From Alphaproteobacteria bacterium (lineage in GTDB: Bacteria; Pseudomonadota; Alphaproteobacteria; RF32; CAG-239), in assembly GCA_017939155.1 (NCBI GenBank), contig JAGAZZ010000021.1:1-64000 (forward strand): a DNA stretch of 64,000 nucleotides, read 5' to 3'. A program made the position numbers and the translations under genes. This document shows positions 1 through 64,000 of this stretch, in pieces. Under the pieces are notes generated by a model that worked only from the letters and a program-made list of their open reading frames with translations, was not told where the DNA came from and did no database searches. Within the stretch, counting starts at the first letter, position 1, and the number at the start of each line of letters is the position of its first letter.

Positions 1-1788
1 ATTAAACGTCAAACTCGGCGTGTCTACATCCCCCTCAACAACCGCCTCAGAGCTCTCAAAATTTATCACCCCTCGGTCATCTCCGCTAATGTTGGCAACC
101 AACGTACCGCTTAAATTGATGCTTCCGCCGTTAATTAGGTTAATCGTATCGGTTTGGTTTTCATCACCATCTTCCTCATCATCCTCATCAGGCATTCCGC
201 CAATATATAATTTGGCACCGTTATTAACATTAATCACACCACTATCAGAAACAACGACATTGCCCTCTGTAGAGATTTCAGCGGAATCACTTAAAATATT
301 AACTATACCGCCATTGATGTTTATATCGCCAGGTGTTTCCGGTTTAGGAAGCGGAACATCATTTTCATCTAACCAGTCGTAAATTGTGTCCATTTCACCT
401 TTTAGATTAAGGTCACCGCCGCTGATATTAATATCTTTTGCAGCCCAAAGAACAGAGGCTTCATTAACATTAACCGTACCACCGGTCATATTAATACCAC
501 CATCCATAACGCTCAAATCTTCGTTCATATTAATTGTTGCATTATCGGTAAGATTTAAATCATTATTTACAAACAGAGATTCTTCAATATTCAAGGTATC
601 TTTTACGGTTAAAGTACCCAACGTACCGTAAACCTCTTTATCAAAAGTCAAAGTGCCTGTATTAACATTAAGAGAAGCCAAATCTTCAATCGCGCCTGAG
701 ATAGCTTTGCTCAAAGAATGGTCGGCTTCAAATGAAAGATTAGTTCCCAAAACATTCCCGTCAACCAAAGCACCAGAAGATTTAATATTCAAAGAACCAT
801 CACCTGAAACATTGGAAATCAACGTGCCGTTAAGGTTAACTTCACTGCTAAGCGCTAAAGTTCCTTTCTCTGCTGTTGTACCATCATCTTTATTAATATG
901 TAAATCAGCCCCTTTAGCAATATTCAAAACACCGCCGGACATTTCTACATCATTTACAGCTCGAAAAGTATTTTCATTTCCTGCAACATTAATAGTTCCA
1001 CCCGAAATGCTTATATTTTCGGATTCATCTACGTCTATTCTGGCTTTGCCGTTCATATTAATAACGGCTTTATCTGAAACAGAAACGTTCCCCCAAAGAG
1101 CAGCATCGTCATTATCATTTCCTTGCATAGTTACTTTTCCGCCACTAATAGAAATAACGCCATTAGAGTCCATTCCTGCTTCAACGGTTTTGCCAATTAA
1201 ATTAACCTCTCCACCGGTAATATTAATATTGCCGATACTTTGTTTCTCGTTATTTCCGGCACTGATACTGCCTTCCGTCAAATTAATAACACCACCGGAA
1301 ATATTAAGGTCTTCATCAGTTACAAATTCTGCACCATTCAGGTCTAATGTACCGCCTTTTATATCTGCTGTTTTACTGATAATAGTTGCCCAACTTCCAT
1401 CATCATTTCGCATGGTAACACTCGCACCATTGTCAATGGTTGTATTACCCTCAACAAACATCATCGGTTTTTCATTGTCTTCCCGATACATAATCAGAGT
1501 ACCGCCGCCTTGTTGTTCATCTCCAACGGTCAAATTACCCTTAATAACAAACGCATTTTCAGGACTTACCCAATCATCTCCCGCATCTTCTCCATAAGTA
1601 TTAACCTTAAGCACTGCATCTTTCGATATTTTAACATTTCCCTCATAAAAAATCGGATTTCCCGTATGTTCAACAACATAACTTCCCGATATTAAATCCG
1701 TCGCATCTTCAGGAAACGGATTTGCATAAACATTAGCAGCAAAACTAACCGCCACTAACGCTGTTGTAAGTAAAAGTCTATTTTTCAT
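1..1788 (-). CDS. Large exported beta-helix adhesin/autotransporter-like protein (C-terminus beyond window)
   Basis: An open frame of 596 codons runs without a stop from an ATG at 1788 to the window edge, so only the N-terminal part is present. It starts with a signal peptide (MKNRLLLTTALVAVSFAANV, cleavage near residue 22). The rest is built from short repeats of the kind ISGGxxNLxG and MTGGTVNV, rich in Gly, Asn, Ser and Asp. That is typical of right-handed beta-helix passenger domains of autotransporters and pertactin-like adhesins. The missing C-terminus would be expected to hold a beta-barrel; this is inference. AAAGGAAG lies just before the ATG. A leader RNA with a terminator (1815-2080) lies directly upstream and probably controls it. 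The autotransporter at 51258-54107 is of the same general class but has different repeats. Confidence 0.8.
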   Translation of the reverse strand, partial: MKNRLLLTTALVAVSFAANVYANPFPEDATDLISGSYVVEHTGNPIFYEGNVKISKDAVLKVNTYGEDAGDDWVSPENAFVIKGNLTVGDEQQGGGTLIMYREDNEKPMMFVEGNTTIDNGASVTMRNDDGSWATIISKTADIKGGTLDLNGAEFVTDEDLNISGGVINLTEGSISAGNNEKQSIGNINITGGEVNLIGKTVEAGMDSNGVISISGGKVTMQGNDNDDAALWGNVSVSDKAVINMNGKARIDVDESENISISGGTINVAGNENTFRAVNDVEMSGGVLNIAKGADLHINKDDGTTAEKGTLALSSEVNLNGTLISNVSGDGSLNIKSSGALVDGNVLGTNLSFEADHSLSKAISGAIEDLASLNVNTGTLTFDKEVYGTLGTLTVKDTLNIEESLFVNNDLNLTDNATINMNEDLSVMDGGINMTGGTVNVNEASVLWAAKDINISGGDLNLKGEMDTIYDWLDENDVPLPKPETPGDININGGIVNILSDSAEISTEGNVVVSDSGVINVNNGAKLYIGGMPDEDDEEDGDENQTDTINLINGGSINLSGTLVANISGDDRGVINFESSEAVVEGDVDTPSLTFN

Positions 1789-1814
1789 ATGAACTTCCTT
1801 TATTTTAAGTTACT

Positions 1815-1842
1815 AAAAAAACCACCATATCAATAAGGTGGT
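1815..1842 (-). terminator. Intrinsic terminator just upstream of the adhesin gene
   Basis: On the minus strand ACCACC-TTATTGATAT-GGTGGT is followed by seven T. It ends the leader RNA and lies 26 nt before the adhesin ATG, so full-length mRNA requires read-through. Confidence 0.75.
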
Positions 1843-2080
1843 CGGAGAGTTCATCAATCATATTTGCTTAAATGATTCTCTTAGCCTTTAAGCGGAAACT
1901 TTGGACATACGCTAAAAGCTCCCCGACCAAAAAAGCTCACACAATTTCAATCGGGGATATATTTACCGTCAGCCATGATGAAAAGCTGACAATATGACGA
2001 TGTTATACCCTAACACCGAAGCAAATAAGAGCCGATGAAAGCCCCGCACCCCAAAAGGCACTAAGCGCAAAAACGCACCT
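1815..2080 (-). ncRNA. Structured leader RNA ending in an intrinsic terminator, upstream of the adhesin gene
   Basis: No coding frame is convincing here. Read on the minus strand, several hairpins are visible: CGGTGTTA with TAACATCG around a GGGTA loop, GTCAGC with GCTGAC, CTTTTAGCG with CGCTTAAAG (one mismatch), and a long-range stem GGTCGGGGAG with CTCTCCGACC. The last stem shares three bases with the terminator stem ACCACC/GGTGGT, so the two are partly exclusive, as in an attenuator or riboswitch. The T-run ends 26 nt before the adhesin start codon. A 5' block with the core TGGGGTGCGG (minus strand, about 2041-2075) resembles one in the leader at 36113-36142. I do not recognise a named RNA family. 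It could instead be a free-standing small RNA. Confidence 0.5.
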
Positions 2081-2086
2081 GTTCAT

Positions 2087-2114
2087 ATACTACAAACTAA
2101 AACTTAATTTACAA
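2087..2114 (-). promoter_or_regulatory. Candidate sigma-70 promoter for the leader RNA/adhesin
   Basis: On the minus strand TTGTAA (2114-2109) and TAGTAT (2092-2087) are separated by 16 nt. This predicts a start near 2080. The match to consensus is moderate. Confidence 0.4.
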
Positions 2115-2161
2115 CTAAAATCGTACTTTTACAAAAAATTTATTTTCTAAGACGTTAACAC

Positions 2162-2193
2162 AAAAAAAGCACTCTGAACAGAGTGCTTTTTTT
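2162..2193. terminator. Bidirectional terminator downstream of tRNA-His
   Basis: AGCACTCTG-AA-CAGAGTGCT is flanked by an A-run on one side and a T-run on the other, so it can act on either strand. On the minus strand it follows the tRNA-His gene by a few bases. Confidence 0.8.
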
Positions 2194-2197
2194 CATC

Positions 2198-2274
2198 TGG
2201 GGCGGACGATGAGGCTCGAACTCACGACAACCGGTACCACAAACCGGGGCTCTACCAACTGAGCTACGTCCGCC
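2198..2274 (-). tRNA. tRNA-His (anticodon GTG)
   Basis: The minus strand folds as a 77-nt cloverleaf. The anticodon loop TTGTGGT is closed by CCGGT/ACCGG and gives anticodon GTG. The D-arm (GCTCAGTTGGTAGAGC) and T-loop (GTTCGAGCC) are standard. The 5' end carries the extra G-1 opposite C73 that is diagnostic of tRNA-His. CCA is encoded (TGG at 2198-2200 on the plus strand). A terminator follows directly. Confidence 0.95.
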
Positions 2275-2421
2275 ATTGCTTTAGCCCTTTTACATACAAT
2301 TATTTATAAAGTCAAGCTAAAAAATAAGATATTTTTTTCTTTTCATAACTAAAATTAATAATTTATTTTCTTTTTTATGCAATTATACTCTCATTCAATG
2401 CATAAATAAGGATTCGTTGTA

Positions 2422-3327
2422 ATGTATATATTAAAAAAGTTCTGTTTGACCCTGCTTTGCACAAGCCTCTTTGCTGTTTCAGCCCAAGCTTCCGGCACAT
2501 CTTCTATCGTTATTGACGCCAAAAGCGGTAATATCTTATATTCCAATAATGCCGAAGAGTTGCGCTATCCCGCTTCTTTAACCAAACTAATGACCCTATA
2601 CATTACATTTAACGCTCTTGAATCCGGAAAATTAAAGTTAACCGACAAGCTCAAAGTCTCCCGCACGGCAGCCTCCCGCTCTCCCTCAAAACTCGGTGCA
2701 CCCGCCGGTTCATACATTGATGTCAAAACCCTAATCCAAGCCTTAATCGTCAAATCCGCTAATGATTGCGCCACAGTTTTGGCAGAAGCCTTAAGTCCGA
2801 CTGAAGCCGAATTTGCCGAACTGATGACCAAAACCGCCCGCAAACTCGGAATGCACCGCACCACGTTCAAAAATGCTTCCGGTCTGCCAAACTCTGCACA
2901 AAAAACCACTGCGAAAGATTTAGCCATTTTAGGCGCGGCTATTTATCATCACTTCCCGCAATATTATCCTATGTTTTCTTTAACCGAATTTCAATATAAG
3001 GGCACAACCTATAAAACTCATAATTACCTTTTACACGATTCGCTCGGTACAGACGGTATGAAAACCGGTTATACTGCCGCCTCCGGCTTTAACATCTTAA
3101 CCTCAGCCCAGCAAGGAAATTACCGCGTCATCGCCGTAACTCTCGGACATAAAAAAGTAAAAGAGCGCGACCAAGATGTTTCCAAAATGATGGAATTATC
3201 GCTAAACCACATCAGAAAAAATCAACGCGTAAACACAAACAGCTTAAAAAGCGCTATCAATAGTTCGCTTAAAAGCACCAAAACCAAAACTGCTTATAAT
3301 CACACTTCACGCAAATATCGCCGTTAA
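2422..3327 (+). CDS. D-alanyl-D-alanine carboxypeptidase (PBP5/6 family, peptidase S11)
   Basis: Removes the terminal D-Ala from peptidoglycan pentapeptides in the periplasm. The three active-site motifs of the family are present: SLTK (Ser52, Lys55), SAN (112-114) and KTG (214-216). An N-terminal signal peptide ends near AQA at residue 23. The opening of the mature protein (IVIDAKSGNILY, RYPASLTKLM) is typical of alphaproteobacterial members. At 301 residues it has the catalytic domain but a short, basic, Ser/Thr/Lys-rich tail in place of a full C-terminal beta domain with amphipathic anchor. It heads a plus-strand block, with only 5 bp before the MipZ-like gene. The ATG at 2422 follows AAGGA by about ten bases. 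Confidence 0.93.
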   Translation: MYILKKFCLTLLCTSLFAVSAQASGTSSIVIDAKSGNILYSNNAEELRYPASLTKLMTLYITFNALESGKLKLTDKLKVSRTAASRSPSKLGAPAGSYIDVKTLIQALIVKSANDCATVLAEALSPTEAEFAELMTKTARKLGMHRTTFKNASGLPNSAQKTTAKDLAILGAAIYHHFPQYYPMFSLTEFQYKGTTYKTHNYLLHDSLGTDGMKTGYTAASGFNILTSAQQGNYRVIAVTLGHKKVKERDQDVSKMMELSLNHIRKNQRVNTNSLKSAINSSLKSTKTKTAYNHTSRKYRR

Positions 3328-3332
3328 TAAAA

Positions 3333-4001
3333 ATGCCTGCACCTGATGTTCACATTGTCATTATTGACGGCAAGCCGGGCTCCGGTAGAAAAACGCTTGC
3401 TTTCGAGCTGGCGCTGACCCTGCTTTATAATGCACAAAAGACCGCCCTGCTTTTAACGCCCGATTCGCCTTTGCGCAAAACTCTGCAAAAAAGAAAAGAG
3501 AAATTTCCAACCCTCCTCACTCCCGCAATTTTAAACCGGGAAGAATTTGAAGCCAAAGCCGGTGATTTCAACGCCATCATTATTCCCGAAACAAATGCTA
3601 AAGACAATCTTGCCGCACTGGCGTCGACTTATATAACAATGCTGCCTGCAAACAAGAAAAATGCAGAATTTTTTAGAAAAAATCCCTCTTATATAAATAG
3701 TATATGGGAATTAAAAAAGAAAATTGCCGCCACCTATAACCATAGTTTAGACTGGGTTGTCTGTGAAAACAACCTCTCCGGTCATTTTATAAGCGAACCT
3801 TCCGCAGAATTAGCCGCTGTTGCCCGCACTTGCGGTTTCCGCACAACTGCGCCGCTCAACCGGCGTTTAGCCTATCAAACCGTAACAACCGGTATTTCCG
3901 CACAAGACAAATCTTTGATAGAATTAAAAAACACCCTGACCTATGAAGATATTTGTGCCAAAAGGGAGCTCACTAAACTTGCAGAATTTATTTTCAGCTA
4001 A
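3333..4001 (+). CDS. Degenerate MipZ/ParA-like P-loop ATPase
   Basis: A 222-residue protein with an N-terminal deviant Walker A loop, GKPGSGRKT (13-21), after a hydrophobic strand (VHIVIIDG). Near residues 140-150 it has DWVVCENNLSG followed by a GFR segment (168-170). This matches the layout of the MipZ division-site ATPase (DWIV.RNRLS ... GFRV). It is shorter than MipZ (about 270), and the Walker B/switch region is hard to see, so it may have lost part of the ATPase cycle. It is probably cotranscribed with the carboxypeptidase 5 bp upstream, which fits a role in envelope growth or division. A cobyrinate synthase-like ATPase is an alternative. Family assignment is inference from motif order. 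Confidence 0.55.
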   Translation: MPAPDVHIVIIDGKPGSGRKTLAFELALTLLYNAQKTALLLTPDSPLRKTLQKRKEKFPTLLTPAILNREEFEAKAGDFNAIIIPETNAKDNLAALASTYITMLPANKKNAEFFRKNPSYINSIWELKKKIAATYNHSLDWVVCENNLSGHFISEPSAELAAVARTCGFRTTAPLNRRLAYQTVTTGISAQDKSLIELKNTLTYEDICAKRELTKLAEFIFS

Positions 4002-4077
4002 TAAATAATCTTTACAAGCCGCAGTTTTTGTTTTAAACTCTGCGGCAAATATGTCATATATTTTGAGGAAAATTTAG

Positions 4078-5697
4078 ATGATACAAACAATTAATACCAC
4101 TCCTTTCACAGACCAAAAAATGGGAACCGCCGGTTTAAGAAAGAAAACCCGCACCGTTATGCAAAAAAATTATCTTGAGAATTTTCTGCAAAGCATTTTC
4201 AACACTATCCCCGATTTAGATAAAAAATCCTTTTTAATCGGCGGCGATGGTCGTTATATGAACAAACAGGCTATTCAGACAATTATCAAAATAGCCGCAG
4301 CTAATGGTGTCAAAAAGCTTTATGTCGGGCAAGATGGTCTTGTTTCCACCCCTGCCGGTTCACATATTATCTTAAAAAATCATTTAGACGGCGGCTTTGT
4401 CCTCTCTGCTTCGCACAATCCCGGCGGCATTGACGGTGACTTCGGCATAAAATATGCCACCTCCTCAGGCGGTCAATGCCAACCCTCAGAAAGTCAGGCG
4501 ATTCTCGAACAAACACAAAAAATAAAAGAATATAAAATATCGGATTGCCCCGCTCTTGACCTCACAAAACTAACCACCTATCATTGCGAAAACACCGAAA
4601 TTGAAGTCATCGACCCCTATATTGACTATATAGAAATGATGAAAAACATTTTTGACTTTCCAAAGCTGAAAAAACTTTTAAGTTCAAATTTTCGCTTTGT
4701 CTTTGACGCAATGAACGGCGTGACCGGTCCTTACGGCAAAAAGATTTTTGAAGAAACCTTAGGAGCGCCCGTTGGCTCCGTCATCAACGCCGTACCGTTA
4801 GAAGACTTTGGCGGGCTGCATCCTGACCCCAACTTGATTTATGCCAAACATTTGGTTGACTTGATGTATTCTGAAGCTGCGCCGGATTTTGCCGCCGCCA
4901 ACGACGGCGATGGTGACCGGAATATGATTTTAGGACAGAACTTTTTTGTCACCCCAAGTGACTGTTTAGCGATTCTAACCGCTAATTATAAACTGATTCC
5001 CGCCTATCAAAATGGCATATACGGTGTAGCAAAATCAGCCGCAACCTCTATGGCCGTCAAACGTGTTGCCGACAAGCTTAATCTTGATTTTTACGAAGTG
5101 CCGACCGGTTGGAAATATTTTATTCATTTAATGGATAGCAATCGGATAACTTTCTGCGGCGAAGAAAGTTTTGGCACCGGCGCCTCACATATCCGCGAAA
5201 AAGACGGAATATGGGCAACGCTCTTTTGGTTAAGCATAATTGCTGACACCAATAAATCTGTTAAAGAAATTGTTTTAGAACACTGGAAAAAGTACGGTCG
5301 TAATTATTTCTTGCGTAATGATTTTGAAAATATCCCGCAAGAAACCGCTGATAAGCTTATGGCAGACCTTGAAAAGAAACTCCCGACCTTACTCGGTAAA
5401 GAGTTCAACGGCTATACTGTTTCTGAGGCTTATCCTTTTATATACAATGACCCGGTAGACAAGACTTCCACGCAAAACGGTTTGATTGTTCACTTTACAG
5501 ATGGCTCACGTATTGTTTATCGCCTTTCCGGTACAGGAACCAACGGTGCAACTTTAAGAACTTATATCGAGCGTTACGTCACAGACAAACTTTTGGAAGA
5601 CCCTGAAACAATGCTTGAAGCCTTAAGTGCCGCTTCTCGCACAATTTCAGAAATCACTTCCCGCACCGGCAAAGAGCGCCCCGACATTATAACCTAA
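4078..5697 (+). CDS. pgm: Phosphoglucomutase (alpha-D-phosphohexomutase superfamily)
   Basis: Interconverts glucose 1-phosphate and glucose 6-phosphate, feeding glycogen and surface-polysaccharide synthesis. The catalytic phosphoserine loop SASHNPGG (Ser112), the metal-binding loop DGDGDR (276-281) and the sugar-binding loop GEESFG (361-366) are present in the expected order. A C-terminal RLSGTGTNGATLR phosphate-binding loop completes domain 4. The length of 539 residues is right for PgmA-type enzymes. It starts 76 bp after the MipZ-like gene and 13 bp before cckA, so it probably shares their transcript. Confidence 0.93.
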   Translation: MIQTINTTPFTDQKMGTAGLRKKTRTVMQKNYLENFLQSIFNTIPDLDKKSFLIGGDGRYMNKQAIQTIIKIAAANGVKKLYVGQDGLVSTPAGSHIILKNHLDGGFVLSASHNPGGIDGDFGIKYATSSGGQCQPSESQAILEQTQKIKEYKISDCPALDLTKLTTYHCENTEIEVIDPYIDYIEMMKNIFDFPKLKKLLSSNFRFVFDAMNGVTGPYGKKIFEETLGAPVGSVINAVPLEDFGGLHPDPNLIYAKHLVDLMYSEAAPDFAAANDGDGDRNMILGQNFFVTPSDCLAILTANYKLIPAYQNGIYGVAKSAATSMAVKRVADKLNLDFYEVPTGWKYFIHLMDSNRITFCGEESFGTGASHIREKDGIWATLFWLSIIADTNKSVKEIVLEHWKKYGRNYFLRNDFENIPQETADKLMADLEKKLPTLLGKEFNGYTVSEAYPFIYNDPVDKTSTQNGLIVHFTDGSRIVYRLSGTGTNGATLRTYIERYVTDKLLEDPETMLEALSAASRTISEITSRTGKERPDIIT

Positions 5698-5710
5698 AAA
5701 AGAGAGCTGA

Positions 5711-8362
5711 ATGTTTAAAACAGACCAAGACATACGCCCGGATAAGATTCTTGAAAAACGATTGTTGCTGCTTGTTTTCGTTTTAACCGCAACTATTGTC
5801 AGCATAGGCTTTTTATTTGCCTATCCGACATACCTGCGCCCGATTATCTTATCCGTCTTTGTCTTTATCATTCTAAGCATTTACATCACAATCACCATAT
5901 TAAAATCCGGTGAAAGCGCTATCCTCTACGGCGGCTTGGCTAACGAGATTTTAAAAGACCGCAAAATCTGTTACACTATCATCAACACCGAGGGCAAAAC
6001 CGTTTTGCAAAACGAAGCCGCCAAAGAATTCTTAAAAAAAATTCCTGTCTTGACTTTCTTGCAGGAGCACGCTGTTTCCGATGAAAACAACCTCCAAAAA
6101 CTAAAACAGCTACAACTTTCTGCCGAACATTTTAAAGAAGAAACGCTCGAAATTGCCCTAAAGTTTGATAACAAGACTGTCTTTTCAGGGCAGGAATGGT
6201 ATCGTGTCACTTTGCGCCCCATCAGCATCAGCCAAACCGATAATACGCAAAAAATCTCGAATTTTGACTTAAAATACAATACCTATCTTTTTTGGAGCTT
6301 AGAAAACATCACTTCTGAAAAAACGATGGATACAATTTTTCAAGAAGAACGCCGCGCCTTTTATAACTTTCTAAATTATCTCCCTCTTGGTCTTTATCTC
6401 ATAAACAACAAAGGCAAAGTCGAATATGTCAACAAAACTTTAAGTGATATATTAAATACTCCCAAACAAGATATCCTTGGTCAGGAAATCACATCTTTTC
6501 TCCCTAAAAACCTCGCCACTGAGCAAAAATTACCCAACGGTTGCACTCAATACACAACCTATGTCAAAAACGCCGCTAAAGAAATTGCCGAATATCTTGT
6601 CAAAGTTGACTGTTTTAAAGAAGGAAATGAAGTGCAAACCCGCGGTGCCGTCATCGGCAATATTCCCACCAACGCCGGACTAAAACAAGCCTATGAACAA
6701 GCAGTTTCAGAAGTAAACACTATATTTAACCTCTCCCCGTTCGGGATGATGATGTTAGATTTAGACCTTGTCATAAAGCGCACAAACCAACGTTTCTTAG
6801 ATATTTTAGGCGTGCCGTCGACATCCCAATTATTAAACAATTATCTCACCAACTATCTTGATGAGGAAAGTATCGCTAAAATAAAAAAACAACTTGCGTC
6901 TTTTAAAGCAGAAAGCACCAAATTGCAACCCGCTTATTTTGACTTAAATTTAAAAGAAAAAAACAAAACCAAGATTCTCCGCCTCTATATCTGCCCGCTG
7001 TTTTCTTCCACCATTCAAATAAAAGAGAATATTAAAGGAATTGTTTTATTCTGTTTAGATACAACCGAGCAGAAAAATCTTGAAACACAATTTGCCCAAG
7101 CGCAAAAAATGCAGGCAATGGGGCAGCTTGCCGGCGGAATTGCCCATGACTTCAATAACCTTTTAACCGCAATGATTGGTTTTTGTGACCTCCTGCAACA
7201 ACGCCACAGCATAGGCGATTCTTCTTATGCCGACATTATGCAAATAAAACAAAATGCGATTTGCGCCGCAGAGCTTGTCCGTCAGCTCCTTCAATTTTCA
7301 AGAAAGCAACCGCTCCAGCCGAAGTTAAACGATATTACCGACATTCTCGTAACTTTCACCCCGCTCTTAAAGAGAACTGTCGGCGAACAAGTGGAATTAA
7401 AATTTCATCACGGAGAAAATCTGGATAACATAAAGGTTGATAGTGTGCAATTTCTCCAAGTCGTCCTCAATCTTTGCGTCAATGCCAAAGACGCTATGAA
7501 TAAAAAAGGCACACTCACCATCTCAACCCAAAAAGAAACATTGCTCGAGCCTTACCATTTCGGCGCTGAGGTTATTGAAAGCGGTTCTTTTATCCGTATG
7601 GACATCACCGATACGGGATGCGGCATTCCGCTTGAAAATATGTCCCGAATTTTTGAGCCGTTTTTCTCCACTAAGCAAAATGTTGTCGGCTCCGGCACAG
7701 GCTTAGGGCTTGCCACCGTATACGGCATTGTTCGTCAAATGGAAGGCTTCATCAAAGTAAAAAGCACCATAAACGTTGGCACAACATTCTCAATCTATCT
7801 CCCCGCCTATCCGGCACAAGAACTCGACGAAGAAATAACAAAGAAAAATCTTCAAACATTGAATGACAAACGCGGGCGTGCCGTTCTTACGCCAACTCCG
7901 GCTCCGCTCAAAACCCCCGAAAACAGAGAAGAAAAACTCATCTTAGGCTTGAGCCTGAACGCCGCTGACGATTTGGCTAAAACGCCGGAAGATATTGATA
8001 AGACAAGGATTCTTTTGGTTGATGATGAAAACTCAGTCAGAACATTTGCTCTACGTGCATTGCGCAAAAAAGGCTATGATGTCGTTGGCTGTAACTCTGC
8101 CGAAAACGCGCTGGAAACGCTTGAAACGGATAAAAACTTCCAGCTTCTCATCACCGATATGGTTATGCCGGGGCAAAATGGTATTGAGCTGGCAAAACAA
8201 GTGCTAGAAATACTACCGGACATCAAAATCATTTTAGCCTCCGGTTATTCCGAAGACATCTTAAAAGGGGAATACGCAGACATTGACAATATGTCATTCA
8301 TCCCCAAGCCGTTCAGCTTGAGTGATTTAACCCAAAAAGTTTACGAGGTAATGAAGTCATAA
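5711..8362 (+). CDS. cckA: CckA-type hybrid sensor histidine kinase
   Basis: In alphaproteobacteria CckA phosphorylates ChpT and through it the cell-cycle regulator CtrA. The 883-residue protein has two N-terminal membrane segments (about 17-37 and 44-63), PAS-like regions around 210-300 and 330-440, and a dimerisation helix with GGIAHDFNNL (phospho-acceptor His479). An HATPase domain follows, with N-box NLCVNAKDAM, DTGCGIP and GTGLGLATV. A C-terminal receiver has the acidic pair DDE and phospho-acceptor Asp816 (LLITDMVMPG). GGIAHDFNNLLT with an attached receiver is characteristic of CckA. Its stop overlaps the start of hdaA by one base, suggesting translational coupling. No chpT or ctrA is in the window. 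Confidence 0.88.
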   Translation: MFKTDQDIRPDKILEKRLLLLVFVLTATIVSIGFLFAYPTYLRPIILSVFVFIILSIYITITILKSGESAILYGGLANEILKDRKICYTIINTEGKTVLQNEAAKEFLKKIPVLTFLQEHAVSDENNLQKLKQLQLSAEHFKEETLEIALKFDNKTVFSGQEWYRVTLRPISISQTDNTQKISNFDLKYNTYLFWSLENITSEKTMDTIFQEERRAFYNFLNYLPLGLYLINNKGKVEYVNKTLSDILNTPKQDILGQEITSFLPKNLATEQKLPNGCTQYTTYVKNAAKEIAEYLVKVDCFKEGNEVQTRGAVIGNIPTNAGLKQAYEQAVSEVNTIFNLSPFGMMMLDLDLVIKRTNQRFLDILGVPSTSQLLNNYLTNYLDEESIAKIKKQLASFKAESTKLQPAYFDLNLKEKNKTKILRLYICPLFSSTIQIKENIKGIVLFCLDTTEQKNLETQFAQAQKMQAMGQLAGGIAHDFNNLLTAMIGFCDLLQQRHSIGDSSYADIMQIKQNAICAAELVRQLLQFSRKQPLQPKLNDITDILVTFTPLLKRTVGEQVELKFHHGENLDNIKVDSVQFLQVVLNLCVNAKDAMNKKGTLTISTQKETLLEPYHFGAEVIESGSFIRMDITDTGCGIPLENMSRIFEPFFSTKQNVVGSGTGLGLATVYGIVRQMEGFIKVKSTINVGTTFSIYLPAYPAQELDEEITKKNLQTLNDKRGRAVLTPTPAPLKTPENREEKLILGLSLNAADDLAKTPEDIDKTRILLVDDENSVRTFALRALRKKGYDVVGCNSAENALETLETDKNFQLLITDMVMPGQNGIELAKQVLEILPDIKIILASGYSEDILKGEYADIDNMSFIPKPFSLSDLTQKVYEVMKS

Positions 8363-9099
8363 TGGAAAACCGCCTCAAAAACAAATCCGGACAATATCTT
8401 CTCAAATTCACCCCCAACACTTATATGGGCGAAGAAGATTTTTTAGTCGCACCCTGCAACGAAAACGCTTATAAAGCCGTAACATTATGGCCTTATTGGC
8501 AACATTTTGCCCTCAATATCTTCGGTCCCAAGAGCTCGGGAAAATCACATCTTGCCCAAATATGGATAAACAGAATACAAATGAGCCTGCCCCGCCCGAT
8601 ACAAATTCCGATTGTTCCGGCGCAACATATTAATATGAAAAATCTCAACAAATACGCCAATGAAAACCCGTTTTTGGTCATAGAAAATCTTGACGGCACA
8701 ATCAATGAGGAAGCTTTTTTTCACCTCTACAACCATTATAATGTAGAGGGCAAATTTATATTGTTCACCTCAGAACTCCCCCCCTCAAAACTGCCGTTCA
8801 AACTTCCGGATTTGCGTTCCCGATTAAACATCATTCCAACCGTTGAAATCCTGCAACCGGACGATACGATGTTAACCGCGCTCATCGCCAAACTTTTTAA
8901 CGACAGACAAATCATCATCTCACAAGATATTTTAGACTATATCTTAAAACATACCGAACGCTCCTTTGACTATGTCGCCCGATTAATAGAAGAAATTGAC
9001 GACATCTCATGGACATACGGTCGCGCCGTATCTATCCCAATCGTCAAAGACGCCCTGACTAATTTAAATAAAAACCAACAGTTGGAACTTTTTATATGA
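8362..9099 (+). CDS. hdaA: HdaA-like DnaA-homologous AAA+ protein
   Basis: HdaA acts with the DNA-bound beta clamp to stimulate ATP hydrolysis by DnaA and limit re-initiation of replication. The protein (245 aa) is the size of DnaA domain III alone and lacks the DNA-binding domain IV. It has a Walker A loop GPKSSGKSHL (about residues 54-63), a short Walker B-like FLVIENLDG, and a DLRSRLN segment typical of the DnaA/Hda box VII. The C-terminal lid (SFDYVARLIEEID) also fits. An N-terminal clamp-binding peptide is not clearly visible; the C-terminal QLELFI resembles one. It overlaps cckA by 1 bp and truB by 4 bp. Confidence 0.82.
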   Translation: MENRLKNKSGQYLLKFTPNTYMGEEDFLVAPCNENAYKAVTLWPYWQHFALNIFGPKSSGKSHLAQIWINRIQMSLPRPIQIPIVPAQHINMKNLNKYANENPFLVIENLDGTINEEAFFHLYNHYNVEGKFILFTSELPPSKLPFKLPDLRSRLNIIPTVEILQPDDTMLTALIAKLFNDRQIIISQDILDYILKHTERSFDYVARLIEEIDDISWTYGRAVSIPIVKDALTNLNKNQQLELFI

Positions 9100-9998
9100 G
9101 CTCGCATTATAACCAAAACATAAACGGCTGGATAATCCTTGATAAACCTCAAGGCGTCAGCTCTAATCAGGCTTTACGCAAAATCCAATATCTGCTTCAT
9201 GCCCAAAAAGCCGGACACATCGGCACGTTAGACCCTTTTGCAACCGGTGTTTTACCCTTGGCATTCGGTGAAGCAACCAAGCTCATCCCCTATCTTGAAG
9301 GAAATGAAAAGACCTACGAGTTCACGCTTAAATTTGGCACCGCCACCACCACGGCAGATACCGAAGGCGACATTTCAGAAACCTCAAAAACAATCCCGAC
9401 CCAAGAGGAAATACAAAACATCTTACCGCAGTTTATCGGCAACATCAGCCAAATTCCCCCAAAATATTCCGCCATACATATCAACGGAAAACGCGCTTAC
9501 GATTTAGCCCGCAAAGGCATAGAATTTGAAATTCCCTCTCGTCAAATCACCATTAAAGAGCTTGTTCTCCTAAACGCCCGCTTAGACCAACAAGAAGCCG
9601 ATTTTAGGGTCACTTGTTCCAAAGGCACCTACGTCCGCACATTAGGAACGGATATTGCCGCCGCCCTCAACACTTGCGGACATTTAACCGCTCTCAGGCG
9701 AACTAAAAACGGATTTTTTAGCCTCTCCGATACGATTTTACTGGATAATTTAAAAAATATATTATATAAGAGCGATGGAGTTTTACCTCTTAAACCGGTT
9801 GAAACATTTCTGTGCGACATCACGGTTATCGCTTTAACCTCAGAGCAAACTCTTAAGCTTAAAAGCGGACAAACGCTTGATTCAAAAGATTTAATTCCAT
9901 TTGATTCAATAGCCGCCGCCTGCTATGAAAATAAGCTTATCGCCCTAATCGAAAGCAAAGGAAACAAAGTTTTCCCGATTCGGGTATTTAATTTATAA
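9096..9998 (+). CDS. truB: tRNA pseudouridine(55) synthase TruB
   Basis: Makes pseudouridine 55 in the T-loop of tRNAs. The catalytic motif GTLDPFATGVLP is present with Asp46. The N-terminus GWIILDKPQGVSSNQALRKI is the standard TruB opening, and the KxGHIGTLD and GTYVRTL motifs follow. The 300-residue length and a short C-terminal PUA-like tail fit the family. Its ATG overlaps the hdaA stop codon, and rpsO follows after 31 bp, as in the truB-rpsO-pnp order common in proteobacteria. Confidence 0.95.
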   Translation: MSSHYNQNINGWIILDKPQGVSSNQALRKIQYLLHAQKAGHIGTLDPFATGVLPLAFGEATKLIPYLEGNEKTYEFTLKFGTATTTADTEGDISETSKTIPTQEEIQNILPQFIGNISQIPPKYSAIHINGKRAYDLARKGIEFEIPSRQITIKELVLLNARLDQQEADFRVTCSKGTYVRTLGTDIAAALNTCGHLTALRRTKNGFFSLSDTILLDNLKNILYKSDGVLPLKPVETFLCDITVIALTSEQTLKLKSGQTLDSKDLIPFDSIAAACYENKLIALIESKGNKVFPIRVFNL

Positions 9999-10029
9999 AC
10001 GTTAAATTTAATAAAAAAGGAAATAAAAG

Positions 10030-10299
10030 ATGTCGATTACAAATGAAAAGAAACAAGAAATTATTGCCCAGTATGGCACAAAACAAGGCGATACCGGTTC
10101 ACCGGAAGTTCAAATTGCTATTTGGACATATCGTATTAACACTTTAATTGAACACTTCAACACCCACAAGAAAGATTTACACTCTCGTCTTGGCTTGATG
10201 AAGATGGTTAGCCGCCGCCGCCACTTGTTAGACCACTTAAAGCGGACGAGCGAAGAAAGATATCAAACATTGATTAAAAAGTTAGACTTGCGTAAGTAA
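10030..10299 (+). CDS. rpsO: 30S ribosomal protein S15
   Basis: Primary 16S rRNA-binding protein of the small-subunit platform. The 89-residue sequence has the conserved [11 protein letters not shown] segment, [23 protein letters not shown] and the C-terminal [24 protein letters not shown] lies before the ATG. It sits between truB and pnp, followed by a very strong hairpin (10310-10341). Confidence 0.98.
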
Positions 10300-10309
10300 T
10301 GTTTGAAAA

Positions 10310-10363
10310 CAAATAGCGGAGCAATGGGGCTCCGCTATTTGAAAATCCTGGTATAACGCCAGG
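10310..10363 (+). promoter_or_regulatory. Double hairpin in the rpsO-pnp intergenic leader
   Basis: A perfect 13-bp stem (10310-10322 with 10329-10341, loop AATGGG) is followed by a second small hairpin CCTGG/CCAGG (10347-10363). There is no real T-run after the first stem, so it is more likely an RNA processing site or partial attenuator than a full terminator. In E. coli the equivalent leader is cut by RNase III and is the target of PNPase autoregulation. The same role here is inference. Confidence 0.6.
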
Positions 10364-10392
10364 TGAGGTATTTTATAGGAAAGGTAAAAAAT

Positions 10393-12507
10393 ATGGTCAA
10401 TTGGAATGTGCACCGCAAAGAAATGCAATGGGGCGGTCGCAAATTAGTTTTAGAAACAGGTAAAATCGCAAAGCAGGCAACAGGTGCCGTTTATGCAAGT
10501 TATGGAAATACGGTCGTTGTTGCAACTGTTGTTGCCGCAAAAGAAGCAAAAGCAGACCAGGATTTTTTCCCTTTAACTGTTAACTATCAGGAAAAATATT
10601 ATGCAACCGGCAAAATCCCCGGTGGTTTTATGAAACGTGAAGGCAAACCTTCCGAACGTGAAGTTTTGGTTTCCCGCCTTATTGACCGCCCGATTCGCCC
10701 CCTGTTTCCTGACGCGTTCAAAAATGAAGTTCAAATCGTTTGCACCACAATTGCACACGATAAAAAGACAGACTCAGACATTCTGGCAATGATTGCCGCT
10801 TCTGCCGCATTAGCGGTTTCCGGCATTCCGTTTTTAGGTCCGATTGGCGCTGCAAAAGTCGGCTACATCAACGGAGAGTATGTTTTGAACCCAACAGTTG
10901 AAGAGCTGAAAAATTCCGAGCTGGAATTAACCGTTGCCGGAACAAGCGAAGGTGTTTTAATGGTTGAATCCGAAGCCAACGAACTCTCGGAAGAAACAAT
11001 GTTAAACGCCGTAATGTTCGGTTTTGATAACTTCCAAAGCGTTATCAATATGATAAACGAGCTCAAAGCCGAAGCCGGCAAAGAGCCTTGGGAATCACCG
11101 GTATTTCCGCCGGAGTTTGATGAGCTCTACAATCGTATTGAAAAAGAATTTCGCGCTAAATACGAAGAAGCTTTCAACGAAGTAGACAAACAAAAGCGTT
11201 CAACCCGTTTAGGGGAATTAAGCGCTGAAGTTAATGCCACCATTGACCCGGAAAACGAGTTTGAAACCCGTTACGCTTTAGACGCTATTGAAAAATTAAT
11301 GCACTCCGTAATGCGTGAAAAAGTATTAACCACCGGCTCACGTATTGATGGTCGTGACACCAAAACTGTCCGCCCGATTACTTGCGAAGTTAATTTATTG
11401 CCGACAACACACGGCTCAGCCTTGTTCACCCGCGGTGAAACGCAGGCTTTGGTTGTAACAACCTTAGGCACCGGTGAAGATTCACAAATCATTGACGGTT
11501 TAATGGATGAATCACGCCAAGACTTTATGTTAAACTATAACTTCCCGCCGTTTTCGGTTGGCGAATGTGGCAGATTAGGTTCTCCGGGGCGTCGTGAAAT
11601 CGGTCATGGTAAACTCGCATGGCGTGCTATTCACCCGATGTTACCGAAAGACAAAGCCGAATTTCCTTATACAATCCGCGTTGTTTCGGATATTATGGAA
11701 TCAAACGGTTCTTCTTCAATGGCAACCGTATGCGGTTCTGTCCTCTCTTTGATGGACGCCGGTGTTCCGTTGAAAAAGCCGGTTGCCGGTATTGCTATGG
11801 GTTTAATTAAAGAAGACGATGGCAGAGTTGCGATTTTGACAGATATTTTAGGTGATGAAGACCACCTCGGCGATATGGACTTTAAAGTTGCCGGAACAAA
11901 AGACGGCGTAACCGCTTTGCAAATGGATATTAAAATCACCTCCATCACCAAAGAGATTATGAAAAACGCTTTAGCTCAAGCACACGAGGGACGTATTCAC
12001 ATCTTGGGTGAAATGGCCAAAGCTTTGGCTGAACCTCGTCCGGAAGTTTCGCCGAATGCACCGCGCATCATCACAATCAAAATTCCGGTAGACAAGATTC
12101 GTGAAGTCATTGGTACCGGTGGTAAGGTTATTCGTGAAATCATCGAAAAAACCAACACCAAGATTGATATTGAAGATGACGGAACGGTCAATGTTGCAGC
12201 CGTAGACAAGAAAGACGCAGAAGCAGCGCTTGACATCATTAATGGTATCGTTGCTGTTCCTGAAGAAGGCAAAAACTACCACGGTGTCATCACCAAGATT
12301 ATGGATTTCGGTGCTTTCGTCCGTTTCTTAGGCTCAACCGAAGGTTTGGTACACATTTCTGAAATCAAAAACGAACGTATCGCGTCCGTAACTGATTTCT
12401 ATAAAGAAGGTGACCAAATCTGGGTTAAATGTATGGGCACGGACAATCGCGGTAAAATCAGACTTTCCGCCAAACGTGTTAATCAGGAAACCGGCGAAGA
12501 CGCTTAA
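10393..12507 (+). CDS. pnp: Polyribonucleotide nucleotidyltransferase (PNPase)
   Basis: A 3'-5' phosphorolytic exoribonuclease of the degradosome. Two RNase PH-like domains (about 10-230 and 310-545) are joined by an alpha-helical linker and followed by a KH domain ([15 protein letters not shown]) and an S1 domain ([18 protein letters not shown]). The second core has the catalytic [17 protein letters not shown]-type region (here [10 protein letters not shown]). I start at the ATG at 10393 ([10 protein letters not shown]), which gives 704 residues and matches the usual PNPase N-terminus. A GTG at 10363 would add ten atypical residues and fall in the leader hairpin. A terminator follows at 12525. 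Confidence 0.97.
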
Positions 12508-12524
12508 GTCTTAAGCCTTTAAAC

Positions 12525-12562
12525 AAAAAAATAGTGCCTGCTAAAACAGACACTATTTTTTT
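12525..12562 (+). terminator. Intrinsic terminator after pnp
   Basis: AATAGTG-C-CTG paired with CAG-A-CACTATT is followed by an eight-base T-run, 18 bp after the pnp stop codon. Confidence 0.85.
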
Positions 12563-12702
12563 TACTTTCCGTACAGCATACGCACGTACTCAAAAAGAAC
12601 AATCGCACAAAGCAAAACCCCGACGAGCCAATACCCGCAACATAGCGCAACAACTGCGACTAAGAGCAAAACAACAACTGCTCCAAAATACTTTTCAATC
12701 AT
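12562..12702 (-). CDS. Small two-helix membrane protein (46 aa)
   Basis: A minus-strand frame of 46 codons starts with MIEKYFGAVVVLLLVAV. It contains two hydrophobic stretches (about residues 7-21 and 24-38) separated by CCGYW, and ends RMLYGK. The even hydrophobic composition across the whole frame is what argues for a real membrane miniprotein. Its stop codon lies at the edge of the pnp terminator. The ribosome binding site is weak (TTTGAGTT before ATG). I recognise no family. Chance hydrophobicity in a low-GC gap is the alternative. Confidence 0.4.
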   Translation of the reverse strand: MIEKYFGAVVVLLLVAVVALCCGYWLVGVLLCAIVLFEYVRMLYGK

Positions 12703-12848
12703 AACTCAAATTATTAAATTAATAATATTCTAAACGCCACCAAGCTAGCAGTTAAAAAGAAGCTCTGTCAATCATTTAGTAGGATTTTTATAAAATTTTG
12801 CTGAAAATAAACAGTGCTTATTCACCAAACAGCACTCACGTTAATATC

Positions 12849-12878
12849 AAAAAAGCGGCAGAAATTCTGCCGCTTTTT
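12849..12878. terminator. Bidirectional terminator, end of pfkA
   Basis: A perfect 13-bp stem AAAAGCGGCAGAA/TTCTGCCGCTTTT is flanked by A and T runs. It lies about 20 bp beyond the pfkA stop on the minus strand. Confidence 0.85.
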
Positions 12879-12897
12879 ATTTCAAACATCGGTAAAA

Positions 12898-13977
12898 CTA
12901 AATTTCACCGACATACATACCCATATCAACCGCAGCACGAACATAAACGCTATCTTTATTAAGCATTGTTGTTCCTTCGGCAACAACTTCTTCTAACGGA
13001 TAAGTGTCAATTTTATCACCATTTAAGGCAACCATAACATCAGTCTTACCTTCTTTAAGAAGCTCAACCGCCTTAGCACCAAAAGCGCACGCCAAAGCTC
13101 TGTCAAACGCTGTCGGGTCACCGGCACGTTGAACGTGACCAAGTTTGGTAACGCGAGTTTGGAAACCGGAATACTTTTGGTTAATAGCCGCGCTCAAATA
13201 TTCGCCGATACCGCCGTTAATCTTCTCGCCGATAAGGTTTTTACTGTTAGAAACCATCTCACCCGTTTCCGTATGAACCCCCTCAGAAACCACAATCACC
13301 GCGTGATTTCTGCCACGAGCCTTAATGCTTTTTAATTTATTGATAATTCCATCAATTGTGTAAGGAATTTCAGGAACCAAGCATACATCGGCAAAACCGG
13401 CAACTGCCGAGTGCATAGCCAAATGTCCGGCGTCACGCCCCATAACTTCCAAAATCAAAGCACGCTGATGGGAACGAGCTGTCTTCCACAAAGCGTCAAC
13501 TGCTTCAACACAAACCTGACAAGCTGAATTAAAGCCAACCGAATATTGTGTGAGTGGCGTGTCATTATCAATCGTCTTGGGGATACCGACCATTTTAACC
13601 CCGGCATTGCGGCAATAGTTGCTGACAATGTTCATACTGCCGTCACCGCCGACAACAACCACGGCGTCCAATCCCAACTCGGCAACACCTTTACCAAAGC
13701 GTTTGGAAATTTCAGCCTGTGATTCCATCTTAACCCCTTTGTTTAAAGAGCCCAAATAAGAACCGGCAATCCGCGGCCATGGTGTGTCAACAAAATTGCT
13801 CTCGGTTAAAATCTCATAAGACAGCGGTGCCTCGGTCAAGCCGTCTGTTCCGTTATGAATACCATAAACTTCCCATCCGTACTTGGCAGCGGAACTAACC
13901 ACCGAAGAAACCACAGCATTTAAGCCGGCGCAATCGCCACCGCTTGTCAAAATACCGATTTTTTTAATTTTCGTCAT
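12898..13977 (-). CDS. 6-phosphofructokinase (ATP or PPi donor undecided)
   Basis: Phosphorylates fructose 6-phosphate in glycolysis. The 359-residue protein has GGDCAGLNA (13-21) for nucleotide binding, GGDGS (110-114) and the catalytic GIPKTIDND (131-139). Residues equivalent to E. coli Gly104 and Gly124 are Gly113 and Lys134. ATP enzymes usually have Gly/Gly, and pyrophosphate enzymes usually Asp/Lys. The Gly/Lys pair here is the mixed type, so the phosphate donor cannot be read from sequence alone. It stands alone on the minus strand with its own terminator. Confidence 0.9.
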   Translation of the reverse strand: MTKIKKIGILTSGGDCAGLNAVVSSVVSSAAKYGWEVYGIHNGTDGLTEAPLSYEILTESNFVDTPWPRIAGSYLGSLNKGVKMESQAEISKRFGKGVAELGLDAVVVVGGDGSMNIVSNYCRNAGVKMVGIPKTIDNDTPLTQYSVGFNSACQVCVEAVDALWKTARSHQRALILEVMGRDAGHLAMHSAVAGFADVCLVPEIPYTIDGIINKLKSIKARGRNHAVIVVSEGVHTETGEMVSNSKNLIGEKINGGIGEYLSAAINQKYSGFQTRVTKLGHVQRAGDPTAFDRALACAFGAKAVELLKEGKTDVMVALNGDKIDTYPLEEVVAEGTTMLNKDSVYVRAAVDMGMYVGEI

Positions 13978-14096
13978 ACTCTAATCCTTGTATTATAATT
14001 CAGACCATTTTTAAGCATAGATACCTGATAATTTAAATATTGCCAGCAGAATTTTATTTTTTTTCACTAATTTTTACTTTTCGCTGTGAAAAAAAC

Positions 14097-14125
14097 TTGA
14101 TTTTTAACAAAAAATAGAGTATACT
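14097..14125 (+). promoter_or_regulatory. Sigma-70 promoter for the YdcH-like gene
   Basis: TTGATT (14097-14102) and TATACT (14120-14125) are separated by exactly 17 nt. They lie about 60 bp before the start codon. Confidence 0.65.
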
Positions 14126-14183
14126 ACCGTCAAATAATAAGAATCGCATTTATTGCGCTCAAACACTTTTTTCGGAGACAAAA

Positions 14184-14396
14184 ATGGCTAATTCAAATTC
14201 TTTCAATAAACTTCAAGTTCAGCTTTGCGAATTAAAACTTGAAGAAAGAAGAGTCAAATCAGATATTACCAAACTGGTAAAAAACCAACAGATGATTGAT
14301 TTTTACCAGGCTCAGCAATTAAACAAATTAAAAACCTCCGTTAAAAGCAAAATCCAAAAAATAGAAACCTTAATTAACCCTAATATTATCGCATAA
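14184..14396 (+). CDS. Small YdcH/DUF465-like coiled-coil protein
   Basis: A 70-residue, highly charged helical protein. Its pattern of an N-terminal helix (LQVQLCELKLEERRVKSDI), a central acidic-aromatic turn and a second helix (QQLNKLKTSVKSKIQKIETL) ending in NPNIIA follows the YdcH/DUF465 layout. Members often end in PDIIA or similar. The function of the family is unknown. A good promoter (14097-14125) and a GGAG-type ribosome site precede it. Family assignment is by pattern only. Confidence 0.6.
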   Translation: MANSNSFNKLQVQLCELKLEERRVKSDITKLVKNQQMIDFYQAQQLNKLKTSVKSKIQKIETLINPNIIA

Positions 14397-14441
14397 TCTG
14401 CCATTTCAAGATACATCGGCGCAAATTTATGGGCTAAAAAA

Positions 14442-15596
14442 ATGAAAAACAGCAAATACACTTTCCCTCTCCTCGTGATATTTGCTGTTTTCATTTTATG
14501 CGCTGTTTCCTATATTCTGTTTATCTATAAAACCGACTATCTGAAAATCTTTGTTGTATACTACAAACCGGCACCATTAATAAAAACAGAAATTTTCGAA
14601 CCTCTGCAAGGCGGCAGAAAAATTGTCAATACCCCCTCCCGTCAGGGCACTTTTACACAAGATGAAATCACTTGGTTAAAAGATAATATGATAGGCGATG
14701 ACACCGGCGATAATATTTCCGAATTAAACCGTAATTTTGCCGAAATCACCGCCCTTTACTGGATTTGGAAAAACACCTCGTCCCCTTATGTCGGGATGTT
14801 CCACTACCGCCGTTTTTTAAGCATCAACGCCAATGCGCATTATCCGATGGTCAATTTCCCCTCAATGCGCTTTCGCACACTCGGCTTAAAACACTTAGAA
14901 GGTTTTTTCAAAGAATTTTTACATGACCTTGAACTTGAAAAAAAATACATTCTTCCGTGGTTTGCCACGCATGATATTTTGGTTTCCGAGCCGATTAAAC
15001 TCAACACCTATCAACAATACCAAGAAGAACACATCATCTCAGACCTAAACAAAGCCTTAGATATTATCAAACAAAAATATCCTGAGATGCACGCTTTTGC
15101 CCTGCAAACACTAAATAGTCAAGATGGTTTTTACCCAACCAATATGTTTATCACCCGTCGTGACATACTAAACAGATACGCTTCTTGGCTGTTCAGCATT
15201 CTCCTGCCGCTTTATGATGAGATAAAAGAAGAAGTCAATGCCCGCGATACCGAACAAAAATTAGCCTTTGCTTATCTTGCAGAACGTTTGTTCACGGTTT
15301 ATCTGCGTTATGAACAACAAACTCACGGCTTGCGTATTAAAGAATTTCCTTTTGCCCTTGCCTCAAACTTTTTCACCCCGCCGGCAGATATGCCTTATAT
15401 TATCTTAAAAACGCCCGAATGGGAAGACGTATTTATCGCCCAGTCAGAAAACCGAATTTGCAGTTTTAATAACAAATTTAAGAATTGCGCTAAATTTAAT
15501 ATTTCGCCTAATGGTCGCTTAAAAGCAAGTTGGGATAACGGCGGCACGTCCTTTTTTAAAAACAATGCCGACAATACGTTCGAACTTGAAAAATAA
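14442..15596 (+). CDS. Membrane-anchored DUF4422 family glycosyltransferase-like protein
   Basis: An N-terminal membrane helix (about residues 8-29) is followed by a domain with the DUF4422 signature: a DDTGDNISELN segment, then ITALYWIWKN and GMFHYRRFL. DUF4422 proteins occur in capsule and LPS gene clusters and are considered glycosyltransferases. The membrane anchor is unusual, since most are soluble. Residues such as the HYRR element and the later FYPTNMFITRRD segment match the family. It stands alone here, 46 bp after the YdcH-like gene, with no other glycan genes adjacent. Confidence 0.72.
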   Translation: MKNSKYTFPLLVIFAVFILCAVSYILFIYKTDYLKIFVVYYKPAPLIKTEIFEPLQGGRKIVNTPSRQGTFTQDEITWLKDNMIGDDTGDNISELNRNFAEITALYWIWKNTSSPYVGMFHYRRFLSINANAHYPMVNFPSMRFRTLGLKHLEGFFKEFLHDLELEKKYILPWFATHDILVSEPIKLNTYQQYQEEHIISDLNKALDIIKQKYPEMHAFALQTLNSQDGFYPTNMFITRRDILNRYASWLFSILLPLYDEIKEEVNARDTEQKLAFAYLAERLFTVYLRYEQQTHGLRIKEFPFALASNFFTPPADMPYIILKTPEWEDVFIAQSENRICSFNNKFKNCAKFNISPNGRLKASWDNGGTSFFKNNADNTFELEK

Positions 15597-15697
15597 GTAA
15601 AAAATTATTATTTTTTTCACCAAATTAACCGAACATAAATAAACCACCGCATAAAATAACAAAAATTTTGTTTTAATCCTTATCTGACGGAAGAAAA

Positions 15698-17647
15698 ATG
15701 CACGCAATACACTCGCTTATTGTTGACTTAACGCTGATTACAATTTATGCCGGACTAACCACATTGCTTTGCAAAAAACTCAAACAACCGATTGTTTTAG
15801 GCTATGTCTTAGCCGGTATTTTTGCCGGTCCCTATTTTAATTTTCTTCCCACCGTCAGCGACAAAGAAGACCTCACCCTATGGGCAGACATCGGCGTTAT
15901 TTTCCTTCTCTTCGGCTTAGGACTCGAATTTAGTTTCAAAAAAATGCTAAACGTTGGTAAAGCCGCAATGATTACCGCCAACGCCAACATTATTTTTATG
16001 CTCTTTTTAGGCTACAACACCGGACTTTTACTCGGCTGGTCTACCATGGATAGTTTTTTCTTAGGCTCAATGATTTCTATGTCCTCCACCACCATCATCA
16101 TCAAAACCTTTAATGAGCTGAACATCAAAAAACAACGCTTCACCGATTTGGTCTTCGGGGTCTTGATTGTTGAAGATTTAATGGGAATCTTGCTCTTAGT
16201 TCTCTTACCCACAATTGCAATGGGCTCTACCATCAATGGCACAGAATTAGCCCTAAGCGCGCTAAAACTCGTATTTTTCTTAATTTTATGTTTTGTCACC
16301 GGCATTTATCTCGTCCCCACCTTTCTAAATAAAGTCGAAAAACTCTTAAGCGATGAAATGCTGTTGCTCATCACCATCAGCCTCTGCTTCGGTATGGTTC
16401 TTCTAGCCACTTCCTCAGGCTTTTCCTCTGCTTTGGGCGCATTCATTATGGGCTCGATTTTAGCAGAAACATCCCTCATTGAACGTATAGAAAAGAATCT
16501 AAAACCGTTAAAAGATTTCTTCGGCGCCGTTTTCTTCGTTTCCGTCGGTATGATGGTTGACCCGGCTATGTTCATAACCTACGCCAAACCTATCTGCATT
16601 ATTACCATCATCGTCATCCTTGGTATGGTAACTTTCTCAACACTAGGCTTCACCGCCTCCGGAGAAACCTTAAAAACATCCGTTTATGGCGCCTTTTCTT
16701 TAGCCCAAGTCGGCGAATTTGCATTTATTATCGCTTCGCTCGGTATGAGCTTAGGCGTTTTAAGTGCAAAGGTTTATCCGATAATCGTTGCCGTTTCGGT
16801 CATTACCACATTTTTAACCCCACTCATGATAAAATCAGCCGACCCGGTTTATAAATACCTTAACAAAAAGCTTCCCGAATCCTGGCTAGCATACATCAAC
16901 AAATATGCCTCCTCCGCCACAATAACCCATAACGAAGAACGTTTATGGAGCGCCTTATTTAAAAGCTATCTCTTGCGCTTAACGCTCTTTTCAATCATTC
17001 TTTACAGCATTATAGCCTTTTCAACAGCTATTCGCCCGTTTGTCCGCGAGGTAATTCCGTATCGCATTGTTGCAAACATCCTGATGACTTTCTTAACATT
17101 TTTATTAATGTCCCCATTCTTAAAGGCGCTCATCGGCTGGAATATCATCACTTCAAAATTCATAAAAACCAAGCTATCTTGGTTATTTCCGAAAAAACAA
17201 ACCGATGAGCTTGACCTTGCCCGCACTTGCGAAAAAGAAAGCCGCCATCCCAATACGGCAAACGCTCTCAAAACAGCAGCCTGTGCTGTTTTAGATGAAA
17301 AAACGCTGCGTCTGCGCAACTTTTTTGCCGAAAAGAACCAAGTCTCCAAAATCTACTACAAACTTTGGATGGCAAAAAAAGCAAACCGCCTACCGCTGAT
17401 TATTTTAACCAGTTTCAGAATACTTGTATCGTCTTTCTTCATCGTCACGGTAGTTCACAAATTTTTAAGCGAAAATCCGAAATTGACCTTTATCCTTTTA
17501 CTGTTGACAATCTTTTCGGTTTCTCGTTCCCGTTGGCTCTTAGACCAATACCTAAAAATTGAAACGCAGTTTCTAAACAATCTCAAAGGGCGCACCCCCT
17601 CAGACCCTGACAATGAAGAAAAAACGCCGCCTACATCTCCGGCATAA
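15698..17647 (+). CDS. CPA2-family cation:proton antiporter (KefB/RosB-like)
   Basis: An integral membrane protein that exchanges K+ or Na+ for H+. The N-terminal 390 residues hold about a dozen hydrophobic segments with the family motifs VLGYVLAGIFAGP and DIGVIFLLFGLGLEFS. A GAFIMGSILAE segment and SLAQVGEFAFI complete the transport core. The 649-residue protein lacks a recognisable TrkA-N (RCK) domain. Instead the C-terminal third has further hydrophobic segments around 430-480 and 560-605 and a charged linker. Its 3' end overlaps the convergent recombinase gene by 17 bp. Confidence 0.85.
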   Translation: MHAIHSLIVDLTLITIYAGLTTLLCKKLKQPIVLGYVLAGIFAGPYFNFLPTVSDKEDLTLWADIGVIFLLFGLGLEFSFKKMLNVGKAAMITANANIIFMLFLGYNTGLLLGWSTMDSFFLGSMISMSSTTIIIKTFNELNIKKQRFTDLVFGVLIVEDLMGILLLVLLPTIAMGSTINGTELALSALKLVFFLILCFVTGIYLVPTFLNKVEKLLSDEMLLLITISLCFGMVLLATSSGFSSALGAFIMGSILAETSLIERIEKNLKPLKDFFGAVFFVSVGMMVDPAMFITYAKPICIITIIVILGMVTFSTLGFTASGETLKTSVYGAFSLAQVGEFAFIIASLGMSLGVLSAKVYPIIVAVSVITTFLTPLMIKSADPVYKYLNKKLPESWLAYINKYASSATITHNEERLWSALFKSYLLRLTLFSIILYSIIAFSTAIRPFVREVIPYRIVANILMTFLTFLLMSPFLKALIGWNIITSKFIKTKLSWLFPKKQTDELDLARTCEKESRHPNTANALKTAACAVLDEKTLRLRNFFAEKNQVSKIYYKLWMAKKANRLPLIILTSFRILVSSFFIVTVVHKFLSENPKLTFILLLLTIFSVSRSRWLLDQYLKIETQFLNNLKGRTPSDPDNEEKTPPTSPA

Positions 17648-18251
17648 GCTCGGGCTCAAGTTTATGTTTGACGATATAACGGGCAAGAGTAAGTCTGTCA
17701 ACCCGAAGCACCCGTGCAATTTCTGATTTTGAAACATTGTCTTCGCGCATAGAGGTAATCTGTCGCTCTTTTCCGGCTAACTTTAAATGGCTGTTACATC
17801 GTCCTTTGGGACGTCCTAAAACCCGTCCCTCAGATTTTAGGCGCAGCAACGCCTCTTTCGTCCTCTGTGAAATAAGATTACGCTCAATCTCTGCCGACAA
17901 TCCGAAAGCAAAAGCCAAAACCTTAGACTGAATATCCGTTCCCAAACGGTAATTATCTTTAATCGTCCATACTTGAACCCCGTTTGACATACAATAGTGC
18001 AAAATACTCATCACCTGCAATAAATTACGCCCCAAACGCGAAAGCTCGGAAGCAATCAAAATATCACCGTCCTTTAATTTTTTTAAGAGTTTTCCGAGTT
18101 TACGCTTCTCAAGTTCTTTGGTGGCGCTTATGGTTTCCATAATCCACTTTTCAACAATCATCTTATTATTAAAAGCATACGCCTTGATTTCAAAACGCTG
18201 ATTTTCCGTTGTTTGCTTATCCGTACTAACTCTGATATATCCATAAATCAT
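17631..18251 (-). CDS. Mpi-like serine recombinase / DNA invertase (copy 1)
   Basis: A small serine recombinase of 206 residues. The catalytic serine is Ser9 in YGYIRVS, followed by the family segments SELSRLGRNLL and AFAFGLSAEIERNLIS, then a C-terminal helix-turn-helix (SKSEIARVLRVDRLTLARYI). The sequence is close in style to Mpi, the Bacteroides invertase that switches capsule promoters. That suggests transfer between gut bacteria (inference). It is a relative of the recombinase at 22730-23326. An inverted repeat (18255-18292) overlaps its ribosome binding region. No invertible promoter is obvious nearby. Confidence 0.88.
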   Translation of the reverse strand: MIYGYIRVSTDKQTTENQRFEIKAYAFNNKMIVEKWIMETISATKELEKRKLGKLLKKLKDGDILIASELSRLGRNLLQVMSILHYCMSNGVQVWTIKDNYRLGTDIQSKVLAFAFGLSAEIERNLISQRTKEALLRLKSEGRVLGRPKGRCNSHLKLAGKERQITSMREDNVSKSEIARVLRVDRLTLARYIVKHKLEPELMPEM

Positions 18252-18254
18252 AAT

Positions 18255-18292
18255 ATAGTCCTTTCTTTTCTGAATTTACAAAAAAGAACTAT
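18255..18292. repeat. Inverted repeat upstream of recombinase 1
   Basis: ATAGTCCTTTCTTTT and AAAAAAGAACTAT form an imperfect inverted repeat spanning 38 bp, starting 4 bp from the recombinase start codon. It could be an operator or crossover site, or chance in AT-rich sequence. Confidence 0.35.
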
Positions 18293-18341
18293 GCCATTTT
18301 TTTAAGAAACACACGCAAAAAATTACAAACAACGCGCTAAT

Positions 18342-18367
18342 AAAAAATAAGCTCCGTTACCGGAGCC
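18342..18367 (-). terminator. Intrinsic terminator after the small lipoprotein gene
   Basis: On the minus strand GCTCCG-GTAA-CGGAGC is followed by TTATTTTTT, just past the lipoprotein stop. Confidence 0.75.
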
Positions 18368-18374
18368 TAACAAT

Positions 18375-18680
18375 CTAATTCGCTGTTCCAAAATTCCTTA
18401 AGTTTTGAATAATGGATTGCGCTGTAGATTGCGATTCTTCGCTAATTCCTGCCGACTGCAAAGCTAGCTTGCGCAAACAAATGCTGACCAACTCATCAGA
18501 TGTGGCGCTCAGCCCTTGAACAAACAACGTTCCTGCCTGAAATTTTGCCGTTGCTTCGCTAATCAAACAAGCCCTCATCCGCGTTTTCATTGAAGCGTTG
18601 GCATCAACCGTCGTATAGCGGGACGTATCCGCGCACCCGGTCATTAACATCAAAACCATACAACACAAAATTTTTTTCAT
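18375..18680 (-). CDS. Small outer-membrane or periplasmic lipoprotein
   Basis: A 101-residue protein with a lipoprotein signal peptide. A short hydrophobic core ends in the lipobox LMTGC, with Cys16 as the acylated residue. The mature part is helical and has two further cysteines (Cys38 and Cys68), possibly a disulphide. I do not recognise a family. It has its own terminator and lies between recombinase 1 and the MATE transporter in an accessory stretch. Confidence 0.7.
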   Translation of the reverse strand: MKKILCCMVLMLMTGCADTSRYTTVDANASMKTRMRACLISEATAKFQAGTLFVQGLSATSDELVSICLRKLALQSAGISEESQSTAQSIIQNLRNFGTAN

Positions 18681-18743
18681 ATCAAGTCTCCTTTAATCTG
18701 CTTATAGTCTTCATAGCATAACGGCATAATGTTAACAACAGCT

Positions 18744-20075
18744 TTACAAATACTTATATCTTTTTCGATATTTCAAAATAAGCGTAACACTAACAGACAA
18801 CGCAATCACTTCTGCCACGATAATCGAACTCCAAATTCCGTTCAAACCAAAGAAAATCGGCAAAATCATCACGCATCCGCATTCACAGACAAGAGTCCGC
18901 GTCACAGAAATAACCGCCGACACAATCCCGTTGTTTAACGCCGTAAAAAATGCCGAGGCATAAATATTAAACCCTGCCAGCAAAAACGAAATTGCATAAA
19001 TTCTAAAACCATAAGTCGTCATCGTCAGCAACGTTTCATCAAAACCAACAAAAATATTCGCCAAAAACCGTGCCGAAAGCTCAGCAACCAAGGTTAACAC
19101 AACCGCTGCCGCCCCGATACAAGACACATTTTTCTTAAACAAGCTTTGCAACTCTCCCCAATCCTTAGCCCCGTAATGATAGCTGACAATCGGATTGCTG
19201 CCGATAGAAAAACCGATAAAGACAGATAAAAAGATAAAGTTAACGTATGAAATCACCCCAAACGCCACCACCCCGTCTTCACCGGCTATCCTTAATAACT
19301 GATAATTATACAATATCCCGACCACAGACATTGAAATCTGCCCCAAAAACTCACTTAATCCGTTCGTGCAAGACTTTATTAATGCACCGACATAAAATTT
19401 AGTTCTGACCAAACGCAAAGAAGAACTGTTCGGACAAGCAAAATATAACAACGGAATAATACCGCCGACAATTTGCCCGATAACCGAAGCCCACGCGGCA
19501 CCGGCTACGCCCCACTCAAAATAAACGATAAACAGCGCATCTAACGCCGCGTTCGTCAGCCCCGCTGAAACTGTAATAAACATCCCGAGCTTCGGACGTT
19601 CTGCTGTAATCATAAAGCTCTGAAACATAAATTGCAGCATAAAAACCGGAATAAACGGCAGCAAAATCCGACCATACAAAAGAGATTGAACCAACAATTC
19701 CCCTTCAACCCCAAACGCTTGTAACACCGGCTCAAGAATCACCAAGGCAACAACAGACACAAACACGCCAAAAATCACACTGACATATACCAACATAGAG
19801 AATATCTGATTTGCCTTAAAGCGGTCTTTTTCTCCCAATGTTTTAGCAATCAGCGCACTACCACCGGTTGAAAACATAAACCCCACCGCCGCCAAAATCA
19901 TCAAAAACGGAAACACGATATTAATCGCCGCAAACGGTGTCGCTCCGACATAGTTAGAAACAAACAGCCCGTCAACAATACTGTAAACCGACGTAAAAAT
20001 CATCATCAAAACAGACGGCGCCGTAAACCTCAATAACTTCGCAAACGTAAAATGTTCCGAAAGTTTAATCTCCAT
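18744..20075 (-). CDS. MATE family efflux transporter
   Basis: A 443-residue protein with 12 predicted membrane segments and the two-fold symmetric layout of MATE proteins. The N-terminal LLRFTAPSVLMMIFTSVYSIVDGLF matches the NorM/DinF/MepA opening. SIGSNPIVSYHYGAKD in the second half matches the conserved repeat of the family. MATE proteins export drugs or metabolites using Na+ or H+ gradients. The substrate cannot be inferred. The minus-strand neighbour upstream is another transporter, about 95 bp away. Confidence 0.88.
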   Translation of the reverse strand: MEIKLSEHFTFAKLLRFTAPSVLMMIFTSVYSIVDGLFVSNYVGATPFAAINIVFPFLMILAAVGFMFSTGGSALIAKTLGEKDRFKANQIFSMLVYVSVIFGVFVSVVALVILEPVLQAFGVEGELLVQSLLYGRILLPFIPVFMLQFMFQSFMITAERPKLGMFITVSAGLTNAALDALFIVYFEWGVAGAAWASVIGQIVGGIIPLLYFACPNSSSLRLVRTKFYVGALIKSCTNGLSEFLGQISMSVVGILYNYQLLRIAGEDGVVAFGVISYVNFIFLSVFIGFSIGSNPIVSYHYGAKDWGELQSLFKKNVSCIGAAAVVLTLVAELSARFLANIFVGFDETLLTMTTYGFRIYAISFLLAGFNIYASAFFTALNNGIVSAVISVTRTLVCECGCVMILPIFFGLNGIWSSIIVAEVIALSVSVTLILKYRKRYKYL

Positions 20076-20169
20076 ATCTCACCTGTAATACTATTTATCT
20101 TATCATTTCCCGAATAAATAATATATCCGACATAAAAACAAAAGTCAAAAAAAGAAATTTCGCCGGCAA

Positions 20170-21090
20170 TTAGTTTTTAGCTTTTGGCAAATGAACAGAC
20201 TTTGGCTTAGGATTAATTACAATCAAAAAAACAGAAAACAAAATCAAACATATCCCTAAAGCAATCTTAAACGTCATCTGTTCGCCAAAAAAGATTATCC
20301 CTAAAAATACCGCCGTAACCGGCTCTAACGCGCCTATAATTGCAGCCATTGTCGGTCCGATAAGTTTAATCGCAATAGTCATTGTTTCTAACGATATAAT
20401 TGTCGGCAATACTGCCAACCCTAAAAGGCACCCTAACATAAACGGCGTTTCAATCTTTTGTATATCTGCCCCAAACCTCGAATTAACAATATAAACCAAC
20501 AATCCGAAAAGCATAACATAAAACGTAAGCTTTTGAAATTGCATTCTTTTAATCAGATTAATCTCTTTTAAAGCCACCATATAAACCGCATAACTCAAAG
20601 CTGAAGCAAAAACCAGCGCAAGCCCGTATAAACTCAACGTTTCTCCATTGTCGCTTTTATAAAACAAAGAAATTCCGCCCACCATAAGCACAATGGAAAT
20701 TATGGTTTTAAACGCTATTTTTTCTTTAAAAAAGATAGACATAATCAACGCAACAAAAATCGGATAAACAAATAAAATGGTTGAGGATATTCCCGCCCCC
20801 AAATAATCATAACTGGAAAAAAGCGTTAACGATGAAAGAGAAAACATTATGCCTAAAAAGAGCAAAACCCCGCCCTCTTTAAGAGAAATCTTCAAAGATA
20901 TTTTTCGGTATAGCACAATCCATAAGCCATATAAAATAACAGCAAAAATGTAGCGATAAAATAAAACGCTGTTAACCTGAAACCCGAGAGCATACAACGG
21001 CAAAGCAAATAACGGATTCGTGCCATAACTACACGCCGCCGCCATCCCCAAAGCAATACCTTTATTTTTTCTTTTCATCTTTTTATCCAT
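20170..21090 (-). CDS. EamA/DMT family transporter
   Basis: About 306 residues with ten hydrophobic helices in two EamA repeats (roughly 10-140 and 155-290). Typical elements are GISSTILFVYPIFVALIMSIFFKEKI and, at the end of repeat two, IGALEPVTAVFLGIIFFGEQ. Members export amino acids or other small metabolites; the substrate is unknown. I start at the ATG at 21090 (MDKKMKRKNK). An upstream TTG would add ten residues without a better ribosome site. Confidence 0.85.
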   Translation of the reverse strand: MDKKMKRKNKGIALGMAAACSYGTNPLFALPLYALGFQVNSVLFYRYIFAVILYGLWIVLYRKISLKISLKEGGVLLFLGIMFSLSSLTLFSSYDYLGAGISSTILFVYPIFVALIMSIFFKEKIAFKTIISIVLMVGGISLFYKSDNGETLSLYGLALVFASALSYAVYMVALKEINLIKRMQFQKLTFYVMLFGLLVYIVNSRFGADIQKIETPFMLGCLLGLAVLPTIISLETMTIAIKLIGPTMAAIIGALEPVTAVFLGIIFFGEQMTFKIALGICLILFSVFLIVINPKPKSVHLPKAKN

Positions 21091-21267
21091 CCCAAATAAC
21101 TTCTGGGATATAATATCCAAAAAATTATGAAGTCAAGCTTATTTGCAAAATGGATATACAGAGTTTAAGGATTCGGGCGAAAAATTAAGCTTTAATGCAT
21201 ATTAGTATTGATTTTTACCAATAGCCAACTTAGAATTATCAAAAATAATTTAAATATCGAGATTGAT

Positions 21268-21906
21268 ATGAAACAATATATCTTATTTACACTTCTTGTC
21301 TTATTAAGCAATTTTTACTTCACCTCAGCTAATGCACGAAATTGGCAAGAGGAGACTCTAAATATTTTTCAGCAAATAGATTTTAATCAAGATGGCAAGA
21401 TTTCGCCGACAGAATATTTTGTTATAGAAGATGTTACACTTGGCTATAGAAAGCATCTAACCAATGTTTGGAAAAGTTTAGATATAAACAATGATGGGAT
21501 TGTCACCCCTGATGAATATTTGGGAAAATTAAATTCCTCAAAAAATCAAGAAAATATCACAGAACAAGCATATTGGTTTATTGAACTATCTGATTATCCG
21601 CAATATCAAAGGCATCTTCTCCATTTTTTTAATCACATGGACAAAAATCAAGATGGTTTTTTAGAGGCAGAGGAATATATAAACACTTTCGGTCAAAGTT
21701 TAATTGCCGAAGGCAAAGAATATGCCCGCGCACTTGATATAAATCAGGACAACAAAATATCAAAAAGTGAATTTTTGAATTTTGATTTTAAAATGCCTAA
21801 CTATGAAGGTTTTGAAAACATTGATTTCGACCATGATAATTTTATTAGCAAAGATGAAATGCTTAAATTTTTTGAAATATTACACTATCAACTCACAAAT
21901 TGGTAA
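21268..21906 (+). CDS. Exported protein with five EF-hand motifs
   Basis: Starts at the ATG at 21268, giving a clean signal peptide (MKQYILFTLLVLLSN, cleavage near ANA at 21-23). The 212-residue product contains five EF-hand loops at about 38-49, 72-83, 125-136, 157-168 and 186-197. Examples are DFNQDGKISPTE, DINNDGIVTPDE and DKNQDGFLEAEE. Loops four and five have Asn in place of the central Gly. It is probably a periplasmic calcium-binding protein; its partner is unknown. The larger EF-hand protein at 46039-47577 is a second member of this class in the window. Confidence 0.85.
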   Translation: MKQYILFTLLVLLSNFYFTSANARNWQEETLNIFQQIDFNQDGKISPTEYFVIEDVTLGYRKHLTNVWKSLDINNDGIVTPDEYLGKLNSSKNQENITEQAYWFIELSDYPQYQRHLLHFFNHMDKNQDGFLEAEEYINTFGQSLIAEGKEYARALDINQDNKISKSEFLNFDFKMPNYEGFENIDFDHDNFISKDEMLKFFEILHYQLTNW

Positions 21907-21948
21907 ATCAAGATTTACCTAACAAAAATAACCATTAATCAGATGATT

Positions 21949-22377
21949 CTAGTGTCCTCTTTTTCTAAAATTCCAATAACTGGCAAAAACCAAAGCCAAA
22001 CATAAAATACTCCAATAAGCATAACCGACAATCTGCAAATACGCTAGCGGAACAACAGGAGCTTCTAACCCATTGTATTGCGCTTCACTTGCTTTATAAC
22101 CATAAACAATTCCGGGAAGTGTAATGAAAAGAATTTCAAAATATTGAACAACACCCAATCCAAACAAATAAGTGCTGCTTTTTACAAATTTGTTCTGAAA
22201 ACGAGTTAGAAAGTCATACTTTCTTTTAAAGCACAACACCATAAACATTATCATAAACGCAACAAACATTATCATATTCAGCGCTCTAAAAATAAAACTG
22301 ATTCCTAAAGAAAGCAAAAAGGAGATAATAAAGTAAAATCCACCTAAAATTAAAACCTGCTGACCAAAAGTTTTCAT
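21949..22377 (-). CDS. Small membrane protein, paralogue of the one at 50674-51066
   Basis: 142 residues with four hydrophobic segments. AAGGAG lies eight bases before the ATG at 22377, which decides the start over an upstream TTG. It aligns by eye with the protein at 50674-51066: both open with a V/I-LGG-F/I-Y segment, then an MFM-LCF loop, then a second half with paired helices. I do not recognise the family. Both copies sit in accessory regions on the minus strand. Confidence 0.65.
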   Translation of the reverse strand: MKTFGQQVLILGGFYFIISFLLSLGISFIFRALNMIMFVAFMIMFMVLCFKRKYDFLTRFQNKFVKSSTYLFGLGVVQYFEILFITLPGIVYGYKASEAQYNGLEAPVVPLAYLQIVGYAYWSILCLALVFASYWNFRKRGH

Positions 22378-22424
22378 AAAAATTATCTCCTTATTCAATA
22401 ATTCAATCTATAAAATTAAAACAT

Positions 22425-22595
22425 CTATTTTTTGCGTTTGCAAGTATTTTCGTATGTCTTTTGAGCCACAAATCCTATTTTGCCAAGATTAAAACCAGTA
22501 TTCCAGTTTTTGACAATAGGAACTTTTCCAGCAACAAAATCCGCAGCCATATTCCCTGTTGTTGCAGGATTTTTGGCAACATACAAAACAACACA
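22425..22595 (-). pseudogene. Probable C-terminal gene remnant
   Basis: A minus-strand frame of 56 codons between stops, with no good start codon and no ribosome site. It contains a protein-like stretch (NMAADFVAGKVPIVKNW) and a basic tail ending KRKK before TAG. The composition is more like a protein C-terminus than random AT-rich sequence. It lies between recombinase 2 and a small membrane protein, where gene decay is expected. The rest of 22378-22729 holds nothing else I can support. Confidence 0.3.
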
Positions 22596-22729
22596 TTAAC
22601 GCAGGAAGTATTTTTTATAAAAAACACGTTTTAGTTGTTTTTATTAAATAATATTAACAACAAAAACTTTTAAAGCTATCGTCCTATATTGAGGAACAAA
22701 AGGTTAGTAAAGCCATTAACATTGCTATG

Positions 22730-23326
22730 TTAAGTTATTCTTTCAATAAATCTTCTTAACGTGCTACGTTGGACATTGAGAAGATTAGCTATTTGTGTTT
22801 TTGAAAGACCCTGGGTGAGTAAATTTTTTATTTTCCGGGTGTTTTTAGAGAGTTTAAGCTTTTTTGATTCTGCAGAAAACGGGCGACCGAGTTTTTTACC
22901 AGATGCTTTGAGATTAGCAAGCGATGACTTCGTGCGTTGGCTGATTAAATTTCTTTCAATTTCCGCGGCCAGACCAAACGCAAATGCCAAAACTTTTGAT
23001 TGTATATCATTGCCTAAGCGATAATTTTCTTTCAGCGTCCAAACCTGACAATTTTTATTTAAACACGTTTCCAAAATCCGCATAACTCCCAATAAAGACC
23101 TGCCTAATCGGGAGATTTCACAAGAAATTAAAATGTCATTTTCCTGTAAATTGTCTAACAAAGTGCCCAGTTTGCGTTTTTTTAGCGCTTTTCGGGAAGA
23201 TATTTTTTCTTCCACCCACTCATCAATTTTCAATCCCTGATTTTTTGCAAACTGTTCAATCTCAAAATGTTGATGTTCAAGAGTTTGTTTGTTGGAACTC
23301 ACCCGAATATAACCAATAACTGCCAT
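22730..23326 (-). CDS. Mpi-like serine recombinase / DNA invertase (copy 2)
   Basis: 198 residues with the same architecture as recombinase 1. Catalytic Ser10 lies in GYIRVS, followed by SCEISRLGRSLLGVM, AFAFGLAAEIERNLISQRTK and a C-terminal HTH (SKTQIANLLNVQRSTLRRFI). AAGGAG precedes the ATG at 23326. The two copies are clearly related but diverged, particularly in the linker and HTH, so they probably recognise different sites. An inverted repeat (23355-23390) lies 28 bp upstream. Its role (phase variation or resolution) cannot be told from the window. Confidence 0.88.
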   Translation of the reverse strand: MAVIGYIRVSSNKQTLEHQHFEIEQFAKNQGLKIDEWVEEKISSRKALKKRKLGTLLDNLQENDILISCEISRLGRSLLGVMRILETCLNKNCQVWTLKENYRLGNDIQSKVLAFAFGLAAEIERNLISQRTKSSLANLKASGKKLGRPFSAESKKLKLSKNTRKIKNLLTQGLSKTQIANLLNVQRSTLRRFIERIT

Positions 23327-23354
23327 TGTTTTCTCCTTAAAATTTCTTAAAAAT

Positions 23355-23390
23355 ACTGGTCAATTTATTAGAACGTTTAAGTCAACCAGT
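23355..23390. repeat. Inverted repeat upstream of recombinase 2
   Basis: ACTGGT (23355-23360) and ACCAGT (23385-23390) are inverted around a 24-nt AT-rich centre. The position relative to the recombinase start parallels the repeat near recombinase 1. A T-rich tract follows on the plus strand, so a terminator is an alternative reading. Confidence 0.35.
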
Positions 23391-23503
23391 TTTTTATTTA
23401 TTTTGTATTTTTTGTCAAAATAAATAAACCTTTATAAATCAATATGTTCTGACTGTGGAAAATTTTTATGTCTTGTCGTAAAATTGCTTTTTTGCCACTT
23501 GGT

Positions 23504-23521
23504 CATAAACGTTGGTTTATG
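23504..23521. promoter_or_regulatory. Palindrome overlapping the likely promoter of the ankyrin gene
   Basis: CATAAA-CGTTGG-TTTATG is a perfect 6-bp inverted repeat about 35 bp before the start codon. It overlaps a -10-like TATGAT, so it could be an operator. Confidence 0.3.
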
Positions 23522-23555
23522 ATACACTAGACTTTAGTTATAGTTGGAGGTGTTT

Positions 23556-24353
23556 ATGAAGAAATATTTTTTGTTTTTGCTTATGGGATTGCTCTTTTGC
23601 AGTTGGAATGCACAGGCACGGTCAAGTGTTTTATTAGATTCAGCATATATGGAAGATGTGACTGTTGATGAGTTGAAAGAGTTGATTGATGATGGAGAGA
23701 ACCCGTTTATAGCTAATGCCGATGGAGACACTCCTTTACACATGGCATCAATGTCTAATGAAAATCCAGAAGTGATTAAAACCTTAGTAAACTACGGGCT
23801 TGATGTGAATTTTAAAAATAATGAGGGATATACACCATTGCACTATGCTGCACTTAATCGAAATTCTGTGGTAGTAGAGATGTTAATTCGGTGTGGAGCT
23901 AGTGTTAATGCTCGAGATGAAATAGGAAGAACTCCGCTTATGTTAGCTTCTTTGGTGAAAAATCTTGAGGTTGTAAAGATTTTAATTAAACATGGGGCAG
24001 ATGTTAATGCAACCGCAGAAAGTGGATTTACAGTTCTACATAGTGCAAATATGCCACCACTTGGAATTCCAAAATTAAATTTAGAAATTATTGAAACTTT
24101 AATAAAACACGGAGCAGATGTTAATGCAAAAGCTAGAGGCAATTTGACACCGTTAATAGTGGTAGTTTGGGAAAACAATATCAAAATTCCAGAAGCTGTA
24201 GAGTTGCTGATTAAAAACGGAGCAGATGTAAAGATAAAAGATAGCACAGGCAAAACTGCTTTAGATTATTACCGAGATAACGAAAATATTAAACATCATC
24301 CGAAATATTGGGATGTGTTGGATTTGATGTATCAAAAAATGAAAGAGAAGTGA
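23556..24353 (+). CDS. Exported ankyrin-repeat protein
   Basis: Begins at the ATG at 23556 (MKKYFLFLLMGLLFCSWNAQ), a signal peptide with cleavage near AQA. GGAGGTG lies seven bases upstream, and this choice removes a four-residue TTG extension. About six ankyrin repeats follow (roughly residues 40-245), shown by recurring G-TPLH-A and VKILIKHGADVNA elements. Ankyrin stacks bind other proteins. Secretion to the periplasm or beyond is inferred from the signal peptide. The HEPN-like gene starts 22 bp downstream, so the two are probably cotranscribed. Confidence 0.88.
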   Translation: MKKYFLFLLMGLLFCSWNAQARSSVLLDSAYMEDVTVDELKELIDDGENPFIANADGDTPLHMASMSNENPEVIKTLVNYGLDVNFKNNEGYTPLHYAALNRNSVVVEMLIRCGASVNARDEIGRTPLMLASLVKNLEVVKILIKHGADVNATAESGFTVLHSANMPPLGIPKLNLEIIETLIKHGADVNAKARGNLTPLIVVVWENNIKIPEAVELLIKNGADVKIKDSTGKTALDYYRDNENIKHHPKYWDVLDLMYQKMKEK

Positions 24354-24375
24354 TGTTTGGAGAAAAGGGATAACA

Positions 24376-24849
24376 ATGGGACCAATAGAGTGGTTAGAAA
24401 ATAATTTGCCGGCTATGGAAAGAAATAAACAAAAAGTAATACAATTTATCTTTTTGTGGCAAGAATACAATCATAAATACTCTCAAAGAGTTCCAAGTTT
24501 AGGAGATAGGGCAGGTGCATTGTCTTTGGCAAATTGTCCGGCGGCTCAACACAAATATGCAGAGCTGAAAGGTAGTTTTATTTCAGCTTTTTCACAAATT
24601 CCATCATCTCATCCTCATAATACACCTCGTACAAAGCTTTATGCTGATTATAATGGGGAAAAAGATGTTATGTATGATACCCATCATAATTCTTTAGAGG
24701 ATTTTCTGAAAGTGGTTTACCAAATACGCTGCAATTTTTTGCATGGCGGAAAAATGCGCGAAAATGCGGAAAATGATGAAAAATTAGTGGGTTGGGCGTA
24801 TGATTGCCTCAACCAGCTTTTAAATGGTATTTTTTATTTTTCAGATTAA
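24376..24849 (+). CDS. HEPN-like protein with an Rx4H motif
   Basis: A 157-residue helical protein. Near the C-terminus it has YQIRCNFLHGGK, in which Arg118 and His123 form the Rx4-6H motif of HEPN ribonuclease domains. HEPN proteins are often RNases in toxin-antitoxin or anti-phage systems, but many are not. The region N-terminal to the motif has conserved-looking polar stretches but no second recognisable domain. The gene lies 22 bp after an exported ankyrin protein and has a clear ribosome site (GGAGAAAAGGG). No nucleotidyltransferase (MNT) partner is adjacent. Confidence 0.55.
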   Translation: MGPIEWLENNLPAMERNKQKVIQFIFLWQEYNHKYSQRVPSLGDRAGALSLANCPAAQHKYAELKGSFISAFSQIPSSHPHNTPRTKLYADYNGEKDVMYDTHHNSLEDFLKVVYQIRCNFLHGGKMRENAENDEKLVGWAYDCLNQLLNGIFYFSD

Positions 24850-24897
24850 ATTTATAAAAATTGAAATAATTTTTTGCCCTGCCCTTTATTTTGACGA

Positions 24898-24928
24898 TAT
24901 AAAAAACGCCCCCAAAAGAGCGCTTTAA
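24898..24928 (-). terminator. Likely terminator after tRNA-Leu
   Basis: On the minus strand AGCGCTC-TTTTGG-GGGCGTT (with G-U pairs) is followed by a T-run, a few bases after the tRNA 3' end. Confidence 0.55.
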
Positions 24929-24933
24929 AAAAT

Positions 24934-25020
24934 TGGTGCGCTAGGCCGGAATCGAACCGGCACGGGATTGCTCCCAACAGATTTTAAGTCTGCAGCGTCT
25001 ACCTGTTCCGCCACAAGCGC
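24934..25020 (-). tRNA. tRNA-Leu (anticodon TAA)
   Basis: An 87-nt minus-strand cloverleaf with the long variable arm of a class II tRNA (TTGGGAGCAATCCCGT). Anticodon loop CTTAAAA is closed by GCAGA/TCTGT and reads TAA. T-arm GCCGGTTCGATTCCGGC is standard. CCA is encoded (plus-strand TGG at 24934-24936). One U-U mismatch sits in the acceptor stem. The accessory stretch begins on its 3' side, but I saw no repeat of its 3' end there. Confidence 0.95.
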
Positions 25021-25116
25021 TTATCACCAACAACAAGCTTTATACAAACAAAAAAAAATAATTGCAACATAAAACTTGTATTTTTTTCACTTTCCGCTAA
25101 ACTTCTTTTGTTTTAA

Positions 25117-25175
25117 GCATACAGCGTATGCTTTGGTGTAACATCGTATGCGGCAGAAACAGCGTTTCGGCATAC
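25117..25175 (+). promoter_or_regulatory. Paired hexamer palindromes upstream of pssA
   Basis: GCATAC at 25117, GTATGC at 25126, GTATGC at 25146 and GCATAC at 25170 can form two separate hairpins or one long-range alternative. They end 19 bp before the start codon of pssA, so they could form leader hairpins or a protein-binding site. Confidence 0.35.
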
Positions 25176-25194
25176 ATTTTTGAAAGATATTTAT

Positions 25195-25995
25195 ATGAAA
25201 CCTATCAACAAAAAGCTTCAATCTACCAAAAATAAGCTAAGCGAAGTCCCCTTTCGCAAGCTTATTCCCAATATTGTAACAATGTTAGCGCTTTGCTCCG
25301 GCATCACCTCAATCCGCTATTCTATGCAGGAAAACTGGGAAAAAGCAGTAATATTTATCTTCTTGGCTGCTCTGTTTGACGGCTTGGATGGTCGTGTTGC
25401 CCGTATGCTCAAAGCCTCATCAAAATTCGGCGCTGAACTCGATTCTCTGAGCGATTTCGTCAGCTTCGGCGTTGCACCTGCTATTTTAATGTTTCAATGG
25501 TGCTTGTTTGATTTACCCAAAATCGGCTGGTTCTTCTGCCTTCTGTTTGCAATGGGAATGGCTATGCGTCTGGCACGCTTTAATACAATGCTTGAAGATG
25601 ACACGATTCCCCCCTATTGGTCGCATTATTTCACCGGTGTTCCGGCTCCGGCCGCCGCCGCAATGGTAATTATGCCCATTTTAATAAGCTTTGACTGCAA
25701 AGAAGCTTTGCCTTATATGCGTACACACCTGTTCTGCGGTGTGTGGATGTGCCTTGTATCATATCTTGAAACCAGCCGTATCCCGACAATTTCACTCAAA
25801 AAAGCCAAAGTTCACCCCTCAATGATAGTTCCGCTGTTGTTGATAGTAGCCCTGCTTGCAAACTTTTTATTCACGCAAACATGGCTCACTCTGGGCGTTT
25901 TAACCGGCTTATATGCTTTGTCGATTCCATACGGAATCATCCGCTTTTTGCAAGATAAGCGCGCTTATGAAAAAGAGCTTAAAAAAGCAAATTAA
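25195..25995 (+). CDS. pssA: CDP-diacylglycerol-serine O-phosphatidyltransferase
   Basis: Makes phosphatidylserine, the precursor of phosphatidylethanolamine, in the inner membrane. The CDP-alcohol phosphotransferase motif DG-(2)-AR-(8)-G-(3)-D-(3)-D is complete (DGLDGRVARML, then GAELDSLSD). Several membrane helices follow, as in the Bacillus-type PssA family. I start at the ATG at 25195 (266 residues) instead of a TTG five codons upstream. No psd gene is adjacent. Four GCATAC/GTATGC half-sites lie just upstream. Confidence 0.9.
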   Translation: MKPINKKLQSTKNKLSEVPFRKLIPNIVTMLALCSGITSIRYSMQENWEKAVIFIFLAALFDGLDGRVARMLKASSKFGAELDSLSDFVSFGVAPAILMFQWCLFDLPKIGWFFCLLFAMGMAMRLARFNTMLEDDTIPPYWSHYFTGVPAPAAAAMVIMPILISFDCKEALPYMRTHLFCGVWMCLVSYLETSRIPTISLKKAKVHPSMIVPLLLIVALLANFLFTQTWLTLGVLTGLYALSIPYGIIRFLQDKRAYEKELKKAN

Positions 25996-25999
25996 ACAT

Positions 26000-26030
26000 A
26001 AAAAGGAGAGCAAAAACCTCCCCTTTTTCA
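26000..26030 (+). terminator. Probable terminator after pssA
   Basis: AAAAGG-AGAG and CTC-CCCTTTTT flank a short A-rich loop just after the pssA stop codon. The pairing is slightly imperfect. Confidence 0.5.
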
Positions 26031-26136
26031 AAAACTTCTTGCTTTTTAAAATAACAAGCGTATAAAAACTTACGCTGAACAGCACCCCTGGAGGCTGTTT
26101 AGCTGTTTAATTTAACAAAAATAAAAGGATAAAACA

Positions 26137-26427
26137 ATGTCAGAAATTACATTTAACGCAAATTTGCGCGAAAATGCAGGTAAGGGGGCAGCTCGTGCGT
26201 GTCGTAGAGAAGGCCGTATTCCTGCAGTTATTTATGGCGGCAAAAAAGACGCTGTAAACATCAGTCTTCACCCGGTTGAGTTGGAAAAAGCTCTGGATTT
26301 GGCAGACTTCTACAAATCTGTTATCACCGTTTCTGTAAACGGCAAAAATGAAAAAGTAATCTGCAAGGATGTTCAATTCCATCCGGTATCAGATATGCCG
26401 ATTCACGTTGACTTCTTACGCAAATAA
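26137..26427 (+). CDS. rplY: 50S ribosomal protein L25 (short form)
   Basis: Binds 5S rRNA. The 96-residue protein carries the L25 core: KGAARACRREGRIPAVIYG near the N-terminus and DVQFHPVSDMPIHVDF near the end. Most alphaproteobacteria have a longer CTC-type L25 of about 200 residues. This one has only the core, as in E. coli. AAAAGGA lies before the ATG. pth follows after 9 bp, the usual order. Confidence 0.93.
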   Translation: MSEITFNANLRENAGKGAARACRREGRIPAVIYGGKKDAVNISLHPVELEKALDLADFYKSVITVSVNGKNEKVICKDVQFHPVSDMPIHVDFLRK

Positions 26428-26436
26428 GAGGATAAG

Positions 26437-27009
26437 ATGTTTTTAGTGGCAGGACTTGGAAATCCCGGAGAGGAATATGCAAAAACCCGCCACAACATAG
26501 GTTTTATGGCGGCTGATGAGATTCACAGCCGCTATAACTTTACCCCCTTCAAGGCAAAGTTTGAAGGTTTACTTGCCGAGGGAACAATTGACGGCGAGAA
26601 AGTTTTGCTCCTCAAGCCGCAAACATTTATGAATCTATCAGGTCAATCCGTTGGCAAAGTTGCTAATTTTTACAAAATTCCGCCGCAAAATATTATCGTT
26701 ATTCACGATGACAAAGACCTTGCACTTGGCAAACTTAAAGCCAAAATCGGCGGTTCCGCCGGCGGACATAACGGTTTAAAAAATATCGATTCGCAAATCG
26801 GACAGGAATACAACCGCATTCGTATTGGCGTTGGCTCCCCCAAAGAACACAACACCGACACCGTAAATTTCGTACTCTCTCGATTCTCTAAAGCTGAAAT
26901 GGACATTTTGCAAGAAAGACTGGACTTTATTGCCGCCACAGTGGGCGAACTAATTAAAAAAGGCGTCGCACAATATTCCAATCTTATAGGTCAGCACAAT
27001 CAAAAGTAA
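26437..27009 (+). CDS. pth: Peptidyl-tRNA hydrolase
   Basis: Releases peptides from stalled peptidyl-tRNA. The active-site residues are in place: Asn9 (GLGNPG), His19 (TRHNIGF), and Asp in HDDKDLALGK. FMNLSGQSV and GSAGGHNGLK are conserved. The length of 190 residues is standard. It lies 9 bp after rplY and 99 bp before ychF, a common bacterial arrangement. Confidence 0.96.
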   Translation: MFLVAGLGNPGEEYAKTRHNIGFMAADEIHSRYNFTPFKAKFEGLLAEGTIDGEKVLLLKPQTFMNLSGQSVGKVANFYKIPPQNIIVIHDDKDLALGKLKAKIGGSAGGHNGLKNIDSQIGQEYNRIRIGVGSPKEHNTDTVNFVLSRFSKAEMDILQERLDFIAATVGELIKKGVAQYSNLIGQHNQK

Positions 27010-27041
27010 CCTCAAGCACGTTTTTTTATTGCATTTTTCTA

Positions 27042-27070
27042 TTGCAAAACAAACATATCTCTAGTATAAC
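27042..27070 (+). promoter_or_regulatory. Sigma-70 promoter for ychF
   Basis: TTGCAA (27042-27047), a 17-nt spacer and TATAAC (27065-27070) lie about 40 bp before the ychF start. Confidence 0.6.
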
Positions 27071-27108
27071 CGCCACATAATAAAAACAATTCTTAAAGGA
27101 GCTTTCAA

Positions 27109-28221
27109 ATGGGATTTAATTGTGGCATTGTTGGTCTTCCAAACGTTGGCAAATCCACACTTTTTAACGCTTTAACCCAAACCATCGCCGCGCAGGCGGC
27201 AAACTTTCCGTTCTGCACGATTGAGCCAAATACCGGACGCGTCGCCGTACCGGATAAACGTTTGCAGGAATTAGCTGATATTGTCCACCCCAAAAACATT
27301 GTTCCGACACAACTGGAATTCGTTGACATCGCTGGTCTTGTAAAAGGAGCTTCCAAAGGTGAGGGCTTGGGCAACCAATTTTTAGCCAATATCCGTGAAA
27401 CGGACGCGATAATTCACGTTCTGCGCTGTTTTGAAGACGGCAACATCACCCACGTTGAAGGTTCCGTTGACCCGATTCGCGATGCTGAAATTGTTGAAAC
27501 CGAACTGATGATTGCCGACCTCGAGTCATTAGAAAAACGTTTTGAACAAACCAAAAAGAAAGCCCAAACCGGTGGCGACAAAGAATCCGCCGTTCGTGCC
27601 CGCGTGATGGAGCCGATTATTAACGCCTTGCGCGAGGGCAAACCTGCCCGCACCGCCGCTCCGTCCGAAGCAGACAAAGACGCCTATAAGCAATACCAAA
27701 TGATGCAGCTTTTAACCTCCAAACCGGTGTTATATGTTTGCAACGTCGACGAAGAAAGCGCCGCAACCGGCAACGAATTTTCTAAACGCGTGTTTGAAAA
27801 AGCCGCAAAAGAAAACGCTAAAGCCGTCATTATCTCCGCCGCTATCGAGTCAGAAGTGGCACAACTGGATAGTGAAGAAGAAAAGCAGGAATTTCTTTCC
27901 GCATTAGGACTTGAAGAAACCGGGCTTACCAAAATCATCAAAGCCGGCTACGCTCTTTTAGGGCTTGAAACATATTTTACCGCCGGCCCGAAAGAAGTTC
28001 GCGCTTGGACATTCCTCAAAGGCTCAAAGGCCCCGCAATGCGCCGGCATTATTCACTCTGACTTTGAACGCGGTTTTATCCGCGCTGAAACCATCGCTTA
28101 TGATGATTATATCAAATATAACGGCGAGCAAGGCTGCAAAGAAGCCGGCAAAATGCGCTCCGAAGGCAAAGAATATGTCGTGAAAGACGGCGACCTGCTA
28201 AATTTCTTATTCAATGTTTGA
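27109..28221 (+). CDS. ychF: YchF/OLA1 family redox-regulated ATPase
   Basis: An Obg-related P-loop protein that prefers ATP over GTP and associates with ribosomes. Walker A is GLPNVGKST, the switch II region is DIAGLVKGASKGEGLGNQFL, and the NxxE motif, which replaces NKxD and explains the ATP preference, is CNVDEE. A C-terminal TGS-like domain includes the segment ALLGLETYFTAGPKEVRAW. The 370-residue length is typical. Confidence 0.96.
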   Translation: MGFNCGIVGLPNVGKSTLFNALTQTIAAQAANFPFCTIEPNTGRVAVPDKRLQELADIVHPKNIVPTQLEFVDIAGLVKGASKGEGLGNQFLANIRETDAIIHVLRCFEDGNITHVEGSVDPIRDAEIVETELMIADLESLEKRFEQTKKKAQTGGDKESAVRARVMEPIINALREGKPARTAAPSEADKDAYKQYQMMQLLTSKPVLYVCNVDEESAATGNEFSKRVFEKAAKENAKAVIISAAIESEVAQLDSEEEKQEFLSALGLEETGLTKIIKAGYALLGLETYFTAGPKEVRAWTFLKGSKAPQCAGIIHSDFERGFIRAETIAYDDYIKYNGEQGCKEAGKMRSEGKEYVVKDGDLLNFLFNV

Positions 28222-28331
28222 CACGAGGCGGGCTTTCTGCCTTTTTTCATAAAACTCTTGCAAATTAAACACATTACGGCTAGACTGCACCTAAATCAAA
28301 AATCATTATGTCTAACTAAATTTTTATAATT

Positions 28332-28745
28332 ATGAGCCAATTTTTAGAATTTGCCAAACGGCATTTTGCCGAAAAACTCGGTGTTTCCGCTGAAGAAGTG
28401 GAAAAATGGTACGATTTCGTAAATAAAAACTTTTCTATTTCCATTACAAGCAGTAAAATGATGCATCCGGATGCCCCCGAAACGTTTTCTGCCCGCCTGC
28501 TCTACTTCGATAAAGATGACGATTACGGAATGATGGAATATCTGGCTGGTTTTCAAACATCGACCGGACAGTATGAATTTAACACGCCGGAAGAAGCACT
28601 GGATATCGCTCTGCAACAGGTTAGCAGTATCGAATTTACCCGCCTCTGGAATATCCCGTCTAATGCCTTAATTCTGTTTGACACAGAGCGGCAAAGAGAG
28701 CGAATAATAAAAGAAGACTACCTTTTTAAAAACAAGAAAAGTTAA
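28332..28745 (+). CDS. Hypothetical protein
   Basis: A 137-residue soluble, acidic protein of unknown family. It has alternating polar helices, an aromatic-rich centre (YFDKDDDYGMMEYL) and a basic C-terminus (IIKEDYLFKNKK). There is no signal peptide, membrane segment or recognisable motif. Low-GC sequence lacking a clear ribosome site precedes the ATG. The gene stands alone between ychF and the convergent trxB. Confidence 0.55.
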   Translation: MSQFLEFAKRHFAEKLGVSAEEVEKWYDFVNKNFSISITSSKMMHPDAPETFSARLLYFDKDDDYGMMEYLAGFQTSTGQYEFNTPEEALDIALQQVSSIEFTRLWNIPSNALILFDTERQRERIIKEDYLFKNKKS

Positions 28746-28790
28746 ACACTGATGCCGAATGGAAAAAGAGAATGACAAACTTTAAACATT

Positions 28791-28820
28791 AAAAAAACGG
28801 GAGATTTCCTCCCGTTTTTT
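28791..28820. terminator. Bidirectional terminator between the hypothetical gene and trxB
   Basis: ACGGGAG-ATTTC-CTCCCGT is flanked by A and T runs. It serves trxB on the minus strand and possibly the plus-strand gene. Confidence 0.85.
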
Positions 28821-28825
28821 ACTAT

Positions 28826-29761
28826 TTATTCAACATCCAAATACTCTATCGCATCCATCGCCGCTTTTGCCCCGCTGCCGGCAGAAATAATCGCCTGCTT
28901 ATATTTCGGGTCTTTCACATCGCCTGCCGCAAAAACACCTTCAATATCTGTTTGCGAACAGTTTTCATGCGTAACAATATATCCTTTGCTATCCAAAACC
29001 AAATTACCTTTAAAAATTTCAGTATTAGGCTGGTGTCCGACTGCAACAAAAATACCATCAGCCTGCAATTCTTTAACAACATCGCTTTCAACATTTCTAA
29101 TTTTAAGCCCGGTCACCTTCCGCGGCTCATCTTCACCTAAAATTTCTTCAACAACGCTGTCCCATTCAATCGTAATCTTGCGGTTATTAAAAATCTTATC
29201 CTGCAAAATCTTATCTGCCCGTAGCTGATGACGCCGGTGTACTAAAATAACCTTATCGGCAAGCGTTGCCAAATAAAGCGCTTCCGCCGCCGCGGAATTA
29301 CCACCGCCAATCACGGCAACCGTCCGCCCGCGATAAAAGAAACCGTCGCACGTCGCACACGCGGAAACCCCGTAACCTAAAAATTTCTTCTCCGAAGCAA
29401 TATTAAGCCATTTTGCCGAAGACCCGGTCGCCACAATGACCGCCCTTGCTTTGTAAGAATGTCCGTTTTCCGAACTGCAAACAAACGGTCTGTGTGCAAA
29501 ATCAACCTCGACAATGTTATCATTAACAAACGAAACCCCGAGTTTCAACGCCTGTTGTTTCATCTTGTCCATCAGCTCATACCCGCTGATTTCTTCAAAC
29601 CCCGGATAATTTTCAATACTGTTGGTCATCGTCAGCTGTCCGCCTTCCTGATTGCCTGAAACAATCATCGTATTAAGACCGGCTCTCGCCGCATAAATTC
29701 CGGCCGTGTACCCAGCAGGTCCGGACCCTAAAATTAACAAATCGGCCGTATATAGTGCCAT
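28826..29761 (-). CDS. trxB: Thioredoxin-disulfide reductase
   Basis: An NADPH-dependent flavoenzyme that reduces thioredoxin. It has an N-terminal FAD loop (GSGPAGYTAGIYAAR), the redox-active CATC pair (Cys135 and Cys138), an NADPH loop (GGGNSAAAEALYLA) and the C-terminal FAD motif GVFAAGDVKD. The 311-residue length is standard. It is the last gene of a long minus-strand run, 9 bp after the preceding gene. Confidence 0.96.
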   Translation of the reverse strand: MALYTADLLILGSGPAGYTAGIYAARAGLNTMIVSGNQEGGQLTMTNSIENYPGFEEISGYELMDKMKQQALKLGVSFVNDNIVEVDFAHRPFVCSSENGHSYKARAVIVATGSSAKWLNIASEKKFLGYGVSACATCDGFFYRGRTVAVIGGGNSAAAEALYLATLADKVILVHRRHQLRADKILQDKIFNNRKITIEWDSVVEEILGEDEPRKVTGLKIRNVESDVVKELQADGIFVAVGHQPNTEIFKGNLVLDSKGYIVTHENCSQTDIEGVFAAGDVKDPKYKQAIISAGSGAKAAMDAIEYLDVE

Positions 29762-29770
29762 AATCTTCTC

Positions 29771-30436
29771 CTAATTTAATAGTTTCAACGTATTTTCGCG
29801 CATTTTTTTAACACGAAGAGCTTTTTCTCCCTCTCCCGATAACTCATAAACAGCAGAAAGTTTGCTCAAAATATCAAGCGTATCTTGATATTTCATATAA
29901 AAGTTTTCATCTTGTGCCATAACTTCTGCCAAGGCTTTTTCCAAAAACTTGGCTTTAACCGCCAACTCTCCGGCATTTTGTGCCAAAAGCACATAAGCGG
30001 CAAACTTTTCTTCTTTAGTATGATTTTCAGCCCAGGTTTCCTCAACCTTAACCAAAGCCTCCTCGTCACCTAAATAATAATAAATATCTTTCAAAATGAG
30101 TAACACGCGATTCTTTTCTTCAACGCTTTTAGCATAAAGCAAAGCCTGATTGTAATATGTCGCCGCAAGAAAGTATCGCTGATTATCTTGTTTTTGTAAA
30201 GCGTCTTCATAATAAATATCGCCAAGTTTTATATTAACCCAATACAACACAGACATAACCTGCTGCGAATAAACCTCGCTCGACTGCAAAAATTTCATAA
30301 AATAACGCAAAATTGCCCCATATTGCACGATTTTAGCCTCATTATTTAAAAAGGCTTCACGTTCCTGCACCATTTTATAAAGATACAAAAAATGGTTTTC
30401 GGGGCTGTCTGCTTTAGTCGCCACCACCTTTAACAT
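29771..30436 (-). CDS. Helical repeat (TPR-like) protein
   Basis: A 221-residue all-helical soluble protein. Paired helices such as YFLAATYYNQALLYAKSV and YVLLAQNAGELAVKAKFLEKAL look like degenerate tetratricopeptide repeats (three to four). It is probably a scaffold; no partner is evident. GGAG precedes the start codon. It lies 9 bp upstream of trxB in the same direction, so they are likely cotranscribed. Confidence 0.6.
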   Translation of the reverse strand: MLKVVATKADSPENHFLYLYKMVQEREAFLNNEAKIVQYGAILRYFMKFLQSSEVYSQQVMSVLYWVNIKLGDIYYEDALQKQDNQRYFLAATYYNQALLYAKSVEEKNRVLLILKDIYYYLGDEEALVKVEETWAENHTKEEKFAAYVLLAQNAGELAVKAKFLEKALAEVMAQDENFYMKYQDTLDILSKLSAVYELSGEGEKALRVKKMRENTLKLLN

Positions 30437-30454
30437 CTCAGGCTCCGCTAAAAA

Positions 30455-30730
30455 CTATAAAATGCCGCCCGTGTTCAAACAATAATCTTCATTGTTAAGT
30501 TGATATTTTTTATGAACCGGACAATCCTGACACAAACAACCGCGGTTTTCATGAATACAATTGCTTTTTTCAAACGCGCAAAACATCAGCTCCATGTGCG
30601 CCGTATCATTAATATGTGACATATCAAGTGCAATTTCATCGCTGTTCTTCATCTTGCAATGCGTGGTATAAGAAGGACAGCCCAAGCACAAACACGACTT
30701 GGCGTTATCAATCGTTTTTTCTACATGCAT
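30455..30730 (-). CDS. Cysteine-rich DUF2769-like protein
   Basis: A 91-residue protein with about ten cysteines in repeated CxxC-type pairs: CLCLGCPSYTTHC near the N-terminus, CAFEKSNC in the middle and CLCQDCPVH later. The spacing resembles DUF2769. Such arrangements bind iron-sulphur clusters or zinc. The ATG at 30730 is preferred because GAGGAG lies at the right spacing, rejecting a TTG five codons earlier. It is soluble, and its place upstream of trxB in the same orientation fits a redox role (inference). Confidence 0.65.
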   Translation of the reverse strand: MHVEKTIDNAKSCLCLGCPSYTTHCKMKNSDEIALDMSHINDTAHMELMFCAFEKSNCIHENRGCLCQDCPVHKKYQLNNEDYCLNTGGIL

Positions 30731-30818
30731 ATTTTTTCTCCTCAAAAGTGTTTTTACTTAAAACAAAATATGCCTGTGCCACTCTCAAAACAATTCCCCC
30801 TCTCCCTAGATTTACGTT

Positions 30819-31103
30819 TTATATCCGCACAAACCGCCCCTCTTTAACCGGCGGTAAGGTATACCCTGCTTCCGGCAAAAAGGAAATCTTGTCAACTCTT
30901 GCAAACAAAGGTCCCTGATAACAGGATTGCACCATTTCATTAACAGCCCTGTCTTCACCATTCATAAAGATTTCAACACTACCGTCCGATTCGTTTCTGA
31001 CCCAGCCCGAAACACCACCGATTGCCGTAGCTTTCATAACTGCCCAGCGCCTGAAACCTACCCGTTGAACCCGTCCTTCAATCTTTAAATAAACCTCTTT
31101 CAT
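30819..31103 (-). CDS. Acylphosphatase
   Basis: A small enzyme that hydrolyses acyl phosphates. The 94-residue protein has the family signature GRVQRVGFRRW, with catalytic Arg18, and the catalytic Asn37 in WVRNESDGSVEI. The usual Gly in VQGVGFR is replaced by Arg14. It overlaps the ATP12-like gene by 26 bp, which suggests translational coupling. Confidence 0.9.
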   Translation of the reverse strand: MKEVYLKIEGRVQRVGFRRWAVMKATAIGGVSGWVRNESDGSVEIFMNGEDRAVNEMVQSCYQGPLFARVDKISFLPEAGYTLPPVKEGRFVRI

Positions 31104-31590
31104 AACCTGCTCTCTCTAATTCTTGCAACTTGTTTTTAATCTCACGTTGCCGGCTTTCTACCTCCTCGGTCAGCCCCCATTTTTCTTGCTGGCAGATTTC
31201 TTCATAAAATGCCAGCTCAAAAGCCTCTGCAAGGCTGATTTTTCGTTCCACAGCCAAAACAGCCGCCAAAACAGACCTCAGCTCCGTCGCAACCAAATAT
31301 ATATAAGCAACTTTATCGTCACAACAAGTTTCAAAATATCGCAAAAAAGCTTTTTTTTGCTCTAAATTAGAACAAGGTACTTCCAATTTATCCGTTATAA
31401 CAAACGATGTCTTAAAAACCGCATTTGCCTCAGCAACCGCTTTTTTAATCCGCTCCCGCCAGTCATCAGGCGTTTCTTTAGATACAAACAATAAACTATC
31501 GCACATAACAAAAGAACCGAGCTTGCAAACAAGCTCGTCCTTTTGCAATGAAGCTTCCTCAAAAGCCTTGTTAATTTGGCTGTTGGACAT
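31078..31590 (-). CDS. ATP12-family F1-ATPase assembly chaperone (divergent)
   Basis: ATP12 proteins bind the F1 alpha subunit during ATP synthase assembly and are confined to mitochondria and alphaproteobacteria. The C-terminal half carries the family features: an ALA...AFELAFYEE helix, then QQEKWGLTEEVESRQREI, equivalent to the consensus Q.E.WG.D.EA..R. The N-terminal part is poorly conserved and the protein is short (170 residues against about 230-260). Gene order supports the call, since ATP12 commonly follows rluC and rarA in alphaproteobacteria. The start at 31590 overlaps the end of the AsmA-like gene. Confidence 0.65.
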   Translation of the reverse strand: MSNSQINKAFEEASLQKDELVCKLGSFVMCDSLLFVSKETPDDWRERIKKAVAEANAVFKTSFVITDKLEVPCSNLEQKKAFLRYFETCCDDKVAYIYLVATELRSVLAAVLAVERKISLAEAFELAFYEEICQQEKWGLTEEVESRQREIKNKLQELERAGYERGLFKD

Positions 31591-33721
31591 TTTTGTTCTT
31601 TTCAACCTTTCCTGTCAGCAAGTTAAACAGCCCTTTTGTCGTGTCCTTAACCACGCCGACACTGTCGTCCAAAATTTTGCCGACATCTTCGGAAGTTGTT
31701 TTAGCCACATTTTCAGGTTTCGGAAATCTGCTTTCATACCCTGTTCCCGCCAAAGCCGTATAACAAGGAGAGCCATCATTTTCCAAAAGCATTTGCGCGC
31801 CCAAATAAACCGGTCCGGTCGTTGTCACGCCGACAATCGTCTTAATAGCATTAGCGCTGTCAACACCGATACTTGGCGACTGAATTGTCCCCGTCAACTT
31901 AACCAAAGAAGACAGCGCTTTAGCAATATTTGTATCGGTCAATTTTCCGGCAAATGGTTTAACGCTGAAACTGATTTTATCATTTTTCAAGTTAACATCG
32001 CCGTTCGCCACAATCGTAAATTTATCCGCATTCAAAACAACACCGCTCGGGAATTTTGCCAACCCGTTCGCCACATCCGCGCGAACAACAGCGCATTTTA
32101 AATTCAAATCATCATTACCTTTGGTGATATTAAGCGTGTTAAACAACTGCGAAACAATATTGCCTTTCATCATCCCGATATTTCCCAAATGCAACTCTGA
32201 TTTATCGACGATTCCGACAATCTGTCCGTTAAGCCCCTCGACAACCTCAGCGTATGTATTTCCCGTACCATTTAAGTTAACATACAAATCCGTAACACTA
32301 CCGCTAATAAAATTAAACGAAGACGTATCCGCATTAAGCGTTTTCATCAACTCTGCCAAATTCAAACCGTTCACGGCGGCATTAACCCCCAAGCTCCGAT
32401 TATTGCCGTTTAAAGTCGCATCCGCTTTGATTGTCCCTTGTGCGATTTGCCCTTTAAGCACTTTAACAACCGCTGTTTTATTATTAACTGTTGCATTAAG
32501 CACCAAATCTTTAACTAAAACCGCCTGTCCGCTTGTAACCTGAGCCACGTTCACATCAACATTGGCATTAACCATACCGAGCGCGTCAAAGTCAATTTTC
32601 TCTTGCGGAACCAAATTTGTTGCCTGCGCGGATTTAATTAAAGAAAGCTCAAATGCCGTCTGTTCTTTCTTCTCAAAGCTCTTAATATCAATTTTATCCG
32701 AATTAAGTGTCGCTTGAATATTCGGCACATTTCCCGCCAAATCAGCCTGAGCTTTACCCGTTACTTTATTGCCGCTCAAAACAAAACTGTTTATAACGGC
32801 TTCAACCTTTTTTAAATCACCTTTAACCGACACATCGGCCGATTCGTCATAACCGCTGTTTTTACCCATAAAGCCTTTTGCCGTAACATTACCGTCAAAA
32901 CGAATATTACCTAAAACATCAAAGAGCTTCATATCAACACCGACATTAATTCCCATAACGTTAACATCAGCCTTAACAGGGTATCCCTCCAAAGACTGCA
33001 ACCGGCTCAAAGCACCCAGCATCCCCTGCCCGCTATACAAACCTTTGTTAACATTAAAGCTGAAATCAACATTCTTATCTCCGTTCTCATCCAACTTCAA
33101 ACTCTCAATATCGTATGTCTGGCTTTTGCCGGATTTGTCTTGATAGTTAATCGTCACATTATTAAACGCAACCTCTCTAACCACGATTGAACTCAAAAGT
33201 TCAGCAATATCCTCATTTCCTCCGGCAGCTTTGTCACCATCAATTTCCACCGCCTCGGCAGATTTAATCAGCTCAAACTTAAAAGAAGTTTCAACTTCCT
33301 TATTTTCCTCTTCCGTCTTGCCGGGAACATCAAACTCCCAGTTAGCCGTACCATCCGCCCGCTCTTCTAAATTAACTTCGGCATTGTTAATCTTAAACGT
33401 ATCAATCACAATATTCTTCTTCAGCAAAGGCAAAACTGCTACACCCAAATCCACCGACTGGGCTTTTGCCATAACCGGATTATTAGCCCAGGTTGCATTG
33501 GCAAAAGAAACATCCTTAATCTCAATCACCGGATTAAAAGACGGTTTCACAGCAACATCTCCCAAAACAAGCTTTCTTCCGGTTGCATTATAAACCGTTG
33601 TTTCAATCATCCCCTTATAACGGTTAAAATCAACCTGTGTCAGCGCGATATACCCGCCGATTATAATCACTAAACAAAGGCAAACCGCTGTAATAAAAAT
33701 AATCTTCAAAGCCTTTTTCAT
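31571..33721 (-). CDS. AsmA-family protein
   Basis: A 716-residue envelope protein with one N-terminal membrane helix (about 6-28), followed by the AsmA domain opening (DFNRYKGMIETTVYNATGRKL). A long beta-rich region rich in Asn, Val and Asp follows, and the C-terminal AsmA_2-like part includes NISGSVTDLYVNLNGTG-type segments. Members are anchored in the inner membrane, extend across the periplasm and are implicated in phospholipid transport and outer-membrane assembly. It lies 6 bp after rluC in the minus-strand run. Confidence 0.85.
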   Translation of the reverse strand: MKKALKIIFITAVCLCLVIIIGGYIALTQVDFNRYKGMIETTVYNATGRKLVLGDVAVKPSFNPVIEIKDVSFANATWANNPVMAKAQSVDLGVAVLPLLKKNIVIDTFKINNAEVNLEERADGTANWEFDVPGKTEEENKEVETSFKFELIKSAEAVEIDGDKAAGGNEDIAELLSSIVVREVAFNNVTINYQDKSGKSQTYDIESLKLDENGDKNVDFSFNVNKGLYSGQGMLGALSRLQSLEGYPVKADVNVMGINVGVDMKLFDVLGNIRFDGNVTAKGFMGKNSGYDESADVSVKGDLKKVEAVINSFVLSGNKVTGKAQADLAGNVPNIQATLNSDKIDIKSFEKKEQTAFELSLIKSAQATNLVPQEKIDFDALGMVNANVDVNVAQVTSGQAVLVKDLVLNATVNNKTAVVKVLKGQIAQGTIKADATLNGNNRSLGVNAAVNGLNLAELMKTLNADTSSFNFISGSVTDLYVNLNGTGNTYAEVVEGLNGQIVGIVDKSELHLGNIGMMKGNIVSQLFNTLNITKGNDDLNLKCAVVRADVANGLAKFPSGVVLNADKFTIVANGDVNLKNDKISFSVKPFAGKLTDTNIAKALSSLVKLTGTIQSPSIGVDSANAIKTIVGVTTTGPVYLGAQMLLENDGSPCYTALAGTGYESRFPKPENVAKTTSEDVGKILDDSVGVVKDTTKGLFNLLTGKVEKNKNVQQPN

Positions 33722-33727
33722 ATCAAG

Positions 33728-34657
33728 CTACTCCTTAAAATTTAATCCAAGTGTCTTCAAACTTTCCTTAAAATAATCCGGCAATTTTGCCTTGATTATA
33801 ACTTTTTTGCCATAAACCGAAGATAAATCAATTTTATAAGCATGCAAGTATAATTTGTTGGCAAACAAGCTGTTTTTTTCTCTCTCCTCGCCAAAATACT
33901 TGCCATCTCCCGCAATCGGCGTTCCGAGATATTCTAAATGCGCGCGGATTTGGTGTGTCCGTCCGGTCAAGGGGCTTGCCGCAATAAGAGCATACCTGTC
34001 CCCGACATTGTCCAACACCTCGTATGTCGTCACCGCGGGTTTTCCTCCTTCCAACACCTGAACACGCCCGTCTTCTTTTTCAAGCGGCGCCTTAATTTCA
34101 CCACTGTTTTTTTGCGGAACACCGCGCACGAGAGCCAAATAGGTCTTTTGTAACGTATGTTCTCTAAAAGCCTTTGTCAAGGTATCAGCCATTTTGCGAT
34201 GACGCGCCAAAACCAAAACCCCGCTTGTGTCTTTATCGATTCTATGCACGAGCTTGGGCTTTTCTTCCTGACCAAATTTTAACGCCTCTAACATACCGTC
34301 AATATGACGCAGCGTGTTTGTCCCGCCCTGCACGGCCAAACCGGACGGCTTGTTTAAAACAATGATATTGTCATCTTTATAGATAACCATATCCTCAATA
34401 TAACGGGCGTCTTTTTCCGAAATCGTATCATGGATAATTTCTTTTTTCTCATTTTCAAGCGGCGGCACCCTGACTTCTTGCCCGCTCAAAAGCCTTGTAT
34501 TCGCTTCCGCCCTTTGTCCGTTTACTTTAATTTGTTTGGTGCGCAAAAGCTTTTGCAGTCTTCCCAAACTCAACCCCGGATAATATTTCAAAAACCATCT
34601 GTTCAAGCGGATTCCGTCATCTTCCGGCTTAATTTTAACTAATTCCACGCCACTCAT
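33728..34657 (-). CDS. 23S rRNA pseudouridine synthase, RluC/RluD family
   Basis: An S4 RNA-binding domain (about 17-65: IRLNRWFLKYYPGLSLGRLQ) precedes the RluA-type catalytic domain with HRIDKDTSGVLVLAR, in which Asp141 is catalytic. GRTHQIRAHL is conserved near the C-terminus. At 309 residues it matches RluC, which modifies positions 955, 2504 and 2580 of E. coli 23S rRNA. The exact target here is not certain. It overlaps rarA by 4 bp. Confidence 0.93.
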   Translation of the reverse strand: MSGVELVKIKPEDDGIRLNRWFLKYYPGLSLGRLQKLLRTKQIKVNGQRAEANTRLLSGQEVRVPPLENEKKEIIHDTISEKDARYIEDMVIYKDDNIIVLNKPSGLAVQGGTNTLRHIDGMLEALKFGQEEKPKLVHRIDKDTSGVLVLARHRKMADTLTKAFREHTLQKTYLALVRGVPQKNSGEIKAPLEKEDGRVQVLEGGKPAVTTYEVLDNVGDRYALIAASPLTGRTHQIRAHLEYLGTPIAGDGKYFGEEREKNSLFANKLYLHAYKIDLSSVYGKKVIIKAKLPDYFKESLKTLGLNFKE

Positions 34658-35982
34658 TTGTCTTCTTCCTTTTGTTGCTTTCGTGCTCGTTGTTTCTCGA
34701 TTCTGAGTTTATCAAAATAATCGATTCGTTTCTTGATTTCTCTTTCAAACCCACGGTCAACCGGATTATAAAACCGCCGCCGTCCCATCTCTTCGGGAAA
34801 ATAATTTTGTCCCGAAAAACCGTCTTCCAAATCTTGGTCATAAATATAGCCGTCACTATACCCCAAATTCTTCATCAACTTAGTTGGCGCATTCAAAATA
34901 TGCTTCGGCGGCATTAAAGACCCCGTCTGCCTTGCTGCGGCAAACGCCCCGTGCATAGCTTTATACACCGCGGCCGACTTCGGCGCCGTTGCCAAATAAG
35001 CCGTCAACTGCATAACCGCCAATTCCCCCTCCGGCGCCCCGAGGCGTTCAAACGTTTCCGTACAAGCTATTGCCTGCACCACCGCATTCGGGTCAGCAAG
35101 CGCCACATCTTCCACCGCAAAACGCACCAGCCGCCTTAAAATATACCGCGGGTCTTCACCCGAAGTCAGCATTCTTGCCACCCAATAAAGTGCCGCATCC
35201 ACATCAGACCCGCGTAAAGACTTATGCACCGCCGAAATCAAATTATAATGTCCGTCCCGTCCTTTATCATACACCGGCGCCCGCGAGCGGATAATTTTCA
35301 TTAATTTCTCTTTATCAAAAATCTCGTCCGGCTTGGCATACGCCCAAACGCTCTCTGCCAAATTAAGAATATAGCGCCCGTCGCCGTCAGACACGTTTTT
35401 CATAAATTCTCGAGCTTCTTCATCAAGCGGCAGTTTTTGCCCTTCTTCTTTTTCTGCGCGCTGCAACAACTCCTCAAAATTTTCCGCCGTCAGCCGGTTT
35501 AACACAAACACCTGACATCTAGATAACAACGCTGCATTCAGCTCAAAAGACGGATTCTCTGTCGTCGCTCCCACCAAAATAACCGTTCCATCTTCAACAT
35601 ACGGCAAAAAGCCGTCTTGTTGCGACTTGTTAAACCGATGTATTTCATCAACAAACAATAATGTACCTTTGCCCTGCGTAGCACGCCGGTCTTTTGCATA
35701 CTGGAAAACTCGTTTCAAATCCGCCACGCCCGAAAAGACAGCCGAAATCTGCTCAAAATAAAGATTCGTATGTTCGGCAATCAATCTGGCAATGGTCGTT
35801 TTTCCACACCCCGGAGGTCCCCATAAAATAAAAGAAGACACACGTCCGGTAACAAGCATTCTCCCCAAAGGAGAATCCTCACCCAAAACCTGCTCCTGCC
35901 CGACCACATCTTCAAGCTTCTTCGGACGCAGCCTGTCTGCCAACGGTCTTTTGATTTTATGCGAAAATAATGTATCTTCCAT
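34654..35982 (-). CDS. rarA: Replication-associated recombination protein A (AAA+ ATPase)
   Basis: RarA (MgsA) acts at stalled replication forks. The protein has the N-terminal PLADRLRPKKLEDVVGQEQVL, Walker A GPPGCGKTTIAR and Walker B FVDEIHRFNKSQQD. Sensor 1 is GATTENPSFE, followed by the C-terminal tetramerisation region (DVDAALYWVARMLTSGEDPRYI). The 442-residue length is standard. It heads the minus-strand run rarA-rluC-asmA-ATP12-acylphosphatase. Confidence 0.95.
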   Translation of the reverse strand: MEDTLFSHKIKRPLADRLRPKKLEDVVGQEQVLGEDSPLGRMLVTGRVSSFILWGPPGCGKTTIARLIAEHTNLYFEQISAVFSGVADLKRVFQYAKDRRATQGKGTLLFVDEIHRFNKSQQDGFLPYVEDGTVILVGATTENPSFELNAALLSRCQVFVLNRLTAENFEELLQRAEKEEGQKLPLDEEAREFMKNVSDGDGRYILNLAESVWAYAKPDEIFDKEKLMKIIRSRAPVYDKGRDGHYNLISAVHKSLRGSDVDAALYWVARMLTSGEDPRYILRRLVRFAVEDVALADPNAVVQAIACTETFERLGAPEGELAVMQLTAYLATAPKSAAVYKAMHGAFAAARQTGSLMPPKHILNAPTKLMKNLGYSDGYIYDQDLEDGFSGQNYFPEEMGRRRFYNPVDRGFEREIKKRIDYFDKLRIEKQRARKQQKEEDK

Positions 35983-36079
35983 CTTAACTCAAAAAATTAT
36001 TTACTAAAAACATACACCTCATAACACAAAATTTCAAAAGCTACAACTGGATTTTTTCTAAAATAAGATAAAATGCTTT

Positions 36080-36298
36080 ACTTTTTCAAAAAAATTAAAT
36101 ACGCTCTACCTTGGATTTGGCGATAGCCTGTCTGGGGTGTGGAAACCTCTTCTGTATGCGTCTGTGTAAAGACGAAACTTTTGCACGCTTTCTGGTCAAG
36201 GACTGGAAGGCGGCAAAATATGCTTATATTCGGTTAATATGTCGCACTATTCATACAGATAGTTTCCAACTTCCAGTCGCCTTATCGGCGGCTTTTTT
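36080..36298 (+). ncRNA. Structured leader RNA with interlocking stems and terminator, upstream of the prepilin gene
   Basis: Two pairings interlock. GGAAACCTCTTCTGTATG (36141-36158) pairs imperfectly with CATACAGATAGTTTCC (36252-36267), and GACTGGAAG (36201-36209) pairs perfectly with CTTCCAGTC (36270-36278). The order A-B-A'-B' is that of a pseudoknot. B' abuts an intrinsic terminator stem CGCC/GGCG (36278-36290). GGCG at 36209-36212 could pair with the same CGCC, giving an antiterminator. A hairpin CGTCT/AGACG lies between A and B. The T-run ends 27 nt before the prepilin ATG. The 5' block around 36113-36142 resembles that in the leader at 2041-2075 on the other strand. The start is estimated, and no named family is recognised. 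Confidence 0.5.
36278..36298 (+). terminator. Intrinsic terminator in the prepilin leader
   Basis: CGCC-TTATC-GGCG is followed by GC and six T, 27 nt before the prepilin start codon. Confidence 0.6.
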
Positions 36299-36325
36299 AT
36301 TGTACTGATAATAGGGAGTTTTGAG

Positions 36326-36931
36326 ATGAAAAGAGATGAGCTTGGTCGTTCGATGATTGAGATGCTAGGCGTGTTGGCAATTGTGGGGATTTTATCTATT
36401 GGCGCAATTTCAGGTTTTCAAAAAGCGATGTTTAAACACAGACTGCAAAAGACAACCGAAGAATATAATATGCTTTTTCAAGATACATTGAAATATCATA
36501 AAGAACTCCTTGCTTTACGCAGAGGTCTAAAACCCGGTGAAGGAGGACATTACAGAATTGCCGAACTTTTGTACAATATGGGCATCGTACCGGCAATTTG
36601 GCAACGAAAAGGAACAGTTCTCTATGACCGTTTAAATAATCAAATTAATCCTTTTATCCGCAAAGAAAATAACAAATTAAATTTTGATATACACATCACC
36701 GCCAACGACACCTCTATTTTTGTTTGTGAAGCTATTTATCGGGATGTTTTTATGCAATTCAGTGACAATTTATATTATGTACAAACATATCGTTACGATA
36801 GCGATGGAGCAGGAAAAGGTGCTTTTCAGTATTTTGGCAACCTTTATTGCAATAGCACATCAAGAAAATGTGTCAGAGATATGACTTTGACTGATATTCG
36901 CAAGATGATAAATCGTGTGCGGTTATCATAG
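36326..36931 (+). CDS. Prepilin/pseudopilin-like protein with atypical cleavage context
   Basis: A 201-residue protein whose N-terminus MKRDELG-RSMIEMLGVLAIVGIL is a type IV prepilin signal. A short charged leader ends in Gly7, Glu lies at position +5, and a hydrophobic helix follows. Position +1 is Arg instead of the usual Phe or Met, and Leu at +3 is replaced by Met. The mature part has three cysteines (CEAIY, LYCNS, KCVRD), two probably forming a C-terminal disulphide loop as in pilins. It stands alone with its own leader RNA; no assembly genes are in the window. GGGAG lies nine bases before the ATG. Confidence 0.75.
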   Translation: MKRDELGRSMIEMLGVLAIVGILSIGAISGFQKAMFKHRLQKTTEEYNMLFQDTLKYHKELLALRRGLKPGEGGHYRIAELLYNMGIVPAIWQRKGTVLYDRLNNQINPFIRKENNKLNFDIHITANDTSIFVCEAIYRDVFMQFSDNLYYVQTYRYDSDGAGKGAFQYFGNLYCNSTSRKCVRDMTLTDIRKMINRVRLS

Positions 36932-36982
36932 ACTTCTAACAAATCACATCCCACAAAAACTCCGACAAAAAACACATACCTC

Positions 36983-37010
36983 TTGACTCTAAACAATAAA
37001 GCTATACTAT
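36983..37010 (+). promoter_or_regulatory. Promoter for the truncated DEAD-box-like gene
   Basis: TTGACT (36983-36988) with TACTAT (37005-37010) at 16-nt spacing, 35 bp before the start codon. Confidence 0.5.
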
Positions 37011-37044
37011 TATTCAAAAGAAATAACCACATAGGATAAATAAT

Positions 37045-37857
37045 ATGAGTTTTAAAGATTTAGGGTTAAGCGAACAAACTATTCAGGCCATTAACGATTT
37101 AGGTTATCAAGAACCCACCACCGTCCAAAAAGACGTTATCCCGTCTATCCTTGAGGGCAAAGATGTTTTCACAATTGCCCCCGGCGCCTGCGGCAAAACT
37201 TGTTCATACATTTTCCCGCTGGTTGACATTATTTCAAGAAAAAACGGACAGAATATTTTAATCATCACCCCCGGCGCAAAAGAATCCGTCAACATTTCAG
37301 ACAAATTTTCCGTATTTAATAAATATCACGCGGCAAGCGAACCGGCTGATGAAAACAACGCCGAAGAAAATACTGACAATGAAGCCAATGTCATCATCGC
37401 CACGCCAAAACTTTTGCTCGAAAACATTACTGAAAACAATCTTGACGTTTCAAATGTCAACATTCTTGTCGTAGATGACATTAATCTAATCAAGAAGAAC
37501 CGCCAACTGGCTAATCTTGAGAAAATTCTTGATATGCTTCCTGCTGAAAAGCAAAATATCGTTTTCACCAACCGCCGCTCTAAAGAAACACAAAACACAT
37601 TAGACAAGATTTTAAAAACCCCGGCTGAAATCAAAATTGATAAAAATAAAGAAAGCGAAGTTGAAGGTCTTGCTCAAAACGAACCGGTTTTACCAACAGA
37701 GCCCGCAGAAACTGCCAAAAAACCTGAACGCCGCAAAACAAAACCGCGCCAAGAAAACACGCAAGATAGAAAAGCTTTAGAGCTTGCCCGTCGTTATAAA
37801 GTTTTCGGCAAAAAAACACCCGCTTTTTTACTTGAAGACGCCAAAGCAGTTTCTTAA
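37045..37857 (+). CDS. Truncated and degenerate DEAD-box helicase relative
   Basis: The N-terminal Q-motif region is clear (SFKDLGLSEQTIQAINDLGY, then PTTVQKDVIPSILEGKDV). Motif I reads APGACGKT. Motif II should be DEAD but is VDDIN, and motif III (SAT) reads TNRR. Nothing corresponding to the second RecA domain with HRxGR follows. After residue 195 the sequence is a charged tail rich in Lys, Arg and Glu. Only one RecA-like domain is present in 270 residues, so strand unwinding is unlikely. An RNA-binding or ribosome-associated role with or without ATP binding is possible (inference). No frameshift is visible; the ORF looks maintained. Confidence 0.7.
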   Translation: MSFKDLGLSEQTIQAINDLGYQEPTTVQKDVIPSILEGKDVFTIAPGACGKTCSYIFPLVDIISRKNGQNILIITPGAKESVNISDKFSVFNKYHAASEPADENNAEENTDNEANVIIATPKLLLENITENNLDVSNVNILVVDDINLIKKNRQLANLEKILDMLPAEKQNIVFTNRRSKETQNTLDKILKTPAEIKIDKNKESEVEGLAQNEPVLPTEPAETAKKPERRKTKPRQENTQDRKALELARRYKVFGKKTPAFLLEDAKAVS

Positions 37858-37939
37858 AAGAAAATCAAAAAAAACTTGCGCTATTTTTTTCAAGGTTTTA
37901 TAAAAAAAAGAAAAACATTAACTTAATATGGAGATTTAA

Positions 37940-38695
37940 ATGTCAGGACACTCCCAATTTAAAAACATTATGTACCGCAAAGGTGCTCAAGACGCCAAAA
38001 AAGCAAGAGTATTTGCAAAATTAGCTCGTGAAATCACGGTTGCCGCCAAAAGCGGTCTTCCCGAGCCGGATAAAAACCCCCGCTTAAGGTTGGCTATTCA
38101 AGCCGCCCGTGCAGAAAGTATGCCTAAAGATAATATTGAACGTGCTATTGCCAAGGCAACTCAGGTAGCCGGCGGAGCAGATTTTACAACTATGCGTTAT
38201 GAAGGCTTTTCACCCAACAAAGTCGCTATCATTGTTGAAGCTTTAACTGATAATAAAAACCGTACGGCCAGCAACGTTCGTTCTATTTTCGGCAAACGTG
38301 GCGGCGCCATGGGTGAAACAGGCTCTGTTTCCTTTAACTTTGAGCGTATCGGCTATATTGAATATCCTCTCGCCGTGGCTGACGCTGATAAGATGTTTGA
38401 AGAAGCGCTTGAAGCCGGTGCTAACGAAGTTGTTTCCGAAGATGAAATTCACGCCATTGAAACCCTGCCGGATGATTTATCTGCCGTAACCGACGCTTTG
38501 GAAAAGAAATTTGGCACCCCGTCTGCCTCTAGGCTTGACTGGAAACCAACCGTTAAAACCGAAATCACGGATTTGGAAACGGCTAAAAAATTCTTAGAAT
38601 TTATCGATGCTCTTGAAGAAGATGAAGACGTGCAGCACGTCTACCACAATGCCGAGATTGCCGATAGCATTATGGCTGAACTTGAGGCCGAATAA
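37940..38695 (+). CDS. yebC: YebC/TACO1 family transcriptional or translational regulator
   Basis: A 251-residue protein with the family opening (MSGHSQFKNIMYRKGAQDAKKARVF is the equivalent of MAGHSKW..I..RK..QDAKR). It also has the conserved PKDNIERAI, GFSPNKVAIIVE and GSVSFNFER motifs. Members help translation of polyproline stretches or act as DNA-binding regulators. It is coupled to ruvC by a one-base overlap, an order common in proteobacteria. Confidence 0.94.
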   Translation: MSGHSQFKNIMYRKGAQDAKKARVFAKLAREITVAAKSGLPEPDKNPRLRLAIQAARAESMPKDNIERAIAKATQVAGGADFTTMRYEGFSPNKVAIIVEALTDNKNRTASNVRSIFGKRGGAMGETGSVSFNFERIGYIEYPLAVADADKMFEEALEAGANEVVSEDEIHAIETLPDDLSAVTDALEKKFGTPSASRLDWKPTVKTEITDLETAKKFLEFIDALEEDEDVQHVYHNAEIADSIMAELEAE

Positions 38696-39183
38696 TGCGG
38701 ATTCTTGGTTTAGACCCAAGCATTTCCTCAACCGGTTGGGGCATAATTGATACAAACGGAAACCGTCTGTCCTATGTGGCAGACGGTTTTATTGCAACCC
38801 CGCCCAAAGCTCCGCTTTCCAAACGGTTGAATATGATATACACCGAGCTTAAACGTGTTATAGAACTTTATCAACCCGATGAGGCTTCTATCGAAATAAC
38901 TTTTTTAAATAGTAACCCCGAAACGTCTTTAAAATTAAGTATGGCGCGCGGAGTCGTCTTCCTGATGCCCTCGCTTTATAACATTCCTTTGTTTGAATAT
39001 GAAGCAACCAAAATCAAAAAAGCCTTAACCGGTATCGGTAAGGCTGATAAAAACCAAGTTGAAACAATGGTAAAAATTTTGCTCCCCGGCTGTCATCCCA
39101 AAAACAACGACTCGTCAGACGCCTTAGCCATTGCAATAACGCATTGCAATTTTCGCTCGTCCTATAAAGACCATATTGTCTAG
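38695..39183 (+). CDS. ruvC: Holliday junction endonuclease RuvC
   Basis: Cleaves Holliday junctions as part of RuvABC. The RNase H-like fold is shown by GLDPSISSTGWG with catalytic Asp7. Further evidence is the EITF strand carrying catalytic Glu, the GIGKADKNQVETMV segment, and the C-terminal DSSDALAIAITH with the last two acidic residues. The length of 162 residues is slightly short but complete. The start overlaps the yebC stop. ruvA and ruvB, which usually follow, are absent; the adjacent gene is convergent adk. Confidence 0.92.
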   Translation: MRILGLDPSISSTGWGIIDTNGNRLSYVADGFIATPPKAPLSKRLNMIYTELKRVIELYQPDEASIEITFLNSNPETSLKLSMARGVVFLMPSLYNIPLFEYEATKIKKALTGIGKADKNQVETMVKILLPGCHPKNNDSSDALAIAITHCNFRSSYKDHIV

Positions 39184-39848
39184 GCTAAAACTTCCTGCAA
39201 ATAATCTTTGTTTGCTTCCAAAAAAGACTTTGCAATATCGCTGCCTTCTGCCGTTCCTTCATACCAAAAGAAATTCTTACCGTGATTTTTTAATTCCATA
39301 ACCGCAGGTTTCGTCATTTCTTCATATTCGGCCAAGCGCTCCGGCAAAACCTCATCATCTTTGCGTTTAACCAACTTGCCGCCGCACGAGCAAACACCAT
39401 CACCGACATCATGTGCCATACCGCATTTTTCGCAAATGCGCCGATTCTTCACACGTTCCAAAATAAGTTCTTTAGGCGTATCTCTAAAAATAACTGCGCT
39501 GTTAAAATGTTTCATTAACTTGCCAAATTCTTTCACTTGCCCCACGGTACGCGGATATCCGTCCATAATCAATACTTTGGCTTTAACGTTTTTAAGCTCT
39601 TCAAGCAACATTTCATTAATCATCTCATCAGGTGCCAATCCGCCCTCTTTCATATTAGCTTCTAAAGCTAATCCTAACGGAGTTCTAGCCTTTTTTTCCC
39701 GCCGTATCATTTCCCCAACGGAAATATCAGCAATATCTTTATCCTTAAACCCATAAGTTTCTTTAAGTTCGTTAACTAGAGAAGAGGCAATATAGCCTTT
39801 TCCCGAAGCAGGTGCGCCAATCAGCGAAATAACAAATTTTTTATTCAT
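39180..39848 (-). CDS. adk: Adenylate kinase
   Basis: Interconverts ATP, ADP and AMP. P-loop GAPASGKG (about 11-18), nucleotide-binding DGYPRT, and a LID domain with zinc-type cysteines (CEKCGMAH and CSC) are present. The P-loop has Ala-Pro-Ala-Ser in place of the usual GPPGAGKGT, and the N-terminal ISLIG strand is typical. The 222-residue length is normal. The usual secY-adk neighbourhood is absent, so it could be a second or relocated copy. Its 3' end overlaps ruvC by 4 bp. Confidence 0.82.
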   Translation of the reverse strand: MNKKFVISLIGAPASGKGYIASSLVNELKETYGFKDKDIADISVGEMIRREKKARTPLGLALEANMKEGGLAPDEMINEMLLEELKNVKAKVLIMDGYPRTVGQVKEFGKLMKHFNSAVIFRDTPKELILERVKNRRICEKCGMAHDVGDGVCSCGGKLVKRKDDEVLPERLAEYEEMTKPAVMELKNHGKNFFWYEGTAEGSDIAKSFLEANKDYLQEVLA

Positions 39849-39925
39849 ATTTTCTATTCCTCTTTCCGCAAAAAAGCTTCAAACACCGTTGAAGCTCTTT
39901 TACCTTAAAACAAAAATGTTAATTT

Positions 39926-41098
39926 TTATTTTACATAATCATCTATATCGTCAACATAAACCTCTTCAAATTCCGGACCATAATTTCCCTCACCGCTGAC
40001 ATCATAAACATAAGGTTCATTTTTAGGCTCCATTCCCTCTAAAGGTCGCGCCAAATGAACGCGCTTCTGCTCTTCATTAGCCGAAAAATTTTGTTTTCCA
40101 GTATTTTGAGGTCTAGCATTGCCTTCTTCAATAACTTCAACCGGAGCGAGGCTTTCACTTTCCGCATCATCGCCTAAATCAAGTTTTTCACGTTTTGGCG
40201 CTTCCACCTTATCAAGGCTTTCTTCTTTAACCTGAGGTTTAACCGGAAGTTTTGCTGTTGTCCCCAAATCCTCTTCCTCATCATCTTCTTCAACAGCCGA
40301 CAATTCAGGGCTGAGCGGATGAGCGTCTTTCGGCAAACGAATCATTCCATAGCCATATCCGCCGCCGTTAGCCGGACCCGACAAACCAATTGAATAATAC
40401 CCGCCGATATACCCATAGTCTAAATCAATATAATCAACATTAAACATCACACGGACTGTTGTTGCCCCAACGCTGGTCATATCGCACTTAAAGCCGTTGC
40501 CATTTAAAACAATATCATTATTGCCTTTAACATATAACATTGCTTTATCAGGTTTGCAAACGCTGGGCGTCTGCCCGTTATAACTTAAATTATATCCGAG
40601 CACTAAATTAAGTGCCGTGCTCCCTTTAACGCTGGACGCGTCAATAATCTTTACCCCATCAAAAAAGACATACGCCGGCGTAACGCCGATTCTCGCCGGA
40701 ACCGTTAAATACGGATTAACGCACACATGCGCCTGAGCATTTGCCTCGCACAAAAGCGCCGTCGCATCCAAATTATTATCCGTCAAATGTGCCAATGAAT
40801 TATAAATATATTCTCTGGACATAGAAAGCTCTGCCGGAGCACATTGTTTATCCCGACAAACAATAACTGAATTTAAAGGCGGAATCCTTTTATTAAAAAC
40901 CTTAGCCGCAACATCAGGTTGCATAACAAACGCCTGCGATTCTTCCGCTGATAAACTTTGTTCGGAATATAAGCTTTTTTGAGCCCCGGGAGGCGTTGTC
41001 AACATAGAGCGGTCAGCTTCAGACTCGCGGCTCGTGCATGAAGCGACACAAACAACACCGACAGCTAAACATAATTTAAAAAATATTTTATTGCGCAC
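39926..41098 (-). CDS. Lipoprotein with acidic, disordered C-terminus
   Basis: A 390-residue protein with a lipobox VASC (Cys21). The mature domain (about 40-270) has several cysteines (CRDKQC, CEANAQAHVC, VCKPDK, FKCDM) and a Gly/Tyr-rich segment (YGYIGGYYSIG). From about 275 on the sequence is strongly acidic and low complexity (EEDDEEEDLG), rich in Pro, Lys and Glu, and ends in YVDDIDDYVK. I recognise no family. It is likely anchored to a membrane with a flexible tail. Minus strand, monocistronic. Confidence 0.7.
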   Translation of the reverse strand: MRNKIFFKLCLAVGVVCVASCTSRESEADRSMLTTPPGAQKSLYSEQSLSAEESQAFVMQPDVAAKVFNKRIPPLNSVIVCRDKQCAPAELSMSREYIYNSLAHLTDNNLDATALLCEANAQAHVCVNPYLTVPARIGVTPAYVFFDGVKIIDASSVKGSTALNLVLGYNLSYNGQTPSVCKPDKAMLYVKGNNDIVLNGNGFKCDMTSVGATTVRVMFNVDYIDLDYGYIGGYYSIGLSGPANGGGYGYGMIRLPKDAHPLSPELSAVEEDDEEEDLGTTAKLPVKPQVKEESLDKVEAPKREKLDLGDDAESESLAPVEVIEEGNARPQNTGKQNFSANEEQKRVHLARPLEGMEPKNEPYVYDVSGEGNYGPEFEEVYVDDIDDYVK

Positions 41099-41161
41099 GC
41101 TAACTAACCTTTAATCAAAATTAAGTATATACTACAAAAACACTATAAGGAAAGTCCGCTA

Positions 41162-41689
41162 ATGGAAAGAAAATTGTCAAAAATATACACACAATATAAA
41201 AGCTTACCTCTTTTATTGTTAGCCATTGTCTGCTTTTTCCTAAAAGTCTGCAATGCCGAAGAAATAATATCATCTTCCATCAATCCGTTGAAAGTCGTAG
41301 ACGGCGACAGCTTGGAAATCGGCTCCTCACGCATTCGCTTAACCGGCATTGACGCGCCCGAATATTTCCAACAATGTAAACACAAAAACAAAAAGCTCCC
41401 CTGCGGCAAACAGGCAACCGAACACTTAAAAAAGCTGACAAATAATAAAACCGTTCGCTGTGTTGTTCATCAAAAAGACCGTTACGACCGCTTTCTTTGC
41501 ACTTGTTACGTTGATGAGCTTGACTTAAACGCCGAGATGATTCGCTCAGGCTTTGCCATAACCTATCTTGACAGCCCCTACGCTGCCGAACAAGCCGAAG
41601 CAAAAACAAAAAAGCGCGGAATCTGGCAGACAAAATTTATGCAGCCTCGTCTTTATCTCCGCTTAAAGGAACTGCAAAAAAGCAAATAA
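41162..41689 (+). CDS. Exported or membrane-anchored staphylococcal nuclease-like protein
   Basis: A 175-residue thermonuclease-family protein. After an N-terminal hydrophobic segment (about 15-33), which serves as a signal peptide or anchor, comes VVDGDSLEIGSSRIRLTGID. The catalytic set matches S. aureus nuclease: Arg59 and Glu67 (RLTGIDAPE) and Arg110 (DRYDRFLC). Extra cysteines (QQCKHK, LPCGKQ, RCVVHQ, LCTCYV) suggest periplasmic disulphides. It is likely a secreted or periplasmic nuclease for nucleic acid scavenging (inference). Confidence 0.88.
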   Translation: MERKLSKIYTQYKSLPLLLLAIVCFFLKVCNAEEIISSSINPLKVVDGDSLEIGSSRIRLTGIDAPEYFQQCKHKNKKLPCGKQATEHLKKLTNNKTVRCVVHQKDRYDRFLCTCYVDELDLNAEMIRSGFAITYLDSPYAAEQAEAKTKKRGIWQTKFMQPRLYLRLKELQKSK

Positions 41690-41713
41690 TTTAAATTTTA
41701 CATCAGATTCTTA

Positions 41714-41741
41714 TTGACTCCTTAAAAAACTTATGTATAGT
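41714..41741 (+). promoter_or_regulatory. Promoter for rplU-rpmA
   Basis: TTGACT (41714-41719), 16-nt spacer, TATAGT (41736-41741), 45 bp upstream of rplU. Confidence 0.65.
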
Positions 41742-41785
41742 GCACAAAAAAGTTATGTTTAAATCTACAAAACAGGTGAATTAAA

Positions 41786-42085
41786 ATGTATGCAGTAATT
41801 AAAACAGGCGGCAAGCAATATAAAGTAGCGTCCAATGACGTTATCAAAATCGAAAAAATTGCCGGTGACGCCGGAAGCGAAGTAATTTTTAACGAAGTTT
41901 TGGCTATGGACGAAACCGTTGGCACTCCTTTTGTTGCCGGCGCTAGCGTAAAAGCAACCATCGTTAAACAAGCCAAAGACGCAAAAGTTATCGTTTTCAA
42001 AAAGAAAAGAAGACAAAACTACCGTCGTAAAAACGGTCACAGACAAAACATCACACTCGTTAAAATCACCGAGTTGTGTAAATAA
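41786..42085 (+). CDS. rplU: 50S ribosomal protein L21
   Basis: A 99-residue protein with the L21 opening [14 protein letters not shown] and the basic C-terminal [18 protein letters not shown]. It is the first gene of rplU-rpmA-obgE-rsfS, the usual order. L21 binds 23S rRNA in the large subunit. Confidence 0.97.
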
Positions 42086-42104
42086 TTAACTAGGAGTTTT
42101 TAAA

Positions 42105-42362
42105 ATGGCACATAAGAAATCAGGCGGTAGCTCATCAAACGGACGCGATTCTATCGGACGTCGTTTAGGTGTTAAAAAATTTGGCGGTGAATCCGTAATC
42201 TCCGGCAACATCATTATTCGTCAACGCGGAACAAAATTCCACCCCGGCGAAAATGTTGGCATGGGTAAAGACCACACCATTTTTGCAACCGCAGAAGGAA
42301 AAGTTGAGTTTAAGACAAAAGCTAATGACAGAACTTATGTTTCTGTTGTCCCTGCTGAATAA
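42105..42362 (+). CDS. rpmA: 50S ribosomal protein L27
   Basis: An 85-residue protein of L27 type ([18 protein letters not shown], then [11 protein letters not shown]). L27 lies near the peptidyl transferase centre. It lies 19 bp after rplU and before a terminator. Confidence 0.97.
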
Positions 42363-42378
42363 TCTTTCTCATAAAGAA

Positions 42379-42415
42379 TAAAAAGGGGGTGCCAGACATC
42401 CCCTTTATTTTTCAA
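42379..42415 (+). terminator. Terminator after rpmA
   Basis: AAAGGGG(G)TG-CCAGA-CATCCCCTTT is followed by ATTTTT. obgE starts 53 bp further on and may be transcribed by read-through or its own promoter. Confidence 0.7.
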
Positions 42416-42446
42416 AAAAATAGGATACATATTCCCATCAGGTTAA

Positions 42447-43538
<1,092 letters not shown>

Positions 43539-43553
43539 TTTTAGGAGTATAAA

Positions 43554-43898
43554 ATGAGCACGACAGACACAACATTGCTTAAGTTAATTGAAAAAACATT
43601 AGACGACAACAAAGCAGAAAACATCGTCACCATAGACCTCAAAGGCAAAACCTCAATTGCCAACTATATGGTCATCGCCAGCGGTACATCAAACCGCCAT
43701 GTTGCCGCACTTGCTGATAAGCTCAAATACACCTTAAAGCAAAACGGCTATAACACCACTTCAGAAGGTGAAGAAAATGCCAACTGGGTTCTAATCGACG
43801 CTTTTGATGTCATTGTGCACATTTTCTGTCCTGAAGTCCGCGACTTCTACAATCTTGAAAAAATGTGGAACACCGCCGCCGAACTACGCAAAAATTAA
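43554..43898 (+). CDS. rsfS: Ribosome silencing factor RsfS
   Basis: Binds L14 and prevents subunit joining during starvation. The 114-residue protein has the family core: IVTIDLKGKTSIANYMVIASGTS, NVAALADKL-type helix, and the C-terminal WVLIDAFDVIVHIFCPEVRDFYNLEKMW. It sits after obgE, a frequent neighbour. tRNA-Trp follows 90 bp downstream. Confidence 0.95.
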   Translation: MSTTDTTLLKLIEKTLDDNKAENIVTIDLKGKTSIANYMVIASGTSNRHVAALADKLKYTLKQNGYNTTSEGEENANWVLIDAFDVIVHIFCPEVRDFYNLEKMWNTAAELRKN

Positions 43899-43987
43899 GT
43901 TTATTATCGACAAGCTCAAAAAAAACTTGATTTATTATTTTTTAGCGTGTATCAAGAACAGCGTAATCAAAAAACGATTACACAAAT

Positions 43988-44063
43988 AGGGGTATAGCTC
44001 AGTTGGTAGAGCACCGGTCTCCAAAACCGGGTGTCGTGAGTTCGAATCTTACTGCCCCTGCCA
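43988..44063 (+). tRNA. tRNA-Trp (anticodon CCA)
   Basis: A 76-nt cloverleaf. The acceptor stem AGGGGTA/TGCCCCT, the D-arm GCTCAGTTGGTAGAGC, anticodon loop CTCCAAA closed by CCGGT/ACCGG, and T-arm GTGAGTTCGAATCTTAC (stem partly G-U) are all present. CCA is encoded at 44061-44063. Its 3' end is the repeat unit found five more times downstream. In many bacteria tRNA-Trp lies directly before secE; here 5.8 kb of accessory DNA intervenes. Confidence 0.97.
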
Positions 44064-44066
44064 CTA

Positions 44067-44095
44067 AAAAAGCCACCTTCAAGGTGGTTTTTTTA
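44067..44095 (+). terminator. Terminator after tRNA-Trp
   Basis: CCACCTT-C-AAGGTGG is followed by a seven-base T-run, just after the encoded CCA. Confidence 0.85.
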
Positions 44096-44097
44096 AT

Positions 44098-44414
44098 GGC
44101 ATTTAGGGACAGTTGATGAGAACTCACGAAGAAGTGAGTTCGACCAGGAGGATAAGGCGGACGGAAGAACGCCGGTCAGCATAGCTGATATCCGACGCAG
44201 CGGCGAAGCAAAGTGTAGCCAATCTTACTACCCCTGCCAATAAAGAAGTCCGCTTTATGCGGGCTTTTTTGTTGGCATTTAGGGGAAGTTGATGAGAACT
44301 CACGAAAAAGTGAGTTCGACAAGGAGGATAAGGCAGACGGAAGTATGCCGGTCAGCATAGCTGATATCCGACGCAGCGGCGTAGCAAAGCGTAGCCAATC
44401 GTCTGCCCCTGCCA
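44098..44414 (+). repeat. Tandem 176-bp repeat with tRNA-acceptor-like ends (two units)
   Basis: Unit 1 (44098-44273) and unit 2 (44274-44414, cut at the next tRNA end) begin GGCATTTAGGG and proceed through a CTCAC/GTGAG hairpin with a GTTCGA element. A GGAGGATAAGGC segment, a TCAGC/GCTGA hairpin and GACGCAGCGGCG follow, ending at AATC-CCCCTGCCA. Over the shared part they differ at only a few positions. In each unit the 5' AGGG(G) can pair with the 3' CCCCT before GCCA, mimicking the tRNA-Trp acceptor. A third, decayed copy lies at 47690-47784. They are too short to code and have no start codons in a sensible frame. Confidence 0.8.
44245..44270 (+). terminator. Hairpin after the second tRNA-Trp 3'-end copy
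   Basis: AGTCCGC-TTTAT-GCGGGCT is followed by a T-run, eight bases after the repeat. Confidence 0.75.
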
Positions 44415-44422
44415 CTCAAGAT

Positions 44423-44447
44423 AAGCCGTCCGAAAGGGCGGTTTTTT
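44423..44447 (+). terminator. Hairpin after the third tRNA-Trp 3'-end copy
   Basis: GCCGTCC-GAAA-GGGCGGT plus six T, ten bases after the repeat. Confidence 0.75.
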
Positions 44448-44625
44448 CTTTATAAATCAATAACTTAATCGAGTCCGTGTGAGGCACTGCCATCAGAGCC
44501 ATTTTTGGGTGGTTACACGGACTATCCCAGATGAAATCCTTTGTTTTACAAGCATTTAATGCGGTTTGAATCCTATCGGGTTTCGGGAAAAGTGAATTTG
44601 TCGATTTGGGGATTTTTATAAAAGA

Positions 44626-44660
44626 AAAGCCCTCACAGCAATAAGTTGTGAGGGTTTGAG
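44626..44660 (-). terminator. Terminator of the minus-strand gene at 44684-45253
   Basis: On the minus strand AACCCTCACAAC-TTATTG-CTGTGAGGGCTT leads into TTTCTTTT. Confidence 0.7.
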
Positions 44661-44683
44661 GATAGAATACATAAATCTGAATT

Positions 44684-45253
44684 TTAAGGTTTTTGGCTTA
44701 CACTATCGGTGTCTATACCTTTCCAATAACAGTTTACCGTGTGGGTAACATCGGTTGCAGATGTAATCCGAAGATTTTTTCCATTAAATTCAGCACATAC
44801 TGGCATTCCGATAATTTCACTCAAAGATTTCATTTCTTTCACAACATCAGAAATCTCCGAACCGGAAGACGGCTCAACAATCACTTCACGGAAGCATTCA
44901 CCTATTCGGAACGGCGTGTAGAATTCTTTCATTTTTTCGATGATTAGCTTTGGCTCTATATTATCATATCCTAGAAAGTATCCTGATGTACAATGTGCTT
45001 GAAAAGAATCAAAAAGACACATGCTGTGCATAGTATTGCTGGTAAAGACCACAAACTTGTTGTTTTTACCAATCGCAATCAACTCTACATCCAAGGCGCT
45101 AACACCGGAGTGGTGGGCAACAGTCGCGACAATATCCGAGGTTACAAGGAAAAATGTTTCCCAATCTGAGTAATTTTCCTGAATTCTTGCGATAACAAAT
45201 TGATTGCTAAAATCAAGAGTGACATTTACATTGTTAATTTTAGTTGTTTTCAT
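44684..45253 (-). CDS. Hypothetical protein of the tRNA-Trp array (family also at 47931-48140)
   Basis: A 189-residue soluble protein with no signal peptide. The C-terminal part (about residues 120-175) matches by eye the short ORF at 47931-48140: E-KSL-EIIG-PV---F-GK-I-ITS is shared. I recognise no database family. It lies in the interval between the third and fourth tRNA-Trp 3'-end copies, on the opposite strand to the tRNA, with its own terminator. The N-terminal half (NVTLDFSNQFVIARIQENYS) looks like a mixed alpha/beta domain. Candidate cargo of the array. Confidence 0.65.
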   Translation of the reverse strand: MKTTKINNVNVTLDFSNQFVIARIQENYSDWETFFLVTSDIVATVAHHSGVSALDVELIAIGKNNKFVVFTSNTMHSMCLFDSFQAHCTSGYFLGYDNIEPKLIIEKMKEFYTPFRIGECFREVIVEPSSGSEISDVVKEMKSLSEIIGMPVCAEFNGKNLRITSATDVTHTVNCYWKGIDTDSVSQKP

Positions 45254-46038
45254 AATTTGTAGTATTTTAATAGTTAAACATAATTGTATAATTTTTTTGT
45301 ATGATATTGTTTTTTTTTGAAAAGTAAAGGATTTATTACGGTGAATAGTCTGTGGATTGCCCTATGCGCCCTGCCACTCAAGATAAAGGCGCTGGAAAGC
45401 GTCTTTTTTTATTATAAATCAATAACTTAACTGAGTCCGCGTGAGCCGTGCCAAATGAGGCTGTTTTTGGATAGTTATACGGACTAATATTTTTGAGAGT
45501 CCTTGTTTTTCAAAGTATTAAGCTGTTGGGAGAAATTTTAGCATTTGGGAATTTATAAAAGAAAACCCTTGAAACGAGATGTTTCAAGGGAAAGAAAATA
45601 AGAAATTGCGGCTTCCATGCAAATCAAGTATTCTTTTTTATGATTACCTAATATCAATCTTGCTCTTTTGATTGTCACTTCCAACAATTAAGACCTCAAT
45701 ACAATTCGTCTAGAGCCTCTTTATGCTTTTTCGAAATTAATCCGACGGACTTGCCAAACCTTTTTGAGGGTGGAGTTAATGAATTGTTTGATTAACAAGA
45801 GAGATTGGAGTAATCTATATATGTTTATATGATAATATCTTAGTAATTAATTTGTATGTATCTTTTACACCAAGACAGACTTAAAAGTCAATGTTTATTT
45901 AGAGCAACTAGTCCGAGGATTGCACTATGTGCCCTGCCACTAACGATGATTTATTTTTGTTCAATCGATTAAACACACTAAGAAAACAGCTTGTAAAACA
46001 AACCTCGTAACAACACCCACAAAAAACAAAAAATTATT
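45254..46038. other. Non-coding or decayed interval of the tRNA-Trp array
   Basis: Holds the fourth (45355-45376) and fifth (45918-45939) copies of the tRNA-Trp 3' end. After the fourth come a hairpin GGCGCT/AGCGTC with seven T (45385-45410) and TATAAATCAATAACTTAA-GAGTCCG, which also occurs at 44451-44475. A minus-strand terminator-like hairpin (CCCTTGAAAC/GTTTCAAGGG, 45570-45594) lies where the neighbouring interval has its gene terminator. Upstream of it on the minus strand are only short frames, one ending in KSVGLISKKHKEALDELY before a stop. This looks like a decayed gene of the same kind of cassette. Confidence 0.5.
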
Positions 46039-47577
46039 TTATTTCAGATTGTTGGCAATAGCATCCAATGAATTAAGAAAAGAATCTTGTTGAAGACTGT
46101 TATCCTCATACATAAAATCGTCATCATCGGTGTCAATATCGTCAACTCCAATACTATCGCTCTCTAAATCGAGCTCATCAAAATCAGAATCTATTTCTGC
46201 TTTATTTCTAATCATTTTCATTAATGCAGCGTTAAACTCCTCTTTGGTCAGGCAATCAAACCGTTGTTTAGACATTTGGATGTATCTCTCTTCTTCCATT
46301 GCAAGTTCTTCGGCAGATAGTTCTCTATTTTCTTTTTGAGCGTCTGTTTTTAACACATTTATATATTCTTCTTTACTGATGCAGTTGTCTTTATTGGCAT
46401 CATATTCAGAAAACATTTCCGCAGAATCCGCTGAAACGAGAATTGTCTTTAGCAAATTTTCCATAAATATTTCATATTTTTGTTTGAAAGTCTGACGGTT
46501 GACAGGTGGTTGTTCTAACGCTTCATCTAACAGTTTACGCATTATTTGAATAACAAATTTTTTTAGTTCATCTCCATTCAGTTGATTATCGTGATTAATA
46601 TCATGCTCATCAAAAAGTTCAAAAGCAAGCTGTTCTTGTTGTTCGGTTATTTCTGGAATGGCGGCAATATCTTTTTTGGTAATGATAGCGTCGTAAGGAA
46701 GTTCATCAAACATATTACCTAAATCTTCTTCCATCACGCGAAATGCCGGGGCTGTCATATTTTTCATTATTCTTTTCTTATGAGCATCAGAATTGTATGA
46801 GGGGCTTTCGCCATTTGCGATATTTTTAAACTCGGAAGACAAATCATTCAATGTATCAAACAAACCATCAACCATCTCTGTACCTGCTTTATAGTATTTA
46901 TCTTCTTTTATGCCTGCAATATATTCCTCTTTGGTCAGGCAATCAGGATTTTTCTTGGAAAATGTATCAAAAGCTTCTTCATCTACCATATCTTCACGAG
47001 TCAGACAATTATCGTGGTCAAAATCCGCATCGTCATACGAAGCTTCGAGCAGAGCATCCCTTATTTTTATAGTTTGTTCACGCATATAGTTCATCATAAG
47101 AGAAGGGTCATCTTTGAATTTTTCGTCCATATCCATCATTTCAAACATCATATTAGCCTTAGCCTCAGCGGTTTCAATTGAGACTTTTAGACCTTTGAGA
47201 TTGAGCAGATAATTCTCGAATTCTTCTTTAGTAAGACAATCCGGAACGTGCGCAATGGTTTTGAACAATTTGGGAGCGCTTTTTTGCAAAAAAATCGTTT
47301 GAAATTCGCTGACAGAAAGACAATTATCTTTATTGCTGTTTGCCATGTCAAAAACAGCGGCGGCTGAGTTCTTTACTTTTTGTGTTATATCGGCACGCAT
47401 TTTCTTTTTTTCTTGTTCAAATTTGGCAAGAGCTTCTTGTTGCTTTTGTTTTCTCTCTTGTTCCCATTGAACTTTCATTTTTTCAAAGTCATAATCCGGC
47501 GGAGTTGTATTTTGGCTATAGACAGTAAAGCTAAAAAAGAAGCTACATACAAAGAGAAATAAAATAGATTTTTTCAT
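46039..47577 (-). CDS. Large exported EF-hand protein with cysteine-containing loops
   Basis: Starts at the ATG at 47577 with a signal peptide (MKKSILFLFVCSFFFSFTVY, cleavage near YSQ); AGGA precedes it. The 512-residue product begins with a coiled-coil region rich in Lys, Glu and Gln (about 25-65). It then has at least four full EF-hand loops (ANSNKDNCLSVSE, DADFDHDNCLTRED, HDINHDNQLNGDE and YDANKDNCISKEE). Most are paired with a half loop of the form DCLTKEEF. The central Gly is replaced by Asn and a Cys follows, an unusual loop chemistry. The acidic C-terminus has EDDDFMYED-type sequence. It occupies the interval between the fifth and sixth tRNA-Trp 3'-end copies, on the minus strand. Confidence 0.82.
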   Translation of the reverse strand: MKKSILFLFVCSFFFSFTVYSQNTTPPDYDFEKMKVQWEQERKQKQQEALAKFEQEKKKMRADITQKVKNSAAAVFDMANSNKDNCLSVSEFQTIFLQKSAPKLFKTIAHVPDCLTKEEFENYLLNLKGLKVSIETAEAKANMMFEMMDMDEKFKDDPSLMMNYMREQTIKIRDALLEASYDDADFDHDNCLTREDMVDEEAFDTFSKKNPDCLTKEEYIAGIKEDKYYKAGTEMVDGLFDTLNDLSSEFKNIANGESPSYNSDAHKKRIMKNMTAPAFRVMEEDLGNMFDELPYDAIITKKDIAAIPEITEQQEQLAFELFDEHDINHDNQLNGDELKKFVIQIMRKLLDEALEQPPVNRQTFKQKYEIFMENLLKTILVSADSAEMFSEYDANKDNCISKEEYINVLKTDAQKENRELSAEELAMEEERYIQMSKQRFDCLTKEEFNAALMKMIRNKAEIDSDFDELDLESDSIGVDDIDTDDDDFMYEDNSLQQDSFLNSLDAIANNLK

Positions 47578-47689
47578 AGTAATCCTAAAATAAATGTTAT
47601 TTCCCAATTTAGGCACGACTTATTTTAAGATATGGTTAACATCAAACTATTTTTGCGAACCGAACGGATAATATAGTTTAAGGTTAGTT

Positions 47690-47784
47690 GTTCACGCAAA
47701 GCACAATTAGGAGAATAAGACAAACAGCAAAGCGTCAATCAGCTATCCGACGCAGCGGCAGAGCCAATCTTACTGCCCCTACCA
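47690..47784 (+). repeat. Decayed third copy of the 176-bp element with tRNA-Trp 3' end
   Basis: Shares TATCCGACGCAGCGGC, GCCAATCTTACTGCCCCT and scattered upstream blocks with the tandem units at 44098-44414. It has lost the GTTCGA hairpin. The downstream flank AAAGAAGTCCGCTTTA equals that after the copy at 44221. Confidence 0.7.
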
Positions 47785-47859
47785 TCAAAGAAGTCCGCTT
47801 TACTGAACTGTCCCCAAAAAGTTGAACAGTTCATTTTACAGGCTCTTTGCAAATTTGAA

Positions 47860-47902
47860 GAATCTTATAAAAAAATCCCTCACAACATCAAATTGTAAGG
47901 GA
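47860..47902 (-). terminator. Terminator of the minus-strand ORF at 47931-48140
   Basis: On the minus strand ATCCCTTACAA-TTTGATG-TTGTGAGGGAT leads into a T-run. The plus-strand sequence 47785-47859 holds nothing else I can support. Confidence 0.7.
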
Positions 47903-47930
47903 TTTTTTAAATACGGCAACAAAGTTTTCT

Positions 47931-48140
47931 TCAAGACTGTTTGCGCCCCACTCTCTTCCAAAACTCCACCACTTTATATGCCGGAGTAGTAGATGTAATT
48001 TGAATTGTCTTTCCTTTAAAATTGACATATACAGGCTTTCCGATAATCTCGATTAAAGATTTTATTTCTTGGACAGCATCAAAAGAACCCTCAGAAAGGT
48101 CAATAACAATTTTACGAAGACATTTGAATTCTTTTTCCAT
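47931..48140 (-). CDS. Short relative of the 44684-45253 protein (C-terminal part only)
   Basis: A 69-residue frame. It aligns by eye with the last third of the 44684-45253 product (KSLIEIIGKPVYVNFKGKTI against KSLSEIIGMPVCAEFNGKNL) but lacks the first two thirds. A start codon and terminator are present, so it may be a small free-standing domain or a truncated remnant. It lies downstream of the sixth tRNA-Trp end copy, in the same minus orientation as its relative. Confidence 0.5.
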   Translation of the reverse strand: MEKEFKCLRKIVIDLSEGSFDAVQEIKSLIEIIGKPVYVNFKGKTIQITSTTPAYKVVEFWKRVGRKQS

Positions 48141-48162
48141 AATAATTATTTTTTTATTACAC

Positions 48163-49020
48163 CTACGCTTTTACATTATTCAAAATATAAAGGCGCATTA
48201 ACCTTTTTGCATACGGAAGCACTAACATTTTAAGAAGCGTTTTGGGATAAATCTTTACCTTCGATAAAATAAGCACTTCCAACAATTCCTTTGTGTGCGG
48301 CAATTTAAACAGCTTTAGTTGCCCCGCTTTAGACAGCCCATGTTTTGAGATATACTTTTTCAACTCATCTTTGGTTAATGGCATCTCAAGCAATTTCAGC
48401 TCTGGCTCCTCAGAAATCCCATAGCGAACAGCATATTCAAACACAAACTCTTTTGCGTATGGCTGCTCAAACATCTTGAGTTCAACAACATAAGCAAAAC
48501 GCCTGTACTCGATATACCTTTTCACCATCTCACAAGCATTAGGCAACTCAAACAGCTTAAGTTGCGCCTCTATGCAAAAATTTCGTTCACACAGATACCA
48601 AGTCATCACTTGCAACGCATTCGGCAATTCAAGCATTTTAAGCTGAACAGCCTCACTACAGACCCATTCTGAAAAATAAAAATCATGCAACTCACTAAAA
48701 TCAGGAAGCGACAACAATTTCAACACAGCCTCATCACAAAGAGGATGTTCTGAAATATAAACCCTCACCAATTGCTCTGCATTAGACAACATAAAGAAAG
48801 TCAGTTGCAACTTTTCTGAGAATGTGACTTCCTTTAGCAAGGACTTTGCATAGGGCTGCTCAAGCAGTTTAATCTTAGCTCGGTCACAAAGTTCCCAACA
48901 AGATAAATAAACACGCAACAACTCTTTTGCATCCGGCAAATCAAACAAACGCATTTGGTCTTCTTCATCTAAAGATGTTCCACACCGAACACGCGACCTA
49001 AGAATAAATTTTTCAAACAT
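48163..49020 (-). CDS. Protein built of ten 27-28-residue leucine-rich helical repeats
   Basis: 285 residues almost entirely made of a repeat whose consensus is roughly QLKLFELPNAKELVKRYI followed by eight to nine variable residues with Cys or hydrophobic positions. I count about ten units, from residue 20 to the end. The repeat predicts two short helices with a Leu-Pro turn, giving a curved scaffold. It is not the classical LRR, HEAT, TPR or Sel1 pattern and I do not recognise it. It lies between the tRNA-Trp array and secE on the minus strand, 22 bp upstream of the truncated ORF, so it is probably part of the accessory cargo. Confidence 0.7.
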   Translation of the reverse strand: MFEKFILRSRVRCGTSLDEEDQMRLFDLPDAKELLRVYLSCWELCDRAKIKLLEQPYAKSLLKEVTFSEKLQLTFFMLSNAEQLVRVYISEHPLCDEAVLKLLSLPDFSELHDFYFSEWVCSEAVQLKMLELPNALQVMTWYLCERNFCIEAQLKLFELPNACEMVKRYIEYRRFAYVVELKMFEQPYAKEFVFEYAVRYGISEEPELKLLEMPLTKDELKKYISKHGLSKAGQLKLFKLPHTKELLEVLILSKVKIYPKTLLKMLVLPYAKRLMRLYILNNVKA

Positions 49021-49099
49021 AATAACAAAGATTTAAATTAATAATACATTTTCAATCTTTGCATATCATAAAATTAAGCTTATTGCAATAACTTTTTTT

Positions 49100-49630
49100 C
49101 TAAGATATTTTTGTGATATATTGCGGTAAAATAACCCCTCCTTTGATAACAACCAAGTAATACGGCACAACCGAAAAACGCAATCCTAATTTTTCATCAC
49201 AAACCGACCAGTCCACGGGAGTTGTATCAATATCATAAATCGAAGCCAATTTAACCAACCGCTCATCAACATCTTGCGGTAAATTTTTATCCAAATCTGG
49301 ACGGATTGCAGGGCTAACATAAACAGCGTCAATCCACCCGTCTTTCTCCAAAGCCTCCAAATCAATTGAAAATAAATCCGCATTCTCAATAAACGGCTTA
49401 AACATATTAACACTTTTATCTGTCCATTGTATCGGCTCAGAAAATCCGCGTATGGCGCGGCTCCTCCCCTCAAAACACCTCTCAAACCACCTGACCACCC
49501 CTTCGTGTGTCGTTTCACCACCGCTACGCTTGTAATAATAGCGTAAATCCGCCTTAGGATTTTTAGCAAATGATAAAATCCCCTCGCTTAACGCATTATT
49601 GCCCTTTTCAATATAATGATACAATTTCAT
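49100..49630 (-). CDS. Hypothetical protein, weakly reminiscent of LYHYT-type ADP-ribosyltransferase folds
   Basis: 176 residues. Notable conserved-looking segments are MKLYHYIEKGNNAL at the start, SGGETTHEGVVRWF, CFEGRSRAI, and the C-terminal PVDWSVCDEKLG and PYYLVVIKGGVI. The LYHY opening near a short helix is reminiscent of proteins with an RNA 2'-phosphotransferase/ADP-ribosyltransferase fold, but catalytic residues cannot be assigned. The function is unknown. It is the last gene before the secE promoter on the minus strand and likely part of the island. Confidence 0.55.
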   Translation of the reverse strand: MKLYHYIEKGNNALSEGILSFAKNPKADLRYYYKRSGGETTHEGVVRWFERCFEGRSRAIRGFSEPIQWTDKSVNMFKPFIENADLFSIDLEALEKDGWIDAVYVSPAIRPDLDKNLPQDVDERLVKLASIYDIDTTPVDWSVCDEKLGLRFSVVPYYLVVIKGGVILPQYITKIS

Positions 49631-49719
49631 ATAAAATCTCCCTATTTTGCCAATAAAAAAATTTTATCTCAAAAATTTTCTCAGTCAAGAGATTATCCTG
49701 CAAAGCAAAAATATAGTTA

Positions 49720-49748
49720 TTGACATCCAAAAAATAATTTAATATGTT
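49720..49748 (+). promoter_or_regulatory. Promoter of secE-nusG
   Basis: A perfect -35 TTGACA (49720-49725), 17-nt spacer and -10 TATGTT (49743-49748). It gives secE its own promoter now that tRNA-Trp lies 5.8 kb away. Confidence 0.7.
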
Positions 49749-49842
49749 GATACCCAACGAGATAGAAAGCATTAAAAATTTACTCCCGTAAACAAACAAT
49801 GTTATCTATCGATTTAATCAATCTTTTTGAAATGGTATAGCT

Positions 49843-50034
49843 ATGGGAAACACAAGTCCGATACAATTTTTTAGGCAAGTAAAGCAAGAAGTAAAAAAAG
49901 TTACTTGGCCTTCCAAAAAAGAAGTCATTAACGCTACAAGAATGGTCATCGTTGTTGTTGCGATTGCTTCAATATTCTTCTTTTTCGTTGATATGTTCTT
50001 TGCGGCCATTGTTAGTGCCATCTTTAAATATTAG
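49843..50034 (+). CDS. secE: Preprotein translocase subunit SecE
   Basis: 63 residues with one membrane helix (about 32-55) and the conserved amphipathic FFRQVKQEVKKVTWPSKKEV segment. SecE clamps the SecY channel. nusG follows after 11 bp, the universal order. The short single-helix form is standard outside enterobacteria. Confidence 0.95.
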   Translation: MGNTSPIQFFRQVKQEVKKVTWPSKKEVINATRMVIVVVAIASIFFFFVDMFFAAIVSAIFKY

Positions 50035-50045
50035 GAGTTTATCCC

Positions 50046-50579
50046 ATGACTGCTCGTTGGTATGTTGTTAACGTATATTCCGGTTCGGAAAAAAAGGTTG
50101 CTGAGTCAATCCGTGAACAAGCCGTTTTGAAAAAAATGGATGATAAGATTTTAGAAGTGTTGGTTCCGACCGAACAAGTCGTTGAAGTAAAAAAAGGTGA
50201 AAAGGTAAACGCTGAACACAAGTTTTTCCCCGGTTACATCTTAATCAAAATGGAAATGAACGATGATACTTGGCACATTGTAAAAGATACGCCTCGCGTC
50301 AGCGGCTTCCTTGGTAGCCATAACAAACCGCAAGCTATCAGCGAAAGAGAAGTAAAGCGCATTATGGAGCAAATCGAAGAAGGGATTGAACGTCCGCAAA
50401 CTCAAGTTTACTTTGAAGTTGGTGAGCAGATTCGCGTCATAGATGGTCCGTTTGCTTCCTTTATCGGCGTGGTCGAAGAAATTGACACCGAAAAATCTCG
50501 CTTAAAAGTTTCTGTTTCGATTTTCGGTCGTTACACTCCGGTAGAGTTGGAATTTAATCAAGTCGAGAAAATCGCTTAA
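50046..50579 (+). CDS. nusG: Transcription termination/antitermination factor NusG
   Basis: 177 residues. The NGN domain (RWYVVNVYSGSEKKVAESI, FPGYILIKMEM) and a C-terminal KOW domain (GEQIRVIDGPFASFIGVVEEI) are complete. It couples RNA polymerase to Rho or to the ribosome. Usually rplK-rplA-rplJ-rplL-rpoB follow; here a terminator and a minus-strand accessory gene follow, so the operon is broken at this point. Confidence 0.96.
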   Translation: MTARWYVVNVYSGSEKKVAESIREQAVLKKMDDKILEVLVPTEQVVEVKKGEKVNAEHKFFPGYILIKMEMNDDTWHIVKDTPRVSGFLGSHNKPQAISEREVKRIMEQIEEGIERPQTQVYFEVGEQIRVIDGPFASFIGVVEEIDTEKSRLKVSVSIFGRYTPVELEFNQVEKIA

Positions 50580-50599
50580 TTAATTTATAAGTCAAAAAT

Positions 50600-50658
50600 A
50601 AAAACCACCATATGAATTGTCCAATTTGTTTAAGAGGCTATTTATATGGTGGTTTTTC
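50600..50658. terminator. Long palindromic terminator after nusG
   Basis: AAAAACCACCATAT (50602-50615) and ATATGGTGGTTTTT form a perfect 14-bp inverted repeat around a loop of about 30 nt, flanked by A and T tracts. It can act in both directions and also closes the minus-strand gene at 50674. Confidence 0.8.
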
Positions 50659-50673
50659 AAGCCTAAACAACAC

Positions 50674-51066
50674 TTATTTATTTGTTTTTCTAACCAAGGC
50701 TATAATTAACGATACAAGCACCAAATAAATTGTTGTGTATGGATAAGACATAACATTCATAATGTATTCTACTGTAGTATCAGAGTAATTTATAATATAT
50801 CCGCTTCCAACCAGCAAAACAAACACAATAAACATAAAGTATGGTATCCAACCAATCGCTGTCAAATAATATGATGTTTTTGGGTAGTTTAATATAAAAT
50901 TTGATAAAAACTTTGGTATTTTGTTAAAACACAGCATAAACATACCAAGGATAAATAATAAAAATAAGATACCGCTAGTATTTTCAAGCCCTAAAAAGGA
51001 AAGAGGAGTTTCTAAAACACCATATATTCCGCCTAATACTAAAGCTTCTTTTGACCATAATTTCAT
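50674..51066 (-). CDS. Small membrane protein, paralogue of 21949-22377
   Basis: 130 residues, four hydrophobic segments. Shared with its paralogue are the EALVLGGIY-type start, the FMLCF loop after the second helix and the overall helix spacing. Function unknown. The interval between nusG and this gene's 5' side ends in a tRNA-Trp-like 3' sequence (51150-51171), the same terminator-gene-repeat order as in the tRNA-Trp array. Confidence 0.65.
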   Translation of the reverse strand: MKLWSKEALVLGGIYGVLETPLSFLGLENTSGILFLLFILGMFMLCFNKIPKFLSNFILNYPKTSYYLTAIGWIPYFMFIVFVLLVGSGYIINYSDTTVEYIMNVMSYPYTTIYLVLVSLIIALVRKTNK

Positions 51067-51149
51067 TGTTTGTACTCCTTTTCCAAATTAAGATAAGTTG
51101 TATAAAATATTTTTATCTATTTTTTTTTATTTCTATCAAAATAGCCTGT

Positions 51150-51171
51150 GAATTGCACGATATGTCCGCCA
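51150..51171 (+). repeat. Isolated sequence related to the tRNA-Trp 3'-end repeat
   Basis: GAATTGCACGATATGTCCGCCA aligns with the subtype at 45918-45939 (GATTGCACTATGTGCCCTGCCA) with several substitutions. ATTAAAGAAG follows, close to the AAAGAAG flank of other copies. Support is moderate because it is short and diverged. Confidence 0.4.
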
Positions 51172-51257
51172 TTAAAGAAGCCACTTCTAAGCTACCACAA
51201 AAAATAGACTGTTCATTTCAGAGGTTTTATTTTTACACCAATTCAAATCAACTTTTA

Positions 51258-54107
51258 CTACCACGAATAAGACAACCCGGCGTCTACGCCATAAGCCTTA
51301 TAGTCGCTGCCAAACGTGTAATGCGCTGATGTATAAGCAGAAAAACGCGGTGTCAAACCAAATTTAGCCCCAACCTCCATTTTTCCCAATGTCTGGTTTT
51401 TATAAGTGTTAATGGAAGATAACGTGCTGATTTTTGTTTTATCGCCCATAGCATAGGTCTGAATAACCGATGGCTTAACAAAAACCTTCGCCGTTTGCCC
51501 GCTATCCGTGCAAAACAAATGTTCTAATCGGAGTCCGAGCTCTGCTTCCATATAGTGCATCAAATCAAAATCAACTTTTTGCCCAATATTATCCTTAAAA
51601 CCATCCATATCAAGCGCCGTATAATATAATCCCAAACTCGGCTCAAGCATCCATCCTTGAGAAGACAAGAGAAATTGTCGGGAAACATCAAAACTTCCCC
51701 CAAACTGGAACGCTGACGTATCAGCAAAAACACTATGGTCATCCGTTTTCATTGAAATATCTTGTTTGCCGCCAAAAGCCGTTGCCAAAACAGTCCACCG
51801 ATGCCGACCATAACGATAATACAAACCGCCCGAATAACTGTCTATATCCATAGAAGAGCCTATATCAGAACGATATTTTCCTTTTCCCGACAAATCATAA
51901 TCACCTTGCCTATAAGCGCCGAACAGTCCGAATTTATGATAATAATTAGCTGCCAAATCAAATCCGCCCGTCACACCTTTAATCTTTGCATCCATTTGAG
52001 AAGGCGCATCAATATCTGCATTTTCATAATCAGCATTAATCCACGCATCCCTATAAAAAGGCAACCGTTTATCACGGCAACCTTTGCACCGGTTAGCCCG
52101 TAATCCTTCGCCAACTTTTTGCGAAATTCCCTGATTTTGTTCCACTGCGGCTGTTTGCATAGCCAAATATGCGGGAATTTCAGGCATATATTTGTTAATA
52201 TCTTGCGTGACTGCCAAATACCAAGTGCTCCCGTCTTCCTCGCCCTGATAGTTGCGAAAAGCATCCCAAGCGTATGGACTGCCAATCACACGGCTAACCG
52301 CAAAAGCCTTATCATTTTGTACGCTGTCATTAGGCGCTTCTAAAAATACCGATACCGCATTTTGCATATCTTTTAACTTTTGCTGATTTTTTGAGTTAAC
52401 CACAACCTTTGTTTCGCCGTTAACATCACCATCAACATGGATAACACCATTATGAACAGTATCATTTTTGCTATCAACTTCCAAATCAACAACCAGCTCA
52501 TTATCGCCGGTTCCCAGATAAGAAGCGCTGTTAATCTTTGCATCTGTTCCCAACCTTAAAGAAGATTTATCGCCCAAAACAAAATCACGGACATTATCCA
52601 TTTTGTTATTTAAAATAACCGTACCGCTTCCATCACCGGACATTGTAACATCATAGTCTTCCCCGTCAATTCCATCATCAAAAACAATATTGCCGTTTTC
52701 CACCGTTTCTAAGGCAAGCTTACCTTCTTTTTCGATATATAGCGCATTGCTCTCATCATTGGCCTTATTACCCGAAAAGACGCTGTTTGCTCCGCTTGCC
52801 ATAATTTTTAAATTATCCGCATAGATAGCTCCGCCCTTGGCTTCGTCCGCTGAAATCGCACTATTATTATAAAAAGAAGCGTTAGAAACCAAAAGCTCAT
52901 CCCCTTCATGGTAAATAGCTCCCCCTTTTGCACTAATATCGCTTATTGCCTTATTTTCAACAAACAAACCATTAACTTTTTTAAGCGATGTATCATTATA
53001 AACGGCGCCGCCAAAAGCATTTTCTTGCGCTTTAGCCATATTGCCCAAAAAACTTCCGGTTATACTATCCATTTCTCCGGCATTAGAAATCGCTCCGCCA
53101 AAAGCTCCTGACCCATTATCAAGTCCCATCGCTGAATTATTATTAAAACTGCCGGATATATTTTTAATCAAACCATTATAATTATCAATTGCACCACCCC
53201 AAGCCTGAAAATTTCCGACAGCTTTATTTTCCACAAAGTTCCCCGAAACATCATCTATCCGCGCCATTTTATCATTATTATGAAGAGCCCCGCCGTTTGC
53301 TTGTTCCTGAGCTCGAGCCAAATTAGCGATAAAATCACCATTAACTTTATCAATTCTGCCCATATTAAAAACAGCACCGCCTTTTACACTAATCCCTTCG
53401 CCTTTATTGCCTAAAAAATCGCTGGATAATTTTTGAATTGAGCCATATTTATCATTATATACACTAACACCCTCAACAACGCCGCTATTTGCACTATTAT
53501 CAATAAAGTTGCTTTTAATCTCCCCAATTTTATTTCTGTTATTCAAAACGCCGCCATCTATCCAAACCGCCTCAGCAGAATTTATTTTATTATCAACAAA
53601 ATCAGCCGTAATAGCCTCGCCATCAAACCCGCCTACACTGTTCTCTTGACCGATAACCCCTTCGTTATAAATTACCCCGCCTCTAAGAATAACCGTAGCG
53701 CCGTCTCCGGTATAATCATAGGTATAATTATTTTTTTGATAAAGGACATTATCAATTTTTTCTATATTTCCCGAATTGTTAACCCCCACACCGACATTTA
53801 CGGTAGCCACCATTCCTTCAACAGCAACAGAGCCGTCACCATTTCCGCTTTCTGTCTTTGAAACGGTGTCATTATATATATGAGGCACTAATTGATAGCG
53901 ATAATAAACCGGCACAAGTTCATTATCCGGCTTAGGAGAATAAACCTTAAACACTTGCCCTGAAGTATCCGCCTTATACTCATCTTCGGAAATTTCTTTC
54001 ACCTCGTAAGACGCCGCGTCCAAATCCCCCTCCTGCAATGATTTGGCACAAACATTTACAGCAATCAAACTAAATAAAATAACCAAAATATTTCTAAATT
54101 TCTGCAT
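51258..54107 (-). CDS. Autotransporter with beta-barrel translocator domain
   Basis: A 949-residue outer-membrane protein. Signal peptide: residues 1-21. The passenger (about 100-600) is a beta-helix with repeats of the type GGAIYN...NSFxxNxA (for example GGAVYNDTSLKKVNGLFVEN). A linker with GLRANRCKGCRDKRL follows, then a C-terminal autotransporter barrel (about 690-949) with alternating aromatic strands, ending in the terminal Trp of GLSYSW. The passenger would be exposed or released at the cell surface. It is related in class to the gene at 1-1788 but not close in repeat sequence. It has no long leader RNA. Confidence 0.9.
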   Translation of the reverse strand: MQKFRNILVILFSLIAVNVCAKSLQEGDLDAASYEVKEISEDEYKADTSGQVFKVYSPKPDNELVPVYYRYQLVPHIYNDTVSKTESGNGDGSVAVEGMVATVNVGVGVNNSGNIEKIDNVLYQKNNYTYDYTGDGATVILRGGVIYNEGVIGQENSVGGFDGEAITADFVDNKINSAEAVWIDGGVLNNRNKIGEIKSNFIDNSANSGVVEGVSVYNDKYGSIQKLSSDFLGNKGEGISVKGGAVFNMGRIDKVNGDFIANLARAQEQANGGALHNNDKMARIDDVSGNFVENKAVGNFQAWGGAIDNYNGLIKNISGSFNNNSAMGLDNGSGAFGGAISNAGEMDSITGSFLGNMAKAQENAFGGAVYNDTSLKKVNGLFVENKAISDISAKGGAIYHEGDELLVSNASFYNNSAISADEAKGGAIYADNLKIMASGANSVFSGNKANDESNALYIEKEGKLALETVENGNIVFDDGIDGEDYDVTMSGDGSGTVILNNKMDNVRDFVLGDKSSLRLGTDAKINSASYLGTGDNELVVDLEVDSKNDTVHNGVIHVDGDVNGETKVVVNSKNQQKLKDMQNAVSVFLEAPNDSVQNDKAFAVSRVIGSPYAWDAFRNYQGEEDGSTWYLAVTQDINKYMPEIPAYLAMQTAAVEQNQGISQKVGEGLRANRCKGCRDKRLPFYRDAWINADYENADIDAPSQMDAKIKGVTGGFDLAANYYHKFGLFGAYRQGDYDLSGKGKYRSDIGSSMDIDSYSGGLYYRYGRHRWTVLATAFGGKQDISMKTDDHSVFADTSAFQFGGSFDVSRQFLLSSQGWMLEPSLGLYYTALDMDGFKDNIGQKVDFDLMHYMEAELGLRLEHLFCTDSGQTAKVFVKPSVIQTYAMGDKTKISTLSSINTYKNQTLGKMEVGAKFGLTPRFSAYTSAHYTFGSDYKAYGVDAGLSYSW

Positions 54108-54219
54108 ATCAGTCCTCTAAAAATAGTAAACTAATATAAAACTAAAAAAATATTTTTAAAATTATCTTAATTTCAGCCAAAATTTAACCACAATCTCCCG
54201 CCGTTTGGCTAAAAATCAT

Positions 54220-55032
54220 TCATATTTTACTCATTTTTGCACATACAAACGCCTTAACCTCCTGTTCAATAAGGCAGACATCCTCCTCCGCCCAAAATTT
54301 AGAAAACCAAAATATCAGCTTTTCCATAATTTTAAGTTTCTCCAAAACCTCAAACGATGTTTTAAAATTCAAGTCAAACACCCATGCAACAAAAAACAAC
54401 GCCATATCCGCAAAATTACATATATATTCGCGCCGCACTGACTTATGCGCCATAAAATCTGCCCACACCTCAGCGCTGATTTTCTGACTATGCGGCTCCT
54501 TAAAGCAATACGCCGCAAAAAATACATCTTCAATTTCCTTAAAATTCTTAGCCAGCAAATAAAAATTCGCCAACTTGTCCGCATCACGCACCAAAAAACT
54601 CACCAACCGCACTCTTTGCCTCATCATTTCAGGTAAACGCTTAAAGTCTTCATCACTATACAAACAATCGATTAAATGCCCGTGATGTCTGATAGGCAAA
54701 ACACAATCAGACGCATTAAATAAGTCATTTCCCTCCAGAATCTGCGCCCCGCGTACACCGTGGTCAAACCGTTCTCCGCTTTTTTTCTTAATAATTTCCT
54801 CAAAACGCCCGACATCATGCAACAAAACCACCGCCTGCAAATAGTCCTTATCCTCTTTAGATAATCTCTCAAAACAAGCCTCATGTTTTAACAGCAAATT
54901 CCCCATTCCTAACACCTGATAAGAATGTTTGATTTTTTCTTCCATAAAATCTTTCTGAAAGTCCGCCGTAATAAGCTTTGAGTTTCTTTCAAACGCCGCT
55001 AATAAAATTTTTTTCGCCACTGATAAAAACAT
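54220..55032 (-). CDS. HD-domain phosphohydrolase
   Basis: 270 residues. The metal-binding set is H36, H72-D73 (VVLLHDVGRF) and a downstream His region (RFDHGVRGAQIL, IRHHGH) and Asp in RDADKLANFY. This is the HD superfamily hydrolase pattern for nucleotides or cyclic nucleotides. The C-terminal half is helical and unassigned. It is monocistronic between the autotransporter and rpsU. The substrate is unknown. Confidence 0.85.
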   Translation of the reverse strand: MFLSVAKKILLAAFERNSKLITADFQKDFMEEKIKHSYQVLGMGNLLLKHEACFERLSKEDKDYLQAVVLLHDVGRFEEIIKKKSGERFDHGVRGAQILEGNDLFNASDCVLPIRHHGHLIDCLYSDEDFKRLPEMMRQRVRLVSFLVRDADKLANFYLLAKNFKEIEDVFFAAYCFKEPHSQKISAEVWADFMAHKSVRREYICNFADMALFFVAWVFDLNFKTSFEVLEKLKIMEKLIFWFSKFWAEEDVCLIEQEVKAFVCAKMSKI

Positions 55033-55085
55033 TTTTTACCTCCAACAGCTTATAATCATATCAGCCAGCTCTTAATCAAAAGTAA

Positions 55086-55118
55086 AGAGAGGCTCTTTAA
55101 TAAGAACCTCTCTCAAAC
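55086..55118 (-). terminator. Terminator after rpsU
   Basis: On the minus strand GAGAGAGGTTCTT-ATT-AAAGAGCCTCTCTTT leads into ACTTTT. Confidence 0.75.
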
Positions 55119-55133
55119 ATAAAACCTGAAAAA

Positions 55134-55340
55134 CTAGAAGCCTTCAGTATCTAAGCGCTTACGCAACTGCTTTCTTGAACGTCTGATAGCTTCTGCCTGA
55201 CGACGAGCTTTCTTTTCAGAATTCTTTTCATGGCAGCGACGGAGCTTCATCTCACGGAAGATACCTTCACGTTGCATTTTTTTCTTCAAAATCTTTAAAG
55301 ACTGAGCAACATCATTGCCGATAACAGTAACTTGAACCAC
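55134..55340 (-). CDS. rpsU: 30S ribosomal protein S21
   Basis: 68 residues, highly basic, with the S21 opening [20 protein letters not shown] and the arginine-rich C-terminus. S21 helps start-site recognition. It stands alone with a strong terminator. Confidence 0.96.
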
Positions 55341-55505
55341 TTAAATCACCTCTTTTCTGTTCTCTAAAATTATTAAAAACTAACGCTTTATACCATACAT
55401 TTTATAAAATGCAACAAAAAAATACCGCCCAAAATCAAAAAAACGTAACCGATTCTTAACAACTTTCTCCTAAAATGCATAAACAAATAACAAAAGGATA
55501 CATCA

Positions 55506-55907
55506 ATGACTAAAAACCCTACTGACGTATACGAATTAATGGAAAATAGCGAAGGCGAAGTAATGGCTCTGATTTTTGCCGATAACACGGCCCCACAAAA
55601 CGCCACATTTTATCTAAACGAAAAAGAAAAGCGCATTGAACTCATCCGCGCTCAAAACAATATTGTTTTCATTGACGGCCTGCAGCCTGAAAGTATCCAA
55701 AAAATAAAAAAGTTAACCAAGCTCTATGTCTGCGAAATCAAATACAATAAAGACAAAGACGCTGAAAATGAAATCCAATACGTCTACGCCGCCAATAAAA
55801 AAGAACCGGTTGCAGAAGATAAACCGACTCCGCCCGCCCAAAACATCACGGACAAAGCCAAAAAAGCCCGAGAAAAAATCTTAAAAAAACCCGCTCCTCA
55901 GGAATGA
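55506..55907 (+). CDS. Hypothetical protein with charged, proline-rich tail
   Basis: A 133-residue soluble protein. The first 95 residues look like a small beta-rich domain (YELMENSEGEVMALIFADN, KRIELIRAQNNIVFIDGL). The last 40 are Lys/Glu/Pro/Ala rich and probably disordered or a binding tail. No family is recognised. AAAAGGA precedes the ATG. Confidence 0.6.
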   Translation: MTKNPTDVYELMENSEGEVMALIFADNTAPQNATFYLNEKEKRIELIRAQNNIVFIDGLQPESIQKIKKLTKLYVCEIKYNKDKDAENEIQYVYAANKKEPVAEDKPTPPAQNITDKAKKAREKILKKPAPQE

Positions 55908-55910
55908 CAA

Positions 55911-55976
55911 AAAAACTACCCGCCCATAAACCGTTCCGAAAAATCAGACAGTTCACACAGCGGGTAGTTTTTTATT
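55911..55976 (+). terminator. Terminator after the hypothetical gene
   Basis: AAACTACCCGC and GCGGGTAGTTT, separated by about 40 nt, are followed by a T-run. The long loop makes it unusual but the 11-bp match is perfect. Confidence 0.6.
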
Positions 55977-55993
55977 AAAAGTGCAGGTGTCTA

Positions 55994-56305
55994 TCAGTCA
56001 CAATGACGATATTTCCACGCCAACTCGAAAGCAACATACATCTCTACAAATCCGGCAAAAATGTATAACAGCATCAAGCCACTCCTAATCAAAAAGTCTA
56101 AGCCACTATCTTGGCTCAACTCAAGTGCAGGAGAACAAACAAAAACGAAGGCAAAAAACAGCCCTAAAATACCTGATAGGGCAATTCCGCCATTGTACGA
56201 GTCGATACCTGCTCTTAACATATCTTTTTCAGACAAAAAAGAAAAAACAAAATTGAGTACCAGCATAACCACTGCTATTACTCCCAAAAAAATTGTTACA
56301 GTCAT
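55994..56305 (-). CDS. Small membrane protein with three to four helices
   Basis: 103 residues with hydrophobic segments at about 3-20, 40-60 and 70-95 (for example IFLGVIAVVMLVLNFVFSF). Two cysteines are present, one in the last three residues (YRHCD). No family is recognised. The gene lies alone on the minus strand between two terminators. Confidence 0.6.
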   Translation of the reverse strand: MTVTIFLGVIAVVMLVLNFVFSFLSEKDMLRAGIDSYNGGIALSGILGLFFAFVFVCSPALELSQDSGLDFLIRSGLMLLYIFAGFVEMYVAFELAWKYRHCD

Positions 56306-56464
56306 AATTTTTATTTTTTAATTGTTAGACATTCTCTTTTTTTGTACCACATTCATAATAATAACCATCTGACAGTATCTAAATAACTATGATACATTCT
56401 TAATATACCACATTTTTTAAGCCAAAACAAGCAAAATCGACGCAAACTATCGTTTGATAATAAA

Positions 56465-56510
56465 AAAATGAAGAAAACAACATTTCCGCCAATGATATTT
56501 TCTTCATTTT
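56465..56510. terminator. Palindromic terminator between trpS and the small membrane protein gene
   Basis: AAAATGAAGAAAA (56465-56477) and TTTTCTTCATTTT (56498-56510) are perfectly complementary. The rest of 56306-56554 is AT-rich with no feature I can support. Confidence 0.6.
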
Positions 56511-56554
56511 ATTTAAAGAGGTCTTTAAGCCCCTTTTATAAGAGGTTTATCACC

Positions 56555-57559
56555 TCAAAACCCGAAAACCGTATTTTTTAAGCGTTTCAAAGTTTGTTTT
56601 GCAATGGCGCGTGCTTTTTCCGCACCCTCCGCCAAAACCTGCTCAACCTCGTCAAAATGAGCCATATAATAGTTATAGACTTCACGCTCCTGAGCTGTTT
56701 TTTCAATAATGGCGTCTAAAAGCATATTTTTAACATGTCCGTATCCGAGTTTACCGTTACGTAAGCCGTCTGCCATCTCAGCCACTTTATCCGCCGGAGC
56801 AATAGTCTTGTATACTTCATAAACCAACACTTCTTCCGGATTCTTCGGTTCTTCAATCGGCTTCGAGTCGGTTTTAATCGCAAACACGGCTTTTTTCAGC
56901 GTCTTGTCATCTTCATACATCGGAATAACATTACCGTAAGACTTGCTCATCTTGCGCCCGTCCAGCCCCGGAATAACCGCAATATTTTCATCTGCCACAT
57001 AATTCGGTTGCACTAAAACGTCTTTACCGTAATACGCATTGATAGCTCCGGCAATATCCCGCGCAATTTCAACGTGTTGGATTTGGTCTTTACCCACCGG
57101 AACAATATCCGTATCAAACGTCAGAATATCCGCCGCCATCAACACCGGATAGGTATAAAGCCCCATGTTAATCCCGTCATCATTAGGCTTTCCGGCAGCA
57201 ACGTTTTTATCAACCGCCGCTTTATATGCGTGCGCCTTGTTCATAAAGCCTTTCGGCGTAAAAGCGGTTAAAATCGTCGTAATTTCAAAAATTTCCGGAA
57301 TATCCGACTGCCGATAAAAAATACTTTTCTTCGGGTCAAGCCCAGCCGCCAAATAAACACAAGCAATTTCCTTAATTTCTTTATTTAAAATTTCCGCGTC
57401 TTTCTGCGCATTAATCGCATGATAATCCGCAATAAACATAATATGGCGTTTTGCCGCCTTCCCCATTTCAATTGTCGGCTTAATCGCCCCGAGATAATTG
57501 CCCAAATGCGGCTTACCCGTCGGCTTAACACCGGTCAAAACCGTTTTTCCCTCAATCAT
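56555..57559 (-). CDS. trpS: Tryptophanyl-tRNA synthetase
   Basis: Charges tRNA-Trp. Class I motifs are PTGKPHLGNYLGA (the HIGH equivalent) and GRKMSKSYGN (KMSKS). DYHAINAQKD and the central FMNKAHAYK segment match the family. I start at the ATG at 57559 (334 residues); a TTG six codons upstream is less likely. It is on the opposite strand from serS, back to back with 101 bp between starts. Confidence 0.95.
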   Translation of the reverse strand: MIEGKTVLTGVKPTGKPHLGNYLGAIKPTIEMGKAAKRHIMFIADYHAINAQKDAEILNKEIKEIACVYLAAGLDPKKSIFYRQSDIPEIFEITTILTAFTPKGFMNKAHAYKAAVDKNVAAGKPNDDGINMGLYTYPVLMAADILTFDTDIVPVGKDQIQHVEIARDIAGAINAYYGKDVLVQPNYVADENIAVIPGLDGRKMSKSYGNVIPMYEDDKTLKKAVFAIKTDSKPIEEPKNPEEVLVYEVYKTIAPADKVAEMADGLRNGKLGYGHVKNMLLDAIIEKTAQEREVYNYYMAHFDEVEQVLAEGAEKARAIAKQTLKRLKNTVFGF

Positions 57560-57660
57560 TTTGTGCTTGCCTTTCAAATTTCTGTTGTTTTTAATTTTTA
57601 TTATTGATAATCTTGTTTTCAGATTTTTGCAAATACTTTATATCAAAAAGGATAACAACA

Positions 57661-58950
57661 ATGTTAGACATCAAATTTATCGCTGAAAACAAAGAACTGG
57701 TAAAAGAAGGACTTGCTAAAAAAGGCTACACCGCAGAACAAATAGACATAGACGCTCTGTTAGCCCTTTATAAAGACGTCAATAAATTAAAAACATCCAC
57801 TCAGGCGTTAGCAGAAGAAAAAAACCGCTTGAGCAATTCTATCAAATCAGCCTCAGCCGAAGAACGTCCGGCTATCATCGCTAAAAGTAAAGAACTTGGC
57901 GAAGAGCTGAAAAAAGAACAGGAACAACTCTCAGAAGAACAGCAGAAATTTGATAACATTATGTGGCGTATGCCTAATCTCCCCAGTCCGGAATCTCCTG
58001 TCGCTCCTGATGAAACCGGCAACGTTGTCATCAAAAGAGTAGGCGAACCGACAAAGTTTGACTTTGAGCCCAAAGACCACGTCGAACTTATGGAATTAAA
58101 TGACTGGTCAGAATTAGAGCGCATTACCAAAGTTTCCGGCGCCCGCACCTATGCCATCAAAAACGAATTATCCCGTTTGGAATTAGCTATGCACATGCTT
58201 GTTTTAGATAAGCTTGCGGCACATGGTTTTACGACCATCACCGTCCCTTCGCTTTCTAAACAAAAGCCGCTTTACGGTATGGGCTATCTGCCGTTTTCTC
58301 AAGACGAAGTCTATTATATGCCCGCAGATGACCTCTATCTTTCGGGAACAGCCGAGCTGGTATTAAACTCTTTAAGAGCTGATGAAATTTTATCTGAAAA
58401 CGACCTCCCGATTCTTTACGCCGGATTCTCTCCGTGCTTCCGCCGTGAAGCCGGCGCCGCCGGCAAAGATACGCGCGGTCTTATTCGCGTTCACCAGTTC
58501 TTAAAAACCGAACAATTTGTAATCTGCAAAAATGATATTGCCGAGAGCGAAAAATGGCATAAAACACTATTAGCCATTTCTGAAGAAGTTTTGCAGGATT
58601 TGGAATTACCTTATCAGGTTTTGGAAATCTGCACCGGCGATATGGGCGCTCCGAAATACCGCCAGTATGATTTGGAAGCCTGGACACCTTCGCAAAATTG
58701 TTATCGTGAAACCCACTCCTGCTCAAACATCACCGAATGGCAGGCACGCCGTACAAACTTAAGATACCGTGATAACAAAGACGGAAAAGTAAAATACGCT
58801 CACACCTTAAACAACACCGGTATCGCCACCCCGCGCGTTCTCGTTCCGTTTATTGAAAATCACCAACAAAAAGACGGCACGGTTCGTATTCCTGAAAAAC
58901 TTCAGCCTTATATGAACGGCAAAAAGTTTATCGGCAAAAACGCAAAATAA
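57661..58950 (+). CDS. serS: Seryl-tRNA synthetase
   Basis: A class II synthetase of 429 residues. The N-terminal coiled-coil arm (about 25-110) binds the long variable arm of tRNA-Ser. Motif 2 is FRREAGAAGKDTRGLIRVHQ and motif 3 is in the segment ending PRVLVPFIENHQ. The Ser-binding TGDMGAPKYRQYDLEAW is conserved. The ATG at 57661, with AAGGATAACA upstream, is chosen over an upstream TTG or ATT because MLDIKFIAENKELV is the standard opening. Confidence 0.95.
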   Translation: MLDIKFIAENKELVKEGLAKKGYTAEQIDIDALLALYKDVNKLKTSTQALAEEKNRLSNSIKSASAEERPAIIAKSKELGEELKKEQEQLSEEQQKFDNIMWRMPNLPSPESPVAPDETGNVVIKRVGEPTKFDFEPKDHVELMELNDWSELERITKVSGARTYAIKNELSRLELAMHMLVLDKLAAHGFTTITVPSLSKQKPLYGMGYLPFSQDEVYYMPADDLYLSGTAELVLNSLRADEILSENDLPILYAGFSPCFRREAGAAGKDTRGLIRVHQFLKTEQFVICKNDIAESEKWHKTLLAISEEVLQDLELPYQVLEICTGDMGAPKYRQYDLEAWTPSQNCYRETHSCSNITEWQARRTNLRYRDNKDGKVKYAHTLNNTGIATPRVLVPFIENHQQKDGTVRIPEKLQPYMNGKKFIGKNAK

Positions 58951-58968
58951 CCTCCTTGGTGTTATACC

Positions 58969-59613
58969 ATGAAAAAAGTTGATAAAATTATCAATTTTAT
59001 GCGTGCTCTTGAAGAAGTTTGCGTCGTTAACAGAGATTTGCTGCTTTATGACGGCTCAACTGAAAACGACGCAATGCACATCTTCAAGTTATCCTTTCTT
59101 GTTATGCTCATCGCGCCATATCTAAAAACACCGGTTGATTACACCAAAATGCTTGAAATGGCACTCGTGCATGACATTGCCGAGGGGAAAACCGGAGATT
59201 ACACTGCCGCCAACCAGCTCACTCATCCCGAACTCAAAACCGAAAAATTAAAAAAAGAGGCTCAAGCAATCAAAGAATTAAAAGCAATGTTGCCCGCTCC
59301 GCTAAACCGCAAGATATACAATCTCTACCAAGAATACGAAAAAAAACAAACCCTAGAGGCAAAAATTGTGTCAGCTCTTGATAAGCTTGAAGCCAACCTC
59401 CAAGCCAATCAATACAAAGACGGCGATGTCAGATACTGGCAGCAATGCGAAAACGGTTCTGAGTATTACAAAATGGCACAACAAAAAAAAGCATTGATTA
59501 AAGAAATAGACGAACCAATCATAACCGAGCTTGAAAACGCAATTATCAGCCTATCTTGTCAAAATATGGCTAAATATGGTCTAAAAAATAAAAAAGAGTC
59601 GCATAAATGCTGA
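58969..59613 (+). CDS. HD-domain 5'-nucleotidase-like protein (YfbR/HDDC2 type)
   Basis: 214 residues. The HD metal-binding set is DAMHIFKLS (His), ALVHDIAEGKTGD (His-Asp, Glu) and SALDKLEAN (Asp). That is the pattern of YfbR/HDDC2 enzymes, which remove phosphate from deoxynucleoside monophosphates. The C-terminus extends by some 30 residues. It lies 18 bp after serS and overlaps the next gene by 7 bp, so they probably form an operon. Confidence 0.85.
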   Translation: MKKVDKIINFMRALEEVCVVNRDLLLYDGSTENDAMHIFKLSFLVMLIAPYLKTPVDYTKMLEMALVHDIAEGKTGDYTAANQLTHPELKTEKLKKEAQAIKELKAMLPAPLNRKIYNLYQEYEKKQTLEAKIVSALDKLEANLQANQYKDGDVRYWQQCENGSEYYKMAQQKKALIKEIDEPIITELENAIISLSCQNMAKYGLKNKKESHKC

Positions 59614-60659
59614 TATACGTTAACAAAAAAAAGGAAAGATACAAAAAAATAAAAATCTTAAGCTTGATTTTGTGCGTTTTTTTCATTTTTGCCATCAATA
59701 TCTCTTGCTTCAAAAAATCGATTCACACGCCCGCTCAAAGCTTAACACAATACCAAACCTTAAAAATATCGCAAAACTGGTATAACAACGCCCAAACCGC
59801 CACAGTTTTTACAAACAAAAAAAGCTCTCAAGCCGTTATCGTTATACCCGCAACATTAAATAAAGAGAATTTTCTCATCACTGCCGCGGCACTCTATAAA
59901 ACCCTGACACCAAACACAGAGCTTTCTTTCACGAAAGATGTCAAACAACCTGAACTCCTCAAAAAAATAGTTGAAGCCTTGCCGCTTAAATCTTCTGAAA
60001 AAACAAACAAAACCCTCCTTATCACAACTGACTTCAAGCAAGCCGAGCCCCTTATTTTCACCCACAAACTCTATCCGCACATCATAAACTATAAACAAGC
60101 TCAAAAACAAGAAATCCTGCAACCTTTATTAAACGCAACTTTTCCCAAACCCATCCCCCCTCAAACTCCGCTTGACAAAGACAAACTCGCCTTAAAAACT
60201 TTTGCTAAAGATTATGCCAAAAACCTCAAAAACATCCTATCATCAAAAAAGACCTTGGCATTTTCCGCACAAAATCTCTTCCTGCAAAACGCCAGAATAT
60301 GTCTGCAAAACAAAGACAAAACTACCTGTCGCACCTCGTCTGAACTTTCTTTGGAAAAAAATTTAACCAAAGCCTTAAGCAGTTTTTCCAAACAAAATCC
60401 CCCTCAAAAATTAATTTTCTTAACCTCTGAACAAAAATTAGAAACTCCCGAACAACTAAAGCCAGACGAGGGATTGCGTTTTAATTTCGGCTCAAAAGAA
60501 ACGATTTTACTCCCCAAACAAATATCTGCTCTGGCAAATCCGACAAAAGCGTTCTATATATTAAAAAAACACGCTGGTCTGAATCCAAACTACGTTTCAC
60601 CGGATATGAACTTTTACAAATTCAAAACAATGGAGATAAACTTAAATGACGACATATAA
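59607..60659 (+). CDS. Membrane-anchored degenerate AMMECR1-like protein
   Basis: 350 residues with an N-terminal hydrophobic helix (about 16-36). Residues 70-160 show alternating beta and alpha elements (QAVIVIPATLNKENFLITAA). The last 150 follow the AMMECR1 layout: an RICLQNKDKTTCRT strand pair where AMMECR1 has LRGCIG, then LLPKQISAL and YILKKHAGL near the end. The diagnostic LRGCIG itself is lost. AMMECR1 with Memo and a radical SAM enzyme forms a conserved but uncharacterised triad; the N-terminal half could be a Memo remnant. The assignment is inference and no partner genes are present. It overlaps both neighbours. Confidence 0.5.
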   Translation: MLIYVNKKKERYKKIKILSLILCVFFIFAINISCFKKSIHTPAQSLTQYQTLKISQNWYNNAQTATVFTNKKSSQAVIVIPATLNKENFLITAAALYKTLTPNTELSFTKDVKQPELLKKIVEALPLKSSEKTNKTLLITTDFKQAEPLIFTHKLYPHIINYKQAQKQEILQPLLNATFPKPIPPQTPLDKDKLALKTFAKDYAKNLKNILSSKKTLAFSAQNLFLQNARICLQNKDKTTCRTSSELSLEKNLTKALSSFSKQNPPQKLIFLTSEQKLETPEQLKPDEGLRFNFGSKETILLPKQISALANPTKAFYILKKHAGLNPNYVSPDMNFYKFKTMEINLNDDI

Positions 60660-62367
60660 CGGCTACGAATTAAATTACTCAATCGAGGAATTAAAAAAGA
60701 TGACCACCGAGGAAATGACGGATGTAACACTTCTCTCAGAAGACGCGCCCGCCTATAAAGCGCTGGAGGAAGGAGATAAAAAAGCCTTAAAACATCTCGT
60801 CGCCGCAGCCAAAATTCTCAACAATGTCGCTCTAAAGCAAGACAATCCGCACAATATTGCGCAAAAAGAAGCGCTTGAAAAAGCCGTCCAAGCCGGCGAT
60901 GAACACGCAACTCTTGCGCTGAAATTATTTAATTCTCTAAACGGCGTATCCGGCTTAAACGGCATAGACCCTGAACCGATTAATATTTTCAAAAACCTCA
61001 CCACCCCAAAAGGAAAAAACTTCTATCCGGCAGACTTAAGCGAGCAAGAATTTCATAACATTTTATTGCAAATGTTCAAAGACAATCAAATTGCAGAAAT
61101 CAAAAAAATTCTCTCCGCCCGCACCATGGTCGTTCGCGATGGTAATAAATTAAAAGCCATTGATTACACCGAGTATTTCAAAGACGAGTTCTCAGAAATG
61201 GCCAACGAGCTTGAAGTTGCCGCCCATTACAGCACTAACGCCTTATTCAAAGAATATCTTTCATGGCAAGCTCAGGCGCTTCTCCAAAACAATGAAGATA
61301 TGGATATGCTGGCAGACAAGCATTGGGCAATGATGCAGGACACGCCTCTTGAATTTACCTTAAGCCGTGAGAACTATGACGACGAAATGACTTCAACCGT
61401 TCTCGAAAACCCCGAGCTGGCAACCTTAATCAAACAGCATAACATCGAAGTCATTGCCAAAGATATGTTAGGCGCGCGCGCCGGTATCGTTAACAAGCAG
61501 GGTACAAAACTTCTTTTAGAGTTCAAAGACACAATGCCCAAACTGTGCAAAATGATGCCTTATGCCGATAAATACGAACAAAACATCAAAGCCGATTCGG
61601 ATGTTAAACAAACAATGGTTGATGTCGATTTAGTCTGCTTAAGCGGAGATTATGCCCAATGCCGTGGCGGAATGACTCTTGCTCAAAATCTGCCCAATAA
61701 TGATAAACTTGCCATCAAAACCGGTGGCGGTAGAAGAAACGTTTATCATCGCCAAGTACGGCAAAGCAAAGATGACGAGCGCACAAAGAAAATGTTAGAC
61801 GCATTTTTAGCTCCTGAATTTCACAAATACTACAATCCCGAAGCCGACCATATTTTCGTCATCGGTCACGAAAACGGACACTCTTTAGGTCCGAGCAGTG
61901 AATACCAAAATTCCCCCGGTATCTGCAAATCCATTATTGAAGAAAACAAAGCTGACACGGTCTCAATCTCTTTTATGCCCGAATATGTCAAACAAAACAT
62001 CATTACCGCCGAGCAATTAAAAGAAGTATACACCACTTGGATTTTCCGTCTGCTTTTGCGTGCAAAACCGGTATTTCCGACCGAAACCTATAAAATTATT
62101 GATTTAATAGAGTTCAACACGCTCCTAAAACACGGCGCCATAACTTTTGATGAAAATAAATTAATCCATATAGACTTTGATAAAGTAAGCCCCGCCGCCT
62201 ATGAAATTTTAACCAAAGTTATAGACATTCAGCTTTCAAAATCTCCCGAAAAAGCCCGTCAATACATCACCGAAAACACCTCTTGGACTGAGTTGCACGA
62301 ATATATCGCCGCAACCCACAAGAAACTCGGCTTAAAGAAATATAAAAATATTGTAAGTTTCTTTTAA
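60646..62367 (+). CDS. M49-like (dipeptidyl peptidase III-like) metallopeptidase
   Basis: 573 residues, cytoplasmic. The zinc motif is HENGH (408-412) in VIGHENGHSLGPSSEY, followed by EENKAD (432-437). Together they match the HEXXGH...EECRAD arrangement of M49 peptidases, with a one-residue-shorter HExGH motif and closer spacing. A substrate-binding N-terminal helical region precedes it. Peptidase activity is plausible but not certain. Its start lies inside the end of the AMMECR1-like gene (14-bp overlap), indicating coupled translation. Confidence 0.65.
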   Translation: MTTYNGYELNYSIEELKKMTTEEMTDVTLLSEDAPAYKALEEGDKKALKHLVAAAKILNNVALKQDNPHNIAQKEALEKAVQAGDEHATLALKLFNSLNGVSGLNGIDPEPINIFKNLTTPKGKNFYPADLSEQEFHNILLQMFKDNQIAEIKKILSARTMVVRDGNKLKAIDYTEYFKDEFSEMANELEVAAHYSTNALFKEYLSWQAQALLQNNEDMDMLADKHWAMMQDTPLEFTLSRENYDDEMTSTVLENPELATLIKQHNIEVIAKDMLGARAGIVNKQGTKLLLEFKDTMPKLCKMMPYADKYEQNIKADSDVKQTMVDVDLVCLSGDYAQCRGGMTLAQNLPNNDKLAIKTGGGRRNVYHRQVRQSKDDERTKKMLDAFLAPEFHKYYNPEADHIFVIGHENGHSLGPSSEYQNSPGICKSIIEENKADTVSISFMPEYVKQNIITAEQLKEVYTTWIFRLLLRAKPVFPTETYKIIDLIEFNTLLKHGAITFDENKLIHIDFDKVSPAAYEILTKVIDIQLSKSPEKARQYITENTSWTELHEYIAATHKKLGLKKYKNIVSFF

Positions 62368-62427
62368 AAAAGGTTGCAAATAAAACTAACTACGATACAA
62401 AAGAATTAATACTTTAGGAGAACTAAT

Positions 62428-62802
62428 ATGTTTGGACGCTTTTTCTACGGACAATGCTCGTTACGCGAAGCTTTTTGGAAATTCTCTATCTTAGGCTTGC
62501 TCGTTACAGGAGCTTTAGCCAGACTTTCAATGATACTATTAAAGCAAACGGCAAATTATGACCCAAGATTTTTCAGAATTCTGTTAAACAATCTTTCCAT
62601 TCTCAATATGAACACAACTGTTGTAATTTGGCTCTGCCTCTATATCACAACATTTTTGGCTCTTGTTGCCTATTCTCTTCTTTGTATTGGCGGAATGTGG
62701 AACACTTATAAAGAATATGAAAAAAGCAAAATTCTGGCTTTCATCTGTTTATCATTGGTTTGTATTACCGCCTATTTTGCAATAAAAGCATCAATTTATT
62801 AA
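62428..62802 (+). CDS. Small membrane protein
   Basis: 124 residues with hydrophobic segments at about 17-35, 60-80 and 98-120. The N-terminus MFGRFFYGQCSLREAFWKF resembles proteins of the DUF805 type, but the remaining motifs are not clear. Function unknown. TAGGAG lies nine bases before the ATG, and the gene is followed by a terminator. Confidence 0.6.
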   Translation: MFGRFFYGQCSLREAFWKFSILGLLVTGALARLSMILLKQTANYDPRFFRILLNNLSILNMNTTVVIWLCLYITTFLALVAYSLLCIGGMWNTYKEYEKSKILAFICLSLVCITAYFAIKASIY

Positions 62803-62811
62803 AAAAAACTT

Positions 62812-62838
62812 CAAGTCCGGTTAATCCGGACTTTTTTT
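62812..62838 (+). terminator. Terminator before gyrB
   Basis: AAGTCCGG-TTAA-TCCGGACTT is followed by five T. Confidence 0.85.
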
Positions 62839-62882
62839 AATCAAAAATCAGGGGATAACCCCCGTTTTTTGATAAATTTTGC

Positions 62883-62910
62883 TTGGTAAAATCTAACGAT
62901 GTGTTATAGT
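62883..62910 (+). promoter_or_regulatory. Promoter of gyrB
   Basis: TTGGTA (62883-62888), 16-nt spacer, TATAGT (62905-62910). It lies about 40 bp before the start codon. Confidence 0.55.
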
Positions 62911-62948
62911 AAATCAAGCAAAATTGTACAATATATAGAGGTTTTAAA

Positions 62949-64000
62949 ATGGCTGATTTTACAGAAGAAGAAATTGTTAAAAGTGAACAGGAATACAACG
63001 CCGATTCCATTAAGGTACTAAAAGGGTTGGACGCTGTCAGAAAGCGCCCTGGAATGTACATCGGTGATACTGACGACGGCTCAGGTCTGCATCACATGAT
63101 TTATGAAGTTTTAGACAACGCCATTGATGAAGCCTTAGCCGGATATTGTGATAAAACGGAAGTTATCTTAAATCCCGACGGCTCCGCCACAATCCGTGAT
63201 AACGGACGCGGTATGCCGGTTGACCTGCATAAGGAAGAAGGCGTTTCCGCCGCAGAAGTTATTATGACCGAGTTGCACTCCGGCGGTAAATTTGATAATA
63301 ATTCCTACAAAGTTTCCGGCGGTCTGCACGGTGTGGGTGTTTCCGTTGTTAACGCGCTTTCCACTTGGTTGAAATTAAAAATTTGGCGTAATGACCAACA
63401 ATACGAAGCCTCCTTTGCTAACGGCAACGTAACCGAACATATCCACGTAACCGAACAAACTCCCGGCAAACACGGAACAGAGGTTTCTTTTCTCCCCTCT
63501 CCTGAAACATTTACTCAAACGGAATTTAGTTATGATGTCTTAGAGCGCGCAATTCGTGAAAAAGCGTTTTTAAACTCCGGCGTTTATCTGAAATTAATTG
63601 ATAATCGCAATAACGAACCTAAAGAAACCATCTTCCACTATGAAGGCGGTCTTAACGCTTTCGTTACCCACTTAAACAAAGCCAAAGCTCCGTTACACGA
63701 AAACATTATTAATTTCTCGGGTGCAGACAATGACATTGAAGTTGATGTCGCTATGCAATGGACGGAAGCTTATAACGAAAGTATGCTCTGCTTTACAAAC
63801 AATATTCCGCAAAAAGACGGCGGCACACACTTAGCCGGTTTCAGAGGCGCCTTAACCCGCACTATAAACAACTATATCCAAGAAAACGGTTTATTAAAGA
63901 AAGACAAAACCGTCATCACCGGTGATGATATGCGTGAAGGTTTGACCTGTGTCCTATCTGTAAAAGTTCCTGACCCTAAATTTTCATCACAAACCAAAGA
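62949..64000 (+). CDS. gyrB: DNA gyrase subunit B (C-terminus beyond window)
   Basis: An ATG at 62949 opens a frame of 350 codons that runs off the right edge without a stop. GHKL ATPase motifs are [21 protein letters not shown] and [15 protein letters not shown]. The opening [25 protein letters not shown]-type sequence fits GyrB rather than ParE. TIREGLT-like [20 protein letters not shown] near the edge belongs to the transducer domain. GAGG precedes the start. The gyrase cleavage/religation Toprim domain lies outside. Confidence 0.95.

Follow-up and report, generated by a model that had tools for sequence, protein, structure and literature searches.

A leader RNA distantly related to C4 antisense RNA and fused to a transcription stop signal upstream of a prepilin gene

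The prepilin locus and the parts of its leader

The window, by which we mean the whole stretch of 64,000 nucleotides that was analysed, belongs to the 1.78 Mb genome of an uncultured gut alphaproteobacterium (tool-estimated completeness, 100%). Between a rarA-like gene and a prepilin-like gene lies a leader of ~190 nt, whose predicted fold stands out from shuffled sequences (z -5.7; 0 of 200 shuffles as good). The first-pass annotation of this DNA had assigned the leader to the prepilin gene, and that assignment was borne out. The features of the locus are as follows, with phage names (a1, b1, a', b') for parts equivalent to those of phage C4 RNA.

35982 down to 34654, minus strand: rarA-like gene, named from its sequence
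36077 to 36105, plus strand: weak promoter-like site (TTTACT, 17 nt, TACGCT), read by eye
36113 to 36133, plus strand: 5' hairpin P1, the first of the hairpins in the a1b1-like half, from the sequence and its homologues
36134 to 36149, plus strand: hairpin P2 (36134-36138 with 36145-36149), A1 lying partly in its loop and partly beside it
36141 to 36146, plus strand: A1, equivalent of phage a1; its partner is the linker A1' at 36262-36267
36151 to 36158, plus strand: A2, the b1 equivalent, copy-specific in sequence; its partner is A2' at 36252-36259
36159 to 36174, plus strand: hairpin P3 (CGTCT with AGACG)
36179 to 36218, plus strand: hairpin P4, an alternative fold that sequesters strand B
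36201 to 36209, plus strand: B, 5' strand of the C4-like closing stem, pairing 9/9 with B' in 56 of 56 leaders
36210 to 36245, plus strand: hairpin P5 (GCGGC with GTCGC), whose internal loop is A-rich; the first of the two hairpins in the C4-like fold
36246 to 36263, plus strand: hairpin H2, whose loop is A2' (the b' equivalent)
36262 to 36267, plus strand: linker A1' (the a' equivalent), in the position of the phage P1 a' linker
36270 to 36278, plus strand: B', the 3' side of the closing stem, also used by the terminator
36275 to 36298, plus strand: intrinsic terminator (AGTCGCC TTATC GGCGGCT, then a T-run), stem 36275-36281 with 36287-36293
36314 to 36320, plus strand: Shine-Dalgarno sequence GGGAGTT, complement of AACTTCC at 36268-36274
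36326 to 36931, plus strand: prepilin-like gene (201 aa, GRSMIEMLGVLAIVG), the presumed controlled gene, one of a family of paralogues in its own genome

Two interlocking stems had been described in the leader, and both are there. Stem A consists of two helices, GGAAAC at 36141-36146 with GTTTCC at 36262-36267 and TCTGTATG at 36151-36158 with CATACAGA at 36252-36259, and stem B pairs GACTGGAAG at 36201-36209 with CTTCCAGTC at 36270-36278 in 9 of 9 positions. Because the strands follow one another in the order A-B-A'-B', the stems cross, as the proposed pseudoknot geometry has it. The strand B' had been said to adjoin the terminator stem; the relation is closer than that, as the two overlap by 4 nt.

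Upstream of the leaders, a promoter-like score of at least 9 of 12 was reached in 22 of 56 homologous regions, compared with 10.8 in shuffles, and in 20 of these 22 the end of the -10 box lies no more than 1 nt from the start of the match; the window's own site scores below 9. Beyond the prepilin-like gene, an ORF at 37045-37857 resembles the N-terminal domain of DEAD-box helicases, at a length of just 270 aa, in its translation read by eye.

Copies of the leader and the genes behind them

A DNA search of the window's own genome gave seven clear leader copies. The covariance model R1 was built from these seven, which therefore match it by construction, and from that genome it returned 13 matches at E <= 0.001 plus a weaker one at 0.011. 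The second model, R2, was built from a divergent subtype found mostly via R1. It located five divergent-subtype copies, four of them absent from the R1 matches, plus C40:44530, and it recovered copies of the window subtype at E 9e-14 to 3e-9. Two more prepilin leaders were read by eye, one of which (C3:54599) is R1's weak match. The genome thus holds at least 18 copies by the models at E <= 0.001, and about 20 when those read by eye are included.

R1 has matches in 26 of the relatives set's 38 genomes. At E <= 1e-4 it recognises the leader in 131 of the order's 153 genomes, and many relatives have several copies ahead of surface-protein genes. In a sample of 337 genomes from the class, 27 have a match, and the other 310 provide a negative control. 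From the 110 loci L009-L118, 100 were searched, giving 111 matches; 103 were carried forward after removal of duplicates, one antisense match, and short weak or partial matches. Assignment to subtypes T4 and T5 was by eye. A pattern search of named genomes yielded 99 homologous stretches, 80 of which are listed as loci, in records titled Alphaproteobacteria, proteobacterium, Pseudomonadota, Rhodospirillales, Rhodospirillaceae or Azospirillum, many from ruminant gut. The same kind of search found the leader pattern in 0 viral contigs.

Some leaders occur in tandem or as close pairs (G000 C49:13995-14424, L014/L018; G002 C80:50609-51108, L100; G004 C5, L103; L231; L240), in some cases with two leaders ahead of one gene. 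One leader of the T3 subtype (G000 C44:9426-9583, L293) has no ORF of at least 50 codons behind it; it may be a relic or a C4-like sRNA without a gene of its own.

In 89 of 99 distinct leaders, an ATG that opens a frame of at least 60 codons lies 7-42 nt past the end of the match. Pfam assigned the 87 downstream proteins to OMP_b-brl (18), OmpA_membrane (9), Opacity (6), PilS (5), HTH_3 (5) and Surface_Ag_2 (4), with glycosyltransferases, autotransporters, EcoRI_methylase and others among the further classes; 19 of the 87 carry a prepilin motif. The prepilin family itself has 18 matches in the window's genome, and nine of these genes were found, by eye and by the models, to have a leader of the superfamily upstream. 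Eight other prepilin genes (G000 loci L247-L251, L253/L256, L257 and L258), which lack the leader, are preceded by a different, common upstream element, namely CTCCATAAAGGTTGGTTTATTTTA.. or a variant of it, with an inverted repeat (for instance CATAAACCTAGGTTTATG) after it, close to the start codon. This element is possibly a second regulatory class for the prepilin family. Short leaders, several of them without P3, occur at L019, L020, L094, L096, L101, L105, L106, L112 and L240, ahead of small helix-turn-helix-like proteins (MRTNFNSTHNKR.., MTQTEET..) that may themselves be regulators, controlled in the same manner.

Covariation and mutually exclusive folds

Covariation of stems A and B among homologues had been proposed as a check on the first description, and it was found. 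On A3, a sequence-only (MAFFT) alignment of 53 of the 56 distinct leaders of at least 84 bits (the near-duplicates L057, L061 and L072 were left out), A1:A1' is paired in 99.4% of cells with 5 of 6 pairs doubly changed, and all 477 cells of B:B' are paired, with double changes at 4 of the 9 pairs. The base of P5 (99.2% of cells, 4 of 5 pairs) and P3 (87.7%, 4 of 4 counted pairs) behave similarly, compared with 31-44% paired in slid controls, and the whole structure was matched by 0 of 500 shuffles. When double changes were mapped on a tree built without the tested columns, they fell on 32 branches for A1, 8 for B:B' and 9 for P5, and on 0 or 1 branches after these helices had been slid by 1-3 columns.

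The second helix of stem A, A2:A2', is hypervariable. Among 45 distinct strand pairs from the 56 leaders, the mean Watson-Crick run is 6.98, against 3.66 with partners exchanged (z 24), and 43 of the 45 have a run of at least 5. The helices are also kept in the divergent subtype T3 despite its different sequences (15 sequences, 89.3% paired, slid controls 32-48%).

The 3' half forms a nested fold in which, as in C4, a closing stem encloses two hairpins. Its 20 pairs are formed in 95.0% of 1056 cells, 13 of them are doubly changed, and 0 of 500 shuffles did as well. H2, the second of these hairpins, is paired in 84.4% of cells, a level reached by 0 of 500 shuffles, and covaries; of its four pairs, the outermost is broken in 31 of 53 leaders. 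P2 is paired in 92.1% of cells, yet its covariation is no better than in shuffles. The terminator is paired in 98.1% of cells in homologues.

Several of these elements cannot coexist. The strand 36210-36214 has two alternative partners, one being P4's upstream half and the other P5's downstream half. Its two central positions vary, and changes there are accompanied by changes in both partners, so that pairing with both is retained in 52 of 53 and 51 of 53 leaders. P4 also engages strand B, with at least 7 of 9 bases paired in 52 of 56 leaders. Its mean energy is -19.6 kcal/mol, compared with -13.2 kcal/mol when halves are exchanged between leaders, and the variation within inner P4 consists mostly of one-sided changes. 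An earlier suggestion was that GGCG at 36209-36212 competes for CGCC. That pairing is possible in the window, but all four pairs are present in just 31 of 53 homologues, and we rejected it as the competing pairing; the conserved competitor is instead the upstream half of P4.

The alternative to the terminator that had been proposed is supported by B' itself, a strand common to B:B' and the terminator stem. Since B' overlaps the terminator, sharing AGTC with its stem, the two are mutually exclusive, and in 27 of 56 leaders the B:B' run reaches one or two bases deeper into the terminator arm. In preQ1-I and fluoride riboswitches, which are pseudoknot-controlled attenuators, a pseudoknot strand likewise competes with an intrinsic terminator; the competition is alike, whereas the crossing stem in the leaders would be a target-antisense pairing. 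In the window, P4 plus the terminator gives -76.4 kcal/mol, whereas the fold with B and B' held out gives -54.0, to which B:B' contributes -13.4 without a pseudoknot cost. The fold with the terminator (OFF) is therefore ~9 kcal/mol better than the sum for the fold with B:B' closed (ON), and the leader is predicted to be mostly OFF without a trigger.

A third partner of B' is the ribosome site. Among the 99 distinct leaders, 89 bear an ATG, and these provide 83 distinct combinations, in which the Watson-Crick run between B'/linker and the Shine-Dalgarno sequence averages 4.98, compared with 4.35 after permutation (z 5.2; 0 of 20000 permutations as high), and reaches at least 6 in 28 of 83 versus 14.4 expected, a moderate effect that related sequences inflate. 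This helix is part of the window's extended minimum-energy fold. Strand B (36201-36209) is itself Shine-Dalgarno-like in the subtypes read, so that B and the true ribosome site (36314-36320) compete for B'.

Kinship with C4 RNA and the proposed control of the downstream gene

The window leader matched no Rfam family at cut-off, and neither C4 nor sRNA-Xcc1 even at E up to 10; SRP, tmRNA, 6S and RNase P RNA were thereby rejected. A weak window match to RF02968 (DUF3800-IX; E 0.0085) rests mainly on the terminator hairpin and was set aside, as was a conserved upstream ORF, since the ATG of the window's 5-codon frame in P5 is not kept in homologues read by eye.

The divergent leaders revealed the relationship. 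Their best-scoring family is sRNA-Xcc1 (RF02221), with 51.7, 49.8, 43.5, 40.6 and 38.3 bits against a cut-off of 53; the best of these has E 1.7e-6, and matches to the whole model (1-87/87; E 1.7e-6 to 0.16) were obtained in 13 of 16 loci scanned. The best C4 (RF01695) match, 25.1 bits, is below the cut-off of 45. The feature of a1 in a hairpin loop would correspond to P2, which is paired without covariation beyond that of shuffles, and c4-a1b1 (RF03163) matched one divergent 5' half at 30.2 bits (E 7.5e-4), again below its cut-off of 46.7. In the relatives set, 56 of 60 sub-threshold RF02221 matches fall inside leaders found independently by R1 or R2, those of the window subtype scoring 33-40 bits. 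Within the order, none of the 38 relatives-set genomes had an RF02221 match above cut-off; in the class sample 5 of 337 did. Seven such over-cut-off loci were read: in L301-L304 a target copy persists downstream, close to the ribosome site, and by eye there is no terminator like that of the leaders; L299 and L300 have weaker target copies; and L305 (56.2 bits) has, by eye, a terminator in the same place as the leaders.

The order of parts repeats that of phage P1. In the annotated phage P1 record, a promoter, a1, b1, C4, a2, and b2 at the ribosome site precede icd; the linker ahead of the final C4 strand is complementary to a1/a2, and the loop of the second hairpin to b1/b2. The leaders share with the C4 RNAs of phages P1 and P7 (RF01695, RF03163) the order promoter, a1, b1, C4, ribosome site, the closing stem with two hairpins, b' in the second loop and a' in the linker, and the upstream complements of a' and b' in that order. 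They differ in that an intrinsic terminator is built on the closing-stem strand B', P4 is added as an alternative to P5, there is no b2 (b' loop versus downstream region, z -0.6), the a2-like complement of linker/B' falls on the ribosome site (z 4.1), and the genes that follow are host surface genes, not icd/ant. R2 did not match phage P1, and the link to C4 therefore runs through intermediates. C4 is reported to be excised by RNase P and to cover ribosome sites with its b' loop (PMC5320573). The same source describes many C4-like sRNAs in Acinetobacter baumannii; its group 1 resembles the leaders in the number of C4-type copies per chromosome and in variation concentrated in the target-recognising loop, although those are processed sRNAs, whereas the leaders bear terminators and precede surface genes (PMC5320573). 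sRNA-Xcc1 is reported upstream of symE in Xanthomonas integron cassettes (PMC12444791).

We conclude that the leader genuinely folds as an RNA and that it is distantly related to C4, with a transcription stop signal fused to it. Because no Rfam cut-off was reached, we do not file it as a member of C4 or sRNA-Xcc1. No description of such a leader was found in the literature searched, which lay largely outside subscription papers, or in the searchable portions of PMC11109978, PMC8632094, PMC12444791, PMC2864571 and PMC5320573. What we call new is a C4-type antisense RNA serving as a terminator-bearing leader, a C4-derived attenuator; C4-type antisense RNA itself is known.

We consider it fairly probable that the leader is an antisense-RNA unit of the C4/sRNA-Xcc1 type that now serves the prepilin gene as an attenuator acting in cis, and the leaders before surface-protein genes probably act as on/off switches. 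In such a unit, stem A would join the target copies in the 5' half, A1 and A2 (phage a1 and b1), to the antisense segments a' and b', and stem B would be the closing stem of the C4-like fold, which with P5, H2 bearing A2' as its b' loop, and the linker A1' would make up the 3' half. In the OFF state, A1 and A2 would be paired with A1' and A2', P4 would hold B, and B', left free, would allow the terminator to form; in RNA that reads through, B' could mask the ribosome site. In the ON state, the C4-like fold would close B:B', P4 would yield to P5, the terminator would be blocked and the ribosome site freed. The trigger would be an RNA-RNA event, the recognition of A1/A2, perhaps RNase P cleavage as in phage C4. 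That OFF is the default, that expression follows the fold and that an RNA-RNA event switches it in this direction is what we infer.

The first-pass annotation had spoken of control by a ligand or a protein, which our results do not support: the conserved parts fit the C4/sRNA-Xcc1 antisense-RNA architecture, and GGDEF and CsrA genes were not found in the genome. An orphan riboswitch class, our own first working idea, was given up after the comparisons with C4/sRNA-Xcc1. A metabolite riboswitch, in which the A-rich P5 loop binds a small molecule that favours P5 and B:B' and so prevents termination, would account for the terminator/antiterminator competition, the conserved internal loop and the presence of one leader type ahead of many genes. 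We nevertheless judge it unlikely. The sRNA-Xcc1 model has the A-rich P5 loop as well, so that descent from C4 can explain it, the targets have no common metabolic theme, no Rfam riboswitch matched, and A2/A2' is copy-specific, which favours RNA-RNA recognition over a common ligand. The c-di-GMP riboswitch in particular had no Rfam match, and this form of control, like that by CsrA, was rejected since the proteins are absent from the genome: the search for GGDEF domains found none, while it was positive in 8 of 14 control genomes, and that for CsrA was likewise negative, with 3 of 14 controls positive.

Conserved single-stranded bases near H2 and P5 could be the binding site of an RNA-binding antiterminator or a CsrA-like or ribosomal protein that selects the fold. 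In addition to the missing CsrA, we found no candidate protein, and homology to C4 requires none, making this very improbable. It is also conceivable, but quite unlikely, that the terminated ~190-nt RNA is the main product, a trans-acting C4-like sRNA that represses other transcripts while the downstream gene is expressed by leak-through only. The C4 of phage P1 is an antisense RNA that undergoes processing (PMC5320573), and some copies, such as that at G000 C44:9426, are orphans with no ORF. However, the ATG close behind 89 of the 99 distinct leaders and the co-variation of the ribosome site with the leader tie it to its own gene, and there is no downstream b2 target copy.

If the attenuator reading is true, uncultured Alphaproteobacteria that live with hosts, a lineage about whose gene regulation hardly anything is known, make wide chromosomal use of an RNA known mainly from phage immunity to attenuate surface genes, and C4 RNA, sRNA-Xcc1 and many leaders below Rfam cut-offs form one superfamily. 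One strand with three partners would then offer a clean system for following antisense recognition to the control of termination.

Among the nine own-genome copies compared, A2 and A2' of the same copy form Watson-Crick runs of 4 to 8, against 2 to 5 in nearly all cross pairs; a few cross pairs reach 6 or 7. A rather unlikely extension of the attenuator reading is that a genome holds up to ~20 mutually private RNA switches, in which the hypervariable A2/A2' would be the address and a released C4 RNA would flip only sister transcripts of the same locus. Were this so, each pilin or outer-membrane protein could have independent, heritable on/off states without DNA rearrangement. Elsewhere, the small alphaproteobacterial genomes G245 and G440 hold 12 and 11 sRNA-Xcc1 matches, so other lineages, too, carry C4-type RNAs in multiple copies.
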